Below, piece after piece: positions 1 through 64,000 of a stretch of 64,000 nucleotides of DNA. The translations under genes and the position numbers were made by a program. Position 1 is the first letter of the stretch, and the number at the start of each line of letters is the position of its first letter. This DNA comes from Bacteroidota bacterium (GTDB taxonomy: Bacteria; Bacteroidota; Ignavibacteria; Kapaibacteriales; UBA2268), in NCBI GenBank assembly GCA_021780815.1, contig JAJXYC010000012.1:25001-89000 (forward strand), given 5' to 3'. Under the pieces are notes generated by a model. That model did not search any database and was not told the DNA's origin. It saw only the letters and a list, made by a program, of their open reading frames with translations.

Positions 1-1893
<1,893 letters not shown>

Positions 1894-1973
1894 GGCAAAG
1901 TTGTTATACAACATACTTTATTCTTTACTTGCAATTCATTCCCTAATTTTTTGTTCTTTTATTAGAAAGTTTT

Positions 1974-2091
1974 GCTTGGTGGTTGTAGAGTGGAGGGTAC
2001 ACCTCTTCCCTTTCCGAACAGAGAAGTTAAGCTCCACATCTCCGATGGTACTGCTCGGGCAGCTGTGTGGGAGAGTAGGTCGCTGCCAAGC
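1974..2091 (+). rRNA. rrf: 5S ribosomal RNA
   Basis: This is a roughly 118-nt segment with the 5S architecture: the ends GCTTGG and CCAAGC pair to form helix I, the central CCGAACAGAGAAGTTAAG segment matches the conserved loop B/C region, and GGGAGAGTAGGTCGCTGCC forms the 3' arm. It lies directly downstream of 23S in the usual rrn order and is followed at once by a terminator hairpin. Confidence 0.95.
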
Positions 2092-2096
2092 TATTT

Positions 2097-2136
2097 TAAA
2101 ACTCCGAATAAATTCGTTTATTCGGAGTTTTTTTTT
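2097..2136 (+). terminator. Intrinsic terminator of the rRNA operon
   Basis: A perfect 12-bp stem (ACTCCGAATAAA with its complement) closes a TTCG tetraloop at 2113-2116 and is followed by nine T residues. It sits 9 nt after the 5S gene. Confidence 0.93.
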
Positions 2137-2213
2137 CCCTTCTAGAATAATTATTATTACAAGTTATGTAATTTTGATTATTAATAATTTGTAAATCTTT
2201 TGAGGGAAATTTT

Positions 2214-5200
2214 ATGAAAAAAACATTTTTACTTGCTTTAATCATTGGAATTATATTATTAGTCAATTCCTGTGACTGGTTCAAAAGTAATAATCCAGTT
2301 TCACCTACGGAAGATAATAAATTGCAATTTTCTGAAGAAAAGACATTAATTAATAATACTTTTTCTGCAGGACAGACTATTACTGTAACAACGGGAGACA
2401 ACTCAGTGAATGGAATGAAAATTGTAATACCTGAAAATAGCTTTACCGGATATAAACTTTTCAAAATATCATCATACAAAATTACAAAAAATAATTTTGG
2501 AGAGTATGTAAATCCAATTTCTCCCATATTTAAAATAACCAGTAATGGAACATATATAGATGGTATTTATGAAGTTACAATACCAGTGAAGATAGAGACT
2601 GGTTCATTTCCACTCGTTTTTATTTACGATGAACAAAACAATAAATTAGAACCATTGCCTGTTCAAGGTTTTACCAGTAACTCTGTTACATTTACTACAA
2701 GGCATTTTGCTACTTCTAAAATTATTCCTTCTAATAATAAAACTGCACCATTAATTCAGGCAGATGAAAATTATTCAATATTATTTGTTAGTTCACTTCA
2801 AGAATCAATTATCAATCAAAAAGCAATAATCTCAAGTGGTTTCAAACCAGGTACAGATGACTGGGAATTTCCAAACTATGGTTCTTTCATCGTTCCTGGT
2901 GGTCAATGTTCTGGTCAAAATATGGCAGCATTCTGGTATTATTTTGAGAAAAAATTGAAGGGAAAGCCAAATTTATATAATACTTTAAGTCAGTTAGATA
3001 ATATTTGGCAGGAAAATAACAGAGGCTACAGATTTTGTTCGGTTATACATTCTGATCTTTCTTGGGATGGAACTTTCATTAATTTTTTCGATAAATACAT
3101 TGATAAAAATCAAGAATTAGACAGATTAAAATTTTATATGATTGCAGGAGCAATGCTTGTTACAGGGGAGCCACAAGGTATTGGAATTTACCGAGAAACA
3201 GGAACAAAGCCAGATGGTTCCCCAACTTATGGAGGGCATGATTTAATTTGCTATCAATTGGAACCAGCTTCTGGTAAATTGTATATTTCGGATCCTAATA
3301 CTCCTGGGATGCAACAATCAATTAATTTTACAAATAATAAATTTTCCCCTTATAAAGCAAAATTAAATGCTAACGAAACTTCGGACAAAGAATATAAGTA
3401 TATAACTTACTATGCTAAAACTGCATATATTGAATGGGATAAAATTGCTACAAGGTGGAATCAGGTAGAGGATTATACAATTGGTAATGATAAGTTTCCT
3501 GGATACCAAATTTGGTCGCCAGATAAAGGTGGATTTTATCTGCAAGATGAATTTATTTATAATGTAGATACTTTGAATATTATGGCAGAAACACCTACGG
3601 TTGATTTATATTATGTTAGCCTCTTCAATACTTATAACAAAAAGTGTTCAAAAATTACTGTTTTTGATAATAATGGTAATAAAATCTACAATGGTGGTTC
3701 TAATTACAAGCTTACATTTCCAAAACCTGGTACTTATAAGTTCGGAATATTGGTAGAAGGATTCAAAGAAGAAAGTAAATTCAGCAATGGGGATTATATT
3801 CCTTTATATATTGACTATAAATGGATTACAATAAATTATCAAACATATAAAGTTACCATTATTCCTAATGATTTAAAGGGTGATGTAAATAAAGAATACA
3901 CATGGAATTTGGATATTTCATCTATACCTACTACTTTGAAATATTATATAAAGTGGAATTTTAATGAGGGGAAGGGAGAAATCCGGAAGGATAATGTAAA
4001 TTACATTACAAATACATTTACGATGGGGGGAAATTACAAAATTGTTGCAACAATTTATGATGCAAGCAGTAATAAAGCATTAGCAAAAGACAGTGCAACA
4101 GCCGAAATTGCTGGTTCGGGTGGAATTTCTCCAAATTATGGTCCGAAAGGGCAAACAATAATAATTAAAGGAAGCGGATTTAAAGATACTAAATATTCTG
4201 AAGTGTCTGCTACATTGCACTGGGATATCGATTCGACCAATCATTATTACAGAGCATTGCAAACAACAGTAATTGATGACAATACTCTACAGGCAATTGT
4301 TGCTGATGAAACTAAAAATTTCATTGGTAAAGTTTATATTAAAGTTCGTAAATATGATAGCCCTAATATGAAATATGACTGGGTGGGTGCTTGGGAATAT
4401 GAAATTGTAGAAATAAAACCAACTTCTGTGCAACCAGACACTCTTGTACATAATGCTCAATTTACTATATCGGGCAGTGGCTTTGGTGAGAAATTTACAA
4501 CGGATAATGTATTGTTGGATGCTACTCCAGTAAGTCAAATAATTTCCTGGACAAATACACAAATTGTGTGTGTGGTACCAGAAATGAGTTATTCTGGTAG
4601 TCATTATCTTTATATTGCAAAAAGTTGCAATGATATGTACAATTGTTTTACTAGTCAGATTAAACAAATAGATTGGGAATCCGCACCAGTGGACATAATT
4701 GATTTGATGAAATATGCAGTAAAGGAAGGCTTTGGTTCGTTGAATGCCAAAATGATATGCGATTACAAGGCATATAATGATAAAGGCGAAGTTACAAACG
4801 AAAGTCAAAGTGCGCATAATGTAGATGAATATTTATATAACACTTATACTACAGATGAATTTACTACTGATGGCAGGAATTTCACTGCAGTAGTTTCGCG
4901 CGGCTCTAATGGCAGGTTGGAATATCAAGGAACAATTTCTTCTGATGGAAAGAAGTTAGAGACTGCTACATTCATAAATTATGATCCAAATGGAAAAATT
5001 CTTCTAAAAATGGTATTGAATAATTTACCTTTAACTAAATGGGTGAAAAATTCTTCAACAGTTTCGTGGATATATTCTAGTTCCACAGATGGTAAACCAT
5101 ATATTTCTGATTTTTATATGGCAACATACAGTAGCACAGGAAATGTGCAGACAGACGCAACAATGGTATCGTGCAGTTCAGTAGCATTTGATTACCAATT

Positions 5201-5216
5201 TACATATCAAAAGTAA
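2214..5216 (+). CDS. Large lipoprotein with papain-like module and two IPT/TIG domains
   Basis: The 1000-residue protein begins with a lipoprotein signal peptide (lipobox LVNSC, lipidated Cys20), so it should be anchored in the outer membrane or periplasm. The middle part, about residues 220-370, carries a possible cysteine-peptidase triad: Cys232 in GGQCSGQN, followed by a hydrophobic/aromatic helix, then His342 in GGHDLICY and Asp360 in ISDPNTPG. This spacing and motif style resembles papain/C39-like folds. Two Ig-like IPT/TIG domains follow, starting at about residue 638 (SPNYGPKGQTIIIKGSGF) and about 740 (QFTISGSGF). The C terminus is not recognised, and no type IX sorting tail is obvious. 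It stands alone between the rRNA terminator and its own terminator. Peptidase activity is inference; the fold could also be a non-catalytic relative. Confidence 0.75.
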   Translation: MKKTFLLALIIGIILLVNSCDWFKSNNPVSPTEDNKLQFSEEKTLINNTFSAGQTITVTTGDNSVNGMKIVIPENSFTGYKLFKISSYKITKNNFGEYVNPISPIFKITSNGTYIDGIYEVTIPVKIETGSFPLVFIYDEQNNKLEPLPVQGFTSNSVTFTTRHFATSKIIPSNNKTAPLIQADENYSILFVSSLQESIINQKAIISSGFKPGTDDWEFPNYGSFIVPGGQCSGQNMAAFWYYFEKKLKGKPNLYNTLSQLDNIWQENNRGYRFCSVIHSDLSWDGTFINFFDKYIDKNQELDRLKFYMIAGAMLVTGEPQGIGIYRETGTKPDGSPTYGGHDLICYQLEPASGKLYISDPNTPGMQQSINFTNNKFSPYKAKLNANETSDKEYKYITYYAKTAYIEWDKIATRWNQVEDYTIGNDKFPGYQIWSPDKGGFYLQDEFIYNVDTLNIMAETPTVDLYYVSLFNTYNKKCSKITVFDNNGNKIYNGGSNYKLTFPKPGTYKFGILVEGFKEESKFSNGDYIPLYIDYKWITINYQTYKVTIIPNDLKGDVNKEYTWNLDISSIPTTLKYYIKWNFNEGKGEIRKDNVNYITNTFTMGGNYKIVATIYDASSNKALAKDSATAEIAGSGGISPNYGPKGQTIIIKGSGFKDTKYSEVSATLHWDIDSTNHYYRALQTTVIDDNTLQAIVADETKNFIGKVYIKVRKYDSPNMKYDWVGAWEYEIVEIKPTSVQPDTLVHNAQFTISGSGFGEKFTTDNVLLDATPVSQIISWTNTQIVCVVPEMSYSGSHYLYIAKSCNDMYNCFTSQIKQIDWESAPVDIIDLMKYAVKEGFGSLNAKMICDYKAYNDKGEVTNESQSAHNVDEYLYNTYTTDEFTTDGRNFTAVVSRGSNGRLEYQGTISSDGKKLETATFINYDPNGKILLKMVLNNLPLTKWVKNSSTVSWIYSSSTDGKPYISDFYMATYSSTGNVQTDATMVSCSSVAFDYQFTYQK

Positions 5217-5232
5217 ATGTTTAATTTTTTAT

Positions 5233-5270
5233 AAAAACTCCGGTTAATTTCGATAAATCGGAGTTTTTTT
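5233..5270 (+). terminator. Intrinsic terminator
   Basis: The arms AACTCCGG and CGGAGTT form a stem of seven standard pairs, extended by a G-U pair, around an AT-rich loop. It is followed by a run of seven T residues 17-54 nt after the lipoprotein gene's stop codon. Confidence 0.85.
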
Positions 5271-5355
5271 AATTTATTAATAAAAATAAAATCTAATTTT
5301 GTTAATACGAACAATTTTGTTAAGTTGCATACAGAAATAGTTACTTAAAAAATCA

Positions 5356-5898
5356 ATGAAAGTATTGTTGTTAATAATATTCACGTTATTTGTTTTTGTA
5401 GGGTGTAATGAAGCAATCAAGAAGCCCAATAAAACAGAAAAACTAAACAATCAAAATCAAGACATCAGGACATCTATTGATAAAACTCCTAAGGTTACAG
5501 GAATTGGAGGTATTTTTTTCTTTTCAGATAATCCACAAAAGACAAAAAGATGGTATAAAAAAAATTTAGGATTTTCAATTAATGATTATGGGGCTATTTT
5601 TGAATTTAGAAATGCAGATAAATCCGGCGAAAGAAATTATTTAATATGGAGTTTATTTAATAAAGATAGTAAATATTTCAAACCGTCAAAAAAAGATTTT
5701 ATGATTAATTATCGGGTTCAAAATATTGAAGGGCTTTTACAAAAACTTAAAGCAAATGGAGTGAAAATACTTGATAGTATTACGACTTATAGCTACGGGA
5801 AATTTGTTCATATTCTTGACCTTGAAGGGAACAAGATAGAACTTTGGGAGCCAATAGATAGTGTCCTAACAAAAATGGGTGGTGAAACAATTAAATAA
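5356..5898 (+). CDS. VOC (glyoxalase/bleomycin-resistance fold) lipoprotein
   Basis: This 180-residue protein has a short hydrophobic signal ending in the lipobox FVGC (Cys17), a polar linker of about 30 residues, then one vicinal-oxygen-chelate domain. The domain starts with KVTGIGGIFFFSDNPQKTKRWYKKNLGF, has the usual mid-domain helix (GLLQKLKANGVKIL) and ends with FVHILDLEGNKIELWEP, whose Glu is the typical last metal ligand of VOC enzymes. VOC proteins are usually cytosolic, so an exported, lipid-anchored version is somewhat unusual. The substrate is unknown. It is a single-gene unit convergent with the M13 peptidase gene. Confidence 0.8.
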   Translation: MKVLLLIIFTLFVFVGCNEAIKKPNKTEKLNNQNQDIRTSIDKTPKVTGIGGIFFFSDNPQKTKRWYKKNLGFSINDYGAIFEFRNADKSGERNYLIWSLFNKDSKYFKPSKKDFMINYRVQNIEGLLQKLKANGVKILDSITTYSYGKFVHILDLEGNKIELWEPIDSVLTKMGGETIK

Positions 5899-5948
5899 GT
5901 ATTTATTGTCAATAGAATAGTTAAAATATCTGCAAAAACAAACAAAAA

Positions 5949-5975
5949 AAAAGAGGCTGTTTTTTGGACAGCCTC
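5949..5975 (-). terminator. Intrinsic terminator for the M13 peptidase gene
   Basis: Read on the minus strand, GAGGCTGT pairs with ACAGCCTC around a short loop and is followed by a run of about ten T residues. A second AT-rich inverted repeat (5980-6005) lies between it and the stop codon. Confidence 0.85.
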
Positions 5976-6010
5976 ATAAAATTTAGATTTTTAAAAATCT
6001 AAATTAGATA

Positions 6011-8044
6011 TTACCAAATTTTTGCTCTTTGGTCTTTTGGTCTATACATTTTATCGCCTTCCTTAATTCCGAATGCGGAATAGAAAGCATCTAAATTAGG
6101 AATAGCACAATTAACTCTTGCATCAGCAGGAGAATGGACATCGTCATGCAAACGTTTTCTTAATTCTTCATCACGAATATTTTGTCTCCAAACTTGTGCC
6201 CAAGATAAACAGAAACGTTGGTCTGGGGTTAATCCATCAATTTTAGCAGGAGCAGGATGTTTCTTTAAAGCTCTTTGTAATCCATCATAAGCGATAGTTA
6301 AACCACCCAAATCTGCAATATTTTCTCCTAATGTCAAAGCACCATTGATATGTAAAGAATCTAACTCTGTATAATTGTTAAATTGTGCAATTAAAACTTG
6401 TGTTTTTTCTTTAAATTTTTGAGCATCTTCCGGAGTCCACCAGTCTTGCAAATTACCATCTTTTGTATATTGTCTTCCTTGGTCATCAAATCCGTGAGTC
6501 ATTTCGTGGCAAATTACTGCACCAATTCCACCATAATTTACTGCATCATCGGATTCTGTACTAAAGAATGGATATTGAAGGATTGCCGCTGGAAAAACTA
6601 TTTCGTTTCTGTTCGGATTGTAATAAGCGTTAACTGTTTGTGGTGTCATTCCCCATTCAGTTTTATCGACAGGTTTGCCAATTTTCGAAATAGTATAATC
6701 AAAGTTATATTTATTTGCATTTAAAACGTTTTGAACAAAATTATCTGGAGTAATATCTAATTTAGAATAATCACGCCATTTATCAGGATAACCAACTTTT
6801 ACATTCATAGCGGCTAATTTTTCTTTTGCTTTTGCTTTTGTAGGTTCGCTCATCCAATCAAGATTAGTCATTCTATTGCTAAATGCGGCACGCATATTTT
6901 CAATTAATTCAAGAATTTTTGCTTTTGCTTCTGGTTTAAAATATTTTTTTACATAAATTTGACCTAATGCTTCCCCGATATTACTATTAATAGTTTCTAA
7001 CACTCTTTTCCAGCGTGGTAAATTTTTGACTTTACCTGCAAATGTTTTTCCGTAAAAATCAAAGTTCTGATTGACAAAATCATCGCTAAGATAATCTGCC
7101 ATAGAATTAATTACGTTCCATTTCAAATATTCTTTCCAATTTTCAATTGGAACTTCTTTTAATAATTTGTTAAAGCCTTTGAAAAATTCTGGTTGCCCAA
7201 CATTTATATCGCCTGGATTGCTCAAGCCAATTTGTGTGAAATAAGATTTCCAATCAAAATTAGGTGTTAATTTTTGTAAATCCTCAATAGTCATTTTGTT
7301 GTAAATTTTGTTTGGGTCTCTTTGTTCCAACAAAGTCATCGACATATTCGCAATTTTGGATTCAATGTCCATAATATTTTTGGAACTGGCAGTGTTCCCG
7401 TCAATTTCATTATTAGTCAAATTGAACATATTTTCGATAAATTGAACATATTTTTCCCTTAATTCTTTGGAACGAGCATCTTGCAATGTATAATAATCTT
7501 TATTCCCAAGTCCTAATCCACCCTGGTAAAGTTGAGTAATTACCATTTGACTATTTTTTTCGTCAGCATTTGAATAGATTGCAAAAACTGGGAAAATTTC
7601 ATAAGTATGCAGATAAGCAATAACGTCTTGTAAGTCTTTTGTATTCTTGATTGAAGCAATCTTGTCTAAAATTGGCTTAATTGGTTCAATACCTAATTTG
7701 TTTAATTTTGTCGAATCCATACCTGATTTGTAAAAATCGCCAATTTGTTGTTCCGGTGAGAATTTTTGAGCGTTCGTCATTTTTGCCGCTTCTTCTATCA
7801 CAGATTTAAGTCTGTCGTTGTTTTCTTCTGCTAAAACATTAAAAGCACCCCAACGGCTGTATTCATCTGGTATTGGGTTGTTCTTCATCCAATTTCCATT
7901 TGCATATAAATAGAAATTAGTACCAGGAGAAATACTGGTATCCATATTCTTAGGGTCAATGGCATGGAAAGTATCTATTGTTGCTTGTTTCTGACAACTT
8001 ACGGCAAACAAAGATAACACGAAAATAATTGTTGCATATTTCAT
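6011..8044 (-). CDS. M13 family zinc metallopeptidase (neprilysin/PepO-like) lipoprotein
   Basis: The 677-residue protein has a lipoprotein signal (lipobox AVSC, Cys17), placing it on the periplasmic face of a membrane. It shows the M13 architecture: an N-terminal helical M13 domain (about residues 40-420) and a C-terminal catalytic domain. The zinc-binding HEMTH lies at 513-517, and ENIADLGG supplies the third ligand Glu574 and the structural Asp. Other conserved elements are NAYYNPNRNEIVFPAAILQ before the HExxH and the C-terminal CxxW ending RAKIW. The length is normal for bacterial PepO. M13 enzymes cleave oligopeptides; a role in periplasmic peptide turnover is likely. It is monocistronic. 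Confidence 0.93.
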   Translation of the reverse strand: MKYATIIFVLSLFAVSCQKQATIDTFHAIDPKNMDTSISPGTNFYLYANGNWMKNNPIPDEYSRWGAFNVLAEENNDRLKSVIEEAAKMTNAQKFSPEQQIGDFYKSGMDSTKLNKLGIEPIKPILDKIASIKNTKDLQDVIAYLHTYEIFPVFAIYSNADEKNSQMVITQLYQGGLGLGNKDYYTLQDARSKELREKYVQFIENMFNLTNNEIDGNTASSKNIMDIESKIANMSMTLLEQRDPNKIYNKMTIEDLQKLTPNFDWKSYFTQIGLSNPGDINVGQPEFFKGFNKLLKEVPIENWKEYLKWNVINSMADYLSDDFVNQNFDFYGKTFAGKVKNLPRWKRVLETINSNIGEALGQIYVKKYFKPEAKAKILELIENMRAAFSNRMTNLDWMSEPTKAKAKEKLAAMNVKVGYPDKWRDYSKLDITPDNFVQNVLNANKYNFDYTISKIGKPVDKTEWGMTPQTVNAYYNPNRNEIVFPAAILQYPFFSTESDDAVNYGGIGAVICHEMTHGFDDQGRQYTKDGNLQDWWTPEDAQKFKEKTQVLIAQFNNYTELDSLHINGALTLGENIADLGGLTIAYDGLQRALKKHPAPAKIDGLTPDQRFCLSWAQVWRQNIRDEELRKRLHDDVHSPADARVNCAIPNLDAFYSAFGIKEGDKMYRPKDQRAKIW

Positions 8045-8276
8045 TTTACTTTAACCTAATTGTTGTTTATTAAATTGTAAATTTTTGTTTAGACACTTTA
8101 AAATAAAAATGATTGTAAATTGATTAAGTATAATTATCTGTTTTGAATCATAAGAAAAATCAAGTAATTTGTTGCTTGTATTATCAAAGTATTTTTCTTG
8201 CGATAAAAACAACATAAAAGTAAGATTAATAATATGTTTGGAACTATAAATTGGGCTACTTGAAAGTAAATAAAAT

Positions 8277-8792
8277 TTATTTCTTTTCTTGGCTGACTAA
8301 TTCTTTTAATTTTTGATAGAGTTCATTTTCGCTGCCTTCTGCATAACCATTATGTTCCCAGACAATTTCACCTTTTCCATTAACTAAAAAAGTGTGAGGA
8401 GGATTGCTTACGTTCATTGCTCTTTTTAAATCGCTATTTTCATCAAGATAGAAATCAAATTTCCAGTTTCGACCTCTTACATAGGGAGCAACTTTATTAG
8501 AAGTTCTCGAATCATCAATAGAAACAGCAATAAAAGTAACTCCTGTTTCAGCCTGCCATTTTCCGTAAACTTTGGAAATATTGTTTAATTCACGGACGCA
8601 AGGAACACACCACGTTGCCCAAAAATCAATTATCACTGGCTTACCATTTTTTACAAAAGAAGTTGCATCAATTGTATTACCTTGTAAATCTTTAACTGTA
8701 ACTTTTGGGAGTGTTTTAACGTCTTGTGTATATGCGTTATTTAAATTTAGTGAAATTAAAATTAAAAATGCGATTAATGTTAATTTTTTCAT
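8277..8792 (-). CDS. TlpA/ResA-like periplasmic thioredoxin-fold protein
   Basis: The 171-residue product has a cleavable signal peptide (about residues 1-22) and an AhpC/TSA-like redoxin domain. The active site is WCVPC (Cys62, Cys65) after DFWAT, with the cis-Pro segment NPPHTFLVNGKGEIVW near the C terminus. The start at 8792 (MKKLTLIAF) was chosen because it gives a proper signal peptide; the reading frame continues 75 codons upstream, but that part overlaps the divergent gene. TlpA/ResA proteins reduce disulfides in the periplasm, for example for cytochrome c maturation. No cytochrome genes are adjacent. Confidence 0.9.
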   Translation of the reverse strand: MKKLTLIAFLILISLNLNNAYTQDVKTLPKVTVKDLQGNTIDATSFVKNGKPVIIDFWATWCVPCVRELNNISKVYGKWQAETGVTFIAVSIDDSRTSNKVAPYVRGRNWKFDFYLDENSDLKRAMNVSNPPHTFLVNGKGEIVWEHNGYAEGSENELYQKLKELVSQEKK

Positions 8793-8804
8793 AATTTGAA
8801 CTTT

Positions 8805-8812
8805 TATTTTTG
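8805..8812 (+). promoter_or_regulatory. Bacteroidota-type -7 box upstream of the 8857 gene
   Basis: TATTTTTG fits the TAnnTTTG -7 consensus known for Bacteroidota sigma factors. The same extended word, TATTTTTGTAATTAATG, occurs in front of mraZ at 44426. No good -33 TTG is present at the usual spacing, so this is tentative. Confidence 0.35.
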
Positions 8813-8856
8813 TAATTAATGAAATTTTAAATATAAACGAAGCAAGGAGAAAAAAA

Positions 8857-9588
8857 ATGAATAAAGTACTAAAAATCTTTTTTGTTGCAATATTGATTTT
8901 TGCAGCAAGTAACTTTGCGAAATCACAAGATTTGCATATTGTGGGGGATTCGCTTCTTTCTTTTGAAGCTAACATAACTGATAATTCAGATATTTTCGTA
9001 ACAAAAAATATTAACAATTCAGGTTTTATGAATCTGAGTGTAAAAGTAAAAGTGAAAGTTATAAAAATGACAAGTGGGCATTCTTTTGATATATGTTGGG
9101 GGGCAAATTGTTTACCACCTGCAACGACTGATTGGGATAATTCACCAATATATACATTGAACTCTTTGACTACTACTCCAAATAATACGTTTTATGCACA
9201 TTATTATCCGTATGATAAGGATAGCGACCCAATCCCTGGACAAGGTGTGTTGTTATATACGTTTTATGATGTAAATAATCCTGCTGATAATGCAAGTTTT
9301 CAAGCAACTTTTACTTTTACACAAGGAAATGATGTCTCAGAAATTTTCAGTGTAGTTGGGATTAAAACGCAAGTATCAATGGATAATATCTTGAATATTA
9401 ATACTAACGGGAAACTTGGAGAATATACTGCGACAATTTATGATTTAAATGGCAATTTAGTTTACAAACAAACTTTTATGTCTGATATGAATTATAATTT
9501 AAATAACCTTTCAACAGGGGCTTACTTATTCTCAGTGGTTGATGCTAATGGTAAAAAAGTTTCAAATGGGAAATTTATAAAAAATTAA
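8857..9588 (+). CDS. Small secreted protein with type IX sorting domain
   Basis: The 243-residue protein has an N-terminal signal peptide (ending near FAKSQD, residue 24), a beta-rich middle of unknown fold with an isolated pair of Cys residues (CWGANC), and a C-terminal domain of about 75 residues. That domain (YTATIYDLNGNLVYKQTF...LSTGAYLFSVVDANGKKVSNGKFIKN) has the features of a type A Por sorting domain. It is preceded by a good ribosome binding site (AAGGAG). It is divergent from the TlpA-like gene and monocistronic. Its role after export is unknown. Confidence 0.8.
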   Translation: MNKVLKIFFVAILIFAASNFAKSQDLHIVGDSLLSFEANITDNSDIFVTKNINNSGFMNLSVKVKVKVIKMTSGHSFDICWGANCLPPATTDWDNSPIYTLNSLTTTPNNTFYAHYYPYDKDSDPIPGQGVLLYTFYDVNNPADNASFQATFTFTQGNDVSEIFSVVGIKTQVSMDNILNINTNGKLGEYTATIYDLNGNLVYKQTFMSDMNYNLNNLSTGAYLFSVVDANGKKVSNGKFIKN

Positions 9589-9615
9589 TTTAAGTTAGAA
9601 TATAAAAATAACAAT

Positions 9616-9647
9616 AAAAATGGCTATTTCTAAAAATAGCCATTTTT
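9616..9647 (+). terminator. Intrinsic terminator
   Basis: The perfect 14-bp stem AAAAATGGCTATTT with its complement, around a CTAA loop, ends in five T residues. The flanking A and T runs make it usable in both directions. Confidence 0.85.
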
Positions 9648-9789
9648 CATTTCAAGTGTATTTTTTTTTGCATCTGACTGTAACTTTTTGCTTGTTTAAT
9701 TGTCTTTGTTTATTATAATAAAATGATTTTTTGCTAAAAATTGTTGTTTAAACAAAAATGACTAAATTAAAGTAAAAAAAAGGGTAAGT

Positions 9790-11832
9790 ATGAAAAAAGT
9801 GTTCTTATTTATTGTATTTGTAATTTCTACGAATATTGCATATTCCCAGTGGCAATCTATAAACCATGGTATATTTGGCGGCAATGTTTATGCACTTGCA
9901 GCTAATGGGGATGTAATTTTTGCAGGAACTTCGGGTGGTGTTTTTCTATCTACTAACAATGGAAGTAGCTGGGAACCAAAGAATAATGGTTTAATGAATG
10001 CGAGTGTTTATGTACTTGTAACTAATGGGAATGTGCTTTTTGCAGGAACTTCTGGCGGTGTTTTCTTATCTACTGATAATGGCAATAGCTGGGAGCAAAA
10101 AAATAATGGATTAACTAATACTAACGTTTATGCACTTGCAACTAATGGGAATATGCTTTTTGCAGGAACTTCTGGTGGTATTTTTCTATCTACTGATAAT
10201 GGAAATAGCTGGGAACAAACGGAGGTTAATGGATTGATGGATATTGAGGTCTATACTCTTGCAATTAACGGGAATAATGTTTTTGCAGGTACCTGGAATG
10301 GCGTTTTTCTATCTACTGATAATGGAAACAGTTGGGAACAAAAAAATAATGGTTTAATGGATTTAGAACCTAAACATTTTGCTGCTGTTGTAACAGATGG
10401 GGACAATATTTATGTTGGTACTAATGATAATGGTGGAATTTATAGTCATAGCGGTGTTTTCCTATCTACTAATAATGGCAACAGTTGGGAGCAAAAAAAT
10501 AATGGATTAACTAATACTAATGTTTATGCACTTGCAACTAATGGGAATGTACTTTTTGCAGGAACTTCGGGTGGTGTTTTTCTATCTACTGATAATGGAA
10601 ATAGTTGGGAGCAAAAGGGGGAATTGACAATAAATAATAATATTTATGCTTTGGCGACCAATAATAACAATATCTTTGCTGGAACATCAGGATATATTTT
10701 TCTATCTACTGATAATGGCAACAGCTGGGAGCAAAAAAATAATGGTTTAGCAGATGCTGATACTCAAGATTTTAGTGTAAATGGTAATAATATTTTTATT
10801 GGGATTAATGGTGGTGGTGTTTTTCTATCTACTGATAATGGCAACAGCTGGGAGCAAAAAAATAATGGATTAACTAATACTGATGTTTATGCACTTGCAA
10901 ATAATGGGAGTAACCTTTTTGTAGGAACTTTGGGCGGTGGTGTTTTCTTATCTACCGATAATGGGAATAGTTGGGAAGCAAAAAATAATGAATTAACTAG
11001 TACTGATATTTATGCACTTGCAAATCATGCAAATAATCTTGTGGTTGGTACTTCGGCTGGTGTCTTTCTATCTACTGATAATGGCAATAGTTGGGAACGA
11101 AAGATTAATGGATTAATGGAACTTTATATTAGAGCCGTGACAATAAATGGAAATAATATTTTTGCAGGAAGTGACAATGGTGATATATTTCTATCTACTG
11201 ATAATGGCAATAGTTGGGTGCCGAAAACGAAGAATGGATTGATTAAAACTCGTATTTACACTTTTAATATAAGTGGGAATAATATTTTTGTAGGAACCGA
11301 CTGGGGTGTTTTTCTGTCTACTGATAATGGCAACAGCTGGGAGCAAAAAAATAATGGTTTAACAAATAAACATATTTATGCACTTGCATCTACTGGAAAT
11401 AATATTTTTGCGGGAACTTCAAATGGGATTTATTTTTCTACCAATAATGGTGATAATTGGGAAACAAAAAGTAACGGCTTGATTAATGTTGTTTATGTAT
11501 ATTCTTTATTAATAAATGGTGATAATATTTTTGCAGGGACTTATGGTGGTGGTGGTGCTTTTCGTGCCAAACTACATGATTTTGGTATTACAAGTATTAA
11601 TGCGAATGAAGATAATTATATCAATAACGTAATTTCCCCAAATCCAGTATTTGATAAACTCAATTTATATAATTTGCCTGAAAATGCAAGGAGTTACGAG
11701 ATTTACGACCAACTGGGAATAAAAGTCAGCGGCGGAATAATAGCAAATGAAATCGATGTTTCCACCCTACCAACTGGAATATATTTCTTAAAAATTGGAA
11801 ATGAAAAGCCGATGAAATTTGTAAAGGTATAG
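9790..11832 (+). CDS. Secreted repeat protein (BNR/sortilin-like) with type IX sorting domain
   Basis: The 680-residue protein has a signal peptide (cleavage near AYSQ, residue 20) and about 13 tandem repeats of roughly 40-45 residues. Each carries a FLSTDNGNSWE core followed by KNNGL...VYALATNGNNIFAGTSGGV. The STDNGxSW word is the Asp-box/BNR motif of photosystem stability factor/sortilin-like beta-propellers. The C-terminal segment of about 75 residues (SPNPVFDKLNLYNLP...LPTGIYFLKIGNEKPMKFVKV) is a type A sorting domain. Repeats are also nearly identical at DNA level, so copy number may vary by recombination. Ligand and role are unknown. Confidence 0.85.
   Translation: MKKVFLFIVFVISTNIAYSQWQSINHGIFGGNVYALAANGDVIFAGTSGGVFLSTNNGSSWEPKNNGLMNASVYVLVTNGNVLFAGTSGGVFLSTDNGNSWEQKNNGLTNTNVYALATNGNMLFAGTSGGIFLSTDNGNSWEQTEVNGLMDIEVYTLAINGNNVFAGTWNGVFLSTDNGNSWEQKNNGLMDLEPKHFAAVVTDGDNIYVGTNDNGGIYSHSGVFLSTNNGNSWEQKNNGLTNTNVYALATNGNVLFAGTSGGVFLSTDNGNSWEQKGELTINNNIYALATNNNNIFAGTSGYIFLSTDNGNSWEQKNNGLADADTQDFSVNGNNIFIGINGGGVFLSTDNGNSWEQKNNGLTNTDVYALANNGSNLFVGTLGGGVFLSTDNGNSWEAKNNELTSTDIYALANHANNLVVGTSAGVFLSTDNGNSWERKINGLMELYIRAVTINGNNIFAGSDNGDIFLSTDNGNSWVPKTKNGLIKTRIYTFNISGNNIFVGTDWGVFLSTDNGNSWEQKNNGLTNKHIYALASTGNNIFAGTSNGIYFSTNNGDNWETKSNGLINVVYVYSLLINGDNIFAGTYGGGGAFRAKLHDFGITSINANEDNYINNVISPNPVFDKLNLYNLPENARSYEIYDQLGIKVSGGIIANEIDVSTLPTGIYFLKIGNEKPMKFVKV
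9940..11470 (+). repeat. Tandem coding repeats, about 13 units
   Basis: The word TTTCTATCTACTGATAATGG recurs with few changes about every 105-140 bases across this interval and encodes the FLSTDNG core. Units differ by small in-frame insertions. Confidence 0.85.
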
Positions 11833-11923
11833 ATTCTTTGCTACGATCAGAATGACGGACTGGTACATGTCATTCCCTCGCAAGAGGGAATCTAATGGAT
11901 TCTTCGCTTCGCTCAGAATGACG
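11832..11923. repeat. Dispersed palindromic repeat element
   Basis: Two imperfect direct copies of a 26-base word, GATTCTTCGCTTCGCTCAGA and the following six bases (11832-11857 and 11898-11923), flank an inverted repeat ATTCCCTC-GCAA-GAGGGAAT at 11872-11891. Related pieces occur inside the gene at 42498-42565 and, decayed, at 44239-44262. Apart from this element, the 316-base gap between 11832 and 12149 holds only AT-rich sequence and the presumed promoter of the next gene. Confidence 0.75.
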
Positions 11924-12148
11924 AAATTTTTTTTGCATCTGAGTTGTAACTTTTTTCAAAAAAAAACACTCTTTATAAATCACTCTTTATATATAAAGAA
12001 TTTGCTAAATTAGAAAAGAAAGTTTTTACAAGAATGTAGATTGCGTTTCAATATCCTTGTTATTTTTGAATGAATATAAAGATGTATTTTTAATTTTATG
12101 TAGTTTTTGCTTATATTTTCTTAATTTGCATAAAAAAAGGTTATTGAA

Positions 12149-14272
12149 ATGAAAATTAGATACATTTTTTGTTTGTTTGGTGCAGTAATACTTTTAACTA
12201 CAATTATCACCAAAGCACAAACGATGAACTCAAAGGATTTGACTATTGCAATTTCGGCAGAAATTACCAAAACACCAAATCCATCGATTAAATTGAAGTG
12301 GGATAATTACAAAAATCCCAAAAGATATGATGTTTACAGGAAGGCGAAAAGCGATTTACTTTGGGGTAATCCAATCATAACGCTTGATAGCAATGCAACG
12401 GAATGGACAGATTTCAACGTAAAAGTAGGCGTCCCTTATGAATATCAAATTCTTGGGACAGGGCAAAAGTATGTAAAGCCATCAGCAACGGATTCTGGTT
12501 ATGTTGATTTTACTGCAACAGGTTATATATTAGCAGGTATAGAAGTTTTACCTAATTTGTCGCCAGGTACCTGTTTGCTTTTAGTTGATTCAACGATGGT
12601 TGATATTTTAACAAATGAAGTAAATACATTGGCGGCAGATTTGCAAGGCGATGGCTGGAATGTAGTTGAAAAATCATCGCCAAGAGCAGAAAAATTTGAT
12701 GGAGATAAAGTTAAATTAGTAAAAGGTATTATTGCTGATGTTTATAAAGAAAATGCTGATTTATCAAGTATTATATTAATAGGAAGAGTACCAGTGCCAT
12801 ATTCGGGTAATTTAAATCCAGATGGACATCCAGATCATCTAGGAGCTTGGCCTGCTGATGTTTATTATGGCACAATTAACGAATCTGCTCCTTGGACAGA
12901 TGTTTCTGTGAATTCAACTACTGCTTCTCGTGAAGAAAATAAAAATGTGCCGGGCGACGGTAAATTTGATAATACCGTTTTAGATGATTTTGTGCAAGTT
13001 AAATTTGCTGTTGGAAGAATTGATTTTTATAATATGCCTCTTTTTTACGATTCTACAAAGGCATATCCAGAAGCAGAACTTGTTCGTAAATATTTAGTTA
13101 GAGATCATCTTTTCCGTACTAATCAATTAAACGTTGAATGGAAGGGATTAATAGATGATAATTTTTCAGCACAAAGTTATCCAGAAGCATTTGCCGCTTC
13201 TGCTTGGCGAGCATTTAGTAACTTTTTTCCTGCTGATAGTGTGCAAAATATTGATTATATTTCAACATTAAGCCAACATACTTATCTTTGGTCTTATGGT
13301 TGTGGTGGTGGTACTTATACTTCGGCAGGTGGTATTGGAGCATCTACTGATATGCAAAAAAATAACATTCAGGGAATTTTTACAATGCTCTTTGGTTCAT
13401 ATTTTGGAGATTGGGATAATCAAAATAATTTCTTACGCTCTCCACTTGCTTCTAATCCTGGGGCATTGACTATTGGCTGGTCAGGAAGACCACATTGGTT
13501 CTTGCATAGAATGAATCTCGGTGAAACTATTGGCTCGTCTTTATTATTAACGCAAAATAATAATAATTTATTTTATCCCAATATTTACTATACTGCTCAA
13601 TATCCACAAGGAGTTTTATATACTACTGGTACTCGGGAAGTTCATATTGCTTTGCTTGGTGACCCAACTTTAAAAATGTTTAATAATAATGTTGCTACTC
13701 CATCAAATTTACAATTATCTGAAATGCCTAATGGGCATATTCAATTATCTTGGAATGCCCCTTCGCAAACTGGTGATTTTAAATATGTTGTTTATAGAGC
13801 AACACAAACAAATCAAACTTATCAACTTATTACGTCCGCTCCTATTGCAGAAACACAATTTGAAGATAATTTCCTTTATGATGGAACTTTGGATTATATC
13901 GTGAAAGCAGTTGAAATAGAAAATTCAAGAAGTGGTTCTTTTTATGCTTCAAGTAATCCTATTTTTGCTAATATTAAAACTACTGATGTCCCTAATGACA
14001 ATAATAATAATGAAATTGCAATTTTCCCTAACCCAACCGCTGATTATTTAACTATTCAGTTTCAATCTTATTCCACGAATTCAAGTATAGAAATTTTAAA
14101 TCTTGAAGGGAAAATTATTAATTCTTTCACATTCAATTCTGCTGTGAATGGTAGTAATAACTTAATTTATAATTTAAATGATTATAATAACAACAAGATT
14201 GGAAGTGGTGTGTATTTTGTAAAAATTTCAACGGGGACAGAAGTAATTTTACGAAAATTTATTAAGTATTAG
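12149..14272 (+). CDS. Gingipain-like (C25-type) secreted protein with FN3 and type IX sorting domains
   Basis: The 707-residue protein has a signal peptide (cleavage near TKAQ, residue 25), an N-terminal fibronectin III-like domain (about 40-125, with LKWDNYKNPKRYDVYRKA), a central domain, a second FN3 (about 515-600, LSWNAPSQTGDFKYVVYRA) and a C-terminal type A sorting domain (IFPNPTADYLTIQFQ...GVYFVKISTGTEVILRKFIKY). The central part resembles gingipain/C25 proteins: SSIILIGRVPVPYSG, then AWPADVYYG, then VKFAVGRIDF. A possible catalytic pair is His377 and Cys385 in SQHTYLWSYGCGGG. The family assignment is by motif only; activity is not proven. It is a single gene with its own terminator. 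Confidence 0.75.
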   Translation: MKIRYIFCLFGAVILLTTIITKAQTMNSKDLTIAISAEITKTPNPSIKLKWDNYKNPKRYDVYRKAKSDLLWGNPIITLDSNATEWTDFNVKVGVPYEYQILGTGQKYVKPSATDSGYVDFTATGYILAGIEVLPNLSPGTCLLLVDSTMVDILTNEVNTLAADLQGDGWNVVEKSSPRAEKFDGDKVKLVKGIIADVYKENADLSSIILIGRVPVPYSGNLNPDGHPDHLGAWPADVYYGTINESAPWTDVSVNSTTASREENKNVPGDGKFDNTVLDDFVQVKFAVGRIDFYNMPLFYDSTKAYPEAELVRKYLVRDHLFRTNQLNVEWKGLIDDNFSAQSYPEAFAASAWRAFSNFFPADSVQNIDYISTLSQHTYLWSYGCGGGTYTSAGGIGASTDMQKNNIQGIFTMLFGSYFGDWDNQNNFLRSPLASNPGALTIGWSGRPHWFLHRMNLGETIGSSLLLTQNNNNLFYPNIYYTAQYPQGVLYTTGTREVHIALLGDPTLKMFNNNVATPSNLQLSEMPNGHIQLSWNAPSQTGDFKYVVYRATQTNQTYQLITSAPIAETQFEDNFLYDGTLDYIVKAVEIENSRSGSFYASSNPIFANIKTTDVPNDNNNNEIAIFPNPTADYLTIQFQSYSTNSSIEILNLEGKIINSFTFNSAVNGSNNLIYNLNDYNNNKIGSGVYFVKISTGTEVILRKFIKY

Positions 14273-14297
14273 CCGATCATCAATAATATCTAAATGC

Positions 14298-14340
14298 AAT
14301 ATTCCCAACAATTCTTGAAATTATTGGGAATATTTTTTTG
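14298..14340 (+). terminator. Intrinsic terminator
   Basis: AATATTCCCAA pairs with TTGGGAATATT around a 15-nt loop and runs into a T tract. It lies 26 nt after the preceding stop codon. Confidence 0.85.
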
Positions 14341-14429
14341 TTGCTTTGGAACTCATTTATTTTGCGATTTTTTAATGAACATATTGCAACTAAATAATTA
14401 TTTGGGTTAATTATTTCCTTATTTCCCTT

Positions 14430-14706
14430 TTATTTTTTTTGAATTTGCTCTTTTGCTTTATCTTTTAATTGATTGATTTTTTCTTTAGTTTTTTGGGTCT
14501 GTGGCAATTTCTTTGCCCTTTTTGATTACCGCTTTTGACCTTCTTTGCCTTTGTTGCCAGACTACTCCGTATGCCGTGGTATCTTTCACTTTACTGATAA
14601 TGCCTCTTTTCTTTACTTATATTTTAGTTTCTGCATCTAAATTTTTTGATGAGAAGGCTAATCCAATGAATAACAAAGATATAATAATTTCCTTCGTTTG
14701 AATCAC
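14430..14706 (-). pseudogene. Decayed small secreted Lys-rich protein gene (tentative)
   Basis: Minus-strand reading gives coding-like segments in different frames. A signal-peptide-like start (GTG at 14706, IIISLLFIGLAFSSKNLDAETKI) is cut by a stop. A segment KVKDTTAYGVVWQQRQRRSK then leads to KKGKEIATDP, and another frame carries KTKEKINQLKDKAKEQIQKK up to a stop at 14430. Together they look like one exported, lysine-rich helical protein broken by at least two frameshifts. No intact frame exists. Confidence 0.35.
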
Positions 14707-14714
14707 ATTTAATT

Positions 14715-15503
14715 TTATTTAATATTTTTAAAAAATTCGGGACGATACTCAAAATGCATTGTATCGAAATGATACCATTTGCCGCCCCAAATGAATCCAT
14801 GTTTTTCAAATATTTCCACAATTTCTAATGGTATTAAATTATGATATGGATATATTCCATTTTTATTTTCTTTTAAATTTCTCCAGTAATGTGAATGTTT
14901 CGTATTAATATCAATCGCAATACCGAAACTATGCATACTCAATTTATTTGTCCCTGCAATTACCCGCCAATTAAATGTTCCACCGATAGGTTCCAAGTAT
15001 TCGAGAAATTTCTTTGGTAATTTATCTAATTCATCAGAAACTTTTTGAAGTTGAATCGCCGCTCCATTTATTCTAGAAAATTTGATTTTTATACCATAAT
15101 TTTTCGGTAACCAAACGACATTCGTCAAATTCTTATTAACTTCATTTTTTGAATTACCATAAATTTTTCTAAAAAAATCATCATTTCTTATTCGACCTGG
15201 TTCAAAATTTTTCGGAATAGGAATTTGAAAGTCTTTCCCATAGACATAGTTTTGTGAGAACATATCAAAAATACTTGCATAATTCAAAGTATCCTCAAAA
15301 GTTTTTTTTTCATTAGAATTATTTAAGGGCAATTTTTCCCCTGATTTGAAATATACAAAATTAGAATCAACATTAACAATAATGTTATTATAGTTTTTCA
15401 GCAATATTTGCTTAATATCCTGAAAGTTCTTTTGAGCCTGAGATGGCGCAAAGTGCATCAACCCGAAAAACAAAATAATCCCAATTTTTCTAACAAATTG
15501 CAT
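14715..15503 (-). CDS. M15 family peptidoglycan peptidase (D-alanyl-D-alanine carboxypeptidase/endopeptidase-like)
   Basis: The 262-residue exported protein has a signal peptide (cleavage near SQAQ, residue 24) and a C-terminal M15 domain. Metal ligands are visible in SMHSFGIAIDIN (His191, Asp198) and WYHFDTMHFEYRPE (Asp247 and His250), matching the HxxxxxxD...ExxH pattern of VanY/CwlK-type enzymes. Such enzymes cut peptide bridges in the cell wall. About 170 residues precede the catalytic part and show no clear domain. It has no operon partners. Confidence 0.85.
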   Translation of the reverse strand: MQFVRKIGIILFFGLMHFAPSQAQKNFQDIKQILLKNYNNIIVNVDSNFVYFKSGEKLPLNNSNEKKTFEDTLNYASIFDMFSQNYVYGKDFQIPIPKNFEPGRIRNDDFFRKIYGNSKNEVNKNLTNVVWLPKNYGIKIKFSRINGAAIQLQKVSDELDKLPKKFLEYLEPIGGTFNWRVIAGTNKLSMHSFGIAIDINTKHSHYWRNLKENKNGIYPYHNLIPLEIVEIFEKHGFIWGGKWYHFDTMHFEYRPEFFKNIK

Positions 15504-15822
15504 AATTCACTACAAAAAAAAAGTAAAAATAAGCAAAAAAAATTAAAAAATATCCCAAAAATATCCCAAAAATTTTTCTAACCTACAAAAAAAATGAGAA
15601 AAATAAATTACAATTAATTTATTCTATTTTGCAAAAGTATTAATATTCGTAATTATAGCGAAGTAACGTTTGTCGGTATGGTAAGGAAGCGGGTTTCGGA
15701 GCAAGAAACTGTCAACCTGCACTGAACTTAAATAGAAGCACAAAGTTCCAAGTTTGCACGTCAGCCTGCCTGATGCTTATAAATTATTAGAATAATTATT
15801 TATTTCTTTTTCCCTTATCGTT
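15504..15822. other. Gene-free region with cassette-like repeat sequence
   Basis: The left 150 bases are AT-rich and include TACTTTTG on the minus strand at 15639-15632, a -7-like box for the M15 gene. From 15661 to 15780 the base composition rises and contains TAACG, CGGGTTTCGG and the repeat copy TTTGCACGTCAGCCTGCCTG. This part looks like the boundary of a mobile module and not like a gene. Confidence 0.5.
15753..15775 (+). repeat. 23-bp direct repeat, left copy flanking the AHSA1 gene
   Basis: This copy begins TTTGCACGTCAGCCTGCCTG and differs by one base in 23 from the copy at 16324-16346. The two copies bracket the frameshifted AHSA1 gene. Confidence 0.8.
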
Positions 15823-16304
15823 TTATGATTTGATGAATATTTTAGCCATCTTTTCTATACACTGTTCTAATCCAAGTTTTGCTTGTCCAAACATTTGCCC
15901 AAAGTCTGCAAACTCTTTAAAAGTTATTTCTGTTTTACTTCCTTCCATATTTTTAAAGTGATAATAGTTTCTGTGTCCTTTGGAAAGTCGGTTGGCATAC
16001 CTATTTTGACTGGGTCAACAACATTACCATTTTCGTCTGATAAGTTTTGGATGTATTCAATTTTTTCATTGAGAATGATTTTCTTGTAAGTCCAAATGTT
16101 ATACCAATCCTGTCCCCCATATTCCTTTGGGGCTCTCATACATACAAGTGATGTTCCTCCTTCATTAAAATTAATTTTTGCACTTGGACAGGTAAAGTTG
16201 TCTGGTCCCCACCAACGCTTTACAAGTTCAGGGTCAGTAAAAGTTTTCCAAACTAATTCAATTGGTGCATCAAAGACTTGTGAAATAATTATTTCTTTTT
16301 TCAT
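15823..16304 (-). pseudogene. AHSA1/SRPBCC-family gene with a single-base frameshift
   Basis: The intact N-terminal 120 residues read KKEIIISQVFDAPIELVWKTFTDPELVKRWWGP, the hallmark start of Activator-of-Hsp90 homology 1-like SRPBCC proteins, and continue through TETIITLK. The frame then runs into a premature stop at 15924 with the abnormal tail IWKEVKQK. Adding one A to the A5 run at 15950-15954 restores NMEGSKTEITFKEF and the typical family ending GLEQCIEKMAKIFIKS, terminating at 15823. It is therefore a recent frameshift, a sequencing error in a homopolymer, or, less likely, programmed slippage. The gene lies between 23-bp direct repeats. Confidence 0.8.
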
Positions 16305-16323
16305 TTTGTTTGTCTGCTTAAAC

Positions 16324-16346
16324 TTTGCACGTCAGCCCGCCTGATG
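16324..16346 (+). repeat. 23-bp direct repeat, right copy flanking the AHSA1 gene
   Basis: This copy begins TTTGCACGTCAGCCCGCCTG. It is followed by ACCCGTGTTAGGTG at 16351-16364, whose GTTAGGT fits the degenerate GTTRRRY core of integron-type recombination sites. That match is short and may be chance. Confidence 0.75.
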
Positions 16347-16405
16347 GAAAACCCGTGTTAGGTGTAGTTGTTATTTCTTTTTAGCAATGTATTCATCCAT
16401 TCGAC

Positions 16406-16717
16406 TCAATAATCTCCACCATTCACTCTTGTCTTTACGGAATGTTTTTGTTGCCACAGCTCTAACAAATATTTTTCGTAACTCATCGCCTCTAAAACTT
16501 CATATATGTTTTTTAATGTTTCAAAGGAGCGGTCTGTGTAGTTTGCATGACTAATAAAATGAAGTGCAGTCTGTTCTGCTTGAAATTCTGTCCGATGTTC
16601 TTCTCTAATTCTTTGCAATTCATTTTTAAACTGAACCTTTTGAATGAAGCAGGCAATTAGTCCGTCTACAAGTGTTCCAATTAAACCGGCTGCGACTATA
16701 ATTATAGATAATGTCAT
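16406..16717 (-). CDS. Small membrane-anchored protein of unknown function
   Basis: The 103-residue protein has one N-terminal membrane segment (about residues 3-26, LSIIIVAAGLIGTLVDGLIACFI) followed by a charged, helix-forming cytosolic part (FKNELQRIREEHRTEF...). I do not recognise the family. Its ATG overlaps the stop of the upstream gene in an ATGA arrangement, so the two are translationally coupled and probably act together. Confidence 0.6.
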   Translation of the reverse strand: MTLSIIIVAAGLIGTLVDGLIACFIQKVQFKNELQRIREEHRTEFQAEQTALHFISHANYTDRSFETLKNIYEVLEAMSYEKYLLELWQQKHSVKTRVNGGDY

Positions 16718-17127
16718 AATGTTAAATGTTCAAAAAGATTTTTTACTGCTCTGTCATTAGGAAAGTCTTGATAGCAGTCAAAGTAGTTTTTTACTGCCTT
16801 TACAAAAAGTATCGCAGATTCGTTCTCGAAATCTCCGTCTACCCAAAGATTATCTCCGCTGTCGTTGTGCTTCAACTCATTTTTTACATTGTTTATCTTT
16901 TGAATTAATTCTTTGTCAGATGGTTTTTGTCCTGAAAAATAGGCGTAAACACTCCTTAGATAAATCACCTCGCCTTCAAGTTGATTTGTATTCGTCCGCT
17001 TCTTGGCTATTTGTCCGTGCATCTCCTCTGCTGCTCCAGACAGTGTGATGGAACAAACATAGTCACCCTTATTGTAGTGTCTTGCTGCTGCCTTAATTTG
17101 TTTTACAGCAATACCTTTCTTTTCCAT
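16714..17127 (-). CDS. HEPN-like helical protein
   Basis: The 137-residue all-helical protein begins VKQIKAAARHYNKGDYVCSITLSGAAEEMHGQI, which follows the HEPN pattern of a first helix with A..Y..GDY and a second with AI.LAG.AEE. A later segment, NNVKNELKHND, sits where HEPN ribonucleases carry their RxxxxH motif, but the Arg is not clearly present. The start codon lies 12 nt beyond a 66-bp repeat that carries a promoter-like box. It is coupled to the small membrane protein downstream. A defence or toxin-type role is possible but inferred only from fold and setting. Confidence 0.55.
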   Translation of the reverse strand: MEKKGIAVKQIKAAARHYNKGDYVCSITLSGAAEEMHGQIAKKRTNTNQLEGEVIYLRSVYAYFSGQKPSDKELIQKINNVKNELKHNDSGDNLWVDGDFENESAILFVKAVKNYFDCYQDFPNDRAVKNLFEHLTL

Positions 17128-17138
17128 GTCGATTTACA

Positions 17139-17204
17139 ATTACGTCCAACTCTTTTATTTTCTTTCTCTTAATAAGCGCAAGTGCAAAAATACGGAAAAA
17201 ATTA
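17139..17204. repeat. 66-bp direct repeat, copy A
   Basis: This is identical to 19365-19430 at 63 of 66 positions. On the minus strand the copy contains TATTTTTG (17192-17185), a good TAnnTTTG -7 box, and ends with GTTGGACGTAAT just before the HEPN-like gene. It therefore looks like a promoter/leader that has been duplicated. Confidence 0.9.
17185..17192 (-). promoter_or_regulatory. -7 promoter box for the HEPN-like/membrane gene pair
   Basis: TATTTTTG on the minus strand lies 58 nt upstream of the ATG at 17127. No clear -33 TTG is seen at the usual distance, so the call rests on the -7 box and its conservation in both repeat copies. Confidence 0.4.
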
Positions 17205-17311
17205 AAATTGTGTAAAATAATTTTGTGGTATGAAAAGTTGCCGATTGTGTGAATACTTTTTTATAATGTTCATTTTATAAGAGTCACTCAGCAATTATAG
17301 TATATTGTATG

Positions 17312-17950
17312 TTAACTGTATTTTTCAATAGTTTTTATTTCATTTTCAATTTGTTGTATTACTTCTTTATTTGTAATTTCACCATCTAAACTGAAAACTA
17401 CAAATACTTTTCCTTTGTATTTTTCTTCAAAATCTCTAAAATTTGCTTTCATTCTCTCGGTTGTAGAGTAATTTCCAAAATTTGATTTGGCTGTAGCAGG
17501 TTTTATTTGAATACCAAAGGCATATTTACCTACAAATCCCAAATAATCAATATCTCCTGCGTGGTCAAGGTCTGTATCGCTTTCTACAAATTTTACTTTT
17601 GGAAAATATTTTGCCAATTCGTCATTTACAACCGATTTTTCTCGCAAATATCCGTCAAAAGTTCTGTTAATTGTTAGATTGTGAATATAATCAATACAAT
17701 CTTTCAATGTCAAATCTTGAAATGCAGATGTCCATTCTGGTATAACTACTTCTGTTATCTTTTCATACAATCTTTCGCCTAATTCTTGCAAAATTTCAGG
17801 TGTTATTTTGATTGGATTTTTACTTTCTGTATATGCTTTCTCAAAATACCATTTTTCCCAATCTTCAATCGCTTTCGGCTGACATTCACGTATTAATGCC
17901 ATAACTCCACCTACTTTATTTGGTTGAAAGTTGATAAGTTTGACAAGCAT
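17312..17950 (-). CDS. MjaI-like type II restriction endonuclease
   Basis: The 212-residue protein resembles the MjaI restriction endonuclease family. A PD-(D/E)xK-type core is visible as GDIDYLG (Asp133, Asp135) followed by FGIQIKPAT (Gln148, Lys150), where a Gln takes the usual Glu/Asp place before xK. It lies 44 nt downstream of the adenine/cytosine methyltransferase gene in the same direction, the standard layout of a type II pair. If the family assignment holds, CTAG-like sites are the expected target, as for MjaI itself. The pair is enclosed by 66-bp direct repeats. Confidence 0.75.
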   Translation of the reverse strand: MLVKLINFQPNKVGGVMALIRECQPKAIEDWEKWYFEKAYTESKNPIKITPEILQELGERLYEKITEVVIPEWTSAFQDLTLKDCIDYIHNLTINRTFDGYLREKSVVNDELAKYFPKVKFVESDTDLDHAGDIDYLGFVGKYAFGIQIKPATAKSNFGNYSTTERMKANFRDFEEKYKGKVFVVFSLDGEITNKEVIQQIENEIKTIEKYS

Positions 17951-17994
17951 AATTTAAAACTTTTTCTTTCTTACCAAATTCTAATGAGTATTTC

Positions 17995-19296
17995 TTAATT
18001 TCCGTTGTCATTGATTAATTCGTTAAATTTATTTTTGTATTTATATTCATAACCGTTATCAACCAATGCAAAGCCGTTTTTAATTAAATGAGCATTGATG
18101 AATGTTTTGTTTTGTAAATAAAGATAAGCAAATAAATTATTTTGCTCGTCATATTTGATGTTGTCAAATTTTAGAAAAACTTTCTGACCTTTTGTTTTAT
18201 TTAGTAGGAATTCGGTTGCTTTACTATTTTGCAATAAATCTTGCTTTATACCAATTAAACGAATTTTTAAACCTGTTGAAAGTTCAACTAATTCAGGTGA
18301 AATGATTTGTTTAACTGTGTAGAATTCTTCTCTTTTTCCACTTCCCTTATCTATTTTAGAGCCAAATTGAAGTTTTTTAACATCAATTTTTTTATCAAAT
18401 TTATGAGTATCAACAAATATGTAAGGTAAATTTGAGATTTGACTTTCAAAATTATTTTCTTTCGGTTTTTGAGTAATAAATTCAAAATCTCCGCTATTAA
18501 ACATTTGATTTGAATTAACTCCAATTTTTTCTTTAATTATGGGAATAAATTCAGGATTTATTTCGTATCCAATCGAATTTCTATCTAAAAGTCTTGCTGT
18601 CAAGGATGTAGTTCCACTACCTAAAAATGGGTCTAAAACAGTATCTCCAACAAAAGAAAACATTTTAATTAATCTTTTGGGCAATTCTTCGGGAAACATA
18701 GCAAGATGTCCACCGTCTTGTTTTGCACCTGCAAAATTCCAATGTCCGTTAAAATATGTATTCCATTCTTCTGTTGTCATTTTAGACAATTCTTTATTTT
18801 CGAAAGTTGGTTTTGGTGCATTTCCTTGTTTTTTAAAAATTAAGATAAATTCATAATCTAATTTGATAATACCATTTCTTGGATATGGGAAACTGCCCAT
18901 TATACTCGCACCGCCCGATGTATTCATAGTGGTTGCTTTCTGCCAAATAATTGCTCCCATATAATCTAATCCTATTGTTTCGCAGAACTTTATTATTTCG
19001 GTTCGTATTGGAATTACTTTATAACGACCATAATAAACTGACCTTGCGAATTGGTCGCCAATATTTATACATAATCGGCAACCTTTATGTAAAACTCTAT
19101 TACATTCGTTCCAAACTAAATTTAAATTATTGATGTAGTTTTCGTAACTATCGTGAAAACCAATTTGATTATCTGTGCCGTAGTCTTTTAATTGCCAATA
19201 AGGTGGCGAAGTAATAATTAAATGAACACTTTCATTGTCAAGTTCATTCATCATTCTACTATCACCGTTTATTACTTTATGTTTTGTATTTATCAT
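17995..19296 (-). CDS. DNA methyltransferase (beta-class, probable N4-cytosine) with C-terminal SNase-like domain
   Basis: The 433-residue protein has motif IV TSPPYW at residues 29-34 and the AdoMet motif I DPFLGSGTTS at 222-231. The order IV then I marks a beta-class enzyme, and TSPPY favours N4-cytosine methylation. From about residue 325 there is an extra domain like staphylococcal nuclease: GLKIRLIGIKQD, then ATEFLLNKTKGQKVFLKFD, then NNLFAYLYLQNKTFINAHLIKNGFALV. Compared with SNase, the Arg35 equivalent (Arg346) is present, but Asp40, Glu43 and Arg87 equivalents are not, so this domain probably binds nucleic acid without cutting it. It protects the host DNA from the adjacent endonuclease. 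Confidence 0.85.
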   Translation of the reverse strand: MINTKHKVINGDSRMMNELDNESVHLIITSPPYWQLKDYGTDNQIGFHDSYENYINNLNLVWNECNRVLHKGCRLCINIGDQFARSVYYGRYKVIPIRTEIIKFCETIGLDYMGAIIWQKATTMNTSGGASIMGSFPYPRNGIIKLDYEFILIFKKQGNAPKPTFENKELSKMTTEEWNTYFNGHWNFAGAKQDGGHLAMFPEELPKRLIKMFSFVGDTVLDPFLGSGTTSLTARLLDRNSIGYEINPEFIPIIKEKIGVNSNQMFNSGDFEFITQKPKENNFESQISNLPYIFVDTHKFDKKIDVKKLQFGSKIDKGSGKREEFYTVKQIISPELVELSTGLKIRLIGIKQDLLQNSKATEFLLNKTKGQKVFLKFDNIKYDEQNNLFAYLYLQNKTFINAHLIKNGFALVDNGYEYKYKNKFNELINDNGN

Positions 19297-19364
19297 CTTG
19301 TTTTATTTTAGGCAAAGGTAATCAATTTCGCTTTATTGCCAATCTAATATTTTCTGTTATTCCG

Positions 19365-19430
19365 ATTACGTCCAACTCTTTTATTTCCTTTCTCTCAATA
19401 AGCGCAATTGCAAAAATACGGAAAAAATTA
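19365..19430. repeat. 66-bp direct repeat, copy B
   Basis: This is the second copy of the repeat at 17139-17204, in the same orientation, with TATTTTTG at 19418-19411 on the minus strand. It lies 69 nt upstream of the methyltransferase start, so it may carry the promoter of the restriction-modification operon. Confidence 0.9.
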
Positions 19431-19548
19431 TTTATTTTTTACTTATTTTGTTCAATATCCCAAATTTTTTATTAATTTTTAGTTTGTATTTTTATGCAAA
19501 AATTATTAATTTATTATCATATCATAAATTATTAAATTTGAGGTGTTT

Positions 19549-21435
19549 ATGGGTTCAGAAGACGTTTACTATCCATCGCAAGAAGTGTTGGATTATGCAA
19601 CTGTAAAAGAATACAATAGTTTGTACAAGTATTCTATAGAAAATACTGAAGCTTTTTGGGCGGAACAAGCTCAAAATCTCGAATGGTACGAGCCTTGGGA
19701 TAAAGTTATTGACGATAGCGATAAACCCTTTTATAAATGGTTTGTTGGTGCAAAAACGAATATAATTCATAATGCTATTGATAGGCATTTAAAAACTGCT
19801 ACACGGAATAAAATTGCTTTTGTTTGGGAAGGGGAAAATGGTGATTTGCGAGTTTTTTCATATCATGCTTTGAACCGAGAAGTTAGCCAATTTGCAAATA
19901 TATTAAAAAGTATGGGAGTTAAAAAAGGCGATACTGTTACAATTTATATGCCTCAAATTCCTGAACAAATCTTTGCGATGCTTGCTTGTGCTAAAATTGG
20001 TGCGGTTCATAGTGTTGTATATGCGGGATTTAGTTATGAATCTTTGGGCGAAAGGATTAAAGCGGCAAAAAGTAAAGTTGTAATTACTGCAGATGGTGGT
20101 TTTAGAAAAGGGAAAATTGTTGATTTAAAGAGTATAATAAATGTTGCTTTAGAAGATAATCCATATACACAAGTTGTTATAACAGTAAAAAGGACAGGTC
20201 AAAATGTTGAAATGGTATCCGACAGGGATTATTGGTATCACGATTTAAAATCATTACCAATAGCAAGTATTAAATGCAACACCGAAGTTATGGAATCAAC
20301 TGACCCATTATTTTTACTTTATACTTCAGGTTCAACCGGTAAGCCGAAAGGTTTGGTGCATACTCATGGTGGATATTCAGTTTATACGTATTCAACAATG
20401 AAAATGCTTTTGGATGTCAAATCTGAAGATAGAATATGGACGGCGGCTGACCCAGGTTGGATTACTGGGCATAGTTATATTGTTTATGGTCCTTTGATTA
20501 ATGGCGCAACAATGTTTTTATATGAAGGTGCACCAAATCATCCATACCCAAATCGTTGGTGGCAAATGATAGAAAAATATGGAATAACAATTTTATATAC
20601 ATCGCCAACAGCAATTAGAGGTTTAATGCGATTTGGTGAATCTTGGGTAAAAAGGCACGACATTAGTTCCTTGCGATTGTTAGGAAGTGTCGGAGAGCCA
20701 ATCAATCCAGAAGCTTGGAAATGGTATTATGAAGTTGTAGGCAATAAAAAATGCCCAATAATTGATACTTGGTGGCAAACTGAAACTGGTGGGCATATCA
20801 TTGCTCCATTGCCAATTTTTCCACTTAAACCTGGGAGTGCTACCAAACCTTTCTTTGGTGTGCAAGTTGCGGTAGTTGATGATGATGGTAATCAAGTTCA
20901 ACCCAATGAACAAGGTAATTTGGTAATTAAGAATCCATGGCCAGGTATGGCTTGCTGTGTACACGAAGATAGAGAAAGGTGGATAGAAACATATTGGAAA
21001 AAATACGAGAAATTTGGCTGGTACCACCCAGGCGATGCCGCTAAATACGATGATGATAATTATATTTGGATTATTGGTCGTTCAGATGATGTAATTAAAG
21101 TAAGTGGTTATCGGCTTGGAACTGCCGAAATAGAAAGTGCGCTTGTTAGTCATCCCGCTGTTGCCGAAGCTGCCGCAATTGCTTTGCCACATTCATTAAA
21201 AGGAAATGCTATTTATGCTTATGTAATATTGAAAAAAGATTTTGCCGTAACTGCTGATTTAGAAAATGAATTAAAAGATCAAGTAACTAAATTAATGGGA
21301 CCTATTGCTCGCCCCGAAAGTATTACTTTGGTAGATTCTTTACCAAAAACAAGAAGCGGGAAAATTATGCGAAGAGTATTAAAAGCACGAGCTCAAGGGC
21401 TTGATGTCGGTGATATAAGCACTTTGGAAGAATAA
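19549..21435 (+). CDS. acs: Acetyl-CoA synthetase (AMP-forming)
   Basis: The 628-residue protein activates acetate to acetyl-CoA via acetyl-AMP. It shows the adenylate-forming motifs in order: TSGSTGKPKGLVH (from about residue 259), TAADPGWITGHSY, DTWWQTETGG, the YHPGDAAKYDDDNYIWIIGRSDD hinge region, and KTRSGKIMRR with the regulatory acetylatable lysine at 605. The start ATG at 19549 was preferred to a GTG two codons upstream because GAGG at 19540-19543 is then correctly spaced. Length is normal. It is monocistronic with a downstream terminator. Confidence 0.96.
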   Translation: MGSEDVYYPSQEVLDYATVKEYNSLYKYSIENTEAFWAEQAQNLEWYEPWDKVIDDSDKPFYKWFVGAKTNIIHNAIDRHLKTATRNKIAFVWEGENGDLRVFSYHALNREVSQFANILKSMGVKKGDTVTIYMPQIPEQIFAMLACAKIGAVHSVVYAGFSYESLGERIKAAKSKVVITADGGFRKGKIVDLKSIINVALEDNPYTQVVITVKRTGQNVEMVSDRDYWYHDLKSLPIASIKCNTEVMESTDPLFLLYTSGSTGKPKGLVHTHGGYSVYTYSTMKMLLDVKSEDRIWTAADPGWITGHSYIVYGPLINGATMFLYEGAPNHPYPNRWWQMIEKYGITILYTSPTAIRGLMRFGESWVKRHDISSLRLLGSVGEPINPEAWKWYYEVVGNKKCPIIDTWWQTETGGHIIAPLPIFPLKPGSATKPFFGVQVAVVDDDGNQVQPNEQGNLVIKNPWPGMACCVHEDRERWIETYWKKYEKFGWYHPGDAAKYDDDNYIWIIGRSDDVIKVSGYRLGTAEIESALVSHPAVAEAAAIALPHSLKGNAIYAYVILKKDFAVTADLENELKDQVTKLMGPIARPESITLVDSLPKTRSGKIMRRVLKARAQGLDVGDISTLEE

Positions 21436-21472
21436 AAGTTTTTTTCATTTGTTTAGAATGAGATTGGATTAT

Positions 21473-21512
21473 AAAAGAACCTCTTATAAAAAATAGAAAA
21501 GAGGTTCTTTTA
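21473..21512 (+). terminator. Intrinsic terminator
   Basis: AAAAGAACCTCTT pairs with AAGAGGTTCTTTT around a 13-nt loop, with an upstream A run and a downstream T run. It could act in both directions. Confidence 0.88.
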
Positions 21513-21696
21513 TTCTAAAATTGGTATATGTTCTTTTAATATTAATCAACTTGAATTAAGGGCAAAGTTGTGATTCGTATTTGCTTTGTACAAATATTAG
21601 GTTAAAAAAAAAGCATATAGCGTATTTATCCTTTTATTCGGCAATTGTAATTAATATTAAGCCTCTTTTAATTTATAATATATACAGGGATTAATT

Positions 21697-22452
21697 ATGA
21701 TACATATATATAATGTTGTTAATAGAAGATATCGTTTTATGTTAGTCTTGCCGTTTGTTTTTTTTACTTTGAATTTTTGTTATGCGGGACCTCCTTTTAA
21801 TACTGATGACCCAGAACCTGTTGAGTTTAAACATTGGGAATTTTATTTATCATCTGCTATGAATTTTGACAAAGCCGATTTCAATGCTACATTACCACAT
21901 TTTGAAGTAAATTACGGCTTAATTCCCAACGTGCAAGTTCATCTCTTAATTCCGGTGGAATATACAAGAACAAGTGATAATCATAATTACGGTATAGGAA
22001 ATACTGAACTCGGATTTAAATATAGGTTTTATAAAGATTCCAGCGATTTTCAAATCGGAATTTTCCCTTTGGTAGAAGTGCCGACAAGCGGAAAGTGGGA
22101 GCATATAGGACATAGCAATTTTCAAATTTATCTTCCACTATGGCTTCAGAAAAGTTGGGGCAAACTAACAACTTATGGAGGAACGGGTATTTGGTATAAT
22201 TCAAGGACACAACAACAAAATTGGTTATATGTGGGTTGGGAATGCCAATATTCCTTTTCGGAATTAATTACATTAGGAGGTGAATTGTATTATCAAACAG
22301 CAAGCAAAAAGAGCGGCGAATCTGATATGGGGTTTAATATGGGGGGATTTATTGACCTATCAGGTAAGTATCATATACTGTTTTCTCTTGGGCATAGTTT
22401 GATGAGTTCAAATTCTTATTTTGTCTATTTCGGATATTTATTTACAATTTAA
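21697..22452 (+). CDS. Outer-membrane beta-barrel protein (phenol MetA-degradation/transporter-like family)
   Basis: The 251-residue exported protein (signal about residues 1-30, ending near NFCYAG) opens its mature part with GPPFNTDDPEPVEFKHWEFYL. That opening and the alternating amphipathic strands are typical of the Phenol_MetA_deg-like barrel family. The C terminus ends in an aromatic-rich strand (SNSYFVYFGYLFTI), as expected for barrel assembly. An internal start at 21739 is possible and would still leave a signal peptide. The substrate is unknown, and it is not part of the ribosomal operon that follows. Confidence 0.7.
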   Translation: MIHIYNVVNRRYRFMLVLPFVFFTLNFCYAGPPFNTDDPEPVEFKHWEFYLSSAMNFDKADFNATLPHFEVNYGLIPNVQVHLLIPVEYTRTSDNHNYGIGNTELGFKYRFYKDSSDFQIGIFPLVEVPTSGKWEHIGHSNFQIYLPLWLQKSWGKLTTYGGTGIWYNSRTQQQNWLYVGWECQYSFSELITLGGELYYQTASKKSGESDMGFNMGGFIDLSGKYHILFSLGHSLMSSNSYFVYFGYLFTI

Positions 22453-22792
22453 AATGATAAAATAGGATAAAAGTTTTTTAAATATTGTTAATTGAACAAT
22501 ATATTACAATTATTATTACAAAATAAATTTAATTGTTTCTAAATAAAAAATAAAAGCAATCGTTAATACATTACTATTTTTAAATAAAAAACAACAAAAA
22601 GACCAGTTGAGCTAGGAAGAGACTACTTTTTGGGAAGTATTTATTCGTCGAGTTTATTTATATGAGAATAGATAAATTTTTTAATTTAAAAAAAAATATT
22701 TTTTTATTAAAAAATTTTGTTATGTGAAAAATTCTTTTTAATTTTGTAAGCTCTATAAGGAACAAAACTAAAAAGATTCATTAGGAGATAAT
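22453..22792 (+). other. Leader region of the ribosomal superoperon
   Basis: This 340-base gap is very AT-rich and has no gene. It contains a weak hairpin (AAAAAG at about 22595 with CTTTTT near 22630) and an AT stem around 22675-22720. AGGAG at 22783-22787 serves rpsL. The superoperon promoter presumably lies here, but I cannot place it. Confidence 0.45.
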
Positions 22793-23194
22793 GTGCCGAC
22801 AATTAGTCAATTAGTTAGAAAAGGAAGAAAAGGGGTAGTTTACAAAAGTAAATCACCTGCTTTAAAAGGTTCGCCGCAAAGACGTGGTGTTTGTACAAGG
22901 GTATATACAACAACACCAAAGAAACCAAATTCGGCTTTGCGTAAAGTAGCTCGTGTAAGATTATCTTCACAATTGGAAGTAACAGCATATATTCCTGGTG
23001 AAGGACATAATTTACAAGAACACTCAATCGTATATGTGCGTGGAGGTAGAGTAAAAGATTTGCCAGGTGTTCGTTATCATATAATTAGAGGAACAGCAGA
23101 TACGCAAGGCGTTGCAGATAGAAAACAAGGTCGTTCTAAATACGGCTCCAAGAAGAAGAAAGCAGCTGCTCCAGCAAAAGGTGGTAAAAAGTAA
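22793..23194 (+). CDS. rpsL: 30S ribosomal protein S12
   Basis: The 133-residue protein contains [18 protein letters not shown], the decoding-centre loop where streptomycin-resistance mutations map (wild-type lysines here), and [13 protein letters not shown] with the Asp that RimO methylthiolates. It starts with GTG; the AGGAG at 22783 fits this start better than the overlapping out-of-frame ATG at 22791. It ends in a short Lys/Ala-rich tail. It is the first gene of the long ribosomal cluster, 12 nt before rpsG. Confidence 0.98.
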
Positions 23195-23206
23195 TAAGGT
23201 GAAGAA

Positions 23207-23674
23207 ATGAGAAAAAAAAGAGCTGAAATAAGAAGAATTGCAGCAGATACAAAATTTAACGATGTGCTTGTTGCTAAATTAATAAATTATTTGATGTTGC
23301 AAGGCAAAAAGAGTACGTCTACAAGATTGGTTTATGATTCTTTTGATTTAATAAAAGATAAAACAAAAGAAGAACCATTGGAGATATTTAAGAAAGCAAT
23401 CTCTAATATAGCTCCTGTAATAGAAGTCCGTTCACGTAGAGTAGGTGGTGCAACATATCAAGTTCCAGTTGAAGTAAAAGAAAACCGTCGCATAGCTCTT
23501 GCTTTAAGATGGCTTAAAAATTATGCAAGAGATAGAAAAGAAAAAACGATGGCAGCAAAGTTGGCTGCTGAAATTATTTCTGCCTCCAAAGGCGAAGGTT
23601 CCTCTTTTAAGAAGAAAGAAGATGTTCATAGAATGGCTGAAGCTAACAAAGCTTTTGCTCATTTTAGATGGTAG
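23207..23674 (+). CDS. rpsG: 30S ribosomal protein S7
   Basis: The 155-residue protein organises the 3' major domain of 16S rRNA. Conserved segments include [40 protein letters not shown] and the C-terminal [11 protein letters not shown]. The length matches bacterial S7. It is second in the str group; in other bacteria S7 represses this operon, but no S7-binding mRNA site could be identified here. Confidence 0.98.
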
Positions 23675-23713
23675 ATAATAGATTAGTTCTTTGACAATTG
23701 AATAATTAGTGCA

Positions 23714-25747
23714 ATGGCAAGAGTAGTTCCAATATCCAAAATCCGAAACATCGGTATAATGGCACACATTGACGCAGGGAAAACTACAACAACTGAACGT
23801 ATATTGTATTATTCAGGCTATCTTCATAAAATTGGAGAAGTCGATGAAGGTACTGCGTTTATGGATTATATGGAACAAGAAAGAGAGCGAGGAATAACTA
23901 TCACTTCGGCAGCTGTAACAGCTTTTTGGAATGGTTATCAAATTAATATAATAGATACTCCAGGACATGTTGATTTTACATCAGAAGTGCAACGCTCATT
24001 AAGAGTCCTCGATGGGGCAATTGCAGTTTTTTGCGCTGTTGGTGGTGTTGAACCCCAGTCCGAAAGAGTCTGGCGACAAGCAGATGAATTTAAAGTGCCA
24101 CGTATCTCGTACGTGAATAAACTTGATAGGATGGGTGCTAATTTTGAACATGTCCTTGATATGGTCAAAGAAAAACTATCTGCAAACCCTATTGCTATCC
24201 AAATCCCGATGGGCACCGAAGAAAATTTCTCGGGCATCATCGACCTCATTAAAATGAAGTCTTACTACTTCGATACTGAAAAATATGGCGCAGAATATAA
24301 TATTTCACCAATTCCCGATAAATTTTTAAAACAGGCTCAAGATTATCGCTCCATTCTCTTAGAAAAAATTGCTGAAATTGATGATACTTTGATTGATAAG
24401 TATCTTGCAGGAGAAGATTTTTCCGAAACTGAAATTAAATCTGCTTTGCGAAAAGGTACTCTCGCAAATGCTTGTGTTCCAGTTTTTTGCGGTTCTTCTT
24501 TGAAAAATGCAGGTGTGCAACCTTTGATTGACGGTGTTATTGATTATTTGCCTTCTCCCGAAGACATTGAGTCGGTTCATGCTTTCGATGTTAATGACCA
24601 TAGTAAAGAAATTCTTGTTAATCTAAATGATGAAGAATCCTTTTCGGCTCTTTCTTTTAAAGTTTTATCTGATCCTTTTGTCGGTCGCTTGAACTTTATA
24701 AGGATTTATTCAGGTTCATTGAAAGTTGGTCAATCCGTTGAAAATGCTTCTGTTTCTAAAAAAGAAAAGGTAAATAAAATTTTTAAAATCTTTTCAAATC
24801 GTAGAGAAGAAATTTCAGAAGCTTATTCAGGCGAAATTGTTGCAATTCCTCAAATGAAATTTACCTCGACTGGTGATACGCTTTGCTTAAATAAAATGCT
24901 GATGTATGATAAAATTAGATTTCTTGAACCTATGATTGATATGTCTATCGAAGCAAAAACACTTGCAGAACAAGATAAATTACTTGTAGCGTTAGCCAAA
25001 TTGTCCGATGAAGACCCAACGTTCAGATTCAAAAACGATAATGAAACGGGACAAATTATTATTAGTGGTGTCGGAGAATTACAATTAGAAATTGCTGTTG
25101 ATAGATTAAAGCGAGAATTTAACGTAGAAGCAAGAGCAGGCAAGCCACAAGTTTCGTATCGTGAGACAATTAAGATGGAATTTGAAGAAATGTTCCGTTA
25201 TCAAAGACAGCACAACAATAAAGAACAAGTTGGTCAAGTAAAAATTGTTGCTATGCCAAATGGTGCGAAGGGAAATGAAGTTATTGATGGAACAAATGAT
25301 AAAAAACTAAATAAAAATATACTAGAAGCGGCAATTTTAGGGATACAAGAATCTTTACAAGTTGGAAATGAAGGCTACCCTTTGCAAGATGTAAAAGTTG
25401 TGTTGAAGGAAGTTGAATATATTGATGGTGTTACAACTGAATTAGGCACTAAAATTGCATCATCAATGGCAGTGAAAGAATCTTTGAGAAAAGTAGGAAC
25501 GATTTTATTAGAACCTATATTCAAGGTTGAAATCATTTCTCCCGAGCAGTATGTCGGAGAAATAATTTCAGATTTGAACTCGAGAAAAGGAAGAATAGAA
25601 CAAATTGATACAAAAGGTAACTTGCAAACAATTGAAGGATTTGCACCATTGTCTAATTTATTCGGTTATGTAACGTCGCTTCGTTCCTTGTCGCAAGGAA
25701 GAGCAAGTTTTACAATGTTGTTTTCACATTATAGTGAAAAACAATAA
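23714..25747 (+). CDS. fusA: Elongation factor G family GTPase with atypical domain IV
   Basis: The 677-residue protein has an intact G domain: AHIDAGKTTTTERI, the switch I region with ERERGITIT, DTPGHVDF, and NKLD for guanine recognition. Domains II, III and V also align well (GELQLEIAVDRLKREF, FGYVTSLRSLSQGRASF). Domain IV is odd. The tip loop that reads RQ(T/S)GGRGQYGHV in normal EF-G is RQHNNKEQVGQV here (residues about 498-509), and the SYHDVDSSE loop carrying the translocation-critical histidine is EYIDGVTTE (His replaced by Ile570). It sits in the str operon between rpsG and tuf where the main translocase is expected. A second EF-G elsewhere is possible. Confidence 0.92.
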   Translation: MARVVPISKIRNIGIMAHIDAGKTTTTERILYYSGYLHKIGEVDEGTAFMDYMEQERERGITITSAAVTAFWNGYQINIIDTPGHVDFTSEVQRSLRVLDGAIAVFCAVGGVEPQSERVWRQADEFKVPRISYVNKLDRMGANFEHVLDMVKEKLSANPIAIQIPMGTEENFSGIIDLIKMKSYYFDTEKYGAEYNISPIPDKFLKQAQDYRSILLEKIAEIDDTLIDKYLAGEDFSETEIKSALRKGTLANACVPVFCGSSLKNAGVQPLIDGVIDYLPSPEDIESVHAFDVNDHSKEILVNLNDEESFSALSFKVLSDPFVGRLNFIRIYSGSLKVGQSVENASVSKKEKVNKIFKIFSNRREEISEAYSGEIVAIPQMKFTSTGDTLCLNKMLMYDKIRFLEPMIDMSIEAKTLAEQDKLLVALAKLSDEDPTFRFKNDNETGQIIISGVGELQLEIAVDRLKREFNVEARAGKPQVSYRETIKMEFEEMFRYQRQHNNKEQVGQVKIVAMPNGAKGNEVIDGTNDKKLNKNILEAAILGIQESLQVGNEGYPLQDVKVVLKEVEYIDGVTTELGTKIASSMAVKESLRKVGTILLEPIFKVEIISPEQYVGEIISDLNSRKGRIEQIDTKGNLQTIEGFAPLSNLFGYVTSLRSLSQGRASFTMLFSHYSEKQ

Positions 25748-25809
25748 GAAATAAAGAAAAGTTTGAAAAAGCAGATAAAAAATAAAAAAATAAAAAATCG
25801 GAGTATATA

Positions 25810-27021
25810 ATGGCTAAAGAAGTTTTTGTAAGAAATAAACCACACGTCAATGTAGGAACAATCGGTCACATTGATCATGGTAAAACAACATTAACAGCTG
25901 CAATCACAATGGGATTGTACAAAAAATTTGGAAAAGGCGAAGTTCGCACATTCGATTCAATTGATAATGCACCAGAAGAAAAAGCACGTGGAATAACAAT
26001 TGCAACAGCACACGTAGAATACGAAACAGAAAACAGACACTATGCACACGTAGATTGTCCAGGTCACGCAGATTATATTAAAAATATGATTACTGGAGCG
26101 GCTCAAATGGACGGTGCAATATTAGTAGTTGCTGCAACAGATGGACCAATGCCTCAAACAAGAGAACACATCTTGTTGTCATACCAAGTAGGTGTTCCAC
26201 GTATCATTGTGTTCTTAAATAAAGTAGATGCCGCAGATCCAGAATTGCTTGACTTAGTTGAATTGGAAGTACGTGAATTATTGACATCGTACAAATTCCC
26301 AGGTGAAGAAGTGCCAATCATACGTGGTTCAGCATTGCATGCATTAGATGCAGGTTCAGCAAGTGATGCAACAGTAGATGACCCACGTTTGCAATGTATC
26401 TATGAATTGATGGATGCAGTGGATACATATATACCAACACCACAACGTGATGTAGATAAACCATTCTTAATGCCTGTTGAAGACGTGTTTTCAATTACAG
26501 GACGTGGAACAGTAGGAACAGGACGTATTGAAAGAGGTAAAGTTCATGTAAATGAAGAAGTAGAAATCGTTGGCTTCGGAATGCACAAGAAAACAACTTG
26601 TACAGGTGTTGAAATGTTCCGTAAATTGTTAGATGAAGGACAAGCTGGTGATAACGTTGGTTTATTGCTTCGTGGAATCGATAAAAAGGAATTGGAACGT
26701 GGAATGGTTGTTTCTAAACCAGGTTCAATAACTCCTCACCATCATTTCTTTGCACAAATTTATGTGTTGAAAAAAGAAGAAGGTGGACGTCATACACCAT
26801 TCTTTGATGGGTACCGTCCTCAATTTTACTTCCGTACAACTGATGTAACAGGGTCCATTAAATTGCCAGACAAAATTGAAATGGTTATGCCAGGTGATAA
26901 CTTGGATAATATTGATGTTGAACTTATTACTCCGATTGCTATGGAAGAAGGATTACGTTTTGCAGTTCGTGAAGGCGGACGTACAGTTGGTGCAGGTGTT
27001 GTAACAAAAATTATTGAATAA
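25810..27021 (+). CDS. tuf: Elongation factor Tu
   Basis: The 403-residue GTPase delivers aminoacyl-tRNA to the ribosome. P-loop GHIDHGKTT, switch segments with [22 protein letters not shown] and NKVD are present, as are the domain II/III hallmarks [13 protein letters not shown] and [20 protein letters not shown]. The third base choice is visibly more selective than in neighbouring genes (many CGT, GGT, CCA codons), as expected for a very highly expressed gene. It follows fusA by 62 nt. Confidence 0.98.
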
Positions 27022-27039
27022 TAAAGTAAGCATAAAAAT

Positions 27040-27342
27040 ATGCAAAAAATAAGAATAAAATTAAAATCTTACGATCATAATTTGATAGATAAAAGTAGCG
27101 AAAAGATTGTAAGTACATTGAAACAAACAGAAGCACTGGTCATTGGACCAGTGCCACTGCCAACAAGGCGTTCGGTTTATACAGTGAACCGTTCACCGCA
27201 CGTTGACAAGAAATCAAGAGAGCAATTTGAACTATTAACTCATAAGAGATTGATTGATATTTTCAATTCATCTCAAAAAACAATTGATGCACTGATGAGG
27301 CTTGAGCTGCCGGCAGGTGTAGATGTAGAAGTCAAAGTATAA
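27040..27342 (+). CDS. rpsJ: 30S ribosomal protein S10
   Basis: The 100-residue protein matches S10 throughout: [14 protein letters not shown] at the start, [29 protein letters not shown] in the long loop, and [14 protein letters not shown] at the end. S10 sits in the 30S head and, in other bacteria, also partners NusB in antitermination. It begins the S10 group, 18 nt after tuf, with no visible separate terminator or promoter. Confidence 0.97.
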
Positions 27343-27349
27343 GGAAAAA

Positions 27350-27967
27350 ATGAAAGCTGCAATTCTAGGTAGAAAAGTAGGAATGACTACTATCTATTCA
27401 GAGGAAGGAAAACAAGTTCCTGTAACGCTTATTCAAGCGGGTCCTTGTCCTATTGTAAAAATTAGGACACAAGAAAAAGATGGATATCAATCTATTCAAA
27501 TTGGGTTTGATGAAGTAAGTGAAAATAAAGTAAATAAGCCCGACCTCGGTCAATTTAAGAAAAATAATATTAAGCCACATAAAATCTTAAAAGAATTTAG
27601 AGAATTGGACGGTAAAGTTGGGGATTTAATTACAGTGGAAAATTTTACAAAAGGCGATAAAGTAAAGATATCAGGAACATCAAAAGGACGAGGATTTCAA
27701 GGTGTAGTTAAAAGACACCATTTCGGTGGTATTGGTATGGTTACGCATGGACAATCGGACAGATTGAGACATCCTGGTTCAATCGGAGCGTCTTCTTATC
27801 CTTCAAGAGTATTGAAAGGTTTAAGAATGGCTGGAAGAATGGGTGGTAAGAAAACTTCTGTTAGAAATATGGAAGTTGTAGATATATATCCAGAACAAAA
27901 CTTGATTTTAATCAAAGGTAGTGTTCCTGGTGCAAAAAATGGATTGTTAGAAATTGTAAAGAGTTAA
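27350..27967 (+). CDS. rplC: 50S ribosomal protein L3
   Basis: The 205-residue protein shows the L3 features: ILGRKVGMT at the N terminus, KGRGFQGVVKRHHFGG with the glutamine-containing extension that reaches toward the peptidyl-transferase centre, and GRMGGKKTSVRNMEVV. Normal length. It is 7 nt after rpsJ. Confidence 0.97.
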   Translation: MKAAILGRKVGMTTIYSEEGKQVPVTLIQAGPCPIVKIRTQEKDGYQSIQIGFDEVSENKVNKPDLGQFKKNNIKPHKILKEFRELDGKVGDLITVENFTKGDKVKISGTSKGRGFQGVVKRHHFGGIGMVTHGQSDRLRHPGSIGASSYPSRVLKGLRMAGRMGGKKTSVRNMEVVDIYPEQNLILIKGSVPGAKNGLLEIVKS

Positions 27968-27970
27968 AAA

Positions 27971-28594
27971 ATGCAAATAGATGTATATAATCCAAAAGGC
28001 GATATAGTAGGCAAAGCTGAATTGAAAGATGAAGTCTTTGCTGTTGAACCCAACGAATATGCGATGCATCAAACAGTGGTTGCATATTTAGCTCATCAAC
28101 GTCAAGGTACACATAAAACAAAAACAAGAGCCGAAGTATCCGGTGGTGGAAAGAAACCATGGAAACAAAAAGGTCGTGGAACTGCTCGTGCTGGTTCAAG
28201 CCGCTCACCTTTGTGGATCGGTGGTGGAACTGTTCACGGTCCTAGACCTCATAAATATAATTTATCAGTTCCTGTTAAAGTTAAAAGATTAGCAAAAAAA
28301 TCTGCACTTTCTTTGCGTGCTAATGAAAATACTTTGAAAGTGTTGAATGAATTTAATATTTCAGAATTCAAAACTAAACAAGTTAATGAATTATTGAATA
28401 ATTTAAAATTGATTGGTCAATCTACTTTAATTTTAACTTCCGAGTTGGATAAGAACTTCTTTGTATCAGCAAGAAATATCCCAAAAGTTGATGTTTTCCC
28501 GGTTGATAAAATTTCTGCTTATGATATTTTGAAACATAAAAATATTGTGATTCTTCAAGATGCAATTTCAAAAATTGAAGATAATTTAATGTAA
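27971..28594 (+). CDS. rplD: 50S ribosomal protein L4
   Basis: The 207-residue protein has the conserved extended loop that lines the exit tunnel (RAEVSGGGKKPWKQKGRGTARAGSSRSPLWIGGGTVHGPRP) and the helical C-terminal part. L4 represses the S10 operon in some proteobacteria; nothing here shows this mechanism. It is 3 nt after rplC. Confidence 0.97.
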   Translation: MQIDVYNPKGDIVGKAELKDEVFAVEPNEYAMHQTVVAYLAHQRQGTHKTKTRAEVSGGGKKPWKQKGRGTARAGSSRSPLWIGGGTVHGPRPHKYNLSVPVKVKRLAKKSALSLRANENTLKVLNEFNISEFKTKQVNELLNNLKLIGQSTLILTSELDKNFFVSARNIPKVDVFPVDKISAYDILKHKNIVILQDAISKIEDNLM

Positions 28595-28604
28595 GGTGAT
28601 GAAA

Positions 28605-28904
28605 ATGTATGAGATAATTAGAAAGCCGATTATAACAGAAAAAGCGATGTCAATGAGTGATTCAAGACAATATGCTTTTGAAGTTGATCCACAAGCTAAT
28701 AAAATTGAAATTAAAAGAGCAGTTGAAGAATTATACGAAGTTAAAGTTGATAACGTACGAACTTTAAGAGTAAAAGGGAAAAATAAATCCCGTTTTACTC
28801 GGAAAGGGTTAATGAAAGGAAAAACGAGGTTACGTAAAAAAGCATACGTAACTTTAAAAGAAGGTTTTTCAATAGAAATAGTTTCAGGCGCACAAGAAGA
28901 ATAA
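28605..28904 (+). CDS. rplW: 50S ribosomal protein L23
   Basis: The 99-residue protein at the tunnel exit (docking site for trigger factor and SRP) begins MYEIIRKPIITEKAM. I chose the ATG at 28605, which gives the standard family N terminus and is 6 nt from AAGGTG; an in-frame GTG at 28596 would add MMK. The C-terminal part carries TRLRKKAYVTLKEG. Confidence 0.96.
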   Translation: MYEIIRKPIITEKAMSMSDSRQYAFEVDPQANKIEIKRAVEELYEVKVDNVRTLRVKGKNKSRFTRKGLMKGKTRLRKKAYVTLKEGFSIEIVSGAQEE

Positions 28905-28916
28905 AGAGTTAGAAAA

Positions 28917-29756
28917 ATGGGAATAAGAAACTTAAAACCAATAACACCAGGAACAAGATTTTATTCAGTAGATGATTTTTCTGATATAACAACAGGTAAA
29001 CCATATAAAAAATTACTTGTTCCATTGAAAAAATCTGGTGGAAGAAATAATACAGGCAGAATTACTTCACGTCATCGTGGTGGTGGAAGCAAAAGAATGT
29101 ATCGTATTATCGATTTTAAAAGGGACAAAATAAATATCCCAGCTAAAGTTGAAACAATAGAATACGACCCAAATCGTACGGCAAGAATAGCTTTGATAAA
29201 ATATCAAGATGGAGAAATTCGCTATATTCTTGCTCCAGATAAAATTAAAGTTGGAGATGAAATTATAGCATCACCAAGTGCAGAATACAAAGATGGGAAT
29301 GCTTTACCTTTAAAGAATATACCCGTAGGCTTGTTTATTCATAATATAGAATTGAAACATGGTAAAGGTGGGCAATTAGCAAGAAGCGCAGGTGTGAATT
29401 GTCAGTTACTCGCAGTAGAAGGGAAATATGCTCATATTAAAATGCCTTCTGGTGAAATTAGAATGGTCAATAATAATTGTTATGCAACAATCGGAACTGT
29501 AAGTAACACAGAACACAATAATATACTTTGGGGTAAAGCAGGAAGATTACGTTGGAAAGGAATAAGACCACAATCACGCGGAATGGTTATGAACCCAGTA
29601 GATCACCCAATGGGTGGTGGTGAAGGTGCATCTAAATCTGGTGGTGGTCGTCAACATCCTGAATCGCCTTGGGGTAAATACGCAAAAGGTTTGAAAACAA
29701 GAAAACCAAAGAATAAATCTAATAAATATATTGTACGTAGAAGAAATAAAAAGTAA
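28917..29756 (+). CDS. rplB: 50S ribosomal protein L2
   Basis: The 279-residue protein is an essential component near the peptidyl-transferase centre. It shows the OB and SH3-like core ([46 protein letters not shown]) and the signature [16 protein letters not shown] in the form [18 protein letters not shown], including the conserved histidine. Normal length; 12 nt after rplW. Confidence 0.98.
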
Positions 29757-29771
29757 AAATAGGAAGAAAGA

Positions 29772-30050
29772 ATGTCCAGATCGTTAAAAAAAGGTGTATT
29801 TGTCCATTATAAATTGCTTAAAAAAATAGCAGAATTAAATGATTCTAAGAAAAAGCAAGTTATCAAGACATGGTCAAGAGCATCTATGATTATGCCCGAA
29901 TTTGTTGGACATACCGTAGCTGTTCATAATGGAAAGAACTTTGTTCCGGTTTATATCACAGAAAATTTAGTTGGACATAAACTTGGCGAATTCGCTCCAA
30001 CAAGAGTTTATAGAGGTCATGCTGGTCACAGAAAAGATGGAAAGAAATAA
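29772..30050 (+). CDS. rpsS: 30S ribosomal protein S19
   Basis: The 92-residue protein is recognised from [64 protein letters not shown] and the C-terminal [11 protein letters not shown]. It binds the 30S head next to S13. AGGAAGAAAG precedes the ATG. Confidence 0.97.
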
Positions 30051-30059
30051 GAGGAGACT

Positions 30060-30443
30060 ATGGAAGCAAGAGCAATTAAAAAAAATATAGGGTCATCACC
30101 TGTAAAAATGAGATTGGTGATTGATATGATTAGAAATAAAAGTGTGGCAGAAGCTATCGGTATATTGCACTTTTCTCCAAAAAGTGCAGCCAGAGTAGCA
30201 GAGCAAACATTGCGCTCAGCCATCTCTAATCTTTCTAATAAAAGGAAAGATATAGGCTCGCCAGCTAATGAAGAACAATATTTTGTGACAGAAGCATTTG
30301 TGAACGTCGGTCCAACAATGAAAAGAATTTTACCTGCCCCAATGGGTAGAGCTTTTAGAATTCGTAAAAGAAGTAATCATCTGACAATAGTAGTTTCTGA
30401 TGGTTCAGAAAAAGAAATATCAAAAGAAAAAAATGAGGAGTAA
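30060..30443 (+). CDS. rplV: 50S ribosomal protein L22
   Basis: The 127-residue protein has the helical globular part (IRNKSVAEAIGILHFSPKSAARVAEQTLRSAISN) and the beta-hairpin that lines the exit tunnel (VGPTMKRILPAPMGRAFRIRKRSNHLTIVVSD). The tip differs slightly from the more usual RAxGRAxxIxKR form. It is 9 nt after rpsS. Confidence 0.96.
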   Translation: MEARAIKKNIGSSPVKMRLVIDMIRNKSVAEAIGILHFSPKSAARVAEQTLRSAISNLSNKRKDIGSPANEEQYFVTEAFVNVGPTMKRILPAPMGRAFRIRKRSNHLTIVVSDGSEKEISKEKNEE

Positions 30444-30446
30444 GTC

Positions 30447-31070
30447 TTGGGTCAAAAAACTAATCCAGTAGGTTTACGTCTTGGCATTACACGTGGTTGG
30501 GATGCTAACTGGTTTGATGATAAAAATTACTCAGATAAATTGTCTGAAGACCTTAAAGTAAGAAGTTATATACGCAATAGAAAAAAAAATGCAGGAATAT
30601 CAAGAATAGTAATTGATAGAACAGCAAAACAGCTTAGAATAACTATTCATACTTCAAGACCAGGTGTAATTATAGGAAAATCCGGGAAAGACATAACTCA
30701 ACTTGAATACGAGTTGAAAAAAGTAACAGGTAAAGAAGTCAAAATATTAATTCATGAAATCAAAAGACCCGAATTAGACGCTTATTTAGTTGGAGAAAAT
30801 ATAGCCTCACAATTGGAAAAAAGAGTGTCTTTCCGTAGAGCAATGAAACTCGCAGTTTCATCAGCTATGAGAATGGGTGCAATCGGTATTAAAGTAATGT
30901 GCAGTGGAAGATTAGGTGGAGCTGAAATGGCAAGAACAGAACAATATAAAGAAGGACGTACGCCATTACACACTTTACGAGCAGATATTGATTATGCTAC
31001 TCAAAGAGCTGAAACAATATATGGCTCAATCGGTATTAAGGTTTGGATTTTCAAAGGTGAAGTTTATTAA
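30447..31070 (+). CDS. rpsC: 30S ribosomal protein S3
   Basis: The 207-residue protein has the N-terminal [22 protein letters not shown], a type II KH domain with [13 protein letters not shown], and the C-terminal domain [23 protein letters not shown]. It starts with a TTG codon, 6 nt from GAGGAG at 30435; no ATG is available. The C-terminal acidic/basic tail found in many S3 proteins is missing, so the length is at the short end. Confidence 0.97.
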
Positions 31071-31085
31071 GAATTGAGGTAAGAA

Positions 31086-31502
31086 ATGTTAGCACCAAAA
31101 AGAGTAAAATACCGTAAACCGCAGCGTGGCAGAATGAGAGGGAAAGCCTATAGAGGTTCTACTATTTCATTCGGTTCTTATGCACTAAAAGCAATGGAAC
31201 CAGCGTGGATTACAAATCGCCAAATAGAAGCAGCTCGTATTGCTATAAATAGATACTTAAAACGTGATGGTAAAGTTTGGATAAGAATATTTCCTGATAA
31301 AGCTTATACAAAAAAACCTGCTGAAACGCGTCAAGGTAGTGGTAAAGGAAATCCCGAAGGTTGGGTTGCTGTTGTAAAACCCGGCAGAATTATGTTCGAA
31401 GTTGACGGTGTATCAAAAGATTTGGCTGTCGAAGCTTTAAGATTAGCTTCACATAAATTGCCAATTAAAACAAAGTTTGTTGAACGAATTGATTTGGTTT
31501 AA
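31086..31502 (+). CDS. rplP: 50S ribosomal protein L16
   Basis: The 138-residue protein contains [12 protein letters not shown] at the start, [26 protein letters not shown] near the A-site tRNA contact, and KLPIKTKFV at the end. It contains [26 protein letters not shown]. Length is normal. Confidence 0.97.
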
Positions 31503-31504
31503 AA

Positions 31505-31708
31505 ATGAAAGCAAGAAAAGCAAAAGATTTGAGAGAATTAACTGATAAAGAACTTGATAATTTGCTTGATGAATCAAGAGAAACATTAACAAGGCAAAGG
31601 ATACAACATTCTTTGAAGCAACTTACAGATACAGCAGGTTTGAAAGTTTTGAAAAAAGATATTGCGAGAATACGCACTATTATTAACGAAAGAAAACAAG
31701 CGAAGTAA
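31505..31708 (+). CDS. rpmC: 50S ribosomal protein L29
   Basis: The 67-residue two-helix protein begins [40 protein letters not shown] and ends with the family's [15 protein letters not shown]. It follows rplP by 2 nt and precedes rpsQ by 1 nt. Confidence 0.95.
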
Positions 31709-31709
31709 A

Positions 31710-32003
31710 ATGGACGATAAATTAGTTATTCAGAAAAATGAAGTGGTTGGCAAACAACCACATAAAAGAATACTTCAAGGTGTTGTAGTTTCAGATAAAC
31801 CTGAAAAAACAATCGTAGTGAAAGTAGAAACACAAGTAGCCCATCCACTTTATAAAAGATATTACAAACAAAGTAAAAAGTTTATGGCTCAAGACGAAAA
31901 TAATGATGCTAAAACTGGTGATAAAGTGAGAATTCGTGAAAGTCGCCCGCTGAGCTCTAAAAAGAGATGGGAATTAATTGAAATTGTTGAACGTGCTAAA
32001 TAA
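31710..32003 (+). CDS. rpsQ: 30S ribosomal protein S17
   Basis: The 97-residue protein has the OB-fold signature [39 protein letters not shown], followed by [29 protein letters not shown] placed the start at the ATG at 31710 (MDDKLVIQ); the open frame extends 16 codons into rpmC but has no reason to be translated. About ten extra residues precede the usual start. Confidence 0.95.
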
Positions 32004-32015
32004 TAGGGGCTAAAA

Positions 32016-32384
32016 ATGATACAGGAAGAAACAAATTTAACAGTTGCAGATAATTCTGGTGCAAAAAAAATTAGATGTATCCGTGTTCTTGGTGGACATG
32101 GAAAACAATACGCATCATTGGGCGATTTAATTGTTATTACCGTAAAATCTGCAATTCCAAATGCACCTGTTAAAAAAGGTAAAGTTTATAAAGCAGTTGT
32201 AGTGCGTACTAAAAAAGAAGTACAGAGAAAAGATGGCTCATTTATTCGTTTCGATGATAATGCAGCTGTTTTACTAAACGAAAAAGGTGAACCACGTGGA
32301 ACACGTATCTTTGGACCCGTAGCAAGAGAATTACGTGAAAAAAATTATATGAGAATTGTCTCATTAGCACCTGAAGTTATTTAA
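32016..32384 (+). CDS. rplN: 50S ribosomal protein L14
   Basis: The 122-residue protein matches L14 from [27 protein letters not shown] to the C-terminal [28 protein letters not shown]. This is its normal length and it begins the spc group. Confidence 0.98.
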
Positions 32385-32401
32385 TTTGAACGAGGGATAT
32401 T

Positions 32402-32731
32402 ATGAAATTGAAAATTAAGAAAAATGACCAAGTTATAGTTATTGCTGGTAATGATAAAGGCAAAATAGGCAGAGTTCTTCAAGTTTATCCTGATAAAATG
32501 AGAATTTTAGTCGAAGGTGTAAATATCCGTGTAAAAGCTACACGTCCAAATAATAACAATCCACAAGGTGGTCTGGTGCATAAAGAGATGCCAATTCATT
32601 ATTCAAACGTGCAATTAATTGATTCTGAAAAAAAACCAACTCGTATCGGAATTCAATTCTCTGATAAATTGAATACGAAAGGTAAATCAATTAAAATTCG
32701 TTATGCTAAAACTAACGGAAAAGAAATATAA
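32402..32731 (+). CDS. rplX: 50S ribosomal protein L24
   Basis: The 109-residue protein shows the KOW motif KIKKNDQVIVIAGNDKGKIGRVLQVYPDKMRILVEGVNI, followed by PQGGLVHKEMPIHYSNVQLID. L24 initiates 50S assembly. Preceded by GAGGGATATT. Confidence 0.96.
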   Translation: MKLKIKKNDQVIVIAGNDKGKIGRVLQVYPDKMRILVEGVNIRVKATRPNNNNPQGGLVHKEMPIHYSNVQLIDSEKKPTRIGIQFSDKLNTKGKSIKIRYAKTNGKEI

Positions 32732-32750
32732 TTAAAGTAGGTATGAGAAA

Positions 32751-33401
32751 ATGGCAAAAGTAGCAAAAAAATCAAGTGGTAAACCCGGGTCAAAGAAATT
32801 TGATTTCGTGATGGAAGGGAAAAGAATTGAAGAAGTTAAAGATCAATCTATTCCTAAACCACGTCTTTATGATTTTTATCTTAATAATGTTGTAAATGAA
32901 TTAAAAAAGAAATTCAATTATAAAAATGCAATGCAAGTGCCTAAACTTGTAAAAATTACCTTTAATATGGGAATTGGTGATGCAGTATCCGACCCAAAAT
33001 TATTGCAAAATGCAATTAATGAACTGGAATTAATTACAGGTCAACGTCCTGCAATAACTAAAGCAAAAAAGTCTATTTCTAACTTCAAATTGCGTCAAGG
33101 TATGCCTATCGGTACTATGGTAACATTAAGAAGGGCAAAAATGTATGAATTCCTTGATAGATTTATAAATATTTCATCACCACGTATCAGAGACTTCCGT
33201 GGGTTCTCAGATAAAGGATTTGATGGTCGTGGGAATTATTCAATTGGAGTTAAAGAGCAAATTATATTTCCTGAAATAGATGTAGATAAGGTAGGACGTA
33301 TAACAGGTTTAGATATAACATTTGTAACAACAGCTAAAACAGATGAAGAAGCGTATGCTTTGCTCAAAGAATTCGGATTTCCATTTAAAAAGAATGAATA
33401 G
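32751..33401 (+). CDS. rplE: 50S ribosomal protein L5 with N-terminal extension
   Basis: The 216-residue protein contains the full L5 core from about residue 40: [42 protein letters not shown], then [17 protein letters not shown] and [30 protein letters not shown]. Ahead of it lies an extra Lys-rich stretch of about 35 residues ([19 protein letters not shown]...) not seen in typical L5 of about 180 residues. The ATG at 32751 has a reasonable ribosome binding site (GTAGG), so the extension looks real. Confidence 0.96.
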
Positions 33402-33412
33402 GTGTAATATAA

Positions 33413-33682
33413 ATGGCTAAATTAAGCGTAGTACAAAGAAATGCAAAACGTGTTCGCTTGGCAGAAAAATATCAAGCAAAACGTGAAGAATTAAAAGCAA
33501 AAGGTGATTGGGAAGGTTTACAAAAACTTCCAAGAAATAGTTCACCAACGAGAATAAGGTTGCGTTGCTCAGTCACAGGACGAGGACGTGGTGTTTATCG
33601 TAAATTTGGGTTATGCAGGAATCAATTGAGACAATTGGCTCTTGAAGGAAAATTACCCGGTGTTCACAAGGCAAGTTGGTAA
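33413..33682 (+). CDS. rpsN: 30S ribosomal protein S14, zinc-independent form
   Basis: The 89-residue protein is the long, zinc-free S14: [71 protein letters not shown]. The two Cys residues do not form the CxxC...CxxC set of the short zinc-binding form. Confidence 0.96.
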
Positions 33683-33697
33683 AAGAAGAGGAAAAAG

Positions 33698-34093
33698 ATG
33701 CCAGTAACAGATCAAATTGGAGATTTTTTAACAAGAATAAGAAATGCAGGTTCAGCTGGGCTTTCGCATGTAGAAGCTCCGAAATCAAAAATTAAAATTC
33801 ATATAGCTGAAATTCTTGTTAACCAAGGTTTTATTGATAGTTTTGAACTTGTTGAAGACGGAGTTCAAGGCAAAATCAAATTAAAACTACGTTATTACAA
33901 CAAAAAGCCTGTAATACGTGAAGTAAAAAGAGTATCGAAACCAGGGCGCCGTGTGTATTTCCCGGTTGAATTGTTGCCAAAAGTCCATAATGGACTAGGG
34001 GTTGCTATTATTTCAACTTCAAAAGGAATTATGACTGATAAACAAGCAAGAAATTACAATGTCGGTGGTGAAGTAATTTGTACAATTTGGTAA
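33698..34093 (+). CDS. rpsH: 30S ribosomal protein S8
   Basis: The 131-residue protein starts MPVTDQIGDFLTRIRNAG and ends with GVAIISTSKGIMTDKQARNYNVGGEVICTIW, the invariant S8 C terminus. Normal length. S8 represses the spc operon in E. coli; no such site was recognised here. Confidence 0.97.
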   Translation: MPVTDQIGDFLTRIRNAGSAGLSHVEAPKSKIKIHIAEILVNQGFIDSFELVEDGVQGKIKLKLRYYNKKPVIREVKRVSKPGRRVYFPVELLPKVHNGLGVAIISTSKGIMTDKQARNYNVGGEVICTIW

Positions 34094-34112
34094 AATAATC
34101 GGAGAATTTAAA

Positions 34113-34652
34113 GTGTCAAGAGTAGGAAAAAAGCCAATTACGATTCCGAGCAAAGTGCAAGTTACAACAGTTGGGAATCTAATAAAAGCAAAAGGACCAT
34201 TAGGGGAACTTAGCTTTGAAGTGCCAGAATCAATCTCATTTGTTCTTGAAAATAATACAATTGTATTTTCTAGACAAAGCGATGATAAAAAAATTAGAGC
34301 ATTACATGGTTTAAGTCGTGCTTTAACTTATAATGCAATTTATGGAGTATTTGAAGGTTTCTCAAAAACATTGAAAATTGAAGGTGTTGGTTATAAAGTT
34401 GAATTGAAGGGGACAGGACTTTTGTTCTCTCTCGGATATTCTCATCCAATTTATTTCCTCCCTCCTGATGGAGTAACATTTGAAGCTCCTAATGCCAATA
34501 CTGTTATTGTTAAAGGTTCTAACAAAGAAATAGTAGGGCTTGTTGCTGCTAAAATCAGAAAATTAAGACCACCTGAGCCTTATAAAGGGAAGGGTGTTCG
34601 CTATGAAGGTGAATATATTCATAGAAAAGAAGGTAAAAAAGCTTCTAAATAA
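34113..34652 (+). CDS. rplF: 50S ribosomal protein L6
   Basis: The 179-residue protein begins SRVGKKPITIPSKV and ends with KIRKLRPPEPYKGKGVRYEGEYIHRKEGKKASK, both L6 signatures, around two similar alpha-beta domains. The start is GTG, 6 nt from GGAGAATTT. Confidence 0.97.
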   Translation: MSRVGKKPITIPSKVQVTTVGNLIKAKGPLGELSFEVPESISFVLENNTIVFSRQSDDKKIRALHGLSRALTYNAIYGVFEGFSKTLKIEGVGYKVELKGTGLLFSLGYSHPIYFLPPDGVTFEAPNANTVIVKGSNKEIVGLVAAKIRKLRPPEPYKGKGVRYEGEYIHRKEGKKASK

Positions 34653-34674
34653 TAGAAATAAACTGTGAAAAACA

Positions 34675-35046
34675 ATGAATAGATTTGAATTAAAAAACAA
34701 AAGGCATCTTAGAAGAAAACTTTCTGTGAGAAAAACAATTTTTGGAACAGCAGAAAGACCAAGATTAACTGTCTATAGAAGTTTAAATAACTTCTTTGTT
34801 CAATTGATTGATGATAGAAATGGCAAAACTCTTGCTGCTGCATCAACAATAGATAAAGATGTAAAAAACGTTATTTCAGATAAAATGCCTAAAATTGAAA
34901 AATCAAAAGTCGTAGGAAAAGTAATAGCACAGAAAGCCAAAGAACATAATATTGTTAGTGTTGTTTTTGACCGTAATGGTTATGAATATCACGGAAGAGT
35001 AAAAGCATTTGCTGATTCAGCAAGAGAAAATGGACTTGAATTTTAA
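34675..35046 (+). CDS. rplR: 50S ribosomal protein L18
   Basis: The 123-residue 5S rRNA-binding protein has [35 protein letters not shown] and the C-terminal [26 protein letters not shown]. Its N-terminal part is basic, as is usual. Confidence 0.97.
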
Positions 35047-35061
35047 GAAAAGGAGAGAAAA

Positions 35062-35565
35062 GTGGCATTAGTAAAATCTTCAGAATTAGAACTTACCGAT
35101 AAATTAGTTCATGTGGGTCGTACTGCAAAAGTAGTAAAAGGTGGACGTAGATTTAATTTCGCTGCGTTAGTTGTTGTAGGAGATAGAAATGGACATGTCG
35201 GTTATGGTTTAGGTAAAGCAAGCGAAGTTGTAGATGCTGTTACCAAAGCAACTGAATCCGCTAAGAAAAATATACATTCGGTGATTATTCAAAATGGAAC
35301 AATTCCACACGAAGTATTAGCAAAGTTTGGAGCTGCAAAAGTGCTTTTGAAGCCTGCATCACCAGGAACTGGTGTTATTGCTTCCGGTGCAATACGAGCT
35401 ATTTTGGAAATGGCTGGTGTTGAAAATGTGCTTACTAAAAATTTAGGCTCGTCTAACCCTCACAATACTTTAAAAGCGACAGTAAGAGCATTAGAATCTA
35501 TTGAAGATGCCGCTTCAGTTGCAGCTCGTAGAAAAATTTCAATCGAAAAAGTAATTAAGGGGTAA
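35062..35565 (+). CDS. rpsE: 30S ribosomal protein S5
   Basis: The 167-residue protein has the dsRBD-like N-terminal half ([43 protein letters not shown]) and the C-terminal half with [46 protein letters not shown] start 6 nt from AGGAG. Confidence 0.97.
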
Positions 35566-35570
35566 TGACA

Positions 35571-35756
35571 ATGGGCAATTTAAAAATAACTCAAACTCGT
35601 AGTATTATTAAAACATTAGAAAATCAAAAGAGAACTATTAAAGCTCTCGGATTAGGTAGACCAAATTATTATAATATTCTACCTGATAATCCTCAAACTT
35701 GGGGAATGATTGAGAAAGTTAAACATTTAGTTATTGTTGAAAAATTACCTGAATAA
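35571..35756 (+). CDS. rpmD: 50S ribosomal protein L30
   Basis: The 61-residue protein reads GNLKITQTRSIIKTLENQKRTIKALGLGRPNYYNILPDNPQTWGMIEKVKHLVIVEK, clearly L30. An ATG at 35565 overlaps the rpsE stop, but the one at 35571 is 8 nt from AAGGGG and is the better start. Confidence 0.93.
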   Translation: MGNLKITQTRSIIKTLENQKRTIKALGLGRPNYYNILPDNPQTWGMIEKVKHLVIVEKLPE

Positions 35757-35769
35757 TAGAGAATATAAA

Positions 35770-36231
35770 ATGAAACATATAGGTAATATCCAAGTTCCAA
35801 GTGGAGCAAAGAAAAAAAGTAAAAGAATTGGACGTGGTCAAGGTTCAGGGAAAGGTGGTACAGCTACTCGTGGACATAAAGGACAAATGTCTCGTAGTGG
35901 AGCAAAGAAACCTGCTTTCTTTGAAGGTGGTCAAATGCCTCTCTCTCGTAGAGTGCCTAAATTCGGATTTACAAATTATAATAGAATTGAATACCAAGTA
36001 GTCAATGTAGGTAGATTACAAGAACTTGTTGACAAAAAGTCTTTCGCTGATAATCAAGTTAATGCAGAAGTTCTATATAATTTGAAAGTTATTAGAAATA
36101 AACGTCTCCCATTGAAAATTTTGGGTAACGGAGAAATTAAAACTGCATTAAACATAACTGCTGATGCGTTTACAGAATCCGCTAAAAGCAAAATTCAATC
36201 AACAGGAGGCTCGGTAGTAATCAATGGCTAA
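35770..36231 (+). CDS. rplO: 50S ribosomal protein L15
   Basis: The 153-residue protein has SGAKKKSKRIGRGQGSGKGGTATRGHKGQMSRSG, the Gly/Lys-rich L15 N terminus, and VNVGRLQELVDKK. The start at 35770 (MKHIGNIQ) was chosen; the frame extends 12 codons upstream into rpmD. It overlaps secY by 8 nt, so the two are probably translationally coupled. Confidence 0.96.
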   Translation: MKHIGNIQVPSGAKKKSKRIGRGQGSGKGGTATRGHKGQMSRSGAKKPAFFEGGQMPLSRRVPKFGFTNYNRIEYQVVNVGRLQELVDKKSFADNQVNAEVLYNLKVIRNKRLPLKILGNGEIKTALNITADAFTESAKSKIQSTGGSVVING

Positions 36232-37573
36232 TTTTACGCAAACTTTTCAAAATATCTTTAAAATTGAAGATTTAAGATACAAGATCCTTTATACATTAGG
36301 GATTCTTGTAATTATTCGCCTCGGCGCACATATAACTTTGCCCGGTGTAGATGTTGTTGCATTGGAATTATCAACGAAATCCCAAGATTCAAATACGTTA
36401 TTCGGCTTGTTTGATATGTTTGTTGGTGGTGCTTTCTCGAAAGCTGCAATTTTTGCTTTGGGAATTATGCCTTATATCACGACTTCTATTATCCTTCAAC
36501 TTGCCGGGATGGTTATCCCTGAAATTCAAAAAATGCAAAAAGAAGGTGAAGAAGGAAGACGTAAAATTACTCAATGGACTCGAGTTGGGACTGTTCTTGT
36601 AGGTGGATTAAATGCTTGGGGATTTACAATTAAGTTAGCTTCCCAACAAACTCCTGGTGGTATGCCTGTTGTCCCTAATTCAGGCTTCCTTTTCTTTCTA
36701 TCTACTATTGTTCTCCTTACTGCCGGCGTTATTTTTATGATGTGGTTGGGTGAACAAATTACTGAACGTGGTATTGGCAATGGTATTTCTCTAATTATTA
36801 TGATTGGTATTATTGCTAGGTTGCCGGCTTCTCTTTGGCAAGAATGGACGCTTGTATCGTCAGGTTCAAGAAACTGGATTATTGAAATTATTGTGTTAGT
36901 ATTTTTAGTTGCTATTATTGCTTCTGTTATTATGATAACACAAGGAGCTCGTAGAATTCCTGTTCAATATGCAAGACGACAAGTTGGGAATAAAGTTTAT
37001 GGCGGTCAAACTCAATATATACCATTAAGAGTTAATACTGCGGGAGTTATGCCAATTATCTTTGCTCAAGCATTGATATTTATCCCTAATACAATTTTGA
37101 GTTTTTTCCCAGATAGTCCTTCTTTGATTTATATAGCAAAACTATTCAGTGACAGGTCATTTTTCTATGCAACAATTTATGGATTGATGATTATATTCTT
37201 TACGTATTTTTATACTGCAATCGTTTTCAATCCGCAAGATATTGCAGATAATATGAAAAAGCAAGGTGGGTTTGTGCCAGGTATTAGACCAGGGCGACCT
37301 ACGTCCGAATATATTGAAAGAATATTGACACTGATTACTTTGCCTGGTTCAATATTCCTTGCAATAATTGCTATTTTACCTACTTTTATTATGCACATTT
37401 TTAGTGTTACTTCATCTTTCGCACAATTCTTTGGTGGTACAAGTTTGTTGATTATTGTGGGTGTTGCACTAGACACTTTACAACAAATTGAATCGCATTT
37501 GAAGATGAGACATTATGATGGGTTTATGAAGTCAGGTAAAATTAAAGGAAGATCAGGTATTGGTGGTTTTTAA
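36224..37573 (+). CDS. secY: Protein translocase subunit SecY
   Basis: The 449-residue inner-membrane protein forms the SecYEG channel. Ten hydrophobic segments are visible, with the conserved loops FALGIMPYITTSIILQL, GERGIGNGISLII in the form ITERGIGNGISLIIMIGI, and NPQDIADNMKKQGGFVPGIRPGRPTSEYIERIL. The plug and pore-ring hydrophobic residues are in place. No adk gene follows, unlike in many bacteria. Confidence 0.97.
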   Translation: MANFTQTFQNIFKIEDLRYKILYTLGILVIIRLGAHITLPGVDVVALELSTKSQDSNTLFGLFDMFVGGAFSKAAIFALGIMPYITTSIILQLAGMVIPEIQKMQKEGEEGRRKITQWTRVGTVLVGGLNAWGFTIKLASQQTPGGMPVVPNSGFLFFLSTIVLLTAGVIFMMWLGEQITERGIGNGISLIIMIGIIARLPASLWQEWTLVSSGSRNWIIEIIVLVFLVAIIASVIMITQGARRIPVQYARRQVGNKVYGGQTQYIPLRVNTAGVMPIIFAQALIFIPNTILSFFPDSPSLIYIAKLFSDRSFFYATIYGLMIIFFTYFYTAIVFNPQDIADNMKKQGGFVPGIRPGRPTSEYIERILTLITLPGSIFLAIIAILPTFIMHIFSVTSSFAQFFGGTSLLIIVGVALDTLQQIESHLKMRHYDGFMKSGKIKGRSGIGGF

Positions 37574-37584
37574 GAAGTGATATT

Positions 37585-38367
37585 GTGGGCTATTTTAAAA
37601 TAAATTCAGAAGAATTCAAGTTCTTTGAAAAAGCAAATAAAATCGTTGCTGAAACGTTAAGTTTGTTGCAAAAAAATGTGCATCCTGGAATAACAACTTT
37701 AGAATTAGATGCAATTGCCGAAGACTATATAAGGTCTCAAAATGCAAAACCTGCATTTAAAGGATATGGAAGCGTAAGGAATCCATTTCCAGCAACAATA
37801 TGTGCATCAGTTGATGAAATAGTTGTGCATGGTATTCCTAACAATGTGCCATTGAAAGAAGGACAAATAATTTCCTTAGATTGTGGTGCAGAATACAAAG
37901 GTTATTTCGGAGATAGTGCCGTAACTTGTTATGTTGGCGATGTATCAGATGAAGTTAAAAGACTTGTTGAAATTACTGAAAAATCTTTGTTTAAAGGAAT
38001 TGAACAAGCAATATCAGGCAAGAAAGTTTATGATATATCAAGAGCAGTTCAAACTTTTGTGGAAGCAAATGGTTATAATGTTACGAGAGAATTAGTTGGT
38101 CATGGGATAGGCGACGTTTTGCACGATGACCCACCAGTTCCAAATTTCGTGCCATTGCTTTTGCACAGAGCAAGTTACCCAAATATAAAATTGCAAAAAG
38201 GTTTGGCGATAGCAATTGAACCAATGGTGCATTTAGGGGCAAAAGAAACAGAAACATTGGATGATGGCTGGACAGTTGTAACGAAAGATAGAACACCGGC
38301 AGCACATTGGGAACATACAATAATTGTAGATAACGAAAAACCTATAATAATGACTTTAAGAAGATAA
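37585..38367 (+). CDS. map: Methionine aminopeptidase, type I
   Basis: The 260-residue enzyme removes N-terminal Met from new proteins. All five metal ligands are visible: Asp99 (SLDCGAEYKG), Asp110 (YFGDSAVT), His173 (VGHGIG), Glu212 (AIEPMV) and Glu243 (HWEHTIIV), with substrate-contact His82 in VVHGIPN. GTG start, 11 nt after secY. Confidence 0.96.
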   Translation: MGYFKINSEEFKFFEKANKIVAETLSLLQKNVHPGITTLELDAIAEDYIRSQNAKPAFKGYGSVRNPFPATICASVDEIVVHGIPNNVPLKEGQIISLDCGAEYKGYFGDSAVTCYVGDVSDEVKRLVEITEKSLFKGIEQAISGKKVYDISRAVQTFVEANGYNVTRELVGHGIGDVLHDDPPVPNFVPLLLHRASYPNIKLQKGLAIAIEPMVHLGAKETETLDDGWTVVTKDRTPAAHWEHTIIVDNEKPIIMTLRR

Positions 38368-38399
38368 GTGATAATTAAAAATTTAATAGAAAATAAGAA

Positions 38400-38618
38400 G
38401 TGGCTAAACAAGACTTAATAAAAGTAGATGGAATAATAGAAGAGGTTCTGCCTAATACACAATTTATAGTAAAATTGGAAACAGGACATCAAGTATTAGC
38501 CCATATATCTGGAAAGATGAGAATGAATTTTATTAAGATACTTCAAGGCGACAAAGTAACAGTAGAAATATCCCCTTATGATTTAAGTAAGGGACGAATA
38601 ATTTATAGATACAAATAG
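38400..38618 (+). CDS. infA: Translation initiation factor IF-1
   Basis: The 72-residue S1/OB-fold protein reads [71 protein letters not shown], a complete IF-1. GTG start; AAGAAG lies just upstream. Confidence 0.96.
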
Positions 38619-38632
38619 AGGTACTAAATAAA

Positions 38633-38749
38633 ATGAAAGTACATGCATCGGTGAAAAAACGTAGTAGTGACGACAAAGTCGTACGAAGAAAAGGACGAGT
38701 TTATATAATTAACAAAAAGAATCCAAGATTAAAGCAAAGACAAGGATAA
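38633..38749 (+). CDS. rpmJ: 50S ribosomal protein L36, cysteine-free form
   Basis: The 38-residue protein starts [22 protein letters not shown] and ends with [13 protein letters not shown]. The zinc ligands of the classical form (CxxC, later Cys and His) are all absent, which is the Zn-independent version found in many Bacteroidota. It lies in the standard place between infA and rpsM, preceded by AGAGGTAC. Confidence 0.95.
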
Positions 38750-38764
38750 GATTGGAGGATAAAC

Positions 38765-39145
38765 GTGGCTAGAATAGCAGGAATTGACCTTCCGAAAAAT
38801 AAACGTGGTTTTGTGGGTTTGACATATATCTTTGGTATAGGTCGGACAACAGCGTATGAAATATTAGCAAAAGCAAACGTGAATGAAACAAAAAAAGTTT
38901 CAGAATGGTCAGATGAAGAAGTTGCTCGTATTCGTGCAATAGTTGATGACTATAAAGTAGAAGGACAACTACGCAGCGAAATACAAATGAATATCAAACG
39001 TTTGATGGACATCGTTTGTTACAGAGGTTTACGCCATCGTAGAGGTTTACCTGTACGAGGACAGCGTACAAGAACAAATTCACGTACAAGAAAAGGTCGT
39101 AGAAAAACAGTTGCTGGAAAGAAGAAAGCAACAGCAAAGAAGTAA
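38765..39145 (+). CDS. rpsM: 30S ribosomal protein S13
   Basis: The 126-residue protein begins [33 protein letters not shown] and has the C-terminal [33 protein letters not shown] tail that reaches the P-site tRNA. GTG start, 8 nt from GGAGG. Confidence 0.97.
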
Positions 39146-39173
39146 TATTAATTAAAATTAAGTGGGTTGAAGA

Positions 39174-39554
39174 GTGGCAAAGAAAAAAATTAAGAAAAAG
39201 ACCGTCTCTGATATACACGGCAAAGCATTCATCAAAGCAACATTTAATAATGTATTGGTTTCAATTACAGATTTATATGGGAATGTGCTTTGTTGGTCTT
39301 CTGCTGGTAAAAATGGATTTAAAGGTTCTAAAAAGAATACTCCTTATGCAAGTCAGGTATCAGCCGAAAAAGCTGCAAAAGAAGCTTTTGATATGGGGTT
39401 ACGCAAAGTTGATGTGTTTATTAAAGGACCAGGTTCTGGACGTGAAGCTGCAATTCGTGCTTTAACACAAGCTGGATTAGAAATTCACGGTATTTTGGAC
39501 AGAACTCCAATTCCACATAACGGATGCCGTCCTCCGAAAAGACGGAGAGTTTAA
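39174..39554 (+). CDS. rpsK: 30S ribosomal protein S11
   Basis: The 126-residue protein has [46 protein letters not shown] and the invariant C-terminal [29 protein letters not shown] start. It is followed 20 nt later by rpoA with no rpsD in between. Confidence 0.97.
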
Positions 39555-39574
39555 TATAACGAGGTGTTTGAAAT

Positions 39575-40585
39575 ATGAATTATCAAATGCAAATGCCCGA
39601 TAGGGTAATTGTTGAACAAACATCTTCTGAAAACCACGGAAGATTTGTATTCCAACCTTTAGAGCAAGGTTATGGAGTAACTATTGGTAACGCATTCCGC
39701 AGAGTACTTCTCTCTTCAATTGTTGGCTCTGCAATTGTGGGAGTGAAGTTTTCCAATGTCCTCCATGAATTTGAAACAATTCAAGGGGTTAAAGAAGACG
39801 TAGCCGAAATTATTTTGAATTTAAAAGAAGTTCGTTTTAAATTAATCGATAAAAAAGTTCAAAGGATTGCTTTTAGATTAAAAGGACCTGGTATTTGGAC
39901 TGCTAAAGATATCCAACAAGCTTCTTCTTTAATTGAAATAATGAATCCTGACCATCATATTGGTACACTTGAAACTGATGCTGATTTTGATGTTGAGTTA
40001 AGAATTGGTCGGGGAAAAGGTTATGTTCCTGCTGATGACCAGCAAATTTTTGATTTCCCTGTTGGCATGCTTCCCATTGATTCAATTTTTACTCCAATTA
40101 AAAACGTAATTTACAACATTGAACCTTTCCGTGTTGGACAAAAAACAGATTACGAAAAATTAATTCTAGATGTTCGTACTGATGGTACTATTACTCCTGA
40201 TGAATCTGTTCATCAGGCTGCTATAATACTTAGAGATCATATTAAACATTTCATCGATTTCGATGCTCAAATTGAAAAACAAGAAGAGGAATTGAAGAAA
40301 GCAGAAGAAGATAATGTCCAAAGTGAATTCAAAAAAATGAGACAAATCTTGCTTACTCCTGTTGAAGAACTTGAACTTTCTGTTAGAGCGCATAATTGCT
40401 TGAAAGGTGCTAATATTAAAAATGTTTATGAACTTGTCAGATTAGAACATTCTGATTTACTTAAATTTAGAAATTTCGGCAAAAAATCGCTTACCGAACT
40501 TTCTGAAGTTGTTCATTCGCTTGGTTTAGATTTCGGTATGGATGTTGAAAAATATTTGAAAGATAATCCTAAACCTCAATTTTAA
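39575..40585 (+). CDS. rpoA: RNA polymerase alpha subunit
   Basis: The 336-residue subunit has the N-terminal dimerisation domain (GRFVFQPLEQGYGVTIGNAFRRVLLSSIVGSAI, and KTDYEKLILDVRTDGTITPDESVHQAA) and a C-terminal domain with helix-hairpin-helix features (SVRAHNCLKGANIKNVYELV, LLKFRNFGKKSLTEL). A charged linker joins them at about residues 225-255. Start preceded by ACGAGGTG. Confidence 0.98.
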   Translation: MNYQMQMPDRVIVEQTSSENHGRFVFQPLEQGYGVTIGNAFRRVLLSSIVGSAIVGVKFSNVLHEFETIQGVKEDVAEIILNLKEVRFKLIDKKVQRIAFRLKGPGIWTAKDIQQASSLIEIMNPDHHIGTLETDADFDVELRIGRGKGYVPADDQQIFDFPVGMLPIDSIFTPIKNVIYNIEPFRVGQKTDYEKLILDVRTDGTITPDESVHQAAIILRDHIKHFIDFDAQIEKQEEELKKAEEDNVQSEFKKMRQILLTPVEELELSVRAHNCLKGANIKNVYELVRLEHSDLLKFRNFGKKSLTELSEVVHSLGLDFGMDVEKYLKDNPKPQF

Positions 40586-40618
40586 ATTTTTTAGTAAAAT
40601 ATTTTTGGAAATAAGAAA

Positions 40619-41308
40619 ATGCGACATTTAGTAAAAGGTAGAAAACTTAAAAGAACAAACAGTCATAAAAGAGCTTTATTAAGGAATTTAGCGACTGCTT
40701 TAATAACACACAAAAGAATTGCTACTACAGAAGCAAAAGCAAAAGAATTAAGACCTTATATTGAAAAATTGATTACACGTGCTAAAAAAGCTTACGTGAA
40801 ACAATCTCAAAATCTTCTTCCTGAAGGTCAATCTATGGATGTACATTCAAGAAGAATGGCTTCTGCCGATTTATTTGGGAAAGGTGCTATTCAAGAGTTA
40901 TTCGAAGTAATTGCCCCAAAGGTTATTAATAGACCAGGTGGTTATTGTCGCATTATTAAAACTGGTGTTAGAACAGGTGATGCTGCCCGTACTGCTATTA
41001 TTCAATTGGTGGATTGGTTCGATACACAAGACGGTGCTAATTCTTCTAAAAAGAAGAAAAAAACAACTAAACCTAAAACTAAAGTTGATGAGCATAAAGC
41101 AAAAACTTCCGAACATCATACTACGCAAGTGGAAGATAAGAAAGTTAAAGAAAAACCGCAAATCAATAATAACGAACCTGTGGAAGATAAAAATATTGAA
41201 GCAGAAACTATTGCTCCAACTACAAGCGAAGAACCTATTTCTAATGGTGAAGAAATCATTCCTTCTGACGAAGCGGAAGATGTTAATATTAAGAAAAAAG
41301 ATGAATAA
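40619..41308 (+). CDS. rplQ: 50S ribosomal protein L17 with long charged C-terminal tail
   Basis: The first 140 or so residues are a standard L17: MRHLVKGRKLKRTNSHKRALLRNLATALITHKRIATTEAKAKELRPYIEKLITRAKK, and GGYCRIIKTGVRTGDAARTAIIQLVDW. A low-complexity Lys/Glu/Thr-rich tail of about 85 residues follows (KKKKKTTKPKTKVDEHKAK...NIKKKDE), making the 229-residue protein nearly twice the E. coli length. Tails of this sort are seen in other Bacteroidota. It is the last gene of the superoperon and is followed by a terminator. Confidence 0.96.
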   Translation: MRHLVKGRKLKRTNSHKRALLRNLATALITHKRIATTEAKAKELRPYIEKLITRAKKAYVKQSQNLLPEGQSMDVHSRRMASADLFGKGAIQELFEVIAPKVINRPGGYCRIIKTGVRTGDAARTAIIQLVDWFDTQDGANSSKKKKKTTKPKTKVDEHKAKTSEHHTTQVEDKKVKEKPQINNNEPVEDKNIEAETIAPTTSEEPISNGEEIIPSDEAEDVNIKKKDE

Positions 41309-41323
41309 AGTTTTTGGCTATAT

Positions 41324-41357
41324 AAAAAAGGCTGTCCCGCAACGACAGCCTTTTTTT
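41324..41357 (+). terminator. Terminator of the ribosomal superoperon
   Basis: AAAAAAGGCTGTC pairs with GACAGCCTTTTTTT around a CCGCAAC loop, 15 nt after the rplQ stop. It would also work for transcripts coming from the minus strand. Confidence 0.93.
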
Positions 41358-41380
41358 ATGCCCTCTTTTTTTTAATTAAT

Positions 41381-41473
41381 CTATATCTTTACAAATTTCA
41401 TCGGCTTCACATCAAAAAAATAAGTACGGCTACCAGCTAGTAATATGCTTTTATGGATTTTTTCATTATTCAT
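41381..41473 (-). pseudogene. Truncated DUF3276/PUR-alpha-like small protein gene
   Basis: The 30-codon frame starts MNNEKIHKSILLAGSRTYFFDVK, where AGxRTYFFDVK is the signature of the DUF3276 (PUR-family nucleic-acid-binding) proteins of Bacteroidota, normally over 80 residues. It stops soon after with PMKFVKI. That tail is the same as the end of type IX cargo proteins such as the one ending at 11832 (KPMKFVKV), which suggests fusion to the remains of another gene. AGGA lies 10 nt upstream. Confidence 0.5.
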
Positions 41474-41491
41474 AAATATATTCCTAAATAA

Positions 41492-41650
41492 TTAAACACT
41501 TGGCGGAACAGGATTAACCACTCCACCCGCATTTACCACTGCGATATTACTCGGACCGCTGGTTTCATTGCCTCTTCTGGCTTTTATACAAAGAAAATTT
41601 GCAAGCCAAGGTATAAAATCGGCGTCTTTTGAGGGAAAATAGTTTGCCAT
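41492..41650 (-). CDS. Small or truncated protein, MANYFP... family
   Basis: The 52-residue frame begins MANYFPSKDADFIPWLANF and ends in a Gly/Val/Pro-rich segment (VVNAGGVVNPVPPSV). An AGGAG 9 nt before the ATG supports translation. The N-terminal pattern (M..FP..D..F..W..NF) reminds me of longer hypothetical proteins from environmental bacteria that continue for some 150-200 residues, so this may be a truncated remnant whose ends were rejoined. Function unknown. Confidence 0.5.
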   Translation of the reverse strand: MANYFPSKDADFIPWLANFLCIKARRGNETSGPSNIAVVNAGGVVNPVPPSV

Positions 41651-41851
41651 ATCAAGATTCTCCTAAATTTATTCAATATTCTAACAATTATTCTAAAGAA
41701 AAGTTCAATAATTCCAAAGAAAACCAAAAGTTTTCTCAACAAAATTACGATTATTCCAAAGAATAACCGAATAAATCTCAAGAATATTTCAATTATTCTT
41801 GAGATTTATTTCAGGTTTATAAAGAAAGTTTAAAGGAATCTTGAGAAAGAC
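41651..41851. other. Gene-free region with SKE-type coding debris and a hairpin
   Basis: On the plus strand a degenerate repeat (NYSKE, NNSKE, DYSKE) can be read but lacks a start codon. A perfect 13-bp inverted repeat AAATCTCAAGAAT (41773-41785 and 41795-41807) follows; it has no T run and its role is unclear. It could stabilise the 3' end of the minus-strand transcript from the gene to its right. Confidence 0.4.
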
Positions 41852-43039
41852 TTAATTTTTCTCATGATCTATTTGTTTATTAAAATTAAATGGCACTGGT
41901 GCAATTCCAATTCCATATTTTTTGAATAATTTCTTGACAAAATTCTTTGATGTTTTATTTACATTGAATAAATCTAATGTCTTGATATATTCAATTTCAT
42001 GAGGATTTTCTTTTAGGTAAGCTGAAATTGCTACGGTTTCGGCAAAACAACCATAAAGTACATTTTCTGTTAATCCGCATATTTCAGGATTGAAGAAAAA
42101 TTCAAGTCCATTTTCGATATAAGCATTTCCACCATCTTGACGGTAAATGTTTTTGCATTTGTAATATTCTTCTTCGGGGAAGCCATAAGGAACCGCAACA
42201 TCAACAACATGAATTGTCTGTCCATTTTGAATATTTTTCAGATTGTCGAAAGTAATCAAACTTGATGGATTATGAGTGCAATTTATGATTGAACGAATTT
42301 TGTCAATGTCATTAATTTCGATACTTTTTATATCAGGAAATACCTTGATATTTCTTGTTGAAATCAATTCTTTCAAATCTTTTGTATGATTACTGATAAT
42401 GATAATTTGCTCATCAGACAAGTTTTTTTCGAGCAAATATTCAAGACTATCAAGCCCCAACAATCCAAGACCGTTAATAATTACTATACCTTCATTGTCA
42501 TTCCCGTGAAAACGGGAATCCACTCTCACATTCCAAAGATTGATTCCCTCTTTCGAGGGAATGACATCAAAATCATGTTTAGAAATTATACCAGCTTTTT
42601 GAATTATTGAATCAATTTCCATATTCAGAATTGCGGCAGTGCCGTTATCGCCGTTTGTAAAAAGGATTTCGGGATAAAGCTCACGCAAAGTAAAACCGGA
42701 ATTGTCAAGATGACCATCCCAAGCTACTTTTAATTCTATTTCCTTGCCGAAAAGACGTTTAGTTGAAGCGGCAAGAAGAACTACATTTACTTTAAGATTT
42801 TCAATTGCATATTTTAAACCCTGAAGGAATTGCTTACGAGCTTTAATAATGCCGTTTTTACATGCGCAATCTTCTGGGAAATTGTCTAATGCAATCAAAC
42901 CTCCATTTGTAGTCTCTTTATATTCTAAAAATATCGGTTTATAAAAGGAATCCATAATTGGATTTCCCTGACTAATTTTAAAATCATTTTGATTTTTAAT
43001 ATTTAACAAATTTGAAAAGAACACATATTCATTTTTCAT
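41852..43039 (-). CDS. Rossmann-fold dehydrogenase-like protein interrupted by a dispersed repeat
   Basis: The 395-residue soluble protein has a dinucleotide-binding-like segment IVIINGLGLLGLDSLEYLL around residues 197-215, then strands such as QIIIISNHTKDL and SIINCTHNPSSL, reminiscent of shikimate/aminoacid dehydrogenase-type domains; I do not recognise the exact family. Just before the Rossmann segment a palindromic element contributes about 23 foreign residues (IPSKEGINLWNVRVDSRFHGNDN). I prefer the ATG at 43039; a GTG at 43081 has AGGAGG 7 nt away, but it lies inside a terminator hairpin. The C-terminal half includes CFAETVAISAYL. Substrate unknown. Confidence 0.6.
   Translation of the reverse strand: MKNEYVFFSNLLNIKNQNDFKISQGNPIMDSFYKPIFLEYKETTNGGLIALDNFPEDCACKNGIIKARKQFLQGLKYAIENLKVNVVLLAASTKRLFGKEIELKVAWDGHLDNSGFTLRELYPEILFTNGDNGTAAILNMEIDSIIQKAGIISKHDFDVIPSKEGINLWNVRVDSRFHGNDNEGIVIINGLGLLGLDSLEYLLEKNLSDEQIIIISNHTKDLKELISTRNIKVFPDIKSIEINDIDKIRSIINCTHNPSSLITFDNLKNIQNGQTIHVVDVAVPYGFPEEEYYKCKNIYRQDGGNAYIENGLEFFFNPEICGLTENVLYGCFAETVAISAYLKENPHEIEYIKTLDLFNVNKTSKNFVKKLFKKYGIGIAPVPFNFNKQIDHEKN
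42498..42565. repeat. Palindromic dispersed repeat inside a coding region
   Basis: The outer arms GTCATTCCC and GGGAATGAC enclose two smaller hairpins (TTCCCGTGAAAACGGGAA and ATTCCCTCTTTCGAGGGAAT). It is in frame with the surrounding gene and encodes the DSRFHGNDN peptide known from similar repeats in many genomes. It is related to the element at 11832-11923. Confidence 0.85.
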
Positions 43040-43062
43040 TTTGCTTCCATCTATATATACAT

Positions 43063-43090
43063 AAAAAAAGGGCATCTTCACAATTTGCCC
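43063..43090 (-). terminator. Intrinsic terminator at the end of the structured RNA
   Basis: On the minus strand GGGCA (43090-43086) pairs with TGCCC (43074-43070) and is followed by seven T residues. It could end a separate small RNA or act as an attenuator ahead of the gene starting at 43039. Confidence 0.75.
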
Positions 43091-43200
43091 TCCTGTTAGG
43101 TATCGCCAAACACCCGTGCATAAAGCAAAAAGGAAAACGCCCCGTTTCTTGGGGCGTGCCTTCTTACCGTTCTATGCACTTAAAATTGGCGATTTTAACA
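43063..43200 (-). ncRNA. Candidate structured RNA or riboswitch-like leader
   Basis: On the minus strand a rod of nested helices can be drawn: CGCCAA (43191-43186) with TTGGCG (43109-43104); GTGCATA (43179-43173) with TATGCAC (43122-43116); AAGG with CCTT; and ACGCCCC (43157-43151) with GGGGCGT (43143-43137) closed by an AAGAAA-type loop. A terminator hairpin follows at 43090-43063. The segment is clearly more GC-rich than its surroundings. It matches neither tmRNA, RNase P, SRP RNA nor any riboswitch consensus that I know. The ends are estimates. Confidence 0.55.
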
Positions 43201-43362
43201 AGAGAACGAAAGTAAGCAACGCTTACAATATATAATTTTAACTGTTTTGTTCTATTTAAGTCATTTTACTTTTCATATTAAAAGTTGCAAAAATCAATTC
43301 ATACAAAATTAAGTGTTTTTTAGCAAATATTGAAACTTATTTCTCAATATTCCAAAAAAAAC

Positions 43363-43587
43363 TTAAAGTCCTAAATATTCTTCAACAGTTATCCCGATTT
43401 GATTGATTATTGCTCTTAAAACACCTTTTGAAATAGGTTTCGAATGATTCGGAATTGTAGTTCTAAGCCTTTTTTCGGAATTATACCAGATTTCATGGCT
43501 TCCTTTTGCCTGTCTATCAAATTCAAAACCAGATTTCCTGATTTTTTTGATAAGTTCTTTATAAGTAGTCTCATGTAATTTACTCAT
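43363..43587 (-). CDS. hicA: HicA-type mRNA interferase toxin
   Basis: The 74-residue dsRBD-like protein has TYKELIKKIRKSGFEFDRQAKGSHEIWYN, with the catalytic His31 in the GSH motif, then TTIPNHSKPISKGVLRAIINQIGI. HicA degrades mRNA until neutralised by HicB. Its start overlaps the antitoxin stop by 4 nt (ATGA), so they are coupled. The order antitoxin-toxin is the reverse of E. coli hicAB but common elsewhere. Confidence 0.92.
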   Translation of the reverse strand: MSKLHETTYKELIKKIRKSGFEFDRQAKGSHEIWYNSEKRLRTTIPNHSKPISKGVLRAIINQIGITVEEYLGL

Positions 43588-43841
43588 AGAGTCACTGCAA
43601 CTGGAATTCTGAATTTTGATATTTTATTTTTTTTATTAAGTTGTTTCAAGATTTTGTCGGGTAATGGATCATTATGCTCAATGTAAGATTCAATTATTTT
43701 TCTTGCTACGTCTTGAGCAATTTCCAGAGCCTCCTGATATGACCTGCCTTCTGCAAGCAAACCAGGTAGGTCATCCGACAATGCTAAGAAACTGCCTTCT
43801 TCCAAAGGTTCAATTTTAATATCAATTACAATATTATCCAT
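43584..43841 (-). CDS. hicB: HicB-type antitoxin
   Basis: The 85-residue protein has the partial RNase H fold of HicB: IDIKIEPLEEGSFLALSDDLPGLLAEGRSYQEALEIAQDVARKIIESY. The degenerate active site and the charged C-terminal extension (LNKKNKISKFRIPVAVTL) are normal. There is no clear HTH or ribbon-helix-helix, so transcriptional autoregulation is uncertain. It precedes hicA in the same operon. Confidence 0.9.
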   Translation of the reverse strand: MDNIVIDIKIEPLEEGSFLALSDDLPGLLAEGRSYQEALEIAQDVARKIIESYIEHNDPLPDKILKQLNKKNKISKFRIPVAVTL

Positions 43842-43912
43842 TACTTATTTCCCCTTAAAATTCAAAAAATCAATCCATACAAAATTAAGTTATTTTTAGC
43901 AAATAAAATCAA

Positions 43913-44100
43913 TCAATTGTAGATAATTTCAATTTTTCTTCTTTTTTTAATCTTTATCATTGATAAAATAATAAAAACAACAAGAATTCCAAAGAAAATT
44001 GCCGACGAACCCATCGTTCCGAAGTTTAAACCGCCTTTATCGATTGGCTTTGTATAATTTTATCATCAATTATATATTTATCGCAATATATACTTATCAC
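43913..44100 (-). pseudogene. C-terminal remnant of a membrane protein gene
   Basis: Minus-strand translation gives YCDKYIIDDKIIQS, then after a one-base shift KPIDKGGLNFGTMGSSAIFFGILVVFIILSMIKIKKRRKIEIIYN and a stop at 43913. The last part is a membrane helix with a positively charged end. This looks like the tail of a larger gene whose 5' part is lost. Confidence 0.35.
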
Positions 44101-44238
44101 AACTCAACGAGTAAAAAGTTACACCTGATACAAAAAAATCAGTTTTTTCCCGAAGTGAAGAAGGATAGAGGAATACTTTGATTCCGTGTAGTGAACAAAG
44201 ACATTTGTTTATTATGGTAATTATAATAGATATTGTAA

Positions 44239-44262
44239 ATCTTCACTTCGTCCAAAATGACA
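44239..44262 (+). repeat. Decayed copy of the dispersed repeat
   Basis: AATCTTCACTTCGTCCAAAA followed by TGACA matches the GATTCTTCGCTTCGCTCAGA...TGACG word at 11898 with several changes. Confidence 0.5.
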
Positions 44263-44386
44263 AAAGAGAAAATAATACAACTCAATCAATGATGATTAAG
44301 GCTTATTATTTTCCTGATTGGATATTAAAACTTTTAGTATCATACTGTCTAATGCTTTTATTTATAATTTTTTTACAGAAATAAAA

Positions 44387-44406
44387 AAAGTGGTAAAAAG
44401 TGGTTG
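44387..44406 (+). promoter_or_regulatory. MraZ operator (two 10-bp direct repeats)
   Basis: AAAGTGGTAA (44387-44396) and AAAGTGGTTG (44397-44406) fit the AAAGTGKNNN repeat bound by MraZ in mollicutes. They overlap the -33 region of the mraZ promoter, so MraZ probably represses its own operon. Confidence 0.7.
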
Positions 44407-44433
44407 TTTTTCCCAAAAAATTCCTTATTTTTG
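44404..44433 (+). promoter_or_regulatory. mraZ promoter, Bacteroidota type
   Basis: TTG at 44404-44406 and TATTTTTG at 44426-44433 are separated by 19 bp, matching the TTG-N17-23-TAnnTTTG pattern. The mraZ start codon is at 44461. Confidence 0.6.
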
Positions 44434-44460
44434 TAATTAATGGAAAAGAATTAATAAAAA

Positions 44461-44907
44461 ATGCCAATTTTAAGAGGTGGAGAAACACATTCTGTTGATA
44501 GCAAAGGGCGGGTAAAAATACCTTCACGAATGCTAAAATCCTTAACCAATGAGGATATAGAGATGTTTATTTTTACACGTGGATTGGATAAATGTATAAA
44601 TGCGTATCCATTAAATTACTGGAAACAAATAGAAAAAAAAATAGAAAATACGAACGAATTTAATTCTAAGGATAGATACTTTTTAAGATATTTTATGATG
44701 TGGACAGACGAGGGTTTGCTTGATGGACAACAAAGGATAATATTGCCGAAAAAATTTATGGAATTGGCGGGTATAAAGAACGAAGTTTCAATATTAGGCG
44801 TAAAAGACCATTTAGAATTTTGGGATCCATTAAGACTTGAGAAGTATTTACAAAGTCAAGAAGAAGAGTACGAAAGAATATCAGAAGAAGTAATGACAAA
44901 ACAATAG
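44461..44907 (+). CDS. mraZ: Transcriptional regulator MraZ
   Basis: The 148-residue protein has the tandem AbrB-like folds with the conserved DSKGRVKIPSRM (from residue 13) and DGQQRIILPKKF (from residue 88). MraZ controls the division and cell wall cluster. It ends directly at the start of rsmH (ATG at 44908) so the two are coupled. An operator with two MraZ-type repeats lies upstream. Confidence 0.95.
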   Translation: MPILRGGETHSVDSKGRVKIPSRMLKSLTNEDIEMFIFTRGLDKCINAYPLNYWKQIEKKIENTNEFNSKDRYFLRYFMMWTDEGLLDGQQRIILPKKFMELAGIKNEVSILGVKDHLEFWDPLRLEKYLQSQEEEYERISEEVMTKQ

Positions 44908-45867
44908 ATGAAAAAAGAAGTGAAGGCAGATTATAATTATCATTTGCCTGTAATGTTGAAAGAAACAATAAGTTATTTGATAAAAGATCCAAGAGGGATA
45001 TATGTAGATGGGACTCTCGGAGGTGGCGGACATACAGAAGCAATACTTCAAAAGTTAGTGTCGGGGGGCAAAATAATAGCTTTTGATAAAGATATAGATG
45101 CGGTACGACATTGTCGCCAGAAATTTGCAAAAGAATTGGCAGAAATAGAGCCAAAATTAACGATATACAATGAGAGTTATATGCAGGCATGCAGCAAAGC
45201 TGAAACAAGCACACAAATTAGTGGGCTTCTGCTTGATTTAGGCGTTTCCTCAAAACACTTTGATAGCCAGTCGGGGGGCTTTAGCTATCGAAGTGATTCC
45301 CAACTCAATATGAGATTTTATTCAGAAGGGAAAACAGCAGAAGATATACTTAATTCAGCTTCCGAAGAAGAGCTCGAGAGAATAATTCGTGTTTATGGTG
45401 AAGAAAAATTCTCTCGCAAAATTGCCCGGCGAATTGTTGAATTTCGCCGGGTGAAAGCTCTCCAAACTACCTTCCAATTAAAAGAGATTATTCAATCTGT
45501 TATTCCTTCTTCCAATCCAAAAGATTCTCTATCCAGAGTGTTTCAGGCATTCCGTATTGCTGTGAATAACGAATTAGGCGAATTAGAGTATGCGCTTAAT
45601 TGCATACTTCCAAAACTTGCTATCGGGGGGCGAATTGTCGTTATTTCTTACCATTCTTTAGAAGATAGAATTGTAAAAGCTTTTTTCAAAGAACATACCT
45701 TTAATAAATTTCATAAGAACAAGTTCAAAGATGAACAATTAATAACAAATAACGTGCCAACATTGAAGATTATTACAAAATCACCGATATTCCCTGATAT
45801 TGCTGAGCAGGAGTTTAATCCCCGCTCACGAAGTGCTAAATTACGTGTTGCCGAACGTTTTTCTTAA
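44908..45867 (+). CDS. rsmH: 16S rRNA (cytosine-1402 N4) methyltransferase RsmH
   Basis: The 319-residue enzyme has YVDGTLGGGGHTEAIL for AdoMet binding, GLLLDLGVSSKHFDSQSGGFSYRSDSQLNMRF, RVFQAFRIAVNNELGELE and VVISYHSLEDRIVKAFF. Length and motifs are typical. It methylates C1402 in the 30S P site. In most bacteria ftsL and ftsI follow; here the next gene is unrelated, so the dcw cluster is broken after rsmH. Confidence 0.97.
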   Translation: MKKEVKADYNYHLPVMLKETISYLIKDPRGIYVDGTLGGGGHTEAILQKLVSGGKIIAFDKDIDAVRHCRQKFAKELAEIEPKLTIYNESYMQACSKAETSTQISGLLLDLGVSSKHFDSQSGGFSYRSDSQLNMRFYSEGKTAEDILNSASEEELERIIRVYGEEKFSRKIARRIVEFRRVKALQTTFQLKEIIQSVIPSSNPKDSLSRVFQAFRIAVNNELGELEYALNCILPKLAIGGRIVVISYHSLEDRIVKAFFKEHTFNKFHKNKFKDEQLITNNVPTLKIITKSPIFPDIAEQEFNPRSRSAKLRVAERFS

Positions 45868-46005
45868 TAAAATTTTATTTTCTAATATTTTTGCCGATAA
45901 TTCTTTTATTAGAAATAAATTAATTTTATTGATTTATTTTATTATTTTTGTTCTGTATGTAAGATGAATTTGTTAATTTTATAAGTTATTTATTACGCAA
46001 TTTTG

Positions 46006-47934
46006 ATGAAAAGTTTTTTAAGATATTTTTTTATTATTGCAATTTACTTTTTTGGGTTATTTTTCTTTATTTCTTGTAGTTCATTATTTCAAGCAGGTTA
46101 TTCTGATGAAATTTCTGTATTTTATTTTAAAGATAATTATAAAGTAAGGCAAAATGACTCGGTGTTGATTTATTGGAATTTTAAAAATGCAGATTCTGTA
46201 AAATTTCCACAGATGCACTTGACTTTGGGTGGCAGGGATTCTTTATGGTATAAATCACAATCAGATACAAATTTATTGATAAGTGCTTATAATAAGTATT
46301 ATAATTTAGATACTGCAATTAAAATTAAAGTAATTAAATCAAATCATCAAACAGAAGATGAACATATTAACAGCAATGAAATTATTAAAACAGGAGCGGA
46401 AAAGCTAAGTATAGATTTTTCTCAGCCTTCGATTGAAATTACGGATTTCCTTAATGGAATTCTTAAAAAAAACATTAGGCATAATTTTAATAAAATTAAA
46501 ATTGCAAAATTTGATTTTGATGAAAATAAAGTTAATTTAGATTTACTTTTATTGGATAATTTTGGTAACTTTGTTAAAGGTTATGATAGCAGTGAATTAC
46601 AAATTAGCGCAAATTTGAAATATCAAGACCAAACAATTCCTACAACATTAACCTTTGAAGGAGAAAAAAGTTTATCGGCACAAAAGAGATTAAATTTTTA
46701 TATAGTAATTGAAAATTCCGTTGCGGCATATAATTCTGCACAAATATTAGATAAAATTCGTTCTTCTTTACAAAGTTTTTATAATACTGATTTAGTTTCA
46801 ATATATACATACAATCAAAATCTAACAAAAAATATTGAACGAGTAACACCAGATGAAGCATTTTTACAAATAAGTCAAACGATGCTAAATCCGAAAGGGA
46901 CAAATTCGGCATCATTTGCTCTTACCGAGACTTTGAAAAATATAATAGACAATGAAAAGGAGAATGAAGAAAATGTAATCGTTCAAATTGCTTTTTCAGG
47001 TGATAATTCATCAATTACCACAAGTTTAACTGATGCTGCTAAAATTGCACAATCTCACAAAATCCCAATTTACACAATTGGAATTGACACAGATGTCAAA
47101 TCTTACCAATTATTACCACTTTCGGAAGCCACAGGTGGAAAGATGTACCTAATTGGTTCAAGTGAAATTGATGAGTTATCTAATATATTAAATGAAATTT
47201 ATTTTAGCCAAAAAGTAGGATATAAATATCAAGTTGCATTCAAGCATTTACCAAAAAATGCAAAGAAAATGGTGTTGCAAATTTCTTTAACTACTCCCGA
47301 ATCAACATTTTTAGATGATTCTGTCCATATTTATTTGCAATCTCCTGAAATAGAAATTCCATACCAGATTTTAGCGATATTTGATTATTCACAATCAGAA
47401 GTAAAAGAAGAATATTTGCCTAAGATAAAAGAACTTGCAGATATTTTAAAAGATAATCCTAATCATATTGTGGAAATTCAAGGCTTTTCGAATTATGAAA
47501 TGAATGGTAATTTAGATGATGATTTGTTTCTTTCATTGAAAAGGGCTCAAAATATTCGGAGAATTTTGATTGGAGATGGAGTAAATGAAAAACAAATAAG
47601 AGCAACTGGGCGAGGCAATCAATATCCTTTATATTCAATTCCAAATAAAGAATGGCAACTTGCATTTAATCGCCGAGCTGAAATACGTTGGTTAGATCCA
47701 TCATTATTACCTTATGAAGTATCCGCAGAAATTGCTCAAAGTGAAGATGAAGCCTTAAATTATGTTGAACAATGGGAAGACAAAGGCTTTAAATCTTATT
47801 ATGAAAGAATAAGTGACCCACAGAGTATTAAATACAAAGTAAAAATTTGGGGTTTCGCCACAATTGATGAAGCAAAAGAAAATATTAAACGGTTACAGTT
47901 TATTAAACCAAATATTGATTTTCAAATTGAATAA
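46006..47934 (+). CDS. Lipoprotein with VWA-like, OmpA-like and SPOR-like domains
   Basis: The 642-residue protein has a lipoprotein signal (FFISCSS, Cys24). About residues 215-400 form a VWA-like domain (KRLNFYIVIENSVAAYNSA..., IYTIGIDTDVKSY), where the MIDAS DxSxS motif is degenerate (IENSVAA). Residues 470-570 are an OmpA-type peptidoglycan-binding domain (LKDNPNHIVEIQGFSN...RAQNIRRILIGDGVNEKQIRATGRG, and NRRAEIRW). The last 70 residues look SPOR-like (YKVKIWGFATIDEAKENIKRLQ). A TTG one codon before the ATG is an alternative start. It likely links the outer membrane to the cell wall. No division genes follow it. Confidence 0.75.
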   Translation: MKSFLRYFFIIAIYFFGLFFFISCSSLFQAGYSDEISVFYFKDNYKVRQNDSVLIYWNFKNADSVKFPQMHLTLGGRDSLWYKSQSDTNLLISAYNKYYNLDTAIKIKVIKSNHQTEDEHINSNEIIKTGAEKLSIDFSQPSIEITDFLNGILKKNIRHNFNKIKIAKFDFDENKVNLDLLLLDNFGNFVKGYDSSELQISANLKYQDQTIPTTLTFEGEKSLSAQKRLNFYIVIENSVAAYNSAQILDKIRSSLQSFYNTDLVSIYTYNQNLTKNIERVTPDEAFLQISQTMLNPKGTNSASFALTETLKNIIDNEKENEENVIVQIAFSGDNSSITTSLTDAAKIAQSHKIPIYTIGIDTDVKSYQLLPLSEATGGKMYLIGSSEIDELSNILNEIYFSQKVGYKYQVAFKHLPKNAKKMVLQISLTTPESTFLDDSVHIYLQSPEIEIPYQILAIFDYSQSEVKEEYLPKIKELADILKDNPNHIVEIQGFSNYEMNGNLDDDLFLSLKRAQNIRRILIGDGVNEKQIRATGRGNQYPLYSIPNKEWQLAFNRRAEIRWLDPSLLPYEVSAEIAQSEDEALNYVEQWEDKGFKSYYERISDPQSIKYKVKIWGFATIDEAKENIKRLQFIKPNIDFQIE

Positions 47935-47966
47935 TTTTTATTAAAATATATAAAATATGGTAAATT

Positions 47967-50900
47967 ATGAAAAGAATATTGATTTACTTGTTTTTATTTT
48001 TAGCATTCCGAATTGTCGGATTTGGTGCTATAGTGAAATATGATAATGGAACTCCCAAAGGCATAATATACACATCTCAACGAGTAGGGTGGGAAGAATC
48101 AGTTTTGTTGGTTCCTGCTGGTCCATGTAAAGTTAATAAAGTCTTGATATATTATTCAGGGAGCAAACCTTGTAAAGACACACTTTACTTTTGCGGTTTC
48201 CCAACTGCTGGCAATTTGTATCCAACTGAATACATTTGGGATTACAATACTTTAATTGAACCAGTTGTTGTGGATTATGATGGAGTAGAAGGTTGGAAAG
48301 AATTTGATATATCTCAATATGGTCTTAAAAGTGATGGGATTGATAAAATTGTAGTTCAACATAAATTAAAAACAACAGGTCCTTTTTTTACTTTTGATTC
48401 TGACGGACGACAAGGACCACTTTCATGGTATTCAGACCCATTTACACCAAATCCAAATTTTTATAATATTCAAGGGACAATACATTATTTTCCACAAGGT
48501 GATTATTTAATTCAACTTGATGTTACTTATTTATATCCGGAAGGTGATGGTTCTTTACCTGCTCCACAACCTAAATTTGTTGTTCAACCTATTAATTCAG
48601 GTGGTGAAATTTCTGTTGCTGATATTAATAATGATGGTTGGGACGATTTTGTTTGTGGTGGAAATGTCTTTATTAATACATATGAATCAAATGGTACTTA
48701 TACAGCATTGCCAACAGGAATAGTTGCGACAGGGACAAATTGGGCTGATATTGATAATGATGGGGACTTAGATTGCTATGCGTTTTCAAATGGGCAATTT
48801 GATTGGGATAAAAGGATGGTGCTTAATAACGATAAAATCTATAAAAATAATGGTGATGGCACTTTTACCGCTCTGAATAATTCTGATGTTTTTAAAAAAC
48901 CTTATCCAAACCCATCTGTTGATTTTAATTTACCGACCAAATTTGATAATAACGATTATTTTAATCCTTATAATACTTGCACTCCATTTTGGCTTGATTA
49001 CAATAATGATGGTTTGCCTGATTTATATATTGCAAATAAAAGAATAGAAATTAGTGGGAAGCCAGAAATATATTGTCCTGATGAAATATGGATAAATAAT
49101 GGAGATGGGACGTTTTCTAATACACGGAAAACTGCAAATTTAGATTCAGGTGAACCTTTTATTTTAGGTTCACCTGCAGATGGAACGATTGATGGGTATT
49201 ATGATTGTTATGGAGCAGCTGCTTGTGATTATAATAATGATAATTTGCCTGATATATTTGTTGCTACTTATCGTTTAGCACCAGATAATTTATATAAAAA
49301 TTTAGGGAATGGTCAATTTGTAGACGTAGGTAAAGAAACAGGAGTGCGTGGTGTTCCGACTTATGCTAATAACTATTTCGGGCATGGTATGGGTTGTTCA
49401 TTCGGCGATTTTAATAATGACGGCTATATTGATTTATGTGTTGGAAACCTTGCTCACACTGATTCACGAGGACTATTTTCTAATCCATCATTAATATTCA
49501 GAAATTTAGGTCCAGATAGTAGTTTCAAATTTCAAGAAGTTCATAAGCAGATGGGATTAAAATTCCATGAAGGAAATGCAGGTGCTTGCTGGGCTGATTT
49601 TGATAATGATGGCTATTTAGATTTGTGGCATGGTAAATATTCTGGTGGATTTGGTACTTTTTATTTAAATCAAGGACCACCTGATTATAAATTACAAGAT
49701 ATAACTTGGGATGTTAATTGCTTTATTGATAGTCCTTGGGAAGGTGTACGATTAGATTTTGATAATGATGGCGATATAGATATGATTATTAAGAATAATT
49801 TAGCTAGAAATGATTTGCCACATAAAGGGAATTGGGTATCTTTTAGATTGCGAGGGAATCCTTCTGAAAAGGTTTCAATGGATTGCTTTAACACAAAAGT
49901 TTATGTATATGCTGGGGGAAAGCAGTTTTATCAAGAATTAATGGGAACGGCAGCTGGTACTCACAGTAACCAAAATTCACTTGCTTTGCATTTTGGGATT
50001 GGTAATGCTAATTTAATTGATTCGGTAGCAATAATTTACTCCAATAATCATAAAAATACTTTTTACCACGTTAATCCAAATGCTTTTTATTTGGTTGAAT
50101 ATATGCAAGAACCAAAAGAGATGCTATTAGCTACGCCTGCATTACAGTCTCCATTGAACTTTTCTTTTAATTTACCTGAAAACATTACTTTTGAATGGAA
50201 TAAATGTGGATTTGCTGAATATTATCAAATACAAATTTCTGAAACTGCTGATTTTAGCTCTAATGTGGTTGATAAAATTTTAGATTCAACGAACCTTTCA
50301 TTTACTACCAATTTAATTCAATCTAAATTTTATTATTGGAGAGTAAGAGCAATTCAAGGGACAAATAATTCGGCTTGGTCAACAAATTGGAGCTTTAATG
50401 TTGGAATGCCAAAATTACAACCTATACAATTATTAACTCCAAATAATAATCAAGAAAAATTGGGAAATAATATTGCTTTCACTTGGAATAATCTTGTTTT
50501 TTCAAATTTAAACTTTAATCCTTATGTTAGATATATTATCCAATTATCAGAAAAATCTGATTTTTCTACTATTGCTTATGAAAATCAATATGTTAAAGAT
50601 ACAGTTTTGAATTTAATTGGTGTAACAAAAGCAGGGACGAAATATTATTGGAGAGTAGCACCTGTTATTGAATCTAAACAGGGTGATTGGAGTGAAGTAT
50701 TTTCTTTTTTGACATTAGATTTACCATCACAAATAGCGTTAATACAACCATCGAATGGTGCGACAGATGTTCCTGTTAAACCACAGCTAATTTGGCAAAC
50801 TTCTTCTAATGCTACTTCTTATTGGATACAAATTTCTGCAAATGCTAAATTTGATATGCTTGCATTTGAAAGACAAAATTCGGGAGTGCCTCCAATAACT

Positions 50901-51305
50901 GTTATTCCGAAATTAAGTGAAAATACTAAATATTTTTGGCGAGTTGCCGCAAATAATAATGCTGGTAGAGGAGATTGGAGCGATGTCTGGTCGTTTATTA
51001 CTGTTGCTGGAAATTCTGTAAATGATAATTTTAAACCAGTTCCATCAAAAAATGATTTTCTGATTTTTCCTAATCCATCAAATGAAACAATTACTATCGA
51101 TATAAAAAATTATGAGAATGACAAAATTATTTTGTCTTTACTTGATGAACAAGGTAAATTTATTTCAAAGATTTTTGAAGGTACTGTCTCGCCGAATTTT
51201 GATAACTTTGTGGTTTCTACAAAAAGTTTGCCAGCAGGCTCTTATTTTATTCAATTACAAAATGTTGATAAAAAAATAATAAAAAAGATGATTATTCTTC
51301 ATTAA
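47967..51305 (+). CDS. Very large secreted FG-GAP/UnbV protein with type IX sorting domain
   Basis: The 1112-residue protein has a signal peptide and about seven FG-GAP/VCBS calcium-binding-type repeats, each with a DxNNDGxxD core (DINNDGWDD, DIDNDGDLD, DYNNDGLPD, DYNNDNLPD, DFNNDGYID, DFDNDGYLD, DFDNDGDID) between residues 215 and 610. An ASPIC/UnbV domain follows (WVSFRLRGNPSEKVSMDCFNTKVYVYAGGKQFYQE...). Three fibronectin III-like segments then occur (about 730-1010, each with a YYWRV signature) and the C-terminal type A sorting domain (FLIFPNPSNETITIDIKNYE...AGSYFIQLQNVDKKIIKKMIIL). Probably a surface-exposed adhesin or binding protein. Confidence 0.85.
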   Translation: MKRILIYLFLFLAFRIVGFGAIVKYDNGTPKGIIYTSQRVGWEESVLLVPAGPCKVNKVLIYYSGSKPCKDTLYFCGFPTAGNLYPTEYIWDYNTLIEPVVVDYDGVEGWKEFDISQYGLKSDGIDKIVVQHKLKTTGPFFTFDSDGRQGPLSWYSDPFTPNPNFYNIQGTIHYFPQGDYLIQLDVTYLYPEGDGSLPAPQPKFVVQPINSGGEISVADINNDGWDDFVCGGNVFINTYESNGTYTALPTGIVATGTNWADIDNDGDLDCYAFSNGQFDWDKRMVLNNDKIYKNNGDGTFTALNNSDVFKKPYPNPSVDFNLPTKFDNNDYFNPYNTCTPFWLDYNNDGLPDLYIANKRIEISGKPEIYCPDEIWINNGDGTFSNTRKTANLDSGEPFILGSPADGTIDGYYDCYGAAACDYNNDNLPDIFVATYRLAPDNLYKNLGNGQFVDVGKETGVRGVPTYANNYFGHGMGCSFGDFNNDGYIDLCVGNLAHTDSRGLFSNPSLIFRNLGPDSSFKFQEVHKQMGLKFHEGNAGACWADFDNDGYLDLWHGKYSGGFGTFYLNQGPPDYKLQDITWDVNCFIDSPWEGVRLDFDNDGDIDMIIKNNLARNDLPHKGNWVSFRLRGNPSEKVSMDCFNTKVYVYAGGKQFYQELMGTAAGTHSNQNSLALHFGIGNANLIDSVAIIYSNNHKNTFYHVNPNAFYLVEYMQEPKEMLLATPALQSPLNFSFNLPENITFEWNKCGFAEYYQIQISETADFSSNVVDKILDSTNLSFTTNLIQSKFYYWRVRAIQGTNNSAWSTNWSFNVGMPKLQPIQLLTPNNNQEKLGNNIAFTWNNLVFSNLNFNPYVRYIIQLSEKSDFSTIAYENQYVKDTVLNLIGVTKAGTKYYWRVAPVIESKQGDWSEVFSFLTLDLPSQIALIQPSNGATDVPVKPQLIWQTSSNATSYWIQISANAKFDMLAFERQNSGVPPITVIPKLSENTKYFWRVAANNNAGRGDWSDVWSFITVAGNSVNDNFKPVPSKNDFLIFPNPSNETITIDIKNYENDKIILSLLDEQGKFISKIFEGTVSPNFDNFVVSTKSLPAGSYFIQLQNVDKKIIKKMIILH

Positions 51306-51328
51306 GTAACTAATTTTAAATTTTTAAA

Positions 51329-54094
51329 ATGGGCGATATTGAACTTATATTAAAATTATTTGAACAAGATTTTAAAGCCCTTGAAACATTTATAGATATT
51401 TTGCCGCATGGGGTTTATTTAACTTTAGCCAGTGGCGAAGTCTTATTAGTTAATAATTATATTATTAAGGCTTTTGAATATCCTTCAAAAGATGAATATT
51501 TAAAGTTAAATTTAAATACAGAAGGCTCTGAAATTAATCAACAAACTCGGAAGCTATTCCTTGCCACGTTAAATCAATACGGGAAAGTTGAAGATTTTAC
51601 TTTTGAATACGAAACGTATAATGGCGAAAAATTTTATGCCAAAGAAAACGCTATTTTAATTACAAATCCCAAAGATGGCAAACAATTTATTGTTGGTTCT
51701 TTTGAAGATATTACCGAAGAGATTAAACTCCAAGAAGAACAAATTAAAACTTCTAATTTAATTTCTTCTGTTAATGAATCGCTATTTTATTTAATTGAAG
51801 AGCCAAATTCACTTAATTCGATTGAAACTGCATTTAATATTATTGGAAAGACTTTAATTTTATCAAATATTAGCGTTTACTTTATTCAAGATTCAGATAA
51901 ATTAGGTCGGAAAGCAATTTCTTGGAGCAATGATGAAGTAAATGAAAATTTTGATGTGCCTTATCTTCCGTTAACAGATGAAGGATTTGAAAAGAGTCTC
52001 CCTGAAATTTATTCATTACTGGAAAAAGCAAATAATTTTGTCGGGACATATTCGGAAATTACTCCGAAGCAACGTAAAATTTTTGATTTGCTAAAAATTA
52101 AATCTGTATTTATATGTCCAATTATTTTTGAAAGTAAATTTATAGGTTATGTTGTTTTTGCTGATAATTTAGATGAACATAATTGGACAGACATAGAAAT
52201 TAAATTACTTTCGCTGTTTGCGAATTCAATTGGGAATAATTATTATAATAATTTGCGAATTCAAGAAATAATTAATTTGAAATTGCAAATGGAAACCATT
52301 ATTAATGCTTCTAATGTTGGAATATGGAATTGGGATTTATTAAAAAGCAAAGTACAAATCAATTCAATATTTGCAAAGCATATTGGGGAAGACGAAAGTA
52401 TAGATGAAATTTCTTCAAATTTTTTGCTTGACAAATTAAATGATGAAGATAGAAAGAAATTATCACAATCTTTAAAAGATGTTTGTTGTGGAAATGCCCC
52501 TTATTTCACATTTGATTTTCAATGGAAAATTGGTAATAAAATTAAATGGTTAAATCATTCAGGGAAAGTTACAAAATGGTACGAAGATGGAAGCCCGGCT
52601 CAAATAAGTGGAGTTTTATTAGATATTACAGATAGGAAAAATTATGAGGAAAGGGTTTCGGAACAAAATGAGAAACTTGATTTAATTATAAATACAGCAG
52701 AATTGATGTTCTGTGAAATTGATAAAGAAGGTAATTTTGTGTTTATCAGAGGAAAATTGCTGGAAGATTATAATTTTACTGCTGGTTTGCTAAATCATAA
52801 TATTTCTGACATACCAGATGTGTTAAGCAACGTGAGAGATTTTATTGAAAGTTCATTGGCAGGTTCAACGATTTCCCAATCAATTCCTATTGGAAATAAT
52901 ATCATTGATTTTAAATCGCATTTAATTTACGATGAGAATGGACAAATAAATCATCTGTTTGTTATTGCAATAAATCAAACTATTGAAAATAAATACAGAC
53001 TGGAAATAGAAAGAACAAATCAACAACTTTATGCAATTTTAGAAGCTTTCCCTGGACCTGTAAGCATTATTAACGAAAATTTAGAAGTAATTGATTGCAA
53101 TACATTTTTAAATAGCGATTTTCAATTTCAACATTTTGAAAGAATTGATGAGTTAGAAAATTTTGTAATACTACCAAAAGAGAAAACATTCTTTGATAAA
53201 AAAGATGTTTTAGAAGTTTTTAAGACTTACAAGCCAGTTATACGTTATACAAACGAAAAAGAAGATGAAATAATAGGGAAAGCCTTTTTAATACATTCTG
53301 AACCTGTTTTTGATGACCAAGACCAAATTTGGGCAGTAGCACAAATTGCTTTAGATATTACCGACTTGAAAAAAGCACAAAATAAATTAAAAGAAACAGT
53401 TTATACGAAAGACAAATTCTTTGATATTATTGCACACGACTTGAAAAATCCAATTTATTCTGTTGCTTCATCTCTCGATGATTTAATTCAGAACTACTCA
53501 ATGTTATCGATTGACGATTTGTACGAGACAAATTTACAAATTCAAAAATCTGTGTCAGTTTTATCACAACTTTTAAATAATTTGTTAGAATGGTCTCGCA
53601 CTCAAACAGGTCGCATAAATTTCAATCCAGATTATATTGATGTGTCTTATCTCGCAAGTAATGTCCAAGAACTTTATTATGAAACGGCAAGGCAAAAAAG
53701 AATTGTCTTGATTAATGAAATTCATCAAGGGACTTATGTCTGGGGAGATTCTAATATGCTTTTTACTATTTTAAGGAATTTAGTATCTAATGCAATAAAA
53801 TATACGGAGCCAGGTGGTGATGTTGAAATGCATGCTATTCAGGCTATTGATAAAGTAATATTTAGTGTAAAAGATAATGGCATTGGTATGAGCCAAGATA
53901 AACTATCTAAATTATTTAAAGTGGAATTTGTTCAATCTACTCCTGGAACTAATCAAGAAAAGGGAACCGGATTGGGTTTAATTTTATGTAAGGAATTTAT
54001 TGAAAGGAACGGAGGTTCGCTCTGGGTTGAATCAGAGTTCGGCAAAGGCACAACTTTTAGTTTCTCTTTAAATAAAAATTATATTGAAAGATAA
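51329..54094 (+). CDS. Soluble multi-PAS/GAF sensor histidine kinase
   Basis: The 921-residue protein has no signal peptide or membrane helices. It has an N-terminal PAS (about 15-130), a GAF-like domain (about 140-310), two or three more PAS domains (about 325-680), and a kinase core: H-box FFDIIAHDLKNPIYSV with His703, N-box NLVSNAIKYTEPGG, G1 VKDNGIGMS and G2 GTGLGLILCKEFIERNGGSLWVES. The response regulator is not adjacent. It follows the preceding gene by 23 nt and may be co-transcribed with it. The signal is unknown. Confidence 0.9.
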   Translation: MGDIELILKLFEQDFKALETFIDILPHGVYLTLASGEVLLVNNYIIKAFEYPSKDEYLKLNLNTEGSEINQQTRKLFLATLNQYGKVEDFTFEYETYNGEKFYAKENAILITNPKDGKQFIVGSFEDITEEIKLQEEQIKTSNLISSVNESLFYLIEEPNSLNSIETAFNIIGKTLILSNISVYFIQDSDKLGRKAISWSNDEVNENFDVPYLPLTDEGFEKSLPEIYSLLEKANNFVGTYSEITPKQRKIFDLLKIKSVFICPIIFESKFIGYVVFADNLDEHNWTDIEIKLLSLFANSIGNNYYNNLRIQEIINLKLQMETIINASNVGIWNWDLLKSKVQINSIFAKHIGEDESIDEISSNFLLDKLNDEDRKKLSQSLKDVCCGNAPYFTFDFQWKIGNKIKWLNHSGKVTKWYEDGSPAQISGVLLDITDRKNYEERVSEQNEKLDLIINTAELMFCEIDKEGNFVFIRGKLLEDYNFTAGLLNHNISDIPDVLSNVRDFIESSLAGSTISQSIPIGNNIIDFKSHLIYDENGQINHLFVIAINQTIENKYRLEIERTNQQLYAILEAFPGPVSIINENLEVIDCNTFLNSDFQFQHFERIDELENFVILPKEKTFFDKKDVLEVFKTYKPVIRYTNEKEDEIIGKAFLIHSEPVFDDQDQIWAVAQIALDITDLKKAQNKLKETVYTKDKFFDIIAHDLKNPIYSVASSLDDLIQNYSMLSIDDLYETNLQIQKSVSVLSQLLNNLLEWSRTQTGRINFNPDYIDVSYLASNVQELYYETARQKRIVLINEIHQGTYVWGDSNMLFTILRNLVSNAIKYTEPGGDVEMHAIQAIDKVIFSVKDNGIGMSQDKLSKLFKVEFVQSTPGTNQEKGTGLGLILCKEFIERNGGSLWVESEFGKGTTFSFSLNKNYIER

Positions 54095-54127
54095 TTTTTA
54101 ATTCTAACTTAATTATAAGATGAGAAA

Positions 54128-54724
54128 ATGATAAAAAAATATATTGAAATAGCGAATAATTCAATTAATGAAAAAAATTATGTTGTATTTCCCGAAGAAG
54201 TATTTGAAAAAATATCGCTCCAAGATGCAAATGAGATTGTTCGGTCAATTGACATAAACACTTTAATGTTGTTACCTCAAAAAGAAATAGATTTCTTTGA
54301 ATGGCTAAAGCGAGAAGATAAAGCCATTTGGGACGATTTGTGGAATGATGGTGAAAATCAGGCTTATTTGGTATCAATTTCATTTTTACCGTTATTAATT
54401 TATAGTTCAAATTTCAATGGATTCCCAATTTGCGATTTGATGGATAACGATAATTATTATTTTACAATTTCAATGATGAATGCCGACCACTCCCAAACAG
54501 TTTTAGAAGCGGCAAAAGGACGTTTCAGTAATCAACAGAAACTGGATTTGCATCATATATTAGCATTAGAAATTGCTTTTAATTCAATTGATATATGGCA
54601 TTTTGCTTATAAGTATGGGATTTCGATAGATAATGCTAAAATGGCTCTTGATATTTTAGTCCAAGATAAAGCCATTTATCATTATAAGAAGACAGAAGAT
54701 GTAGCCCGATTTATTAATTTCTAA
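54128..54724 (+). CDS. Conserved-looking protein of unknown function
   Basis: The 198-residue soluble protein is acidic and helical, with a block of aromatic residues (FLPLLIYSSNFNGFPICDLMDNDNYYFTISMMNADHSQT) and a DLHHILALEIAFNSIDIWHFAYKYGIS segment, followed by NAKMALDILVQDKAIYHYKK that could form a winged-helix-like tail. I do not recognise it. It lies 33 nt after the histidine kinase and 23 nt before aspartokinase in the same direction, so it may be an accessory to the kinase. Confidence 0.7.
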   Translation: MIKKYIEIANNSINEKNYVVFPEEVFEKISLQDANEIVRSIDINTLMLLPQKEIDFFEWLKREDKAIWDDLWNDGENQAYLVSISFLPLLIYSSNFNGFPICDLMDNDNYYFTISMMNADHSQTVLEAAKGRFSNQQKLDLHHILALEIAFNSIDIWHFAYKYGISIDNAKMALDILVQDKAIYHYKKTEDVARFINF

Positions 54725-54747
54725 TTACTTAAATTTCAAACAAAGTT

Positions 54748-56097
54748 ATGCTCATATTAAAATTTGGTGGGACCTCTGTAAAAGACGCAAATGCAATGAA
54801 CCGTGTTTTAGATATAATTTCTAAAAGTCAAGAAACCCAGCTTGTAGTTTTATCTGCTTGTTCAGGAATAACAGATAAGTTGCTCACATTACCGCACTAT
54901 GCGGTAAATAATAATAAAATTGCTTTATACGACACATTAGAATTTATTCAGTACCATCATTTAAATGTATTTAATGATTTAATTGCTTCGGATAATGAAT
55001 ATTATCTATTAGGGAAAAAGGCAATTGAATCTTTATTAGAAGAACTGTATAAATTTACGGAAAGTATCCTTTTTTTAAAAGAAAGTACACCAAAATCATT
55101 AGCAAGAATTGTAAGTTTTGGGGAATTACTATCTACAACTATTTTCCATTATTTTTTAAATTCAAAAAAGATAAACAACGTTTGGTTAGATGCACGTTAT
55201 TTGCTGAAAACAGATAGTAATTTTCAAAGTGCAAAAGTAAATTTTGAAGAAAGTTCAAAATTTATACAAAAAATTTATAGCAAGGATTTAATTCAAGGTA
55301 GCAAATTAGCAATAACACAAGGTTTTATAGGCGCTGATGAATTGGGAAATACAACAACACTTGGTAGAGGTGGTTCAGATTATTCAGCAGCCATTTTCGG
55401 CAAGTTATTTAATTCTAATGAAGTACAAATATGGACTGATGTGAATGGTATTTTGACTACTGATCCTCGTGAAGTTGAAGATGTAAGAACTATTCCAGTA
55501 ATGGAATTTGATGAAGTTCGTACATTATCTTATTTGGGAGCGAAAGTGTTACATCCTCAAACGCTTATTCCTGCCGTTGAAAGTTCTATCCCAATAAAAG
55601 TTTTAAATAGTATGGATGCAACGCAACAGGGGACATTAATTGTTAATAGAATAATTGAAGAAAAGCCAGTTCTACATTCAGTTGTGAAAACTGATGCTGT
55701 TAAGATAATTTTTCCTTTAACTCAATACGATAATTTTGTGCATAAAGCACTTGAAATACTTAATGTTTTTGAAAAAAGTAAAACTACAATTTTTTTCATC
55801 AGTATTTTGCCTGATGCTCTTACGATTTGGTTTGCTCACTCCTGTAATATTTTAAACGATTTGGATAAGTTGTTTCATTCTACTTTCTTCGATTTGGATT
55901 TATCATTAAGTTTAATTACGCTTGTTGGGATTAATCTCGAAAAATTAGCAATAAAGAAATTCTTTGAAGAAATGGAAATCACGGATTATAGTATTGTCAG
56001 CAATTCTTCTTCAAACAATATAATCTTATCTTCAAGTAGAAATAAGGCAAAGGAATTAATGAAAGTTGCCAACGAATTAGTTGTTAAATATTTATAA
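54748..56097 (+). CDS. lysC: Aspartate kinase
   Basis: The 449-residue enzyme phosphorylates aspartate, the first step toward Lys, Thr and Met. It begins MLILKFGGTSVKDANAM (catalytic Lys5), and has TTTLGRGGSDYSAAIFGKLF, EVQIWTDVNGILTTDPREV and FDEVRTLSYLGAKVLHPQTLIPA. The C-terminal 150 residues form two ACT-type regulatory domains, fairly divergent. No homoserine dehydrogenase domain is fused. Length fits monofunctional LysC-type enzymes. Confidence 0.94.
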   Translation: MLILKFGGTSVKDANAMNRVLDIISKSQETQLVVLSACSGITDKLLTLPHYAVNNNKIALYDTLEFIQYHHLNVFNDLIASDNEYYLLGKKAIESLLEELYKFTESILFLKESTPKSLARIVSFGELLSTTIFHYFLNSKKINNVWLDARYLLKTDSNFQSAKVNFEESSKFIQKIYSKDLIQGSKLAITQGFIGADELGNTTTLGRGGSDYSAAIFGKLFNSNEVQIWTDVNGILTTDPREVEDVRTIPVMEFDEVRTLSYLGAKVLHPQTLIPAVESSIPIKVLNSMDATQQGTLIVNRIIEEKPVLHSVVKTDAVKIIFPLTQYDNFVHKALEILNVFEKSKTTIFFISILPDALTIWFAHSCNILNDLDKLFHSTFFDLDLSLSLITLVGINLEKLAIKKFFEEMEITDYSIVSNSSSNNIILSSSRNKAKELMKVANELVVKYL

Positions 56098-56137
56098 AAA
56101 AATCTTACTACACAAGTATATAGTAAGATTTTTTTTA
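56096..56137 (+). terminator. Bidirectional intrinsic terminator
   Basis: AAAAAAATCTTACTA pairs with TAGTAAGATTTTTTT around a 10-nt loop between the convergent lysC and 56164 genes. The A and T runs serve both strands. Confidence 0.85.
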
Positions 56138-56163
56138 TAGTAATTAAATTTTTAAATACATAA

Positions 56164-57426
56164 TCAAGTTTTGAGAACTTTCTTTTTAGCAGCTGGGAAA
56201 AGGACATTATTTAAAATTAATCTATATCCGGGTGAATTTTTATGTAAACTTAAATCAGTGGGTGGGTCACCAACAAAATGCTGATAATCTTCTGGGTCAT
56301 GTCCACCGTACCAAACTAAAAAGCCTTTGCCAAAATTGGTGAGCAAATACTTAACTTCGTCAGTTCCTTCTTTTTCCCCTAATATAATTACATTCTTTTT
56401 GATGAATCTTTTATGAAATGCTGTTGTTTGTCCTAAAAATCCGTGAATGATATTAGCATGGTCTTGTGTAAGCATTGTAGGTATAGGGTCGTATTTTGCA
56501 GAAAAATCAAAAAGAGTAAAGAAATCACTTTCAGGTTTCAAATTATAAGGGTCTGGTCTTACATCAATATCAGAGAATTCATAAACATAAGGGTCTGTAA
56601 TAACTTTAAAATTCTCAAACACAAGTGTTTGAGAAAAGTCTAATTTTTGATTAGCATTTGGGTCAGGAGGATCGCCATCAAAAGGTACATCGCAAATATC
56701 AGTATTCATAGCCGCTAATGCAATATCCCAAGTATCCGTTGCACTACACATACCAAACATATAACCACCATTTGCTATAAATTCTTTCATCTTTTTCACT
56801 ACATCGAGTTTCATTTTGGATACTTTTTTGTATCCTAACTTGCGAGCCATATTTTCATTTATTGTAACTTGCTGAATATACCAGGGCTGATTTTGATAAT
56901 TAGCCCAGAATTTACCATATTGACCTGTAAAATCTTCGTGGTGAACATGTAGCCAATCAATATCTTTTAAATCACCACGTAAAACCTCTTCGTCCCAAAT
57001 AACTTTATATTTAATTTCAGCATATTCCAAAGCCATTCTAACGGCGTCGTCCCAAGGTTGTATGCCTGGTGTTACATACACTCCAATTCTCGGTGCTTTT
57101 TCTAAAACAACATCGTCCATATTAACATCATCTTTTTTTATCATTGCAACGATGCTTTCCGCTTCATCATCAGAAAGAATTTCAAATGAAACTCCACGAA
57201 TTCGTGCTTCGGCTATAAATTCTTGCGAGTAATCTGTCATAAACGAACCACTGCGGTAATTTAATAACCAATCTACTTTGTTGTGATTTGTGAGCTGCCA
57301 ATATATCAAGCCATAGGCTTTTAAATGGTCATTTTGTGCTAAATCCATTGGAATTAACACTCTGTTTGCAAACGAAGTTGCAATATTTATAGCAATTATG
57401 ATTGCTGTTAAAATTATTTTTCTCAT
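56164..57426 (-). CDS. Exported class I glutamine amidotransferase-like protein (often annotated asparagine synthetase B)
   Basis: The 420-residue protein has a signal peptide (cleavage near SFANR, residue 21). It resembles exported proteins of environmental bacteria that are often labelled asparagine synthetase B, a label not supported by its features. It starts RVLIPMDLAQNDHLKAYGLIYWQL and has a ThuA/GATase-like core with GVYVTPGIQPWDDAVRMAL and a nucleophile-elbow-like GGYMFGMCSATDTWDIAL, plus DYQHFVGDPPTDLSLHKNSPGYRLILNNVLFPAAK. The ATG at 57426 gives the signal peptide; the frame extends 20 codons further. Function unknown. Confidence 0.7.
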   Translation of the reverse strand: MRKIILTAIIIAINIATSFANRVLIPMDLAQNDHLKAYGLIYWQLTNHNKVDWLLNYRSGSFMTDYSQEFIAEARIRGVSFEILSDDEAESIVAMIKKDDVNMDDVVLEKAPRIGVYVTPGIQPWDDAVRMALEYAEIKYKVIWDEEVLRGDLKDIDWLHVHHEDFTGQYGKFWANYQNQPWYIQQVTINENMARKLGYKKVSKMKLDVVKKMKEFIANGGYMFGMCSATDTWDIALAAMNTDICDVPFDGDPPDPNANQKLDFSQTLVFENFKVITDPYVYEFSDIDVRPDPYNLKPESDFFTLFDFSAKYDPIPTMLTQDHANIIHGFLGQTTAFHKRFIKKNVIILGEKEGTDEVKYLLTNFGKGFLVWYGGHDPEDYQHFVGDPPTDLSLHKNSPGYRLILNNVLFPAAKKKVLKT

Positions 57427-57480
57427 TTTTGTAATTGATTCATTTTTAATATTAACGAATATATTTTCTATTAGTTTTAA

Positions 57481-58245
57481 ATGCAAATGCTTGTTTTAGT
57501 AATTGAATATGATGGGGCAAACTTTTCTGGTTGGCAAATTCAGCCAAATGCTCGTAGCGTGCAAGAAGAATTAGAAATTGCATTGTATAATCTCTATAAA
57601 GAACGTATTAATGTGGTTGGTTCTGGAAGAACTGATGCGGGAGTCCATGCTTTTGGGCAAGTTGCTTCTGCCGAAATAAAAAATGTTCTAATTCCCGAAA
57701 ATAAAATTATTAGAGCCTTAAATGCAAAATTACCTGATTGTATTAAAATAATTAATGCAAAATATTTCCCTTTTAAATTTCATGCAAGATTTGATGCTGT
57801 TGAAAGAGAGTATGTGTATTTTCTGTCTAACGATGTTTCTGTTTTTAAACGGAATTATGTTTCAATTTACCCATTGCCATTTGACAAGCAAAAATTATTT
57901 GAAATTGCACCAACATTTATTGGAATAAAAGATTTTACAACTCTTTCTAAAATTAACGAAGACATACATAATAATATTTGCAATGTGACAGTTTCGGAAT
58001 GGAAAGAAAATAAAGATGGCGAAATGGTTTATAGAATTCGTGCAAATCATTTTTTGTATGGAATGGTTCGGGCAGTCGTTGGAATTATGCTCGATTACGC
58101 CAGAGGTAAACGTAGCAGAGAAGAAATACAAGAAGCAATTCAGAAGAAAGAACGAAATTTGGCATCAGCCTTTGCACCCCCACAAGGTTTATTTTTATCT
58201 CGAGTATTTTACAATGAAGAAATAAATCAAATTTTATATAAATAA
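57481..58245 (+). CDS. truA: tRNA pseudouridine(38-40) synthase TruA
   Basis: The 254-residue enzyme starts LVIEYDGANFSGWQIQPNARSVQEELE and contains GSGRTDAGVHAFGQVA with catalytic Asp52. It continues with NAKLPDCIKIINAKYFPFKFHARFDAVEREYVYFL and FLYGMVRAVVGIMLDYARGK. It modifies the anticodon arm of tRNAs. Second-codon start at 57487 is also possible. It is divergent from the amidotransferase-like gene and convergent with the TonB receptor. Confidence 0.96.
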   Translation: MQMLVLVIEYDGANFSGWQIQPNARSVQEELEIALYNLYKERINVVGSGRTDAGVHAFGQVASAEIKNVLIPENKIIRALNAKLPDCIKIINAKYFPFKFHARFDAVEREYVYFLSNDVSVFKRNYVSIYPLPFDKQKLFEIAPTFIGIKDFTTLSKINEDIHNNICNVTVSEWKENKDGEMVYRIRANHFLYGMVRAVVGIMLDYARGKRSREEIQEAIQKKERNLASAFAPPQGLFLSRVFYNEEINQILYK

Positions 58246-58247
58246 CA

Positions 58248-58297
58248 TACCCAACTTCTGTTTTGTGAGTTAATTATTAAAATCAAAAGTTGGGTAT
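58248..58297. terminator. Weak hairpin between convergent genes
   Basis: ATACCCAACTT and AAGTTGGGTAT form a perfect 11-bp stem around a 28-nt loop. No T run follows on either strand, so its action as a terminator is uncertain. Confidence 0.4.
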
Positions 58298-58309
58298 TGA
58301 AAGGAATCC

Positions 58310-60607
58310 TTAAATCATAAATTTTGCGCCGATAAAGACCGACCGTGGCAAACTTGGTCCATAAATATAATCAGCATCACGGAATTCGCCTTTATCAAAA
58401 TCATTTTGATAACTATTAAATACATTTTGAATACCAGTTGAAATTTCAAATGTTTTTTGTTGTTCCAAATAAATATCATAATTGAATTTTACTGTTAAAT
58501 CAAAGAAAGGATTTGTAACTTTTGCTACATCTTCCGAGATATAACCAGCATAATGTTTGACAAGCATAGAGCCTGTATAAGTTCCTGATAAAGATATGTT
58601 GAAAGATTTTAATAAAGAATAGTAGGCAGTAAAGTATCCATAATTGTCAGGTGTTCTAAACATCTTTTTTTCTGGGGCGATATTTGGGTTATCGCTCCAC
58701 TTTTGTTCTTGTAAATAATTACTTTGTTGCACAGTAAAACCAATTTGTAATTGGAACGATTCAATAGGGACTAATTTAAGTTCCAAATTAATACCTGCAA
58801 CTAATGCACCATCATTGCTATTTTTTCTTTCTAATAAAAGATTACCCAAAGAATCTTTGCCTATGGTTTGAATAACAAAAGCATTATTTAACTTTGTATA
58901 AAATCCTTCAACTAAAATATTACCATCACCGAGGATATTGCTAAAATAATAATCGAAAGAAGTGCTAAAACTATTTGATTTTTCAGGGCTTAATCCAGGC
59001 TGATTGCTTAGGATGTAAACGGCACCATTAACTGCTCCTTTATGTAAATCTTCGTCAAAGATTTGAGGGACACGGTATCCGCTGGAATAACTTGCTCTAA
59101 AGTTTAAATTATCTAATAAACTATATCTTAAATTTATTCTAGGACTAACAATTAAATTATTTACCAGATTATGTTTATCCAGTCTTAACCCAAACAAAAA
59201 AGTTAGTTCTTTGCTTTCCCATTCATTTTCAGCAAAGATACTTTCAATGTTGATGGTTTGGTTAATAGTCCGTTGATAACCTAACATATTATCGTTAAGT
59301 TCATCATAACTATATTCAGAGCCTAAAGTGAAAATTGAAGGCAAAAATAACAATGTGTCGATTTGATAAGAGTATTGAATCCCAGTTAGAGACGTTTTTC
59401 CCGATGTCGCACCGAAAGCATTAGGGTTTTGCTGTGCTCCATAATAAGAAGTTCGGTCAATTATTTGAGCAGATGAGTAGAACTCAATTTTATGTTTTAA
59501 ATTAGTGGAAAAATAGTCGTATTTTAAACTTGCAGTATTAATATTATTGTCTGCTTGTTCAGTAATATCAGTCATTTGTGGGGGGAGATTAAATTTATTC
59601 CCACCCCTACGGAATTCACCTAAATTGTAATAATCTAATGTTATTTTATTGTAGCTGTTAATTTTAAAGTAACTTGAAAATCCCAAATTTTTGGCAGTTA
59701 TTTTCCCAATTTCAGAAAATCCATCGCCATTGTCATCAAAAGGCGATCTTTGCCTCGAAGATGCAAATAAATATGCTCCATATTGTCTATTTTCTGAAAC
59801 AATTGAAGCATTAAGGAAAGTGTTTATATCTGGCTCTTTCCCATCAATAAAATCGGTAACATTAGAAACTGTCAAGGAATTTGTTGTAGGCTCTTTTGTG
59901 ATAACATTGATAACGCCGGCAACAGCATTAGAACCAAATAAAGCCGACCCTCCACCTCTTAAAACTTCAACTCTTTCTATCATATTAGTCGGTATTTGCT
60001 CAATTATATATACACTACCGAGTGAACTTATAATTGGTCTATTATTAATTAATATCTGAGAATAAGAGCCATCAAGACCATTTATACGAACTTGCTGGAA
60101 TCCACAATTTTGACAATTTGTTTCCACTCTTAAACCGGGTTCATAACTTAATCCTTGTGATAAACATACTGCATTGCTATTTTCTAACTTTGTTGGACTT
60201 ATTATTCCCACTATGGCAGGCGATGTTTTCCTGTTTGTTTCGTTTTTGTCTGCTGTAACTACAATACTTTCAGTTAAAATTGGATCTTCTTCTTCTTCAA
60301 TATTTATTTCAAGGGTGCTATCTTTCGATAAATTAATTTCTTTTTCAAAGGGTTTATATCCTAAACCTGTTATTTTTAAAGTATGTGTCCCAATGGGTAA
60401 ATTTTTTAAATAATAATGTCCACTTTTATCTGTTGTTGTCCCAAAACTTGTACCTTTCAAATAAACGTTAATAAAAGGGATATGCTCTTTGGTCTTCTTG
60501 TCAATTACATGACCAAAAACATTAGCATCTGTATTTGTATTTGCAAGTACAGAACTAATTAAGAAAAAATAAATGAATAAAATAATAAAATAATTTTTGT
60601 GGTTCAT
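58310..60607 (-). CDS. TonB-dependent outer-membrane receptor
   Basis: The 765-residue protein has a signal peptide (residues 1-22), a CarboxypepD_reg-like domain (NVFGHVIDKKTKEHIPFINVYLKGTSFGTTTDKSGHYYLKNLPIGTHTLKITGLGYKPFE), a plug domain (residues about 110-225, with VCLSQGLSYEPGLRVETNCQNCGFQQVRINGLDGSYSQILINNRP and IERVEVLRGGGSALFGSNAVAGVINVITK) and a 22-strand barrel ending with a C-terminal aromatic strand (RSVFIGAKFMI). The NCQNC pair in the plug is often seen in receptors for copper, heme or vitamin-type ligands in this phylum. It is 119 nt downstream of a His/Cys-rich small protein gene on the same strand, which suggests metal uptake. Confidence 0.92.
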   Translation of the reverse strand: MNHKNYFIILFIYFFLISSVLANTNTDANVFGHVIDKKTKEHIPFINVYLKGTSFGTTTDKSGHYYLKNLPIGTHTLKITGLGYKPFEKEINLSKDSTLEINIEEEEDPILTESIVVTADKNETNRKTSPAIVGIISPTKLENSNAVCLSQGLSYEPGLRVETNCQNCGFQQVRINGLDGSYSQILINNRPIISSLGSVYIIEQIPTNMIERVEVLRGGGSALFGSNAVAGVINVITKEPTTNSLTVSNVTDFIDGKEPDINTFLNASIVSENRQYGAYLFASSRQRSPFDDNGDGFSEIGKITAKNLGFSSYFKINSYNKITLDYYNLGEFRRGGNKFNLPPQMTDITEQADNNINTASLKYDYFSTNLKHKIEFYSSAQIIDRTSYYGAQQNPNAFGATSGKTSLTGIQYSYQIDTLLFLPSIFTLGSEYSYDELNDNMLGYQRTINQTINIESIFAENEWESKELTFLFGLRLDKHNLVNNLIVSPRINLRYSLLDNLNFRASYSSGYRVPQIFDEDLHKGAVNGAVYILSNQPGLSPEKSNSFSTSFDYYFSNILGDGNILVEGFYTKLNNAFVIQTIGKDSLGNLLLERKNSNDGALVAGINLELKLVPIESFQLQIGFTVQQSNYLQEQKWSDNPNIAPEKKMFRTPDNYGYFTAYYSLLKSFNISLSGTYTGSMLVKHYAGYISEDVAKVTNPFFDLTVKFNYDIYLEQQKTFEISTGIQNVFNSYQNDFDKGEFRDADYIYGPSLPRSVFIGAKFMI

Positions 60608-60726
60608 AATAGAATTTTCCTATGTTATTAAATTGATAATTAATATTTTACATTTTACTATGCTAAAATAGTCTAATGATTAGATATAGAATATTTGATT
60701 GAACAAACGGTTAAAATAAAATACTT

Positions 60727-61113
60727 TTATAGAATTGGTAATGGAGGCGATTTATTAAATAAAAATGGTAAAATAAGGAAATTTTTAATTTTTATATTTA
60801 AGTTTTCAAATTTCTTTTGTTTAAATATCAATGAGAGATGTAGAAAATATAAAATAGCAATAAAATCAAACAAACTTAGAAAAACACAAATTATACATTT
60901 GTCATTATCTTCTGTATGGTTTGTCAAATATACTTTTGCTAAAGAAATGTTTTGATTAAAAGTATTTGATTGATGAATTAAAGATGTGGAAGGATTTTTT
61001 TTTACATTATGATGATGAAAATTTGGAATAAATTCAGATGAAATAATGTTTAAAATTAATGTAACTGATATTAAAAATGTTAATAATGTATTCTTTGAAA
61101 TAATTTTCATCAT
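60727..61113 (-). CDS. Small His/Cys-containing membrane protein upstream of the TonB receptor
   Basis: The 128-residue protein has an N-terminal hydrophobic segment (residues 7-27), a periplasmic part with HHH at 33-35 and single His residues at about 47 and 66, a CIIC motif (Cys73, Cys76), and a second membrane segment (about 74-97). Such small His/Cys proteins (DUF2946-like in character) often sit next to metal-related TonB receptors. It is probably co-transcribed with the receptor downstream. No strong ribosome binding site is seen; the second codon is also ATG. Confidence 0.6.
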   Translation of the reverse strand: MMKIISKNTLLTFLISVTLILNIISSEFIPNFHHHNVKKNPSTSLIHQSNTFNQNISLAKVYLTNHTEDNDKCIICVFLSLFDFIAILYFLHLSLIFKQKKFENLNIKIKNFLILPFLFNKSPPLPIL

Positions 61114-61270
61114 AACAACTTTGAAACGTTGTTTGATGCATAATATTTTAGGTGTAAATAAAGAAATAATTATGCAACATTAAATTTATGTTTTTTTACA
61201 GATTACTTATACGAAATATTTGCTAATTTTGTTACTTAATGATTGAATAAATTAAAATATTGGTGTTTTT

Positions 61271-61609
61271 GTGGATATAGAAGAGATTATAAATTATTGT
61301 CTATTAAAACCTGATGTAGAACAAGATTTTCCTTTTGGTCCGGAGACAATTGTTTTTAAAATTAAAGGCAAGATATTTTTACTATTACCTCTTGATAGTG
61401 ATATTTTGCAATTTAATGTTAAATGTGAGCCTGATAGAGCCATTGATTTAAGAGAAAGATATAGTTGTATTGTGGCTGGTTACCATATGAATAAAAAACA
61501 CTGGAATACAGTTATTTTAGATGGTTCCATTAGCAATCAATTAGTTAAAGAGATGATTGACCAATCATACTCTTTGGTAGGTCAATCTAGAAAAAACAAA
61601 AAATTATAA
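61271..61609 (+). CDS. MmcQ/YjbR family protein
   Basis: The 112-residue protein reads DIEEIINYCLLKPDVEQDFPFGPETIVFKIKGKIFLLL, then NVKCEPDRAIDLRERYSCIVAGYHMNKKHWNTVILDG, then VKEMIDQSYSLV, all standard for the MmcQ/YjbR (DUF419) fold, which has a CyaY-like structure and may bind DNA. GTG start without a clear ribosome binding site. Function in the cell is not settled. Confidence 0.88.
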   Translation: MDIEEIINYCLLKPDVEQDFPFGPETIVFKIKGKIFLLLPLDSDILQFNVKCEPDRAIDLRERYSCIVAGYHMNKKHWNTVILDGSISNQLVKEMIDQSYSLVGQSRKNKKL

Positions 61610-61628
61610 AAAAACAAAATACTTGTTT

Positions 61629-63812
61629 CTAATAATTAATAAGATTAAACAAATCATTGTAAATTTTGTTTTCTGTTGGTAGCACATCATATTCATATTC
61701 AGGGGCGTAAGGAATATGTGAATCTTTGGCTGTGCTTCTCATAACAGGAGCATCAAGATATTTGAAAGCTTCAAAATTAATAGTTGCGGCGATTTCAGCA
61801 CCAAAACCTAAAGTTAAAGTATCTTCATGGGCAATAAGCAAGCGATTAGTCTTTTTCAAAGAATTTAAAACTAATTCTTTATCCCAAGGAATAATTGTCC
61901 TTAGATCAATTAATTCAATAGATTTGCCTGTATCTTTTTCAATTTTTTTAATTGCATTTAAAGAATCTTTAATAGTTAAACCATAAGAAACTAAAGTTGC
62001 ATCATTACCTTGCTTGATAATACGAGCTTTTCCAAAAGGAAGGAGGAAGTTTTCGTCAGGTTCGTAAGTAGAAGAATAAGGCAAACGGTAAAGCCCTTTA
62101 TGTTCGAGAAATATAACGGGGTCTTGCAATCTACAAGCAGTTTTAAGCAACCCTTTGGCTTCTGCGGCAGTGCTTGGATACGCAATTAAAAGACCTGGTA
62201 TATGAGCAAAGAAACTTTCAATATTTTGAGAATGGTAAAGACCGCCGTGTATATAGCCACCTACTGCAACACGAATTACAATAGGTGCAGACCAATGTCC
62301 GTCTGACCGGTACCTTAAAGTTGCAAGTTCATCTCTAATTTGCATAAACGCAGGCCAGATATAATCGCCAAATTGAATTTCGACAACGGGTTTATAACCT
62401 TTTACAGCCATACCTATTGCAGTTCCGATAATAGAAGCTTCGGCAAGAGGAGAATTAAAAACACGTTGTTTCCCAAATTTATTTGTTAATCCTTTCGTTG
62501 CAGTAAAAACGCCTCCTTTGGGGTCAGCAATATCTTCTCCATATATTACCATTTTAGGATTAAATTGCATCTCTTCATGTAAAGCATGGTTAATTGCATC
62601 TACCATTACAACTTTATTTTCTGTGTCTTGGATAACAAATTCAGAATAATTTAAATTTTGAGTTTCCGAAGGTGCAAATATATGTTTTGTGGAATCCATA
62701 GGGTTCGGTGAAGGGCGGGTAATTGCCCAATCTGCTGCACTATTGATTTCAACAACAATTTTTTGATGCAAATTATTAATTTCTTCTTGCGAGACAATTT
62801 TATTTTCTAATAGATATTGAGATAAATTTTTTATTGGATCTTTTGTTCCAAAGGCTTTTTCTAATTCTTCTTTGGAACGATATTTTTTCTGGTCATCGCT
62901 TGAAGAATGGGCAATTAAGCGTTCTACTTTGGAATGCAACAAAGCAGGTCCGTTGCCACTTCGGATATAATCAACAGCTTTTTTAGCGGCGAGATAACTT
63001 TCAAAGAAGTTTGAGCCGTCATAAGTAATCATTTTTAAATTTGAATATGCACAAAAAGAATGAGTAACATTACTGCCACTTGATTGTATTTCTCTTGGTA
63101 CAGAAATTGCATAGCCATTATCTTGAATATGGAATAGAACAGACAATTTTTCACGAGATGCCCAATTTACCGCTTCATAAAATTCACCTTGTGAGGTAGT
63201 GCCTTCACCAGATGAAACATAAGTAATTTCGTCTGTCCCATCTTTTTTTGTGGCTAAGGCTGTGCCTACTGCATTTAAATATTGAGTGCCAGTGGGTGAT
63301 GATTGTGTAGGTAAATTTAAATCTTTATGTCCATAATGACCGGGCATTTGCCGACCGCCAGTTGCCGGGTCTTCGGGTTTACCAAAAGTAAGTAAAAAAT
63401 AATCCTTTGGTGTATAACCTAATGTGTAAACAAAAGCTAAATCACGATAGTAAGTCCACCCCCAGTCTTTTTTAGGGATTAAATTCATTGCAATTGCAAC
63501 TTGTGTCCCTTCATGACCACTACCTCCGATATGAAAAAACGATTTACCTTGCTTAACTAACATCAAATGTTTCTCATCTGTATAACGTGCTTGCATCATC
63601 ATCTTTAAAGCATAAAGCATCTGTTCTTTGGTTAAATTAAGCTCGTTATGAATTAAATTATTTTTGGAATTTGGAGTAATTTGTATATTTTCTACCGAGA
63701 CTCCTTTGCCTATAATTTCTTCAAATTTATTAGTATCTGCTCCTTCTTCAATGTTATTTAGAATTTCCTTTTTAGATTTATTTTCAAAATTAGTGCTAAT
63801 TGATTTTGTCAT
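61629..63812 (-). CDS. Fused alpha-beta E1 component of a 2-oxoacid dehydrogenase
   Basis: The 727-residue protein joins the alpha and beta chains of thiamine-diphosphate dehydrogenases (branched-chain 2-oxoacid or pyruvate type). The alpha half (about residues 60-370) has GGSGHEGTQVA, GGRQMPGHYG and the ThDP motif GEGTTSQGEFYEAVNWASRE...DN (202-232). The beta half (about 395-727) has VIYGEDIADPKGGVFTATKGL, FNSPLAEASIIGTAIGMA and the PSTAAEAKGLL loop. Genes for E2 and E3 are not adjacent. In lineages of this group fused E1 enzymes are common. No strong ribosome binding site is seen near ATG 63812. Confidence 0.9.
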   Translation of the reverse strand: MTKSISTNFENKSKKEILNNIEEGADTNKFEEIIGKGVSVENIQITPNSKNNLIHNELNLTKEQMLYALKMMMQARYTDEKHLMLVKQGKSFFHIGGSGHEGTQVAIAMNLIPKKDWGWTYYRDLAFVYTLGYTPKDYFLLTFGKPEDPATGGRQMPGHYGHKDLNLPTQSSPTGTQYLNAVGTALATKKDGTDEITYVSSGEGTTSQGEFYEAVNWASREKLSVLFHIQDNGYAISVPREIQSSGSNVTHSFCAYSNLKMITYDGSNFFESYLAAKKAVDYIRSGNGPALLHSKVERLIAHSSSDDQKKYRSKEELEKAFGTKDPIKNLSQYLLENKIVSQEEINNLHQKIVVEINSAADWAITRPSPNPMDSTKHIFAPSETQNLNYSEFVIQDTENKVVMVDAINHALHEEMQFNPKMVIYGEDIADPKGGVFTATKGLTNKFGKQRVFNSPLAEASIIGTAIGMAVKGYKPVVEIQFGDYIWPAFMQIRDELATLRYRSDGHWSAPIVIRVAVGGYIHGGLYHSQNIESFFAHIPGLLIAYPSTAAEAKGLLKTACRLQDPVIFLEHKGLYRLPYSSTYEPDENFLLPFGKARIIKQGNDATLVSYGLTIKDSLNAIKKIEKDTGKSIELIDLRTIIPWDKELVLNSLKKTNRLLIAHEDTLTLGFGAEIAATINFEAFKYLDAPVMRSTAKDSHIPYAPEYEYDVLPTENKIYNDLFNLINY

Positions 63813-63948
63813 AATATTACTTATTTATATTTTTGAATTTGTTAAAATATAAAAACATTAAACGTTTATTTTTAGTTTTTATTAAAAAATTATTTTACTT
63901 TGCATAAAACAGTATTTGCAGTTAATTATTAAAGGATTTAAAGAGAAA

Positions 63949-64000
63949 ATGAGCTGGGAATCAATTGTTGGTTTAGAACGGGAAAAGAAATTGTTGCAAC
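63949..64000 (+). CDS. holB: DNA polymerase III delta' subunit, N-terminal fragment (continues beyond window)
   Basis: The first 17 codons read MSWESIVGLEREKKLLQ, close to the usual HolB/DnaX-type start (W..I.GQE..K..L). A weak AAAGAGA lies upstream. The assignment depends on a short sequence and could instead be another clamp-loader-like ATPase. Confidence 0.5.
   Translation, partial: MSWESIVGLEREKKLLQ

Follow-up and report, generated by a model that had tools for sequence, protein, structure and literature searches.

The locus and its RNA element

The window, i.e., the whole stretch of DNA that was analyzed, comprises 64,000 nucleotides of a Bacteroidota contig (JAJXYC010000012.1). On its minus strand, an RNA element of ~160 bases (164 nt, positions 43226-43063) ends ~25 nt before the ATG at 43039 that begins a gene for a 395-aa protein, for which a Pfam search gave no matches. 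The RNA is directly preceded by HicA/HicB-like toxin-antitoxin genes (43363-43841), and toxin-antitoxin-like upstream neighbors are frequent at other loci (e.g., L013, L033, L034, L038, L041, L042, L056, and L058). Within the downstream gene, the palindromic repeats CCCGTGAAAACGGG and CCCTCTTTCGAGGG (42494-42580) are in frame and encode ...RVDSRFHGNDN...; since homologues align on both sides of this region and not across residues ~154-182, it looks like an in-frame repeat insertion.

An initial annotation of the window had placed a minus-strand, rod-like structure and a terminator at 43063-43200, and both are present there. The predicted folding energy of this 138-nt stretch was -60.2 kcal/mol, vs. 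-34.3 +/- 3.5 kcal/mol for dinucleotide shuffles (z = -7.3; 0 of 200 shuffles), and that of the full 164 nt (43226-43063) was -69.7 kcal/mol, vs. -40.8 for shuffled sequences (z = -7.0). The place was right and the length was not, as the conserved element extends ~26 nt beyond that stretch on its 5' side, beginning with a GUAAGC...GCUUAC hairpin (P0). Likewise, the terminator had been described as a separate module 14-40 nt beyond the rod; however, its 5' arm, AGGGC, is shared with P1, the outermost helix, whose 3' end it forms. Finally, the GTG in the terminator loop is probably not a start codon, since orthologous genes begin later, at the position of ATG 43039. The features of the locus, all on the minus strand, are as follows.

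43063..43226, minus: whole RNA element, P0 hairpin to terminator U-tract (covariance models, common homologue extent, fold z)
43212..43226, minus: P0 hairpin, GUAAGC-GUU-GCUUAC (94% of cells paired in 70 family copies; two-sided changes in 4 of 5 pairs)
43196..43207, minus: P1 5' strand, GUUCUCUUGUUA (two-sided changes in 11 of 12 pairs; cognate test, t = -30)
43087..43098, minus: P1 3' strand, UAACAGGAGGGC (its terminal bases, AGGGC, are also the terminator 5' arm)
43186..43193, minus: P2 5' strand, AUCGCCAA (97.9-98.6% paired; two-sided changes in 7 of 7 model pairs)
43102..43109, minus: P2 3' strand, UUGGCGAU (covariation)
43172..43179, minus: P3 5' strand, GUGCAUAG (covariation)
43116..43125, minus: P3 3' strand, CUUUAUGCAC (covariation)
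43138..43156, minus: P4 hairpin, CGCCCC-loop-GGGGCG, with flanks AAGAAGG:CCUUUUU (96.7-97.9% paired)
43063..43091, minus: local terminator hairpin, AGGGCA...UGCCCU, then U7 (sequence, predicted fold, 85% paired)
43203..43218, minus: helix X 5' strand, UGCUUACUUUCGUUCU (cognate t -10; -6 in distant lineages)
43157..43174, minus: helix X 3' strand, UAGAACGGUAAGAAGGCA (cognate tests)
43133..43143, minus: helix W 5' strand, the P4 3' strand plus UUUUC (95.9% paired; cognate t -14 and -5.6)
43069..43079, minus: helix W 3' strand, the terminator 3' arm, GAAGAUGCCCU (cognate test, pair counts)
43112..43115, minus: stem Z 5' side, GGGU (97% paired; UA to CG exchange at one pair)
43098..43101, minus: stem Z 3' side, ACCU (97% paired)
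41852..43039, minus: downstream gene, 395 aa (orthologue comparison)

The initial annotation had also stated that the structure fits no known RNA family and had proposed a comparison with Rfam, which bore the statement out. When Rfam 15 (4227 families) was searched with the curated gathering cut-off as the threshold, only rRNA was found in the window; the best score within the element was 19.9 bits against a cut-off of 50, and lenient E-values (up to 10) gave nothing meaningful for it. The element was equally without an Rfam 15 match at 38 further loci, nearly all with distant copies, and a search for tRNA and tmRNA found none. No description of the RNA was found in the open-access literature searched. 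The family is thus previously uncatalogued relative to Rfam 15 and that literature.

Homologues and genomic context

Among 60 relatives searched by blastn, full-length copies were 70-86% identical and numerous per genome within the same family, and no convincing copy was found outside it. Two covariance models were then used, R1 from an alignment of 38 homologues and R2 from 100 copies, which scored the window's element (43063..43226) at 166 and 153 bits, respectively. With R1, we found a single copy in the genome that contains the window; in its family, 16 of the 54 genomes carried 81 copies between them (maximum 15 per genome), and at the class level copies occurred in 68 of 391 genomes. With R2, copies were present in 52 of 395 genomes of a Bacteroidota sample, families outside the class included, and plasmid copies were confirmed in Chryseobacterium shandongense (65.8 bits) and Rhizosphaericola mali (70.5 bits). 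Among named genomes, those with pattern matches were Kapabacteria-type MAGs (Candidatus Kapaibacterium, Ignavibacteria, and Chlorobi-group bacteria). Searches of phage and viral collections confirmed no copies; the pattern matches L106 and L110-L112 failed the covariance models. Occurrence is patchy within genera, and truncated copies exist. At one locus (L042; G019:C90:1-5400), a full copy and two 5' fragments (3442-3517 and 2294-2318) are spaced ~1 kb apart amid toxin-antitoxin-like genes, an arrangement that looks like insertion or duplication of gene modules along with the 5' part of the RNA.

The nearest downstream gene was co-oriented in 122 of the 127 copies with a readable downstream gene, at a median distance of 55 nt from the element, which is the position of an attenuator in the 5' leader of a gene. 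Homologues of the window's 395-aa protein occur in 8 of the 54 family genomes, all eight of which carry the RNA, and the RNA was directly upstream in 6 of 9 copies of the gene. The downstream genes are mutually unrelated, mostly exported or accessory, and share no common metabolic theme. By a simple rule, a signal peptide or lipobox was found in 74 of 118 nearest downstream proteins vs. 16 of 114 upstream proteins. Sequence reading without a family search pointed to lipoproteins, secreted, restriction-modification-like, CheB/CheR-like, and response-regulator-like proteins, while family searches identified oxidoreductases (NAD_binding_4) and methyltransferases. Distant families also contributed SusC/RagA TonB-linked receptors, the two tested proteins matching TIGR04056 (E about 1e-187). 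At seven loci of distant Bacteroidota (L208, L210, L211, L213, L214, L216, and L218), a gap of 220-380 nt separates the RNA from a downstream SusC/RagA-type gene, two of these receptors being those confirmed by family search, and XRE-like or other HTH-like genes are divergent on the opposite side. In the window's own family, three kinds of downstream gene recur, encoding a Rossmann-like protein (L002, L003, L058, L065, and L171), a NAD_binding_4/thioester-reductase-like protein (L014, L051, L092, and L169), and a methyltransferase with a GYPGD motif (L061, L073, L175, and L176); these enzymes might serve one lipid or signal pathway.

A promoter box (TAnnTTTG) occurred within the 80 nt upstream of the element in 17 of 20 distant copies, which are partly interrelated, where 1.3 would be expected from shuffles; in most copies having the box, it stands 26-31 nt upstream. 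In the window's family, the upstream region has only an A/T-rich conserved stretch, and a sigma-70 style promoter in the window did not score above shuffles.

Core helices and competing pairings

The homologues displayed both conservation and covariation, in plentiful copies. In 61 class-level copies outside the R1 building set, standard pairs filled 93.8% of P0-P4 cells, two-sided changes occurred in 37 of 38 pairs, and two-sided cells numbered 656 vs. 190 in shuffled alignments, while in 70 family copies 95.5% of cells were paired and two-sided cells numbered 554 vs. 146, figures that are inflated because fitting to the P0-P4 model shaped these alignments (A2-A4). Slid structures paired in 35-42% of cells, and none of 500 shuffles reached the observed level of covariation. 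Helices P1 (12 bp), P2 (7-8 bp), P3, and P4, as deduced from these comparisons, constitute the conserved core of the RNA structure. Conserved AAA and GGU/ACC bases flank P2 and stem Z in the alignment. The arms of P1 and P3 vary in sequence between copies within one genome with pairing always kept, and cognate pairing of these arms was better in 97-99% of within-genome comparisons. Such copy-specific arms would prevent pairing between copies. The P4 hairpin together with UUUUCCUUUUU (43137-43157, minus strand) itself scores as terminator-like and might therefore act in pausing or early termination.

Since AGGGC at the 3' end of P1 is also the terminator 5' arm, P1 and the terminator are mutually exclusive. 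Two further helices compete with the core. In helix X, which competes with P0/P1, the 5' region of P0/P1 is paired with the segment that separates P3 from P4; helix W pairs the P4 3' strand with the terminator 3' arm and ends at the U-tract (mean 10.7 bp). In a cognate test, in which the duplex stability of two segments from one copy is compared with that of segments from different copies, t values for 100 copies were -30 for P1, -10 for X, -14 for W, -5 for the terminator, and -1.8 for a control helix, V, and those for the 20 copies outside the class were -20, -6.0, -5.6, -1.5, and -0.2; these values are descriptive because the copies are not independent. Comparison of copies within the same genome, which eliminates lineage effects, favored X in 10 of 12 genomes, W in 9 (with three at zero), and V in 6. 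Helix V, which would join the P4 5' strand to the terminator 5' arm, was accordingly not supported. Counted on the family alignment, W was 95.9% paired (two-sided cells, 34 vs. 7.4 shuffled), X was 81.4% paired (15 vs. 7.7), and the local terminator was 85.1% paired (18 vs. 6.9); X, W, and Z lie outside the fitted model, and their figures are uninflated. By these comparisons, co-evolution extends to X and W, the helices incompatible with P0/P1 and P4. The window's family has both a terminator and an exclusive antiterminator helix, P1, as an attenuator does, and each is supported by covariation. The local terminator hairpin is weak in copies from distant lineages, where no significant co-evolution of its arms was seen (t = -1.5).

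Two small stems flank P2. Stem Z (RGGY:RCCU) flanks its 3' strand, and one of its pairs was UA in 38 copies and CG in 21, with one unpaired (U-A in 81 and C-G in 14 in a larger set). Stem Y (AAAA:UUUU) flanks the P2 5' strand and is 91% paired; being mostly invariant, it is weakly supported. Stem Z, and possibly Y, makes it plausible that P2 is formed by the loops of two hairpins in contact with each other.

In minimum-energy folds of the growing window transcript, X appeared in RNAs of 60-108 nt and was later displaced by P3, P2, and P1. Fold 1 (P1, P3, and P4) was more stable than Fold 2 (X and W) in 97 of 100 copies, by a median of 12.7 kcal/mol in a nested calculation that leaves the P2 loop-loop contact in Fold 2 uncounted. 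Fold 2 would therefore need kinetic trapping or a partner, and in this model it would be an early or assisted state. Helix W can be completed only after synthesis of the last arm, a late point for deciding on termination.

A putative switch-type leader and its alternatives

These results suggest that the element is probably a cis-acting leader, of a new and Bacteroidota-wide family, that controls transcription of the next gene by choosing between two folds. We infer that the element is transcribed and that the choice could proceed as follows. In Fold 1, the terminator 5' arm would be held in P1 and polymerase would read through (ON). In Fold 2, X would form first on the nascent RNA and block P1, and the terminator 3' arm would then pair either locally or, as W, with the freed P4 3' strand, just before the U-tract (OFF); either W or the local hairpin could be the working terminator. 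P2 would connect the two halves, possibly through the contact between the Y and Z hairpins, and its conserved flanks (AAAA, GGGU, and ACC) are the best candidate site for a small molecule or protein that biases the choice. A more specific version, to which we lend only tentative credence, is a phylum-wide, riboswitch-like class, with the Y-Z loop-loop contact and the strand-exchange terminator W, that gates a large set of unrelated exported and horizontally spread genes in response to one common cue, e.g., a second messenger or a signal from the envelope or from starvation.

In place of a small molecule, a protein could read the leader, through processive antitermination or as an RNA-binding regulator. 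This special case of the switch-type leader would suit the accessory and unrelated nature of the downstream genes, as in RfaH- or LoaP-type antitermination, and the conserved internal-loop bases could form a protein site. However, NusG paralogues do not track the RNA: the RNA-rich genomes G013, G019, and G020 have a single NusG, whereas genomes with two are mostly without the RNA. Antitermination by a NusG paralogue of the LoaP/RfaH type was rejected for this reason, and reading by a protein in general seems rather doubtful. The main rival lies outside this scheme. The initial annotation had left open an attenuator or riboswitch acting on the Rossmann-type gene and a stand-alone small RNA, and the covariation and cis placement favor the former. 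A trans-acting sRNA of ~160 nt with its own promoter and terminator, upstream of genes by chance, would explain the 3' hairpin and U-tract and the promoter box at a fixed distance in distant copies, and P4 and the bistable core could support pairing in trans. Such an RNA would have no need of a P1 built to unmake its terminator, however, and the arms of P1 and P3 vary from copy to copy; nor would chance readily place 122 of 127 copies just upstream of a co-oriented gene or keep the RNA directly upstream of homologous genes (6 of 9 copies for the window's gene). We regard it as unlikely.

The scattered, patchy, and numerous copies per genome, the truncated copies and 5' fragments in one contig, and the adjoining accessory and toxin-antitoxin genes are also what a recombination site or mobile cassette (integron attC-like or MITE-like) would leave in DNA, with no RNA involved. 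Yet copies only 70-86% identical have retained complementary changes in every helix, and they nearly always point toward a gene. An integron attC site, recognized by GTTRRRY/RYYYAAC core sites together with an integron integrase in the genome, was rejected, as no integrase scored above the curated cut-off (integrase_gron) in any of the 54 family genomes and conserved core-site ends are absent from the alignment. We consider an origin of this kind improbable. Least credible by far, to the point of being negligible, is an ordinary terminator of the HicA/HicB-like pair with a rod structure formed by chance; the pair is indeed upstream on the same strand (43363-43841), but the structure is kept phylum-wide beside different upstream genes, and covariation of this degree arose in 0 of 500 shuffles.

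A structured RNA found in about one in eight sampled Bacteroidota genomes, with up to 15 copies each, is yet missing from Rfam 15. It offers a handle on the control of surface and accessory genes in Bacteroidota, SusC/RagA receptors included; its complete two-state pairing can be read from alignments, and the copies within one genome form a natural series in which to search for the trigger.

Several motifs of Bacteroidota and Chlorobi have been reported, namely Flavo-1 (RF01705), Pedo-repair (RF01715), 6S-Flavo (RF01685), Bacteroid-trp (RF01692), and Chlorobi-RRM (RF01697) (PMC2864571). Like the present element, they are uncharacterized or leader-type RNAs of the same phylum group; however, no scanned copy matches their Rfam 15 models. 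In Flavobacterium psychrophilum, a related lineage, 64 structured 5' regions have been described, many without known function (PMC9723704). The element itself precedes accessory or surface-related genes. So do the put, EAR, RfaH-ops, and LoaP antitermination leaders, which stand upstream of accessory or surface-related operons, but the element differs from them in having its own terminator and no NusG paralogue that tracks it. In purine-class riboswitches, a closing P1, whose 3' strand overlaps a terminator arm, bounds a junction at a short distance from the gene, and most metabolite riboswitches regulate genes that share a metabolic theme. The element resembles purine-class attenuating riboswitches in the overlap of its P1 3' strand with the terminator arm, its possible loop-loop contact, and its closeness to the gene, whereas it departs from attenuating riboswitches in the metabolically unrelated genes that it would regulate, the lack of an Rfam match, and the additional co-evolving helices X and W.
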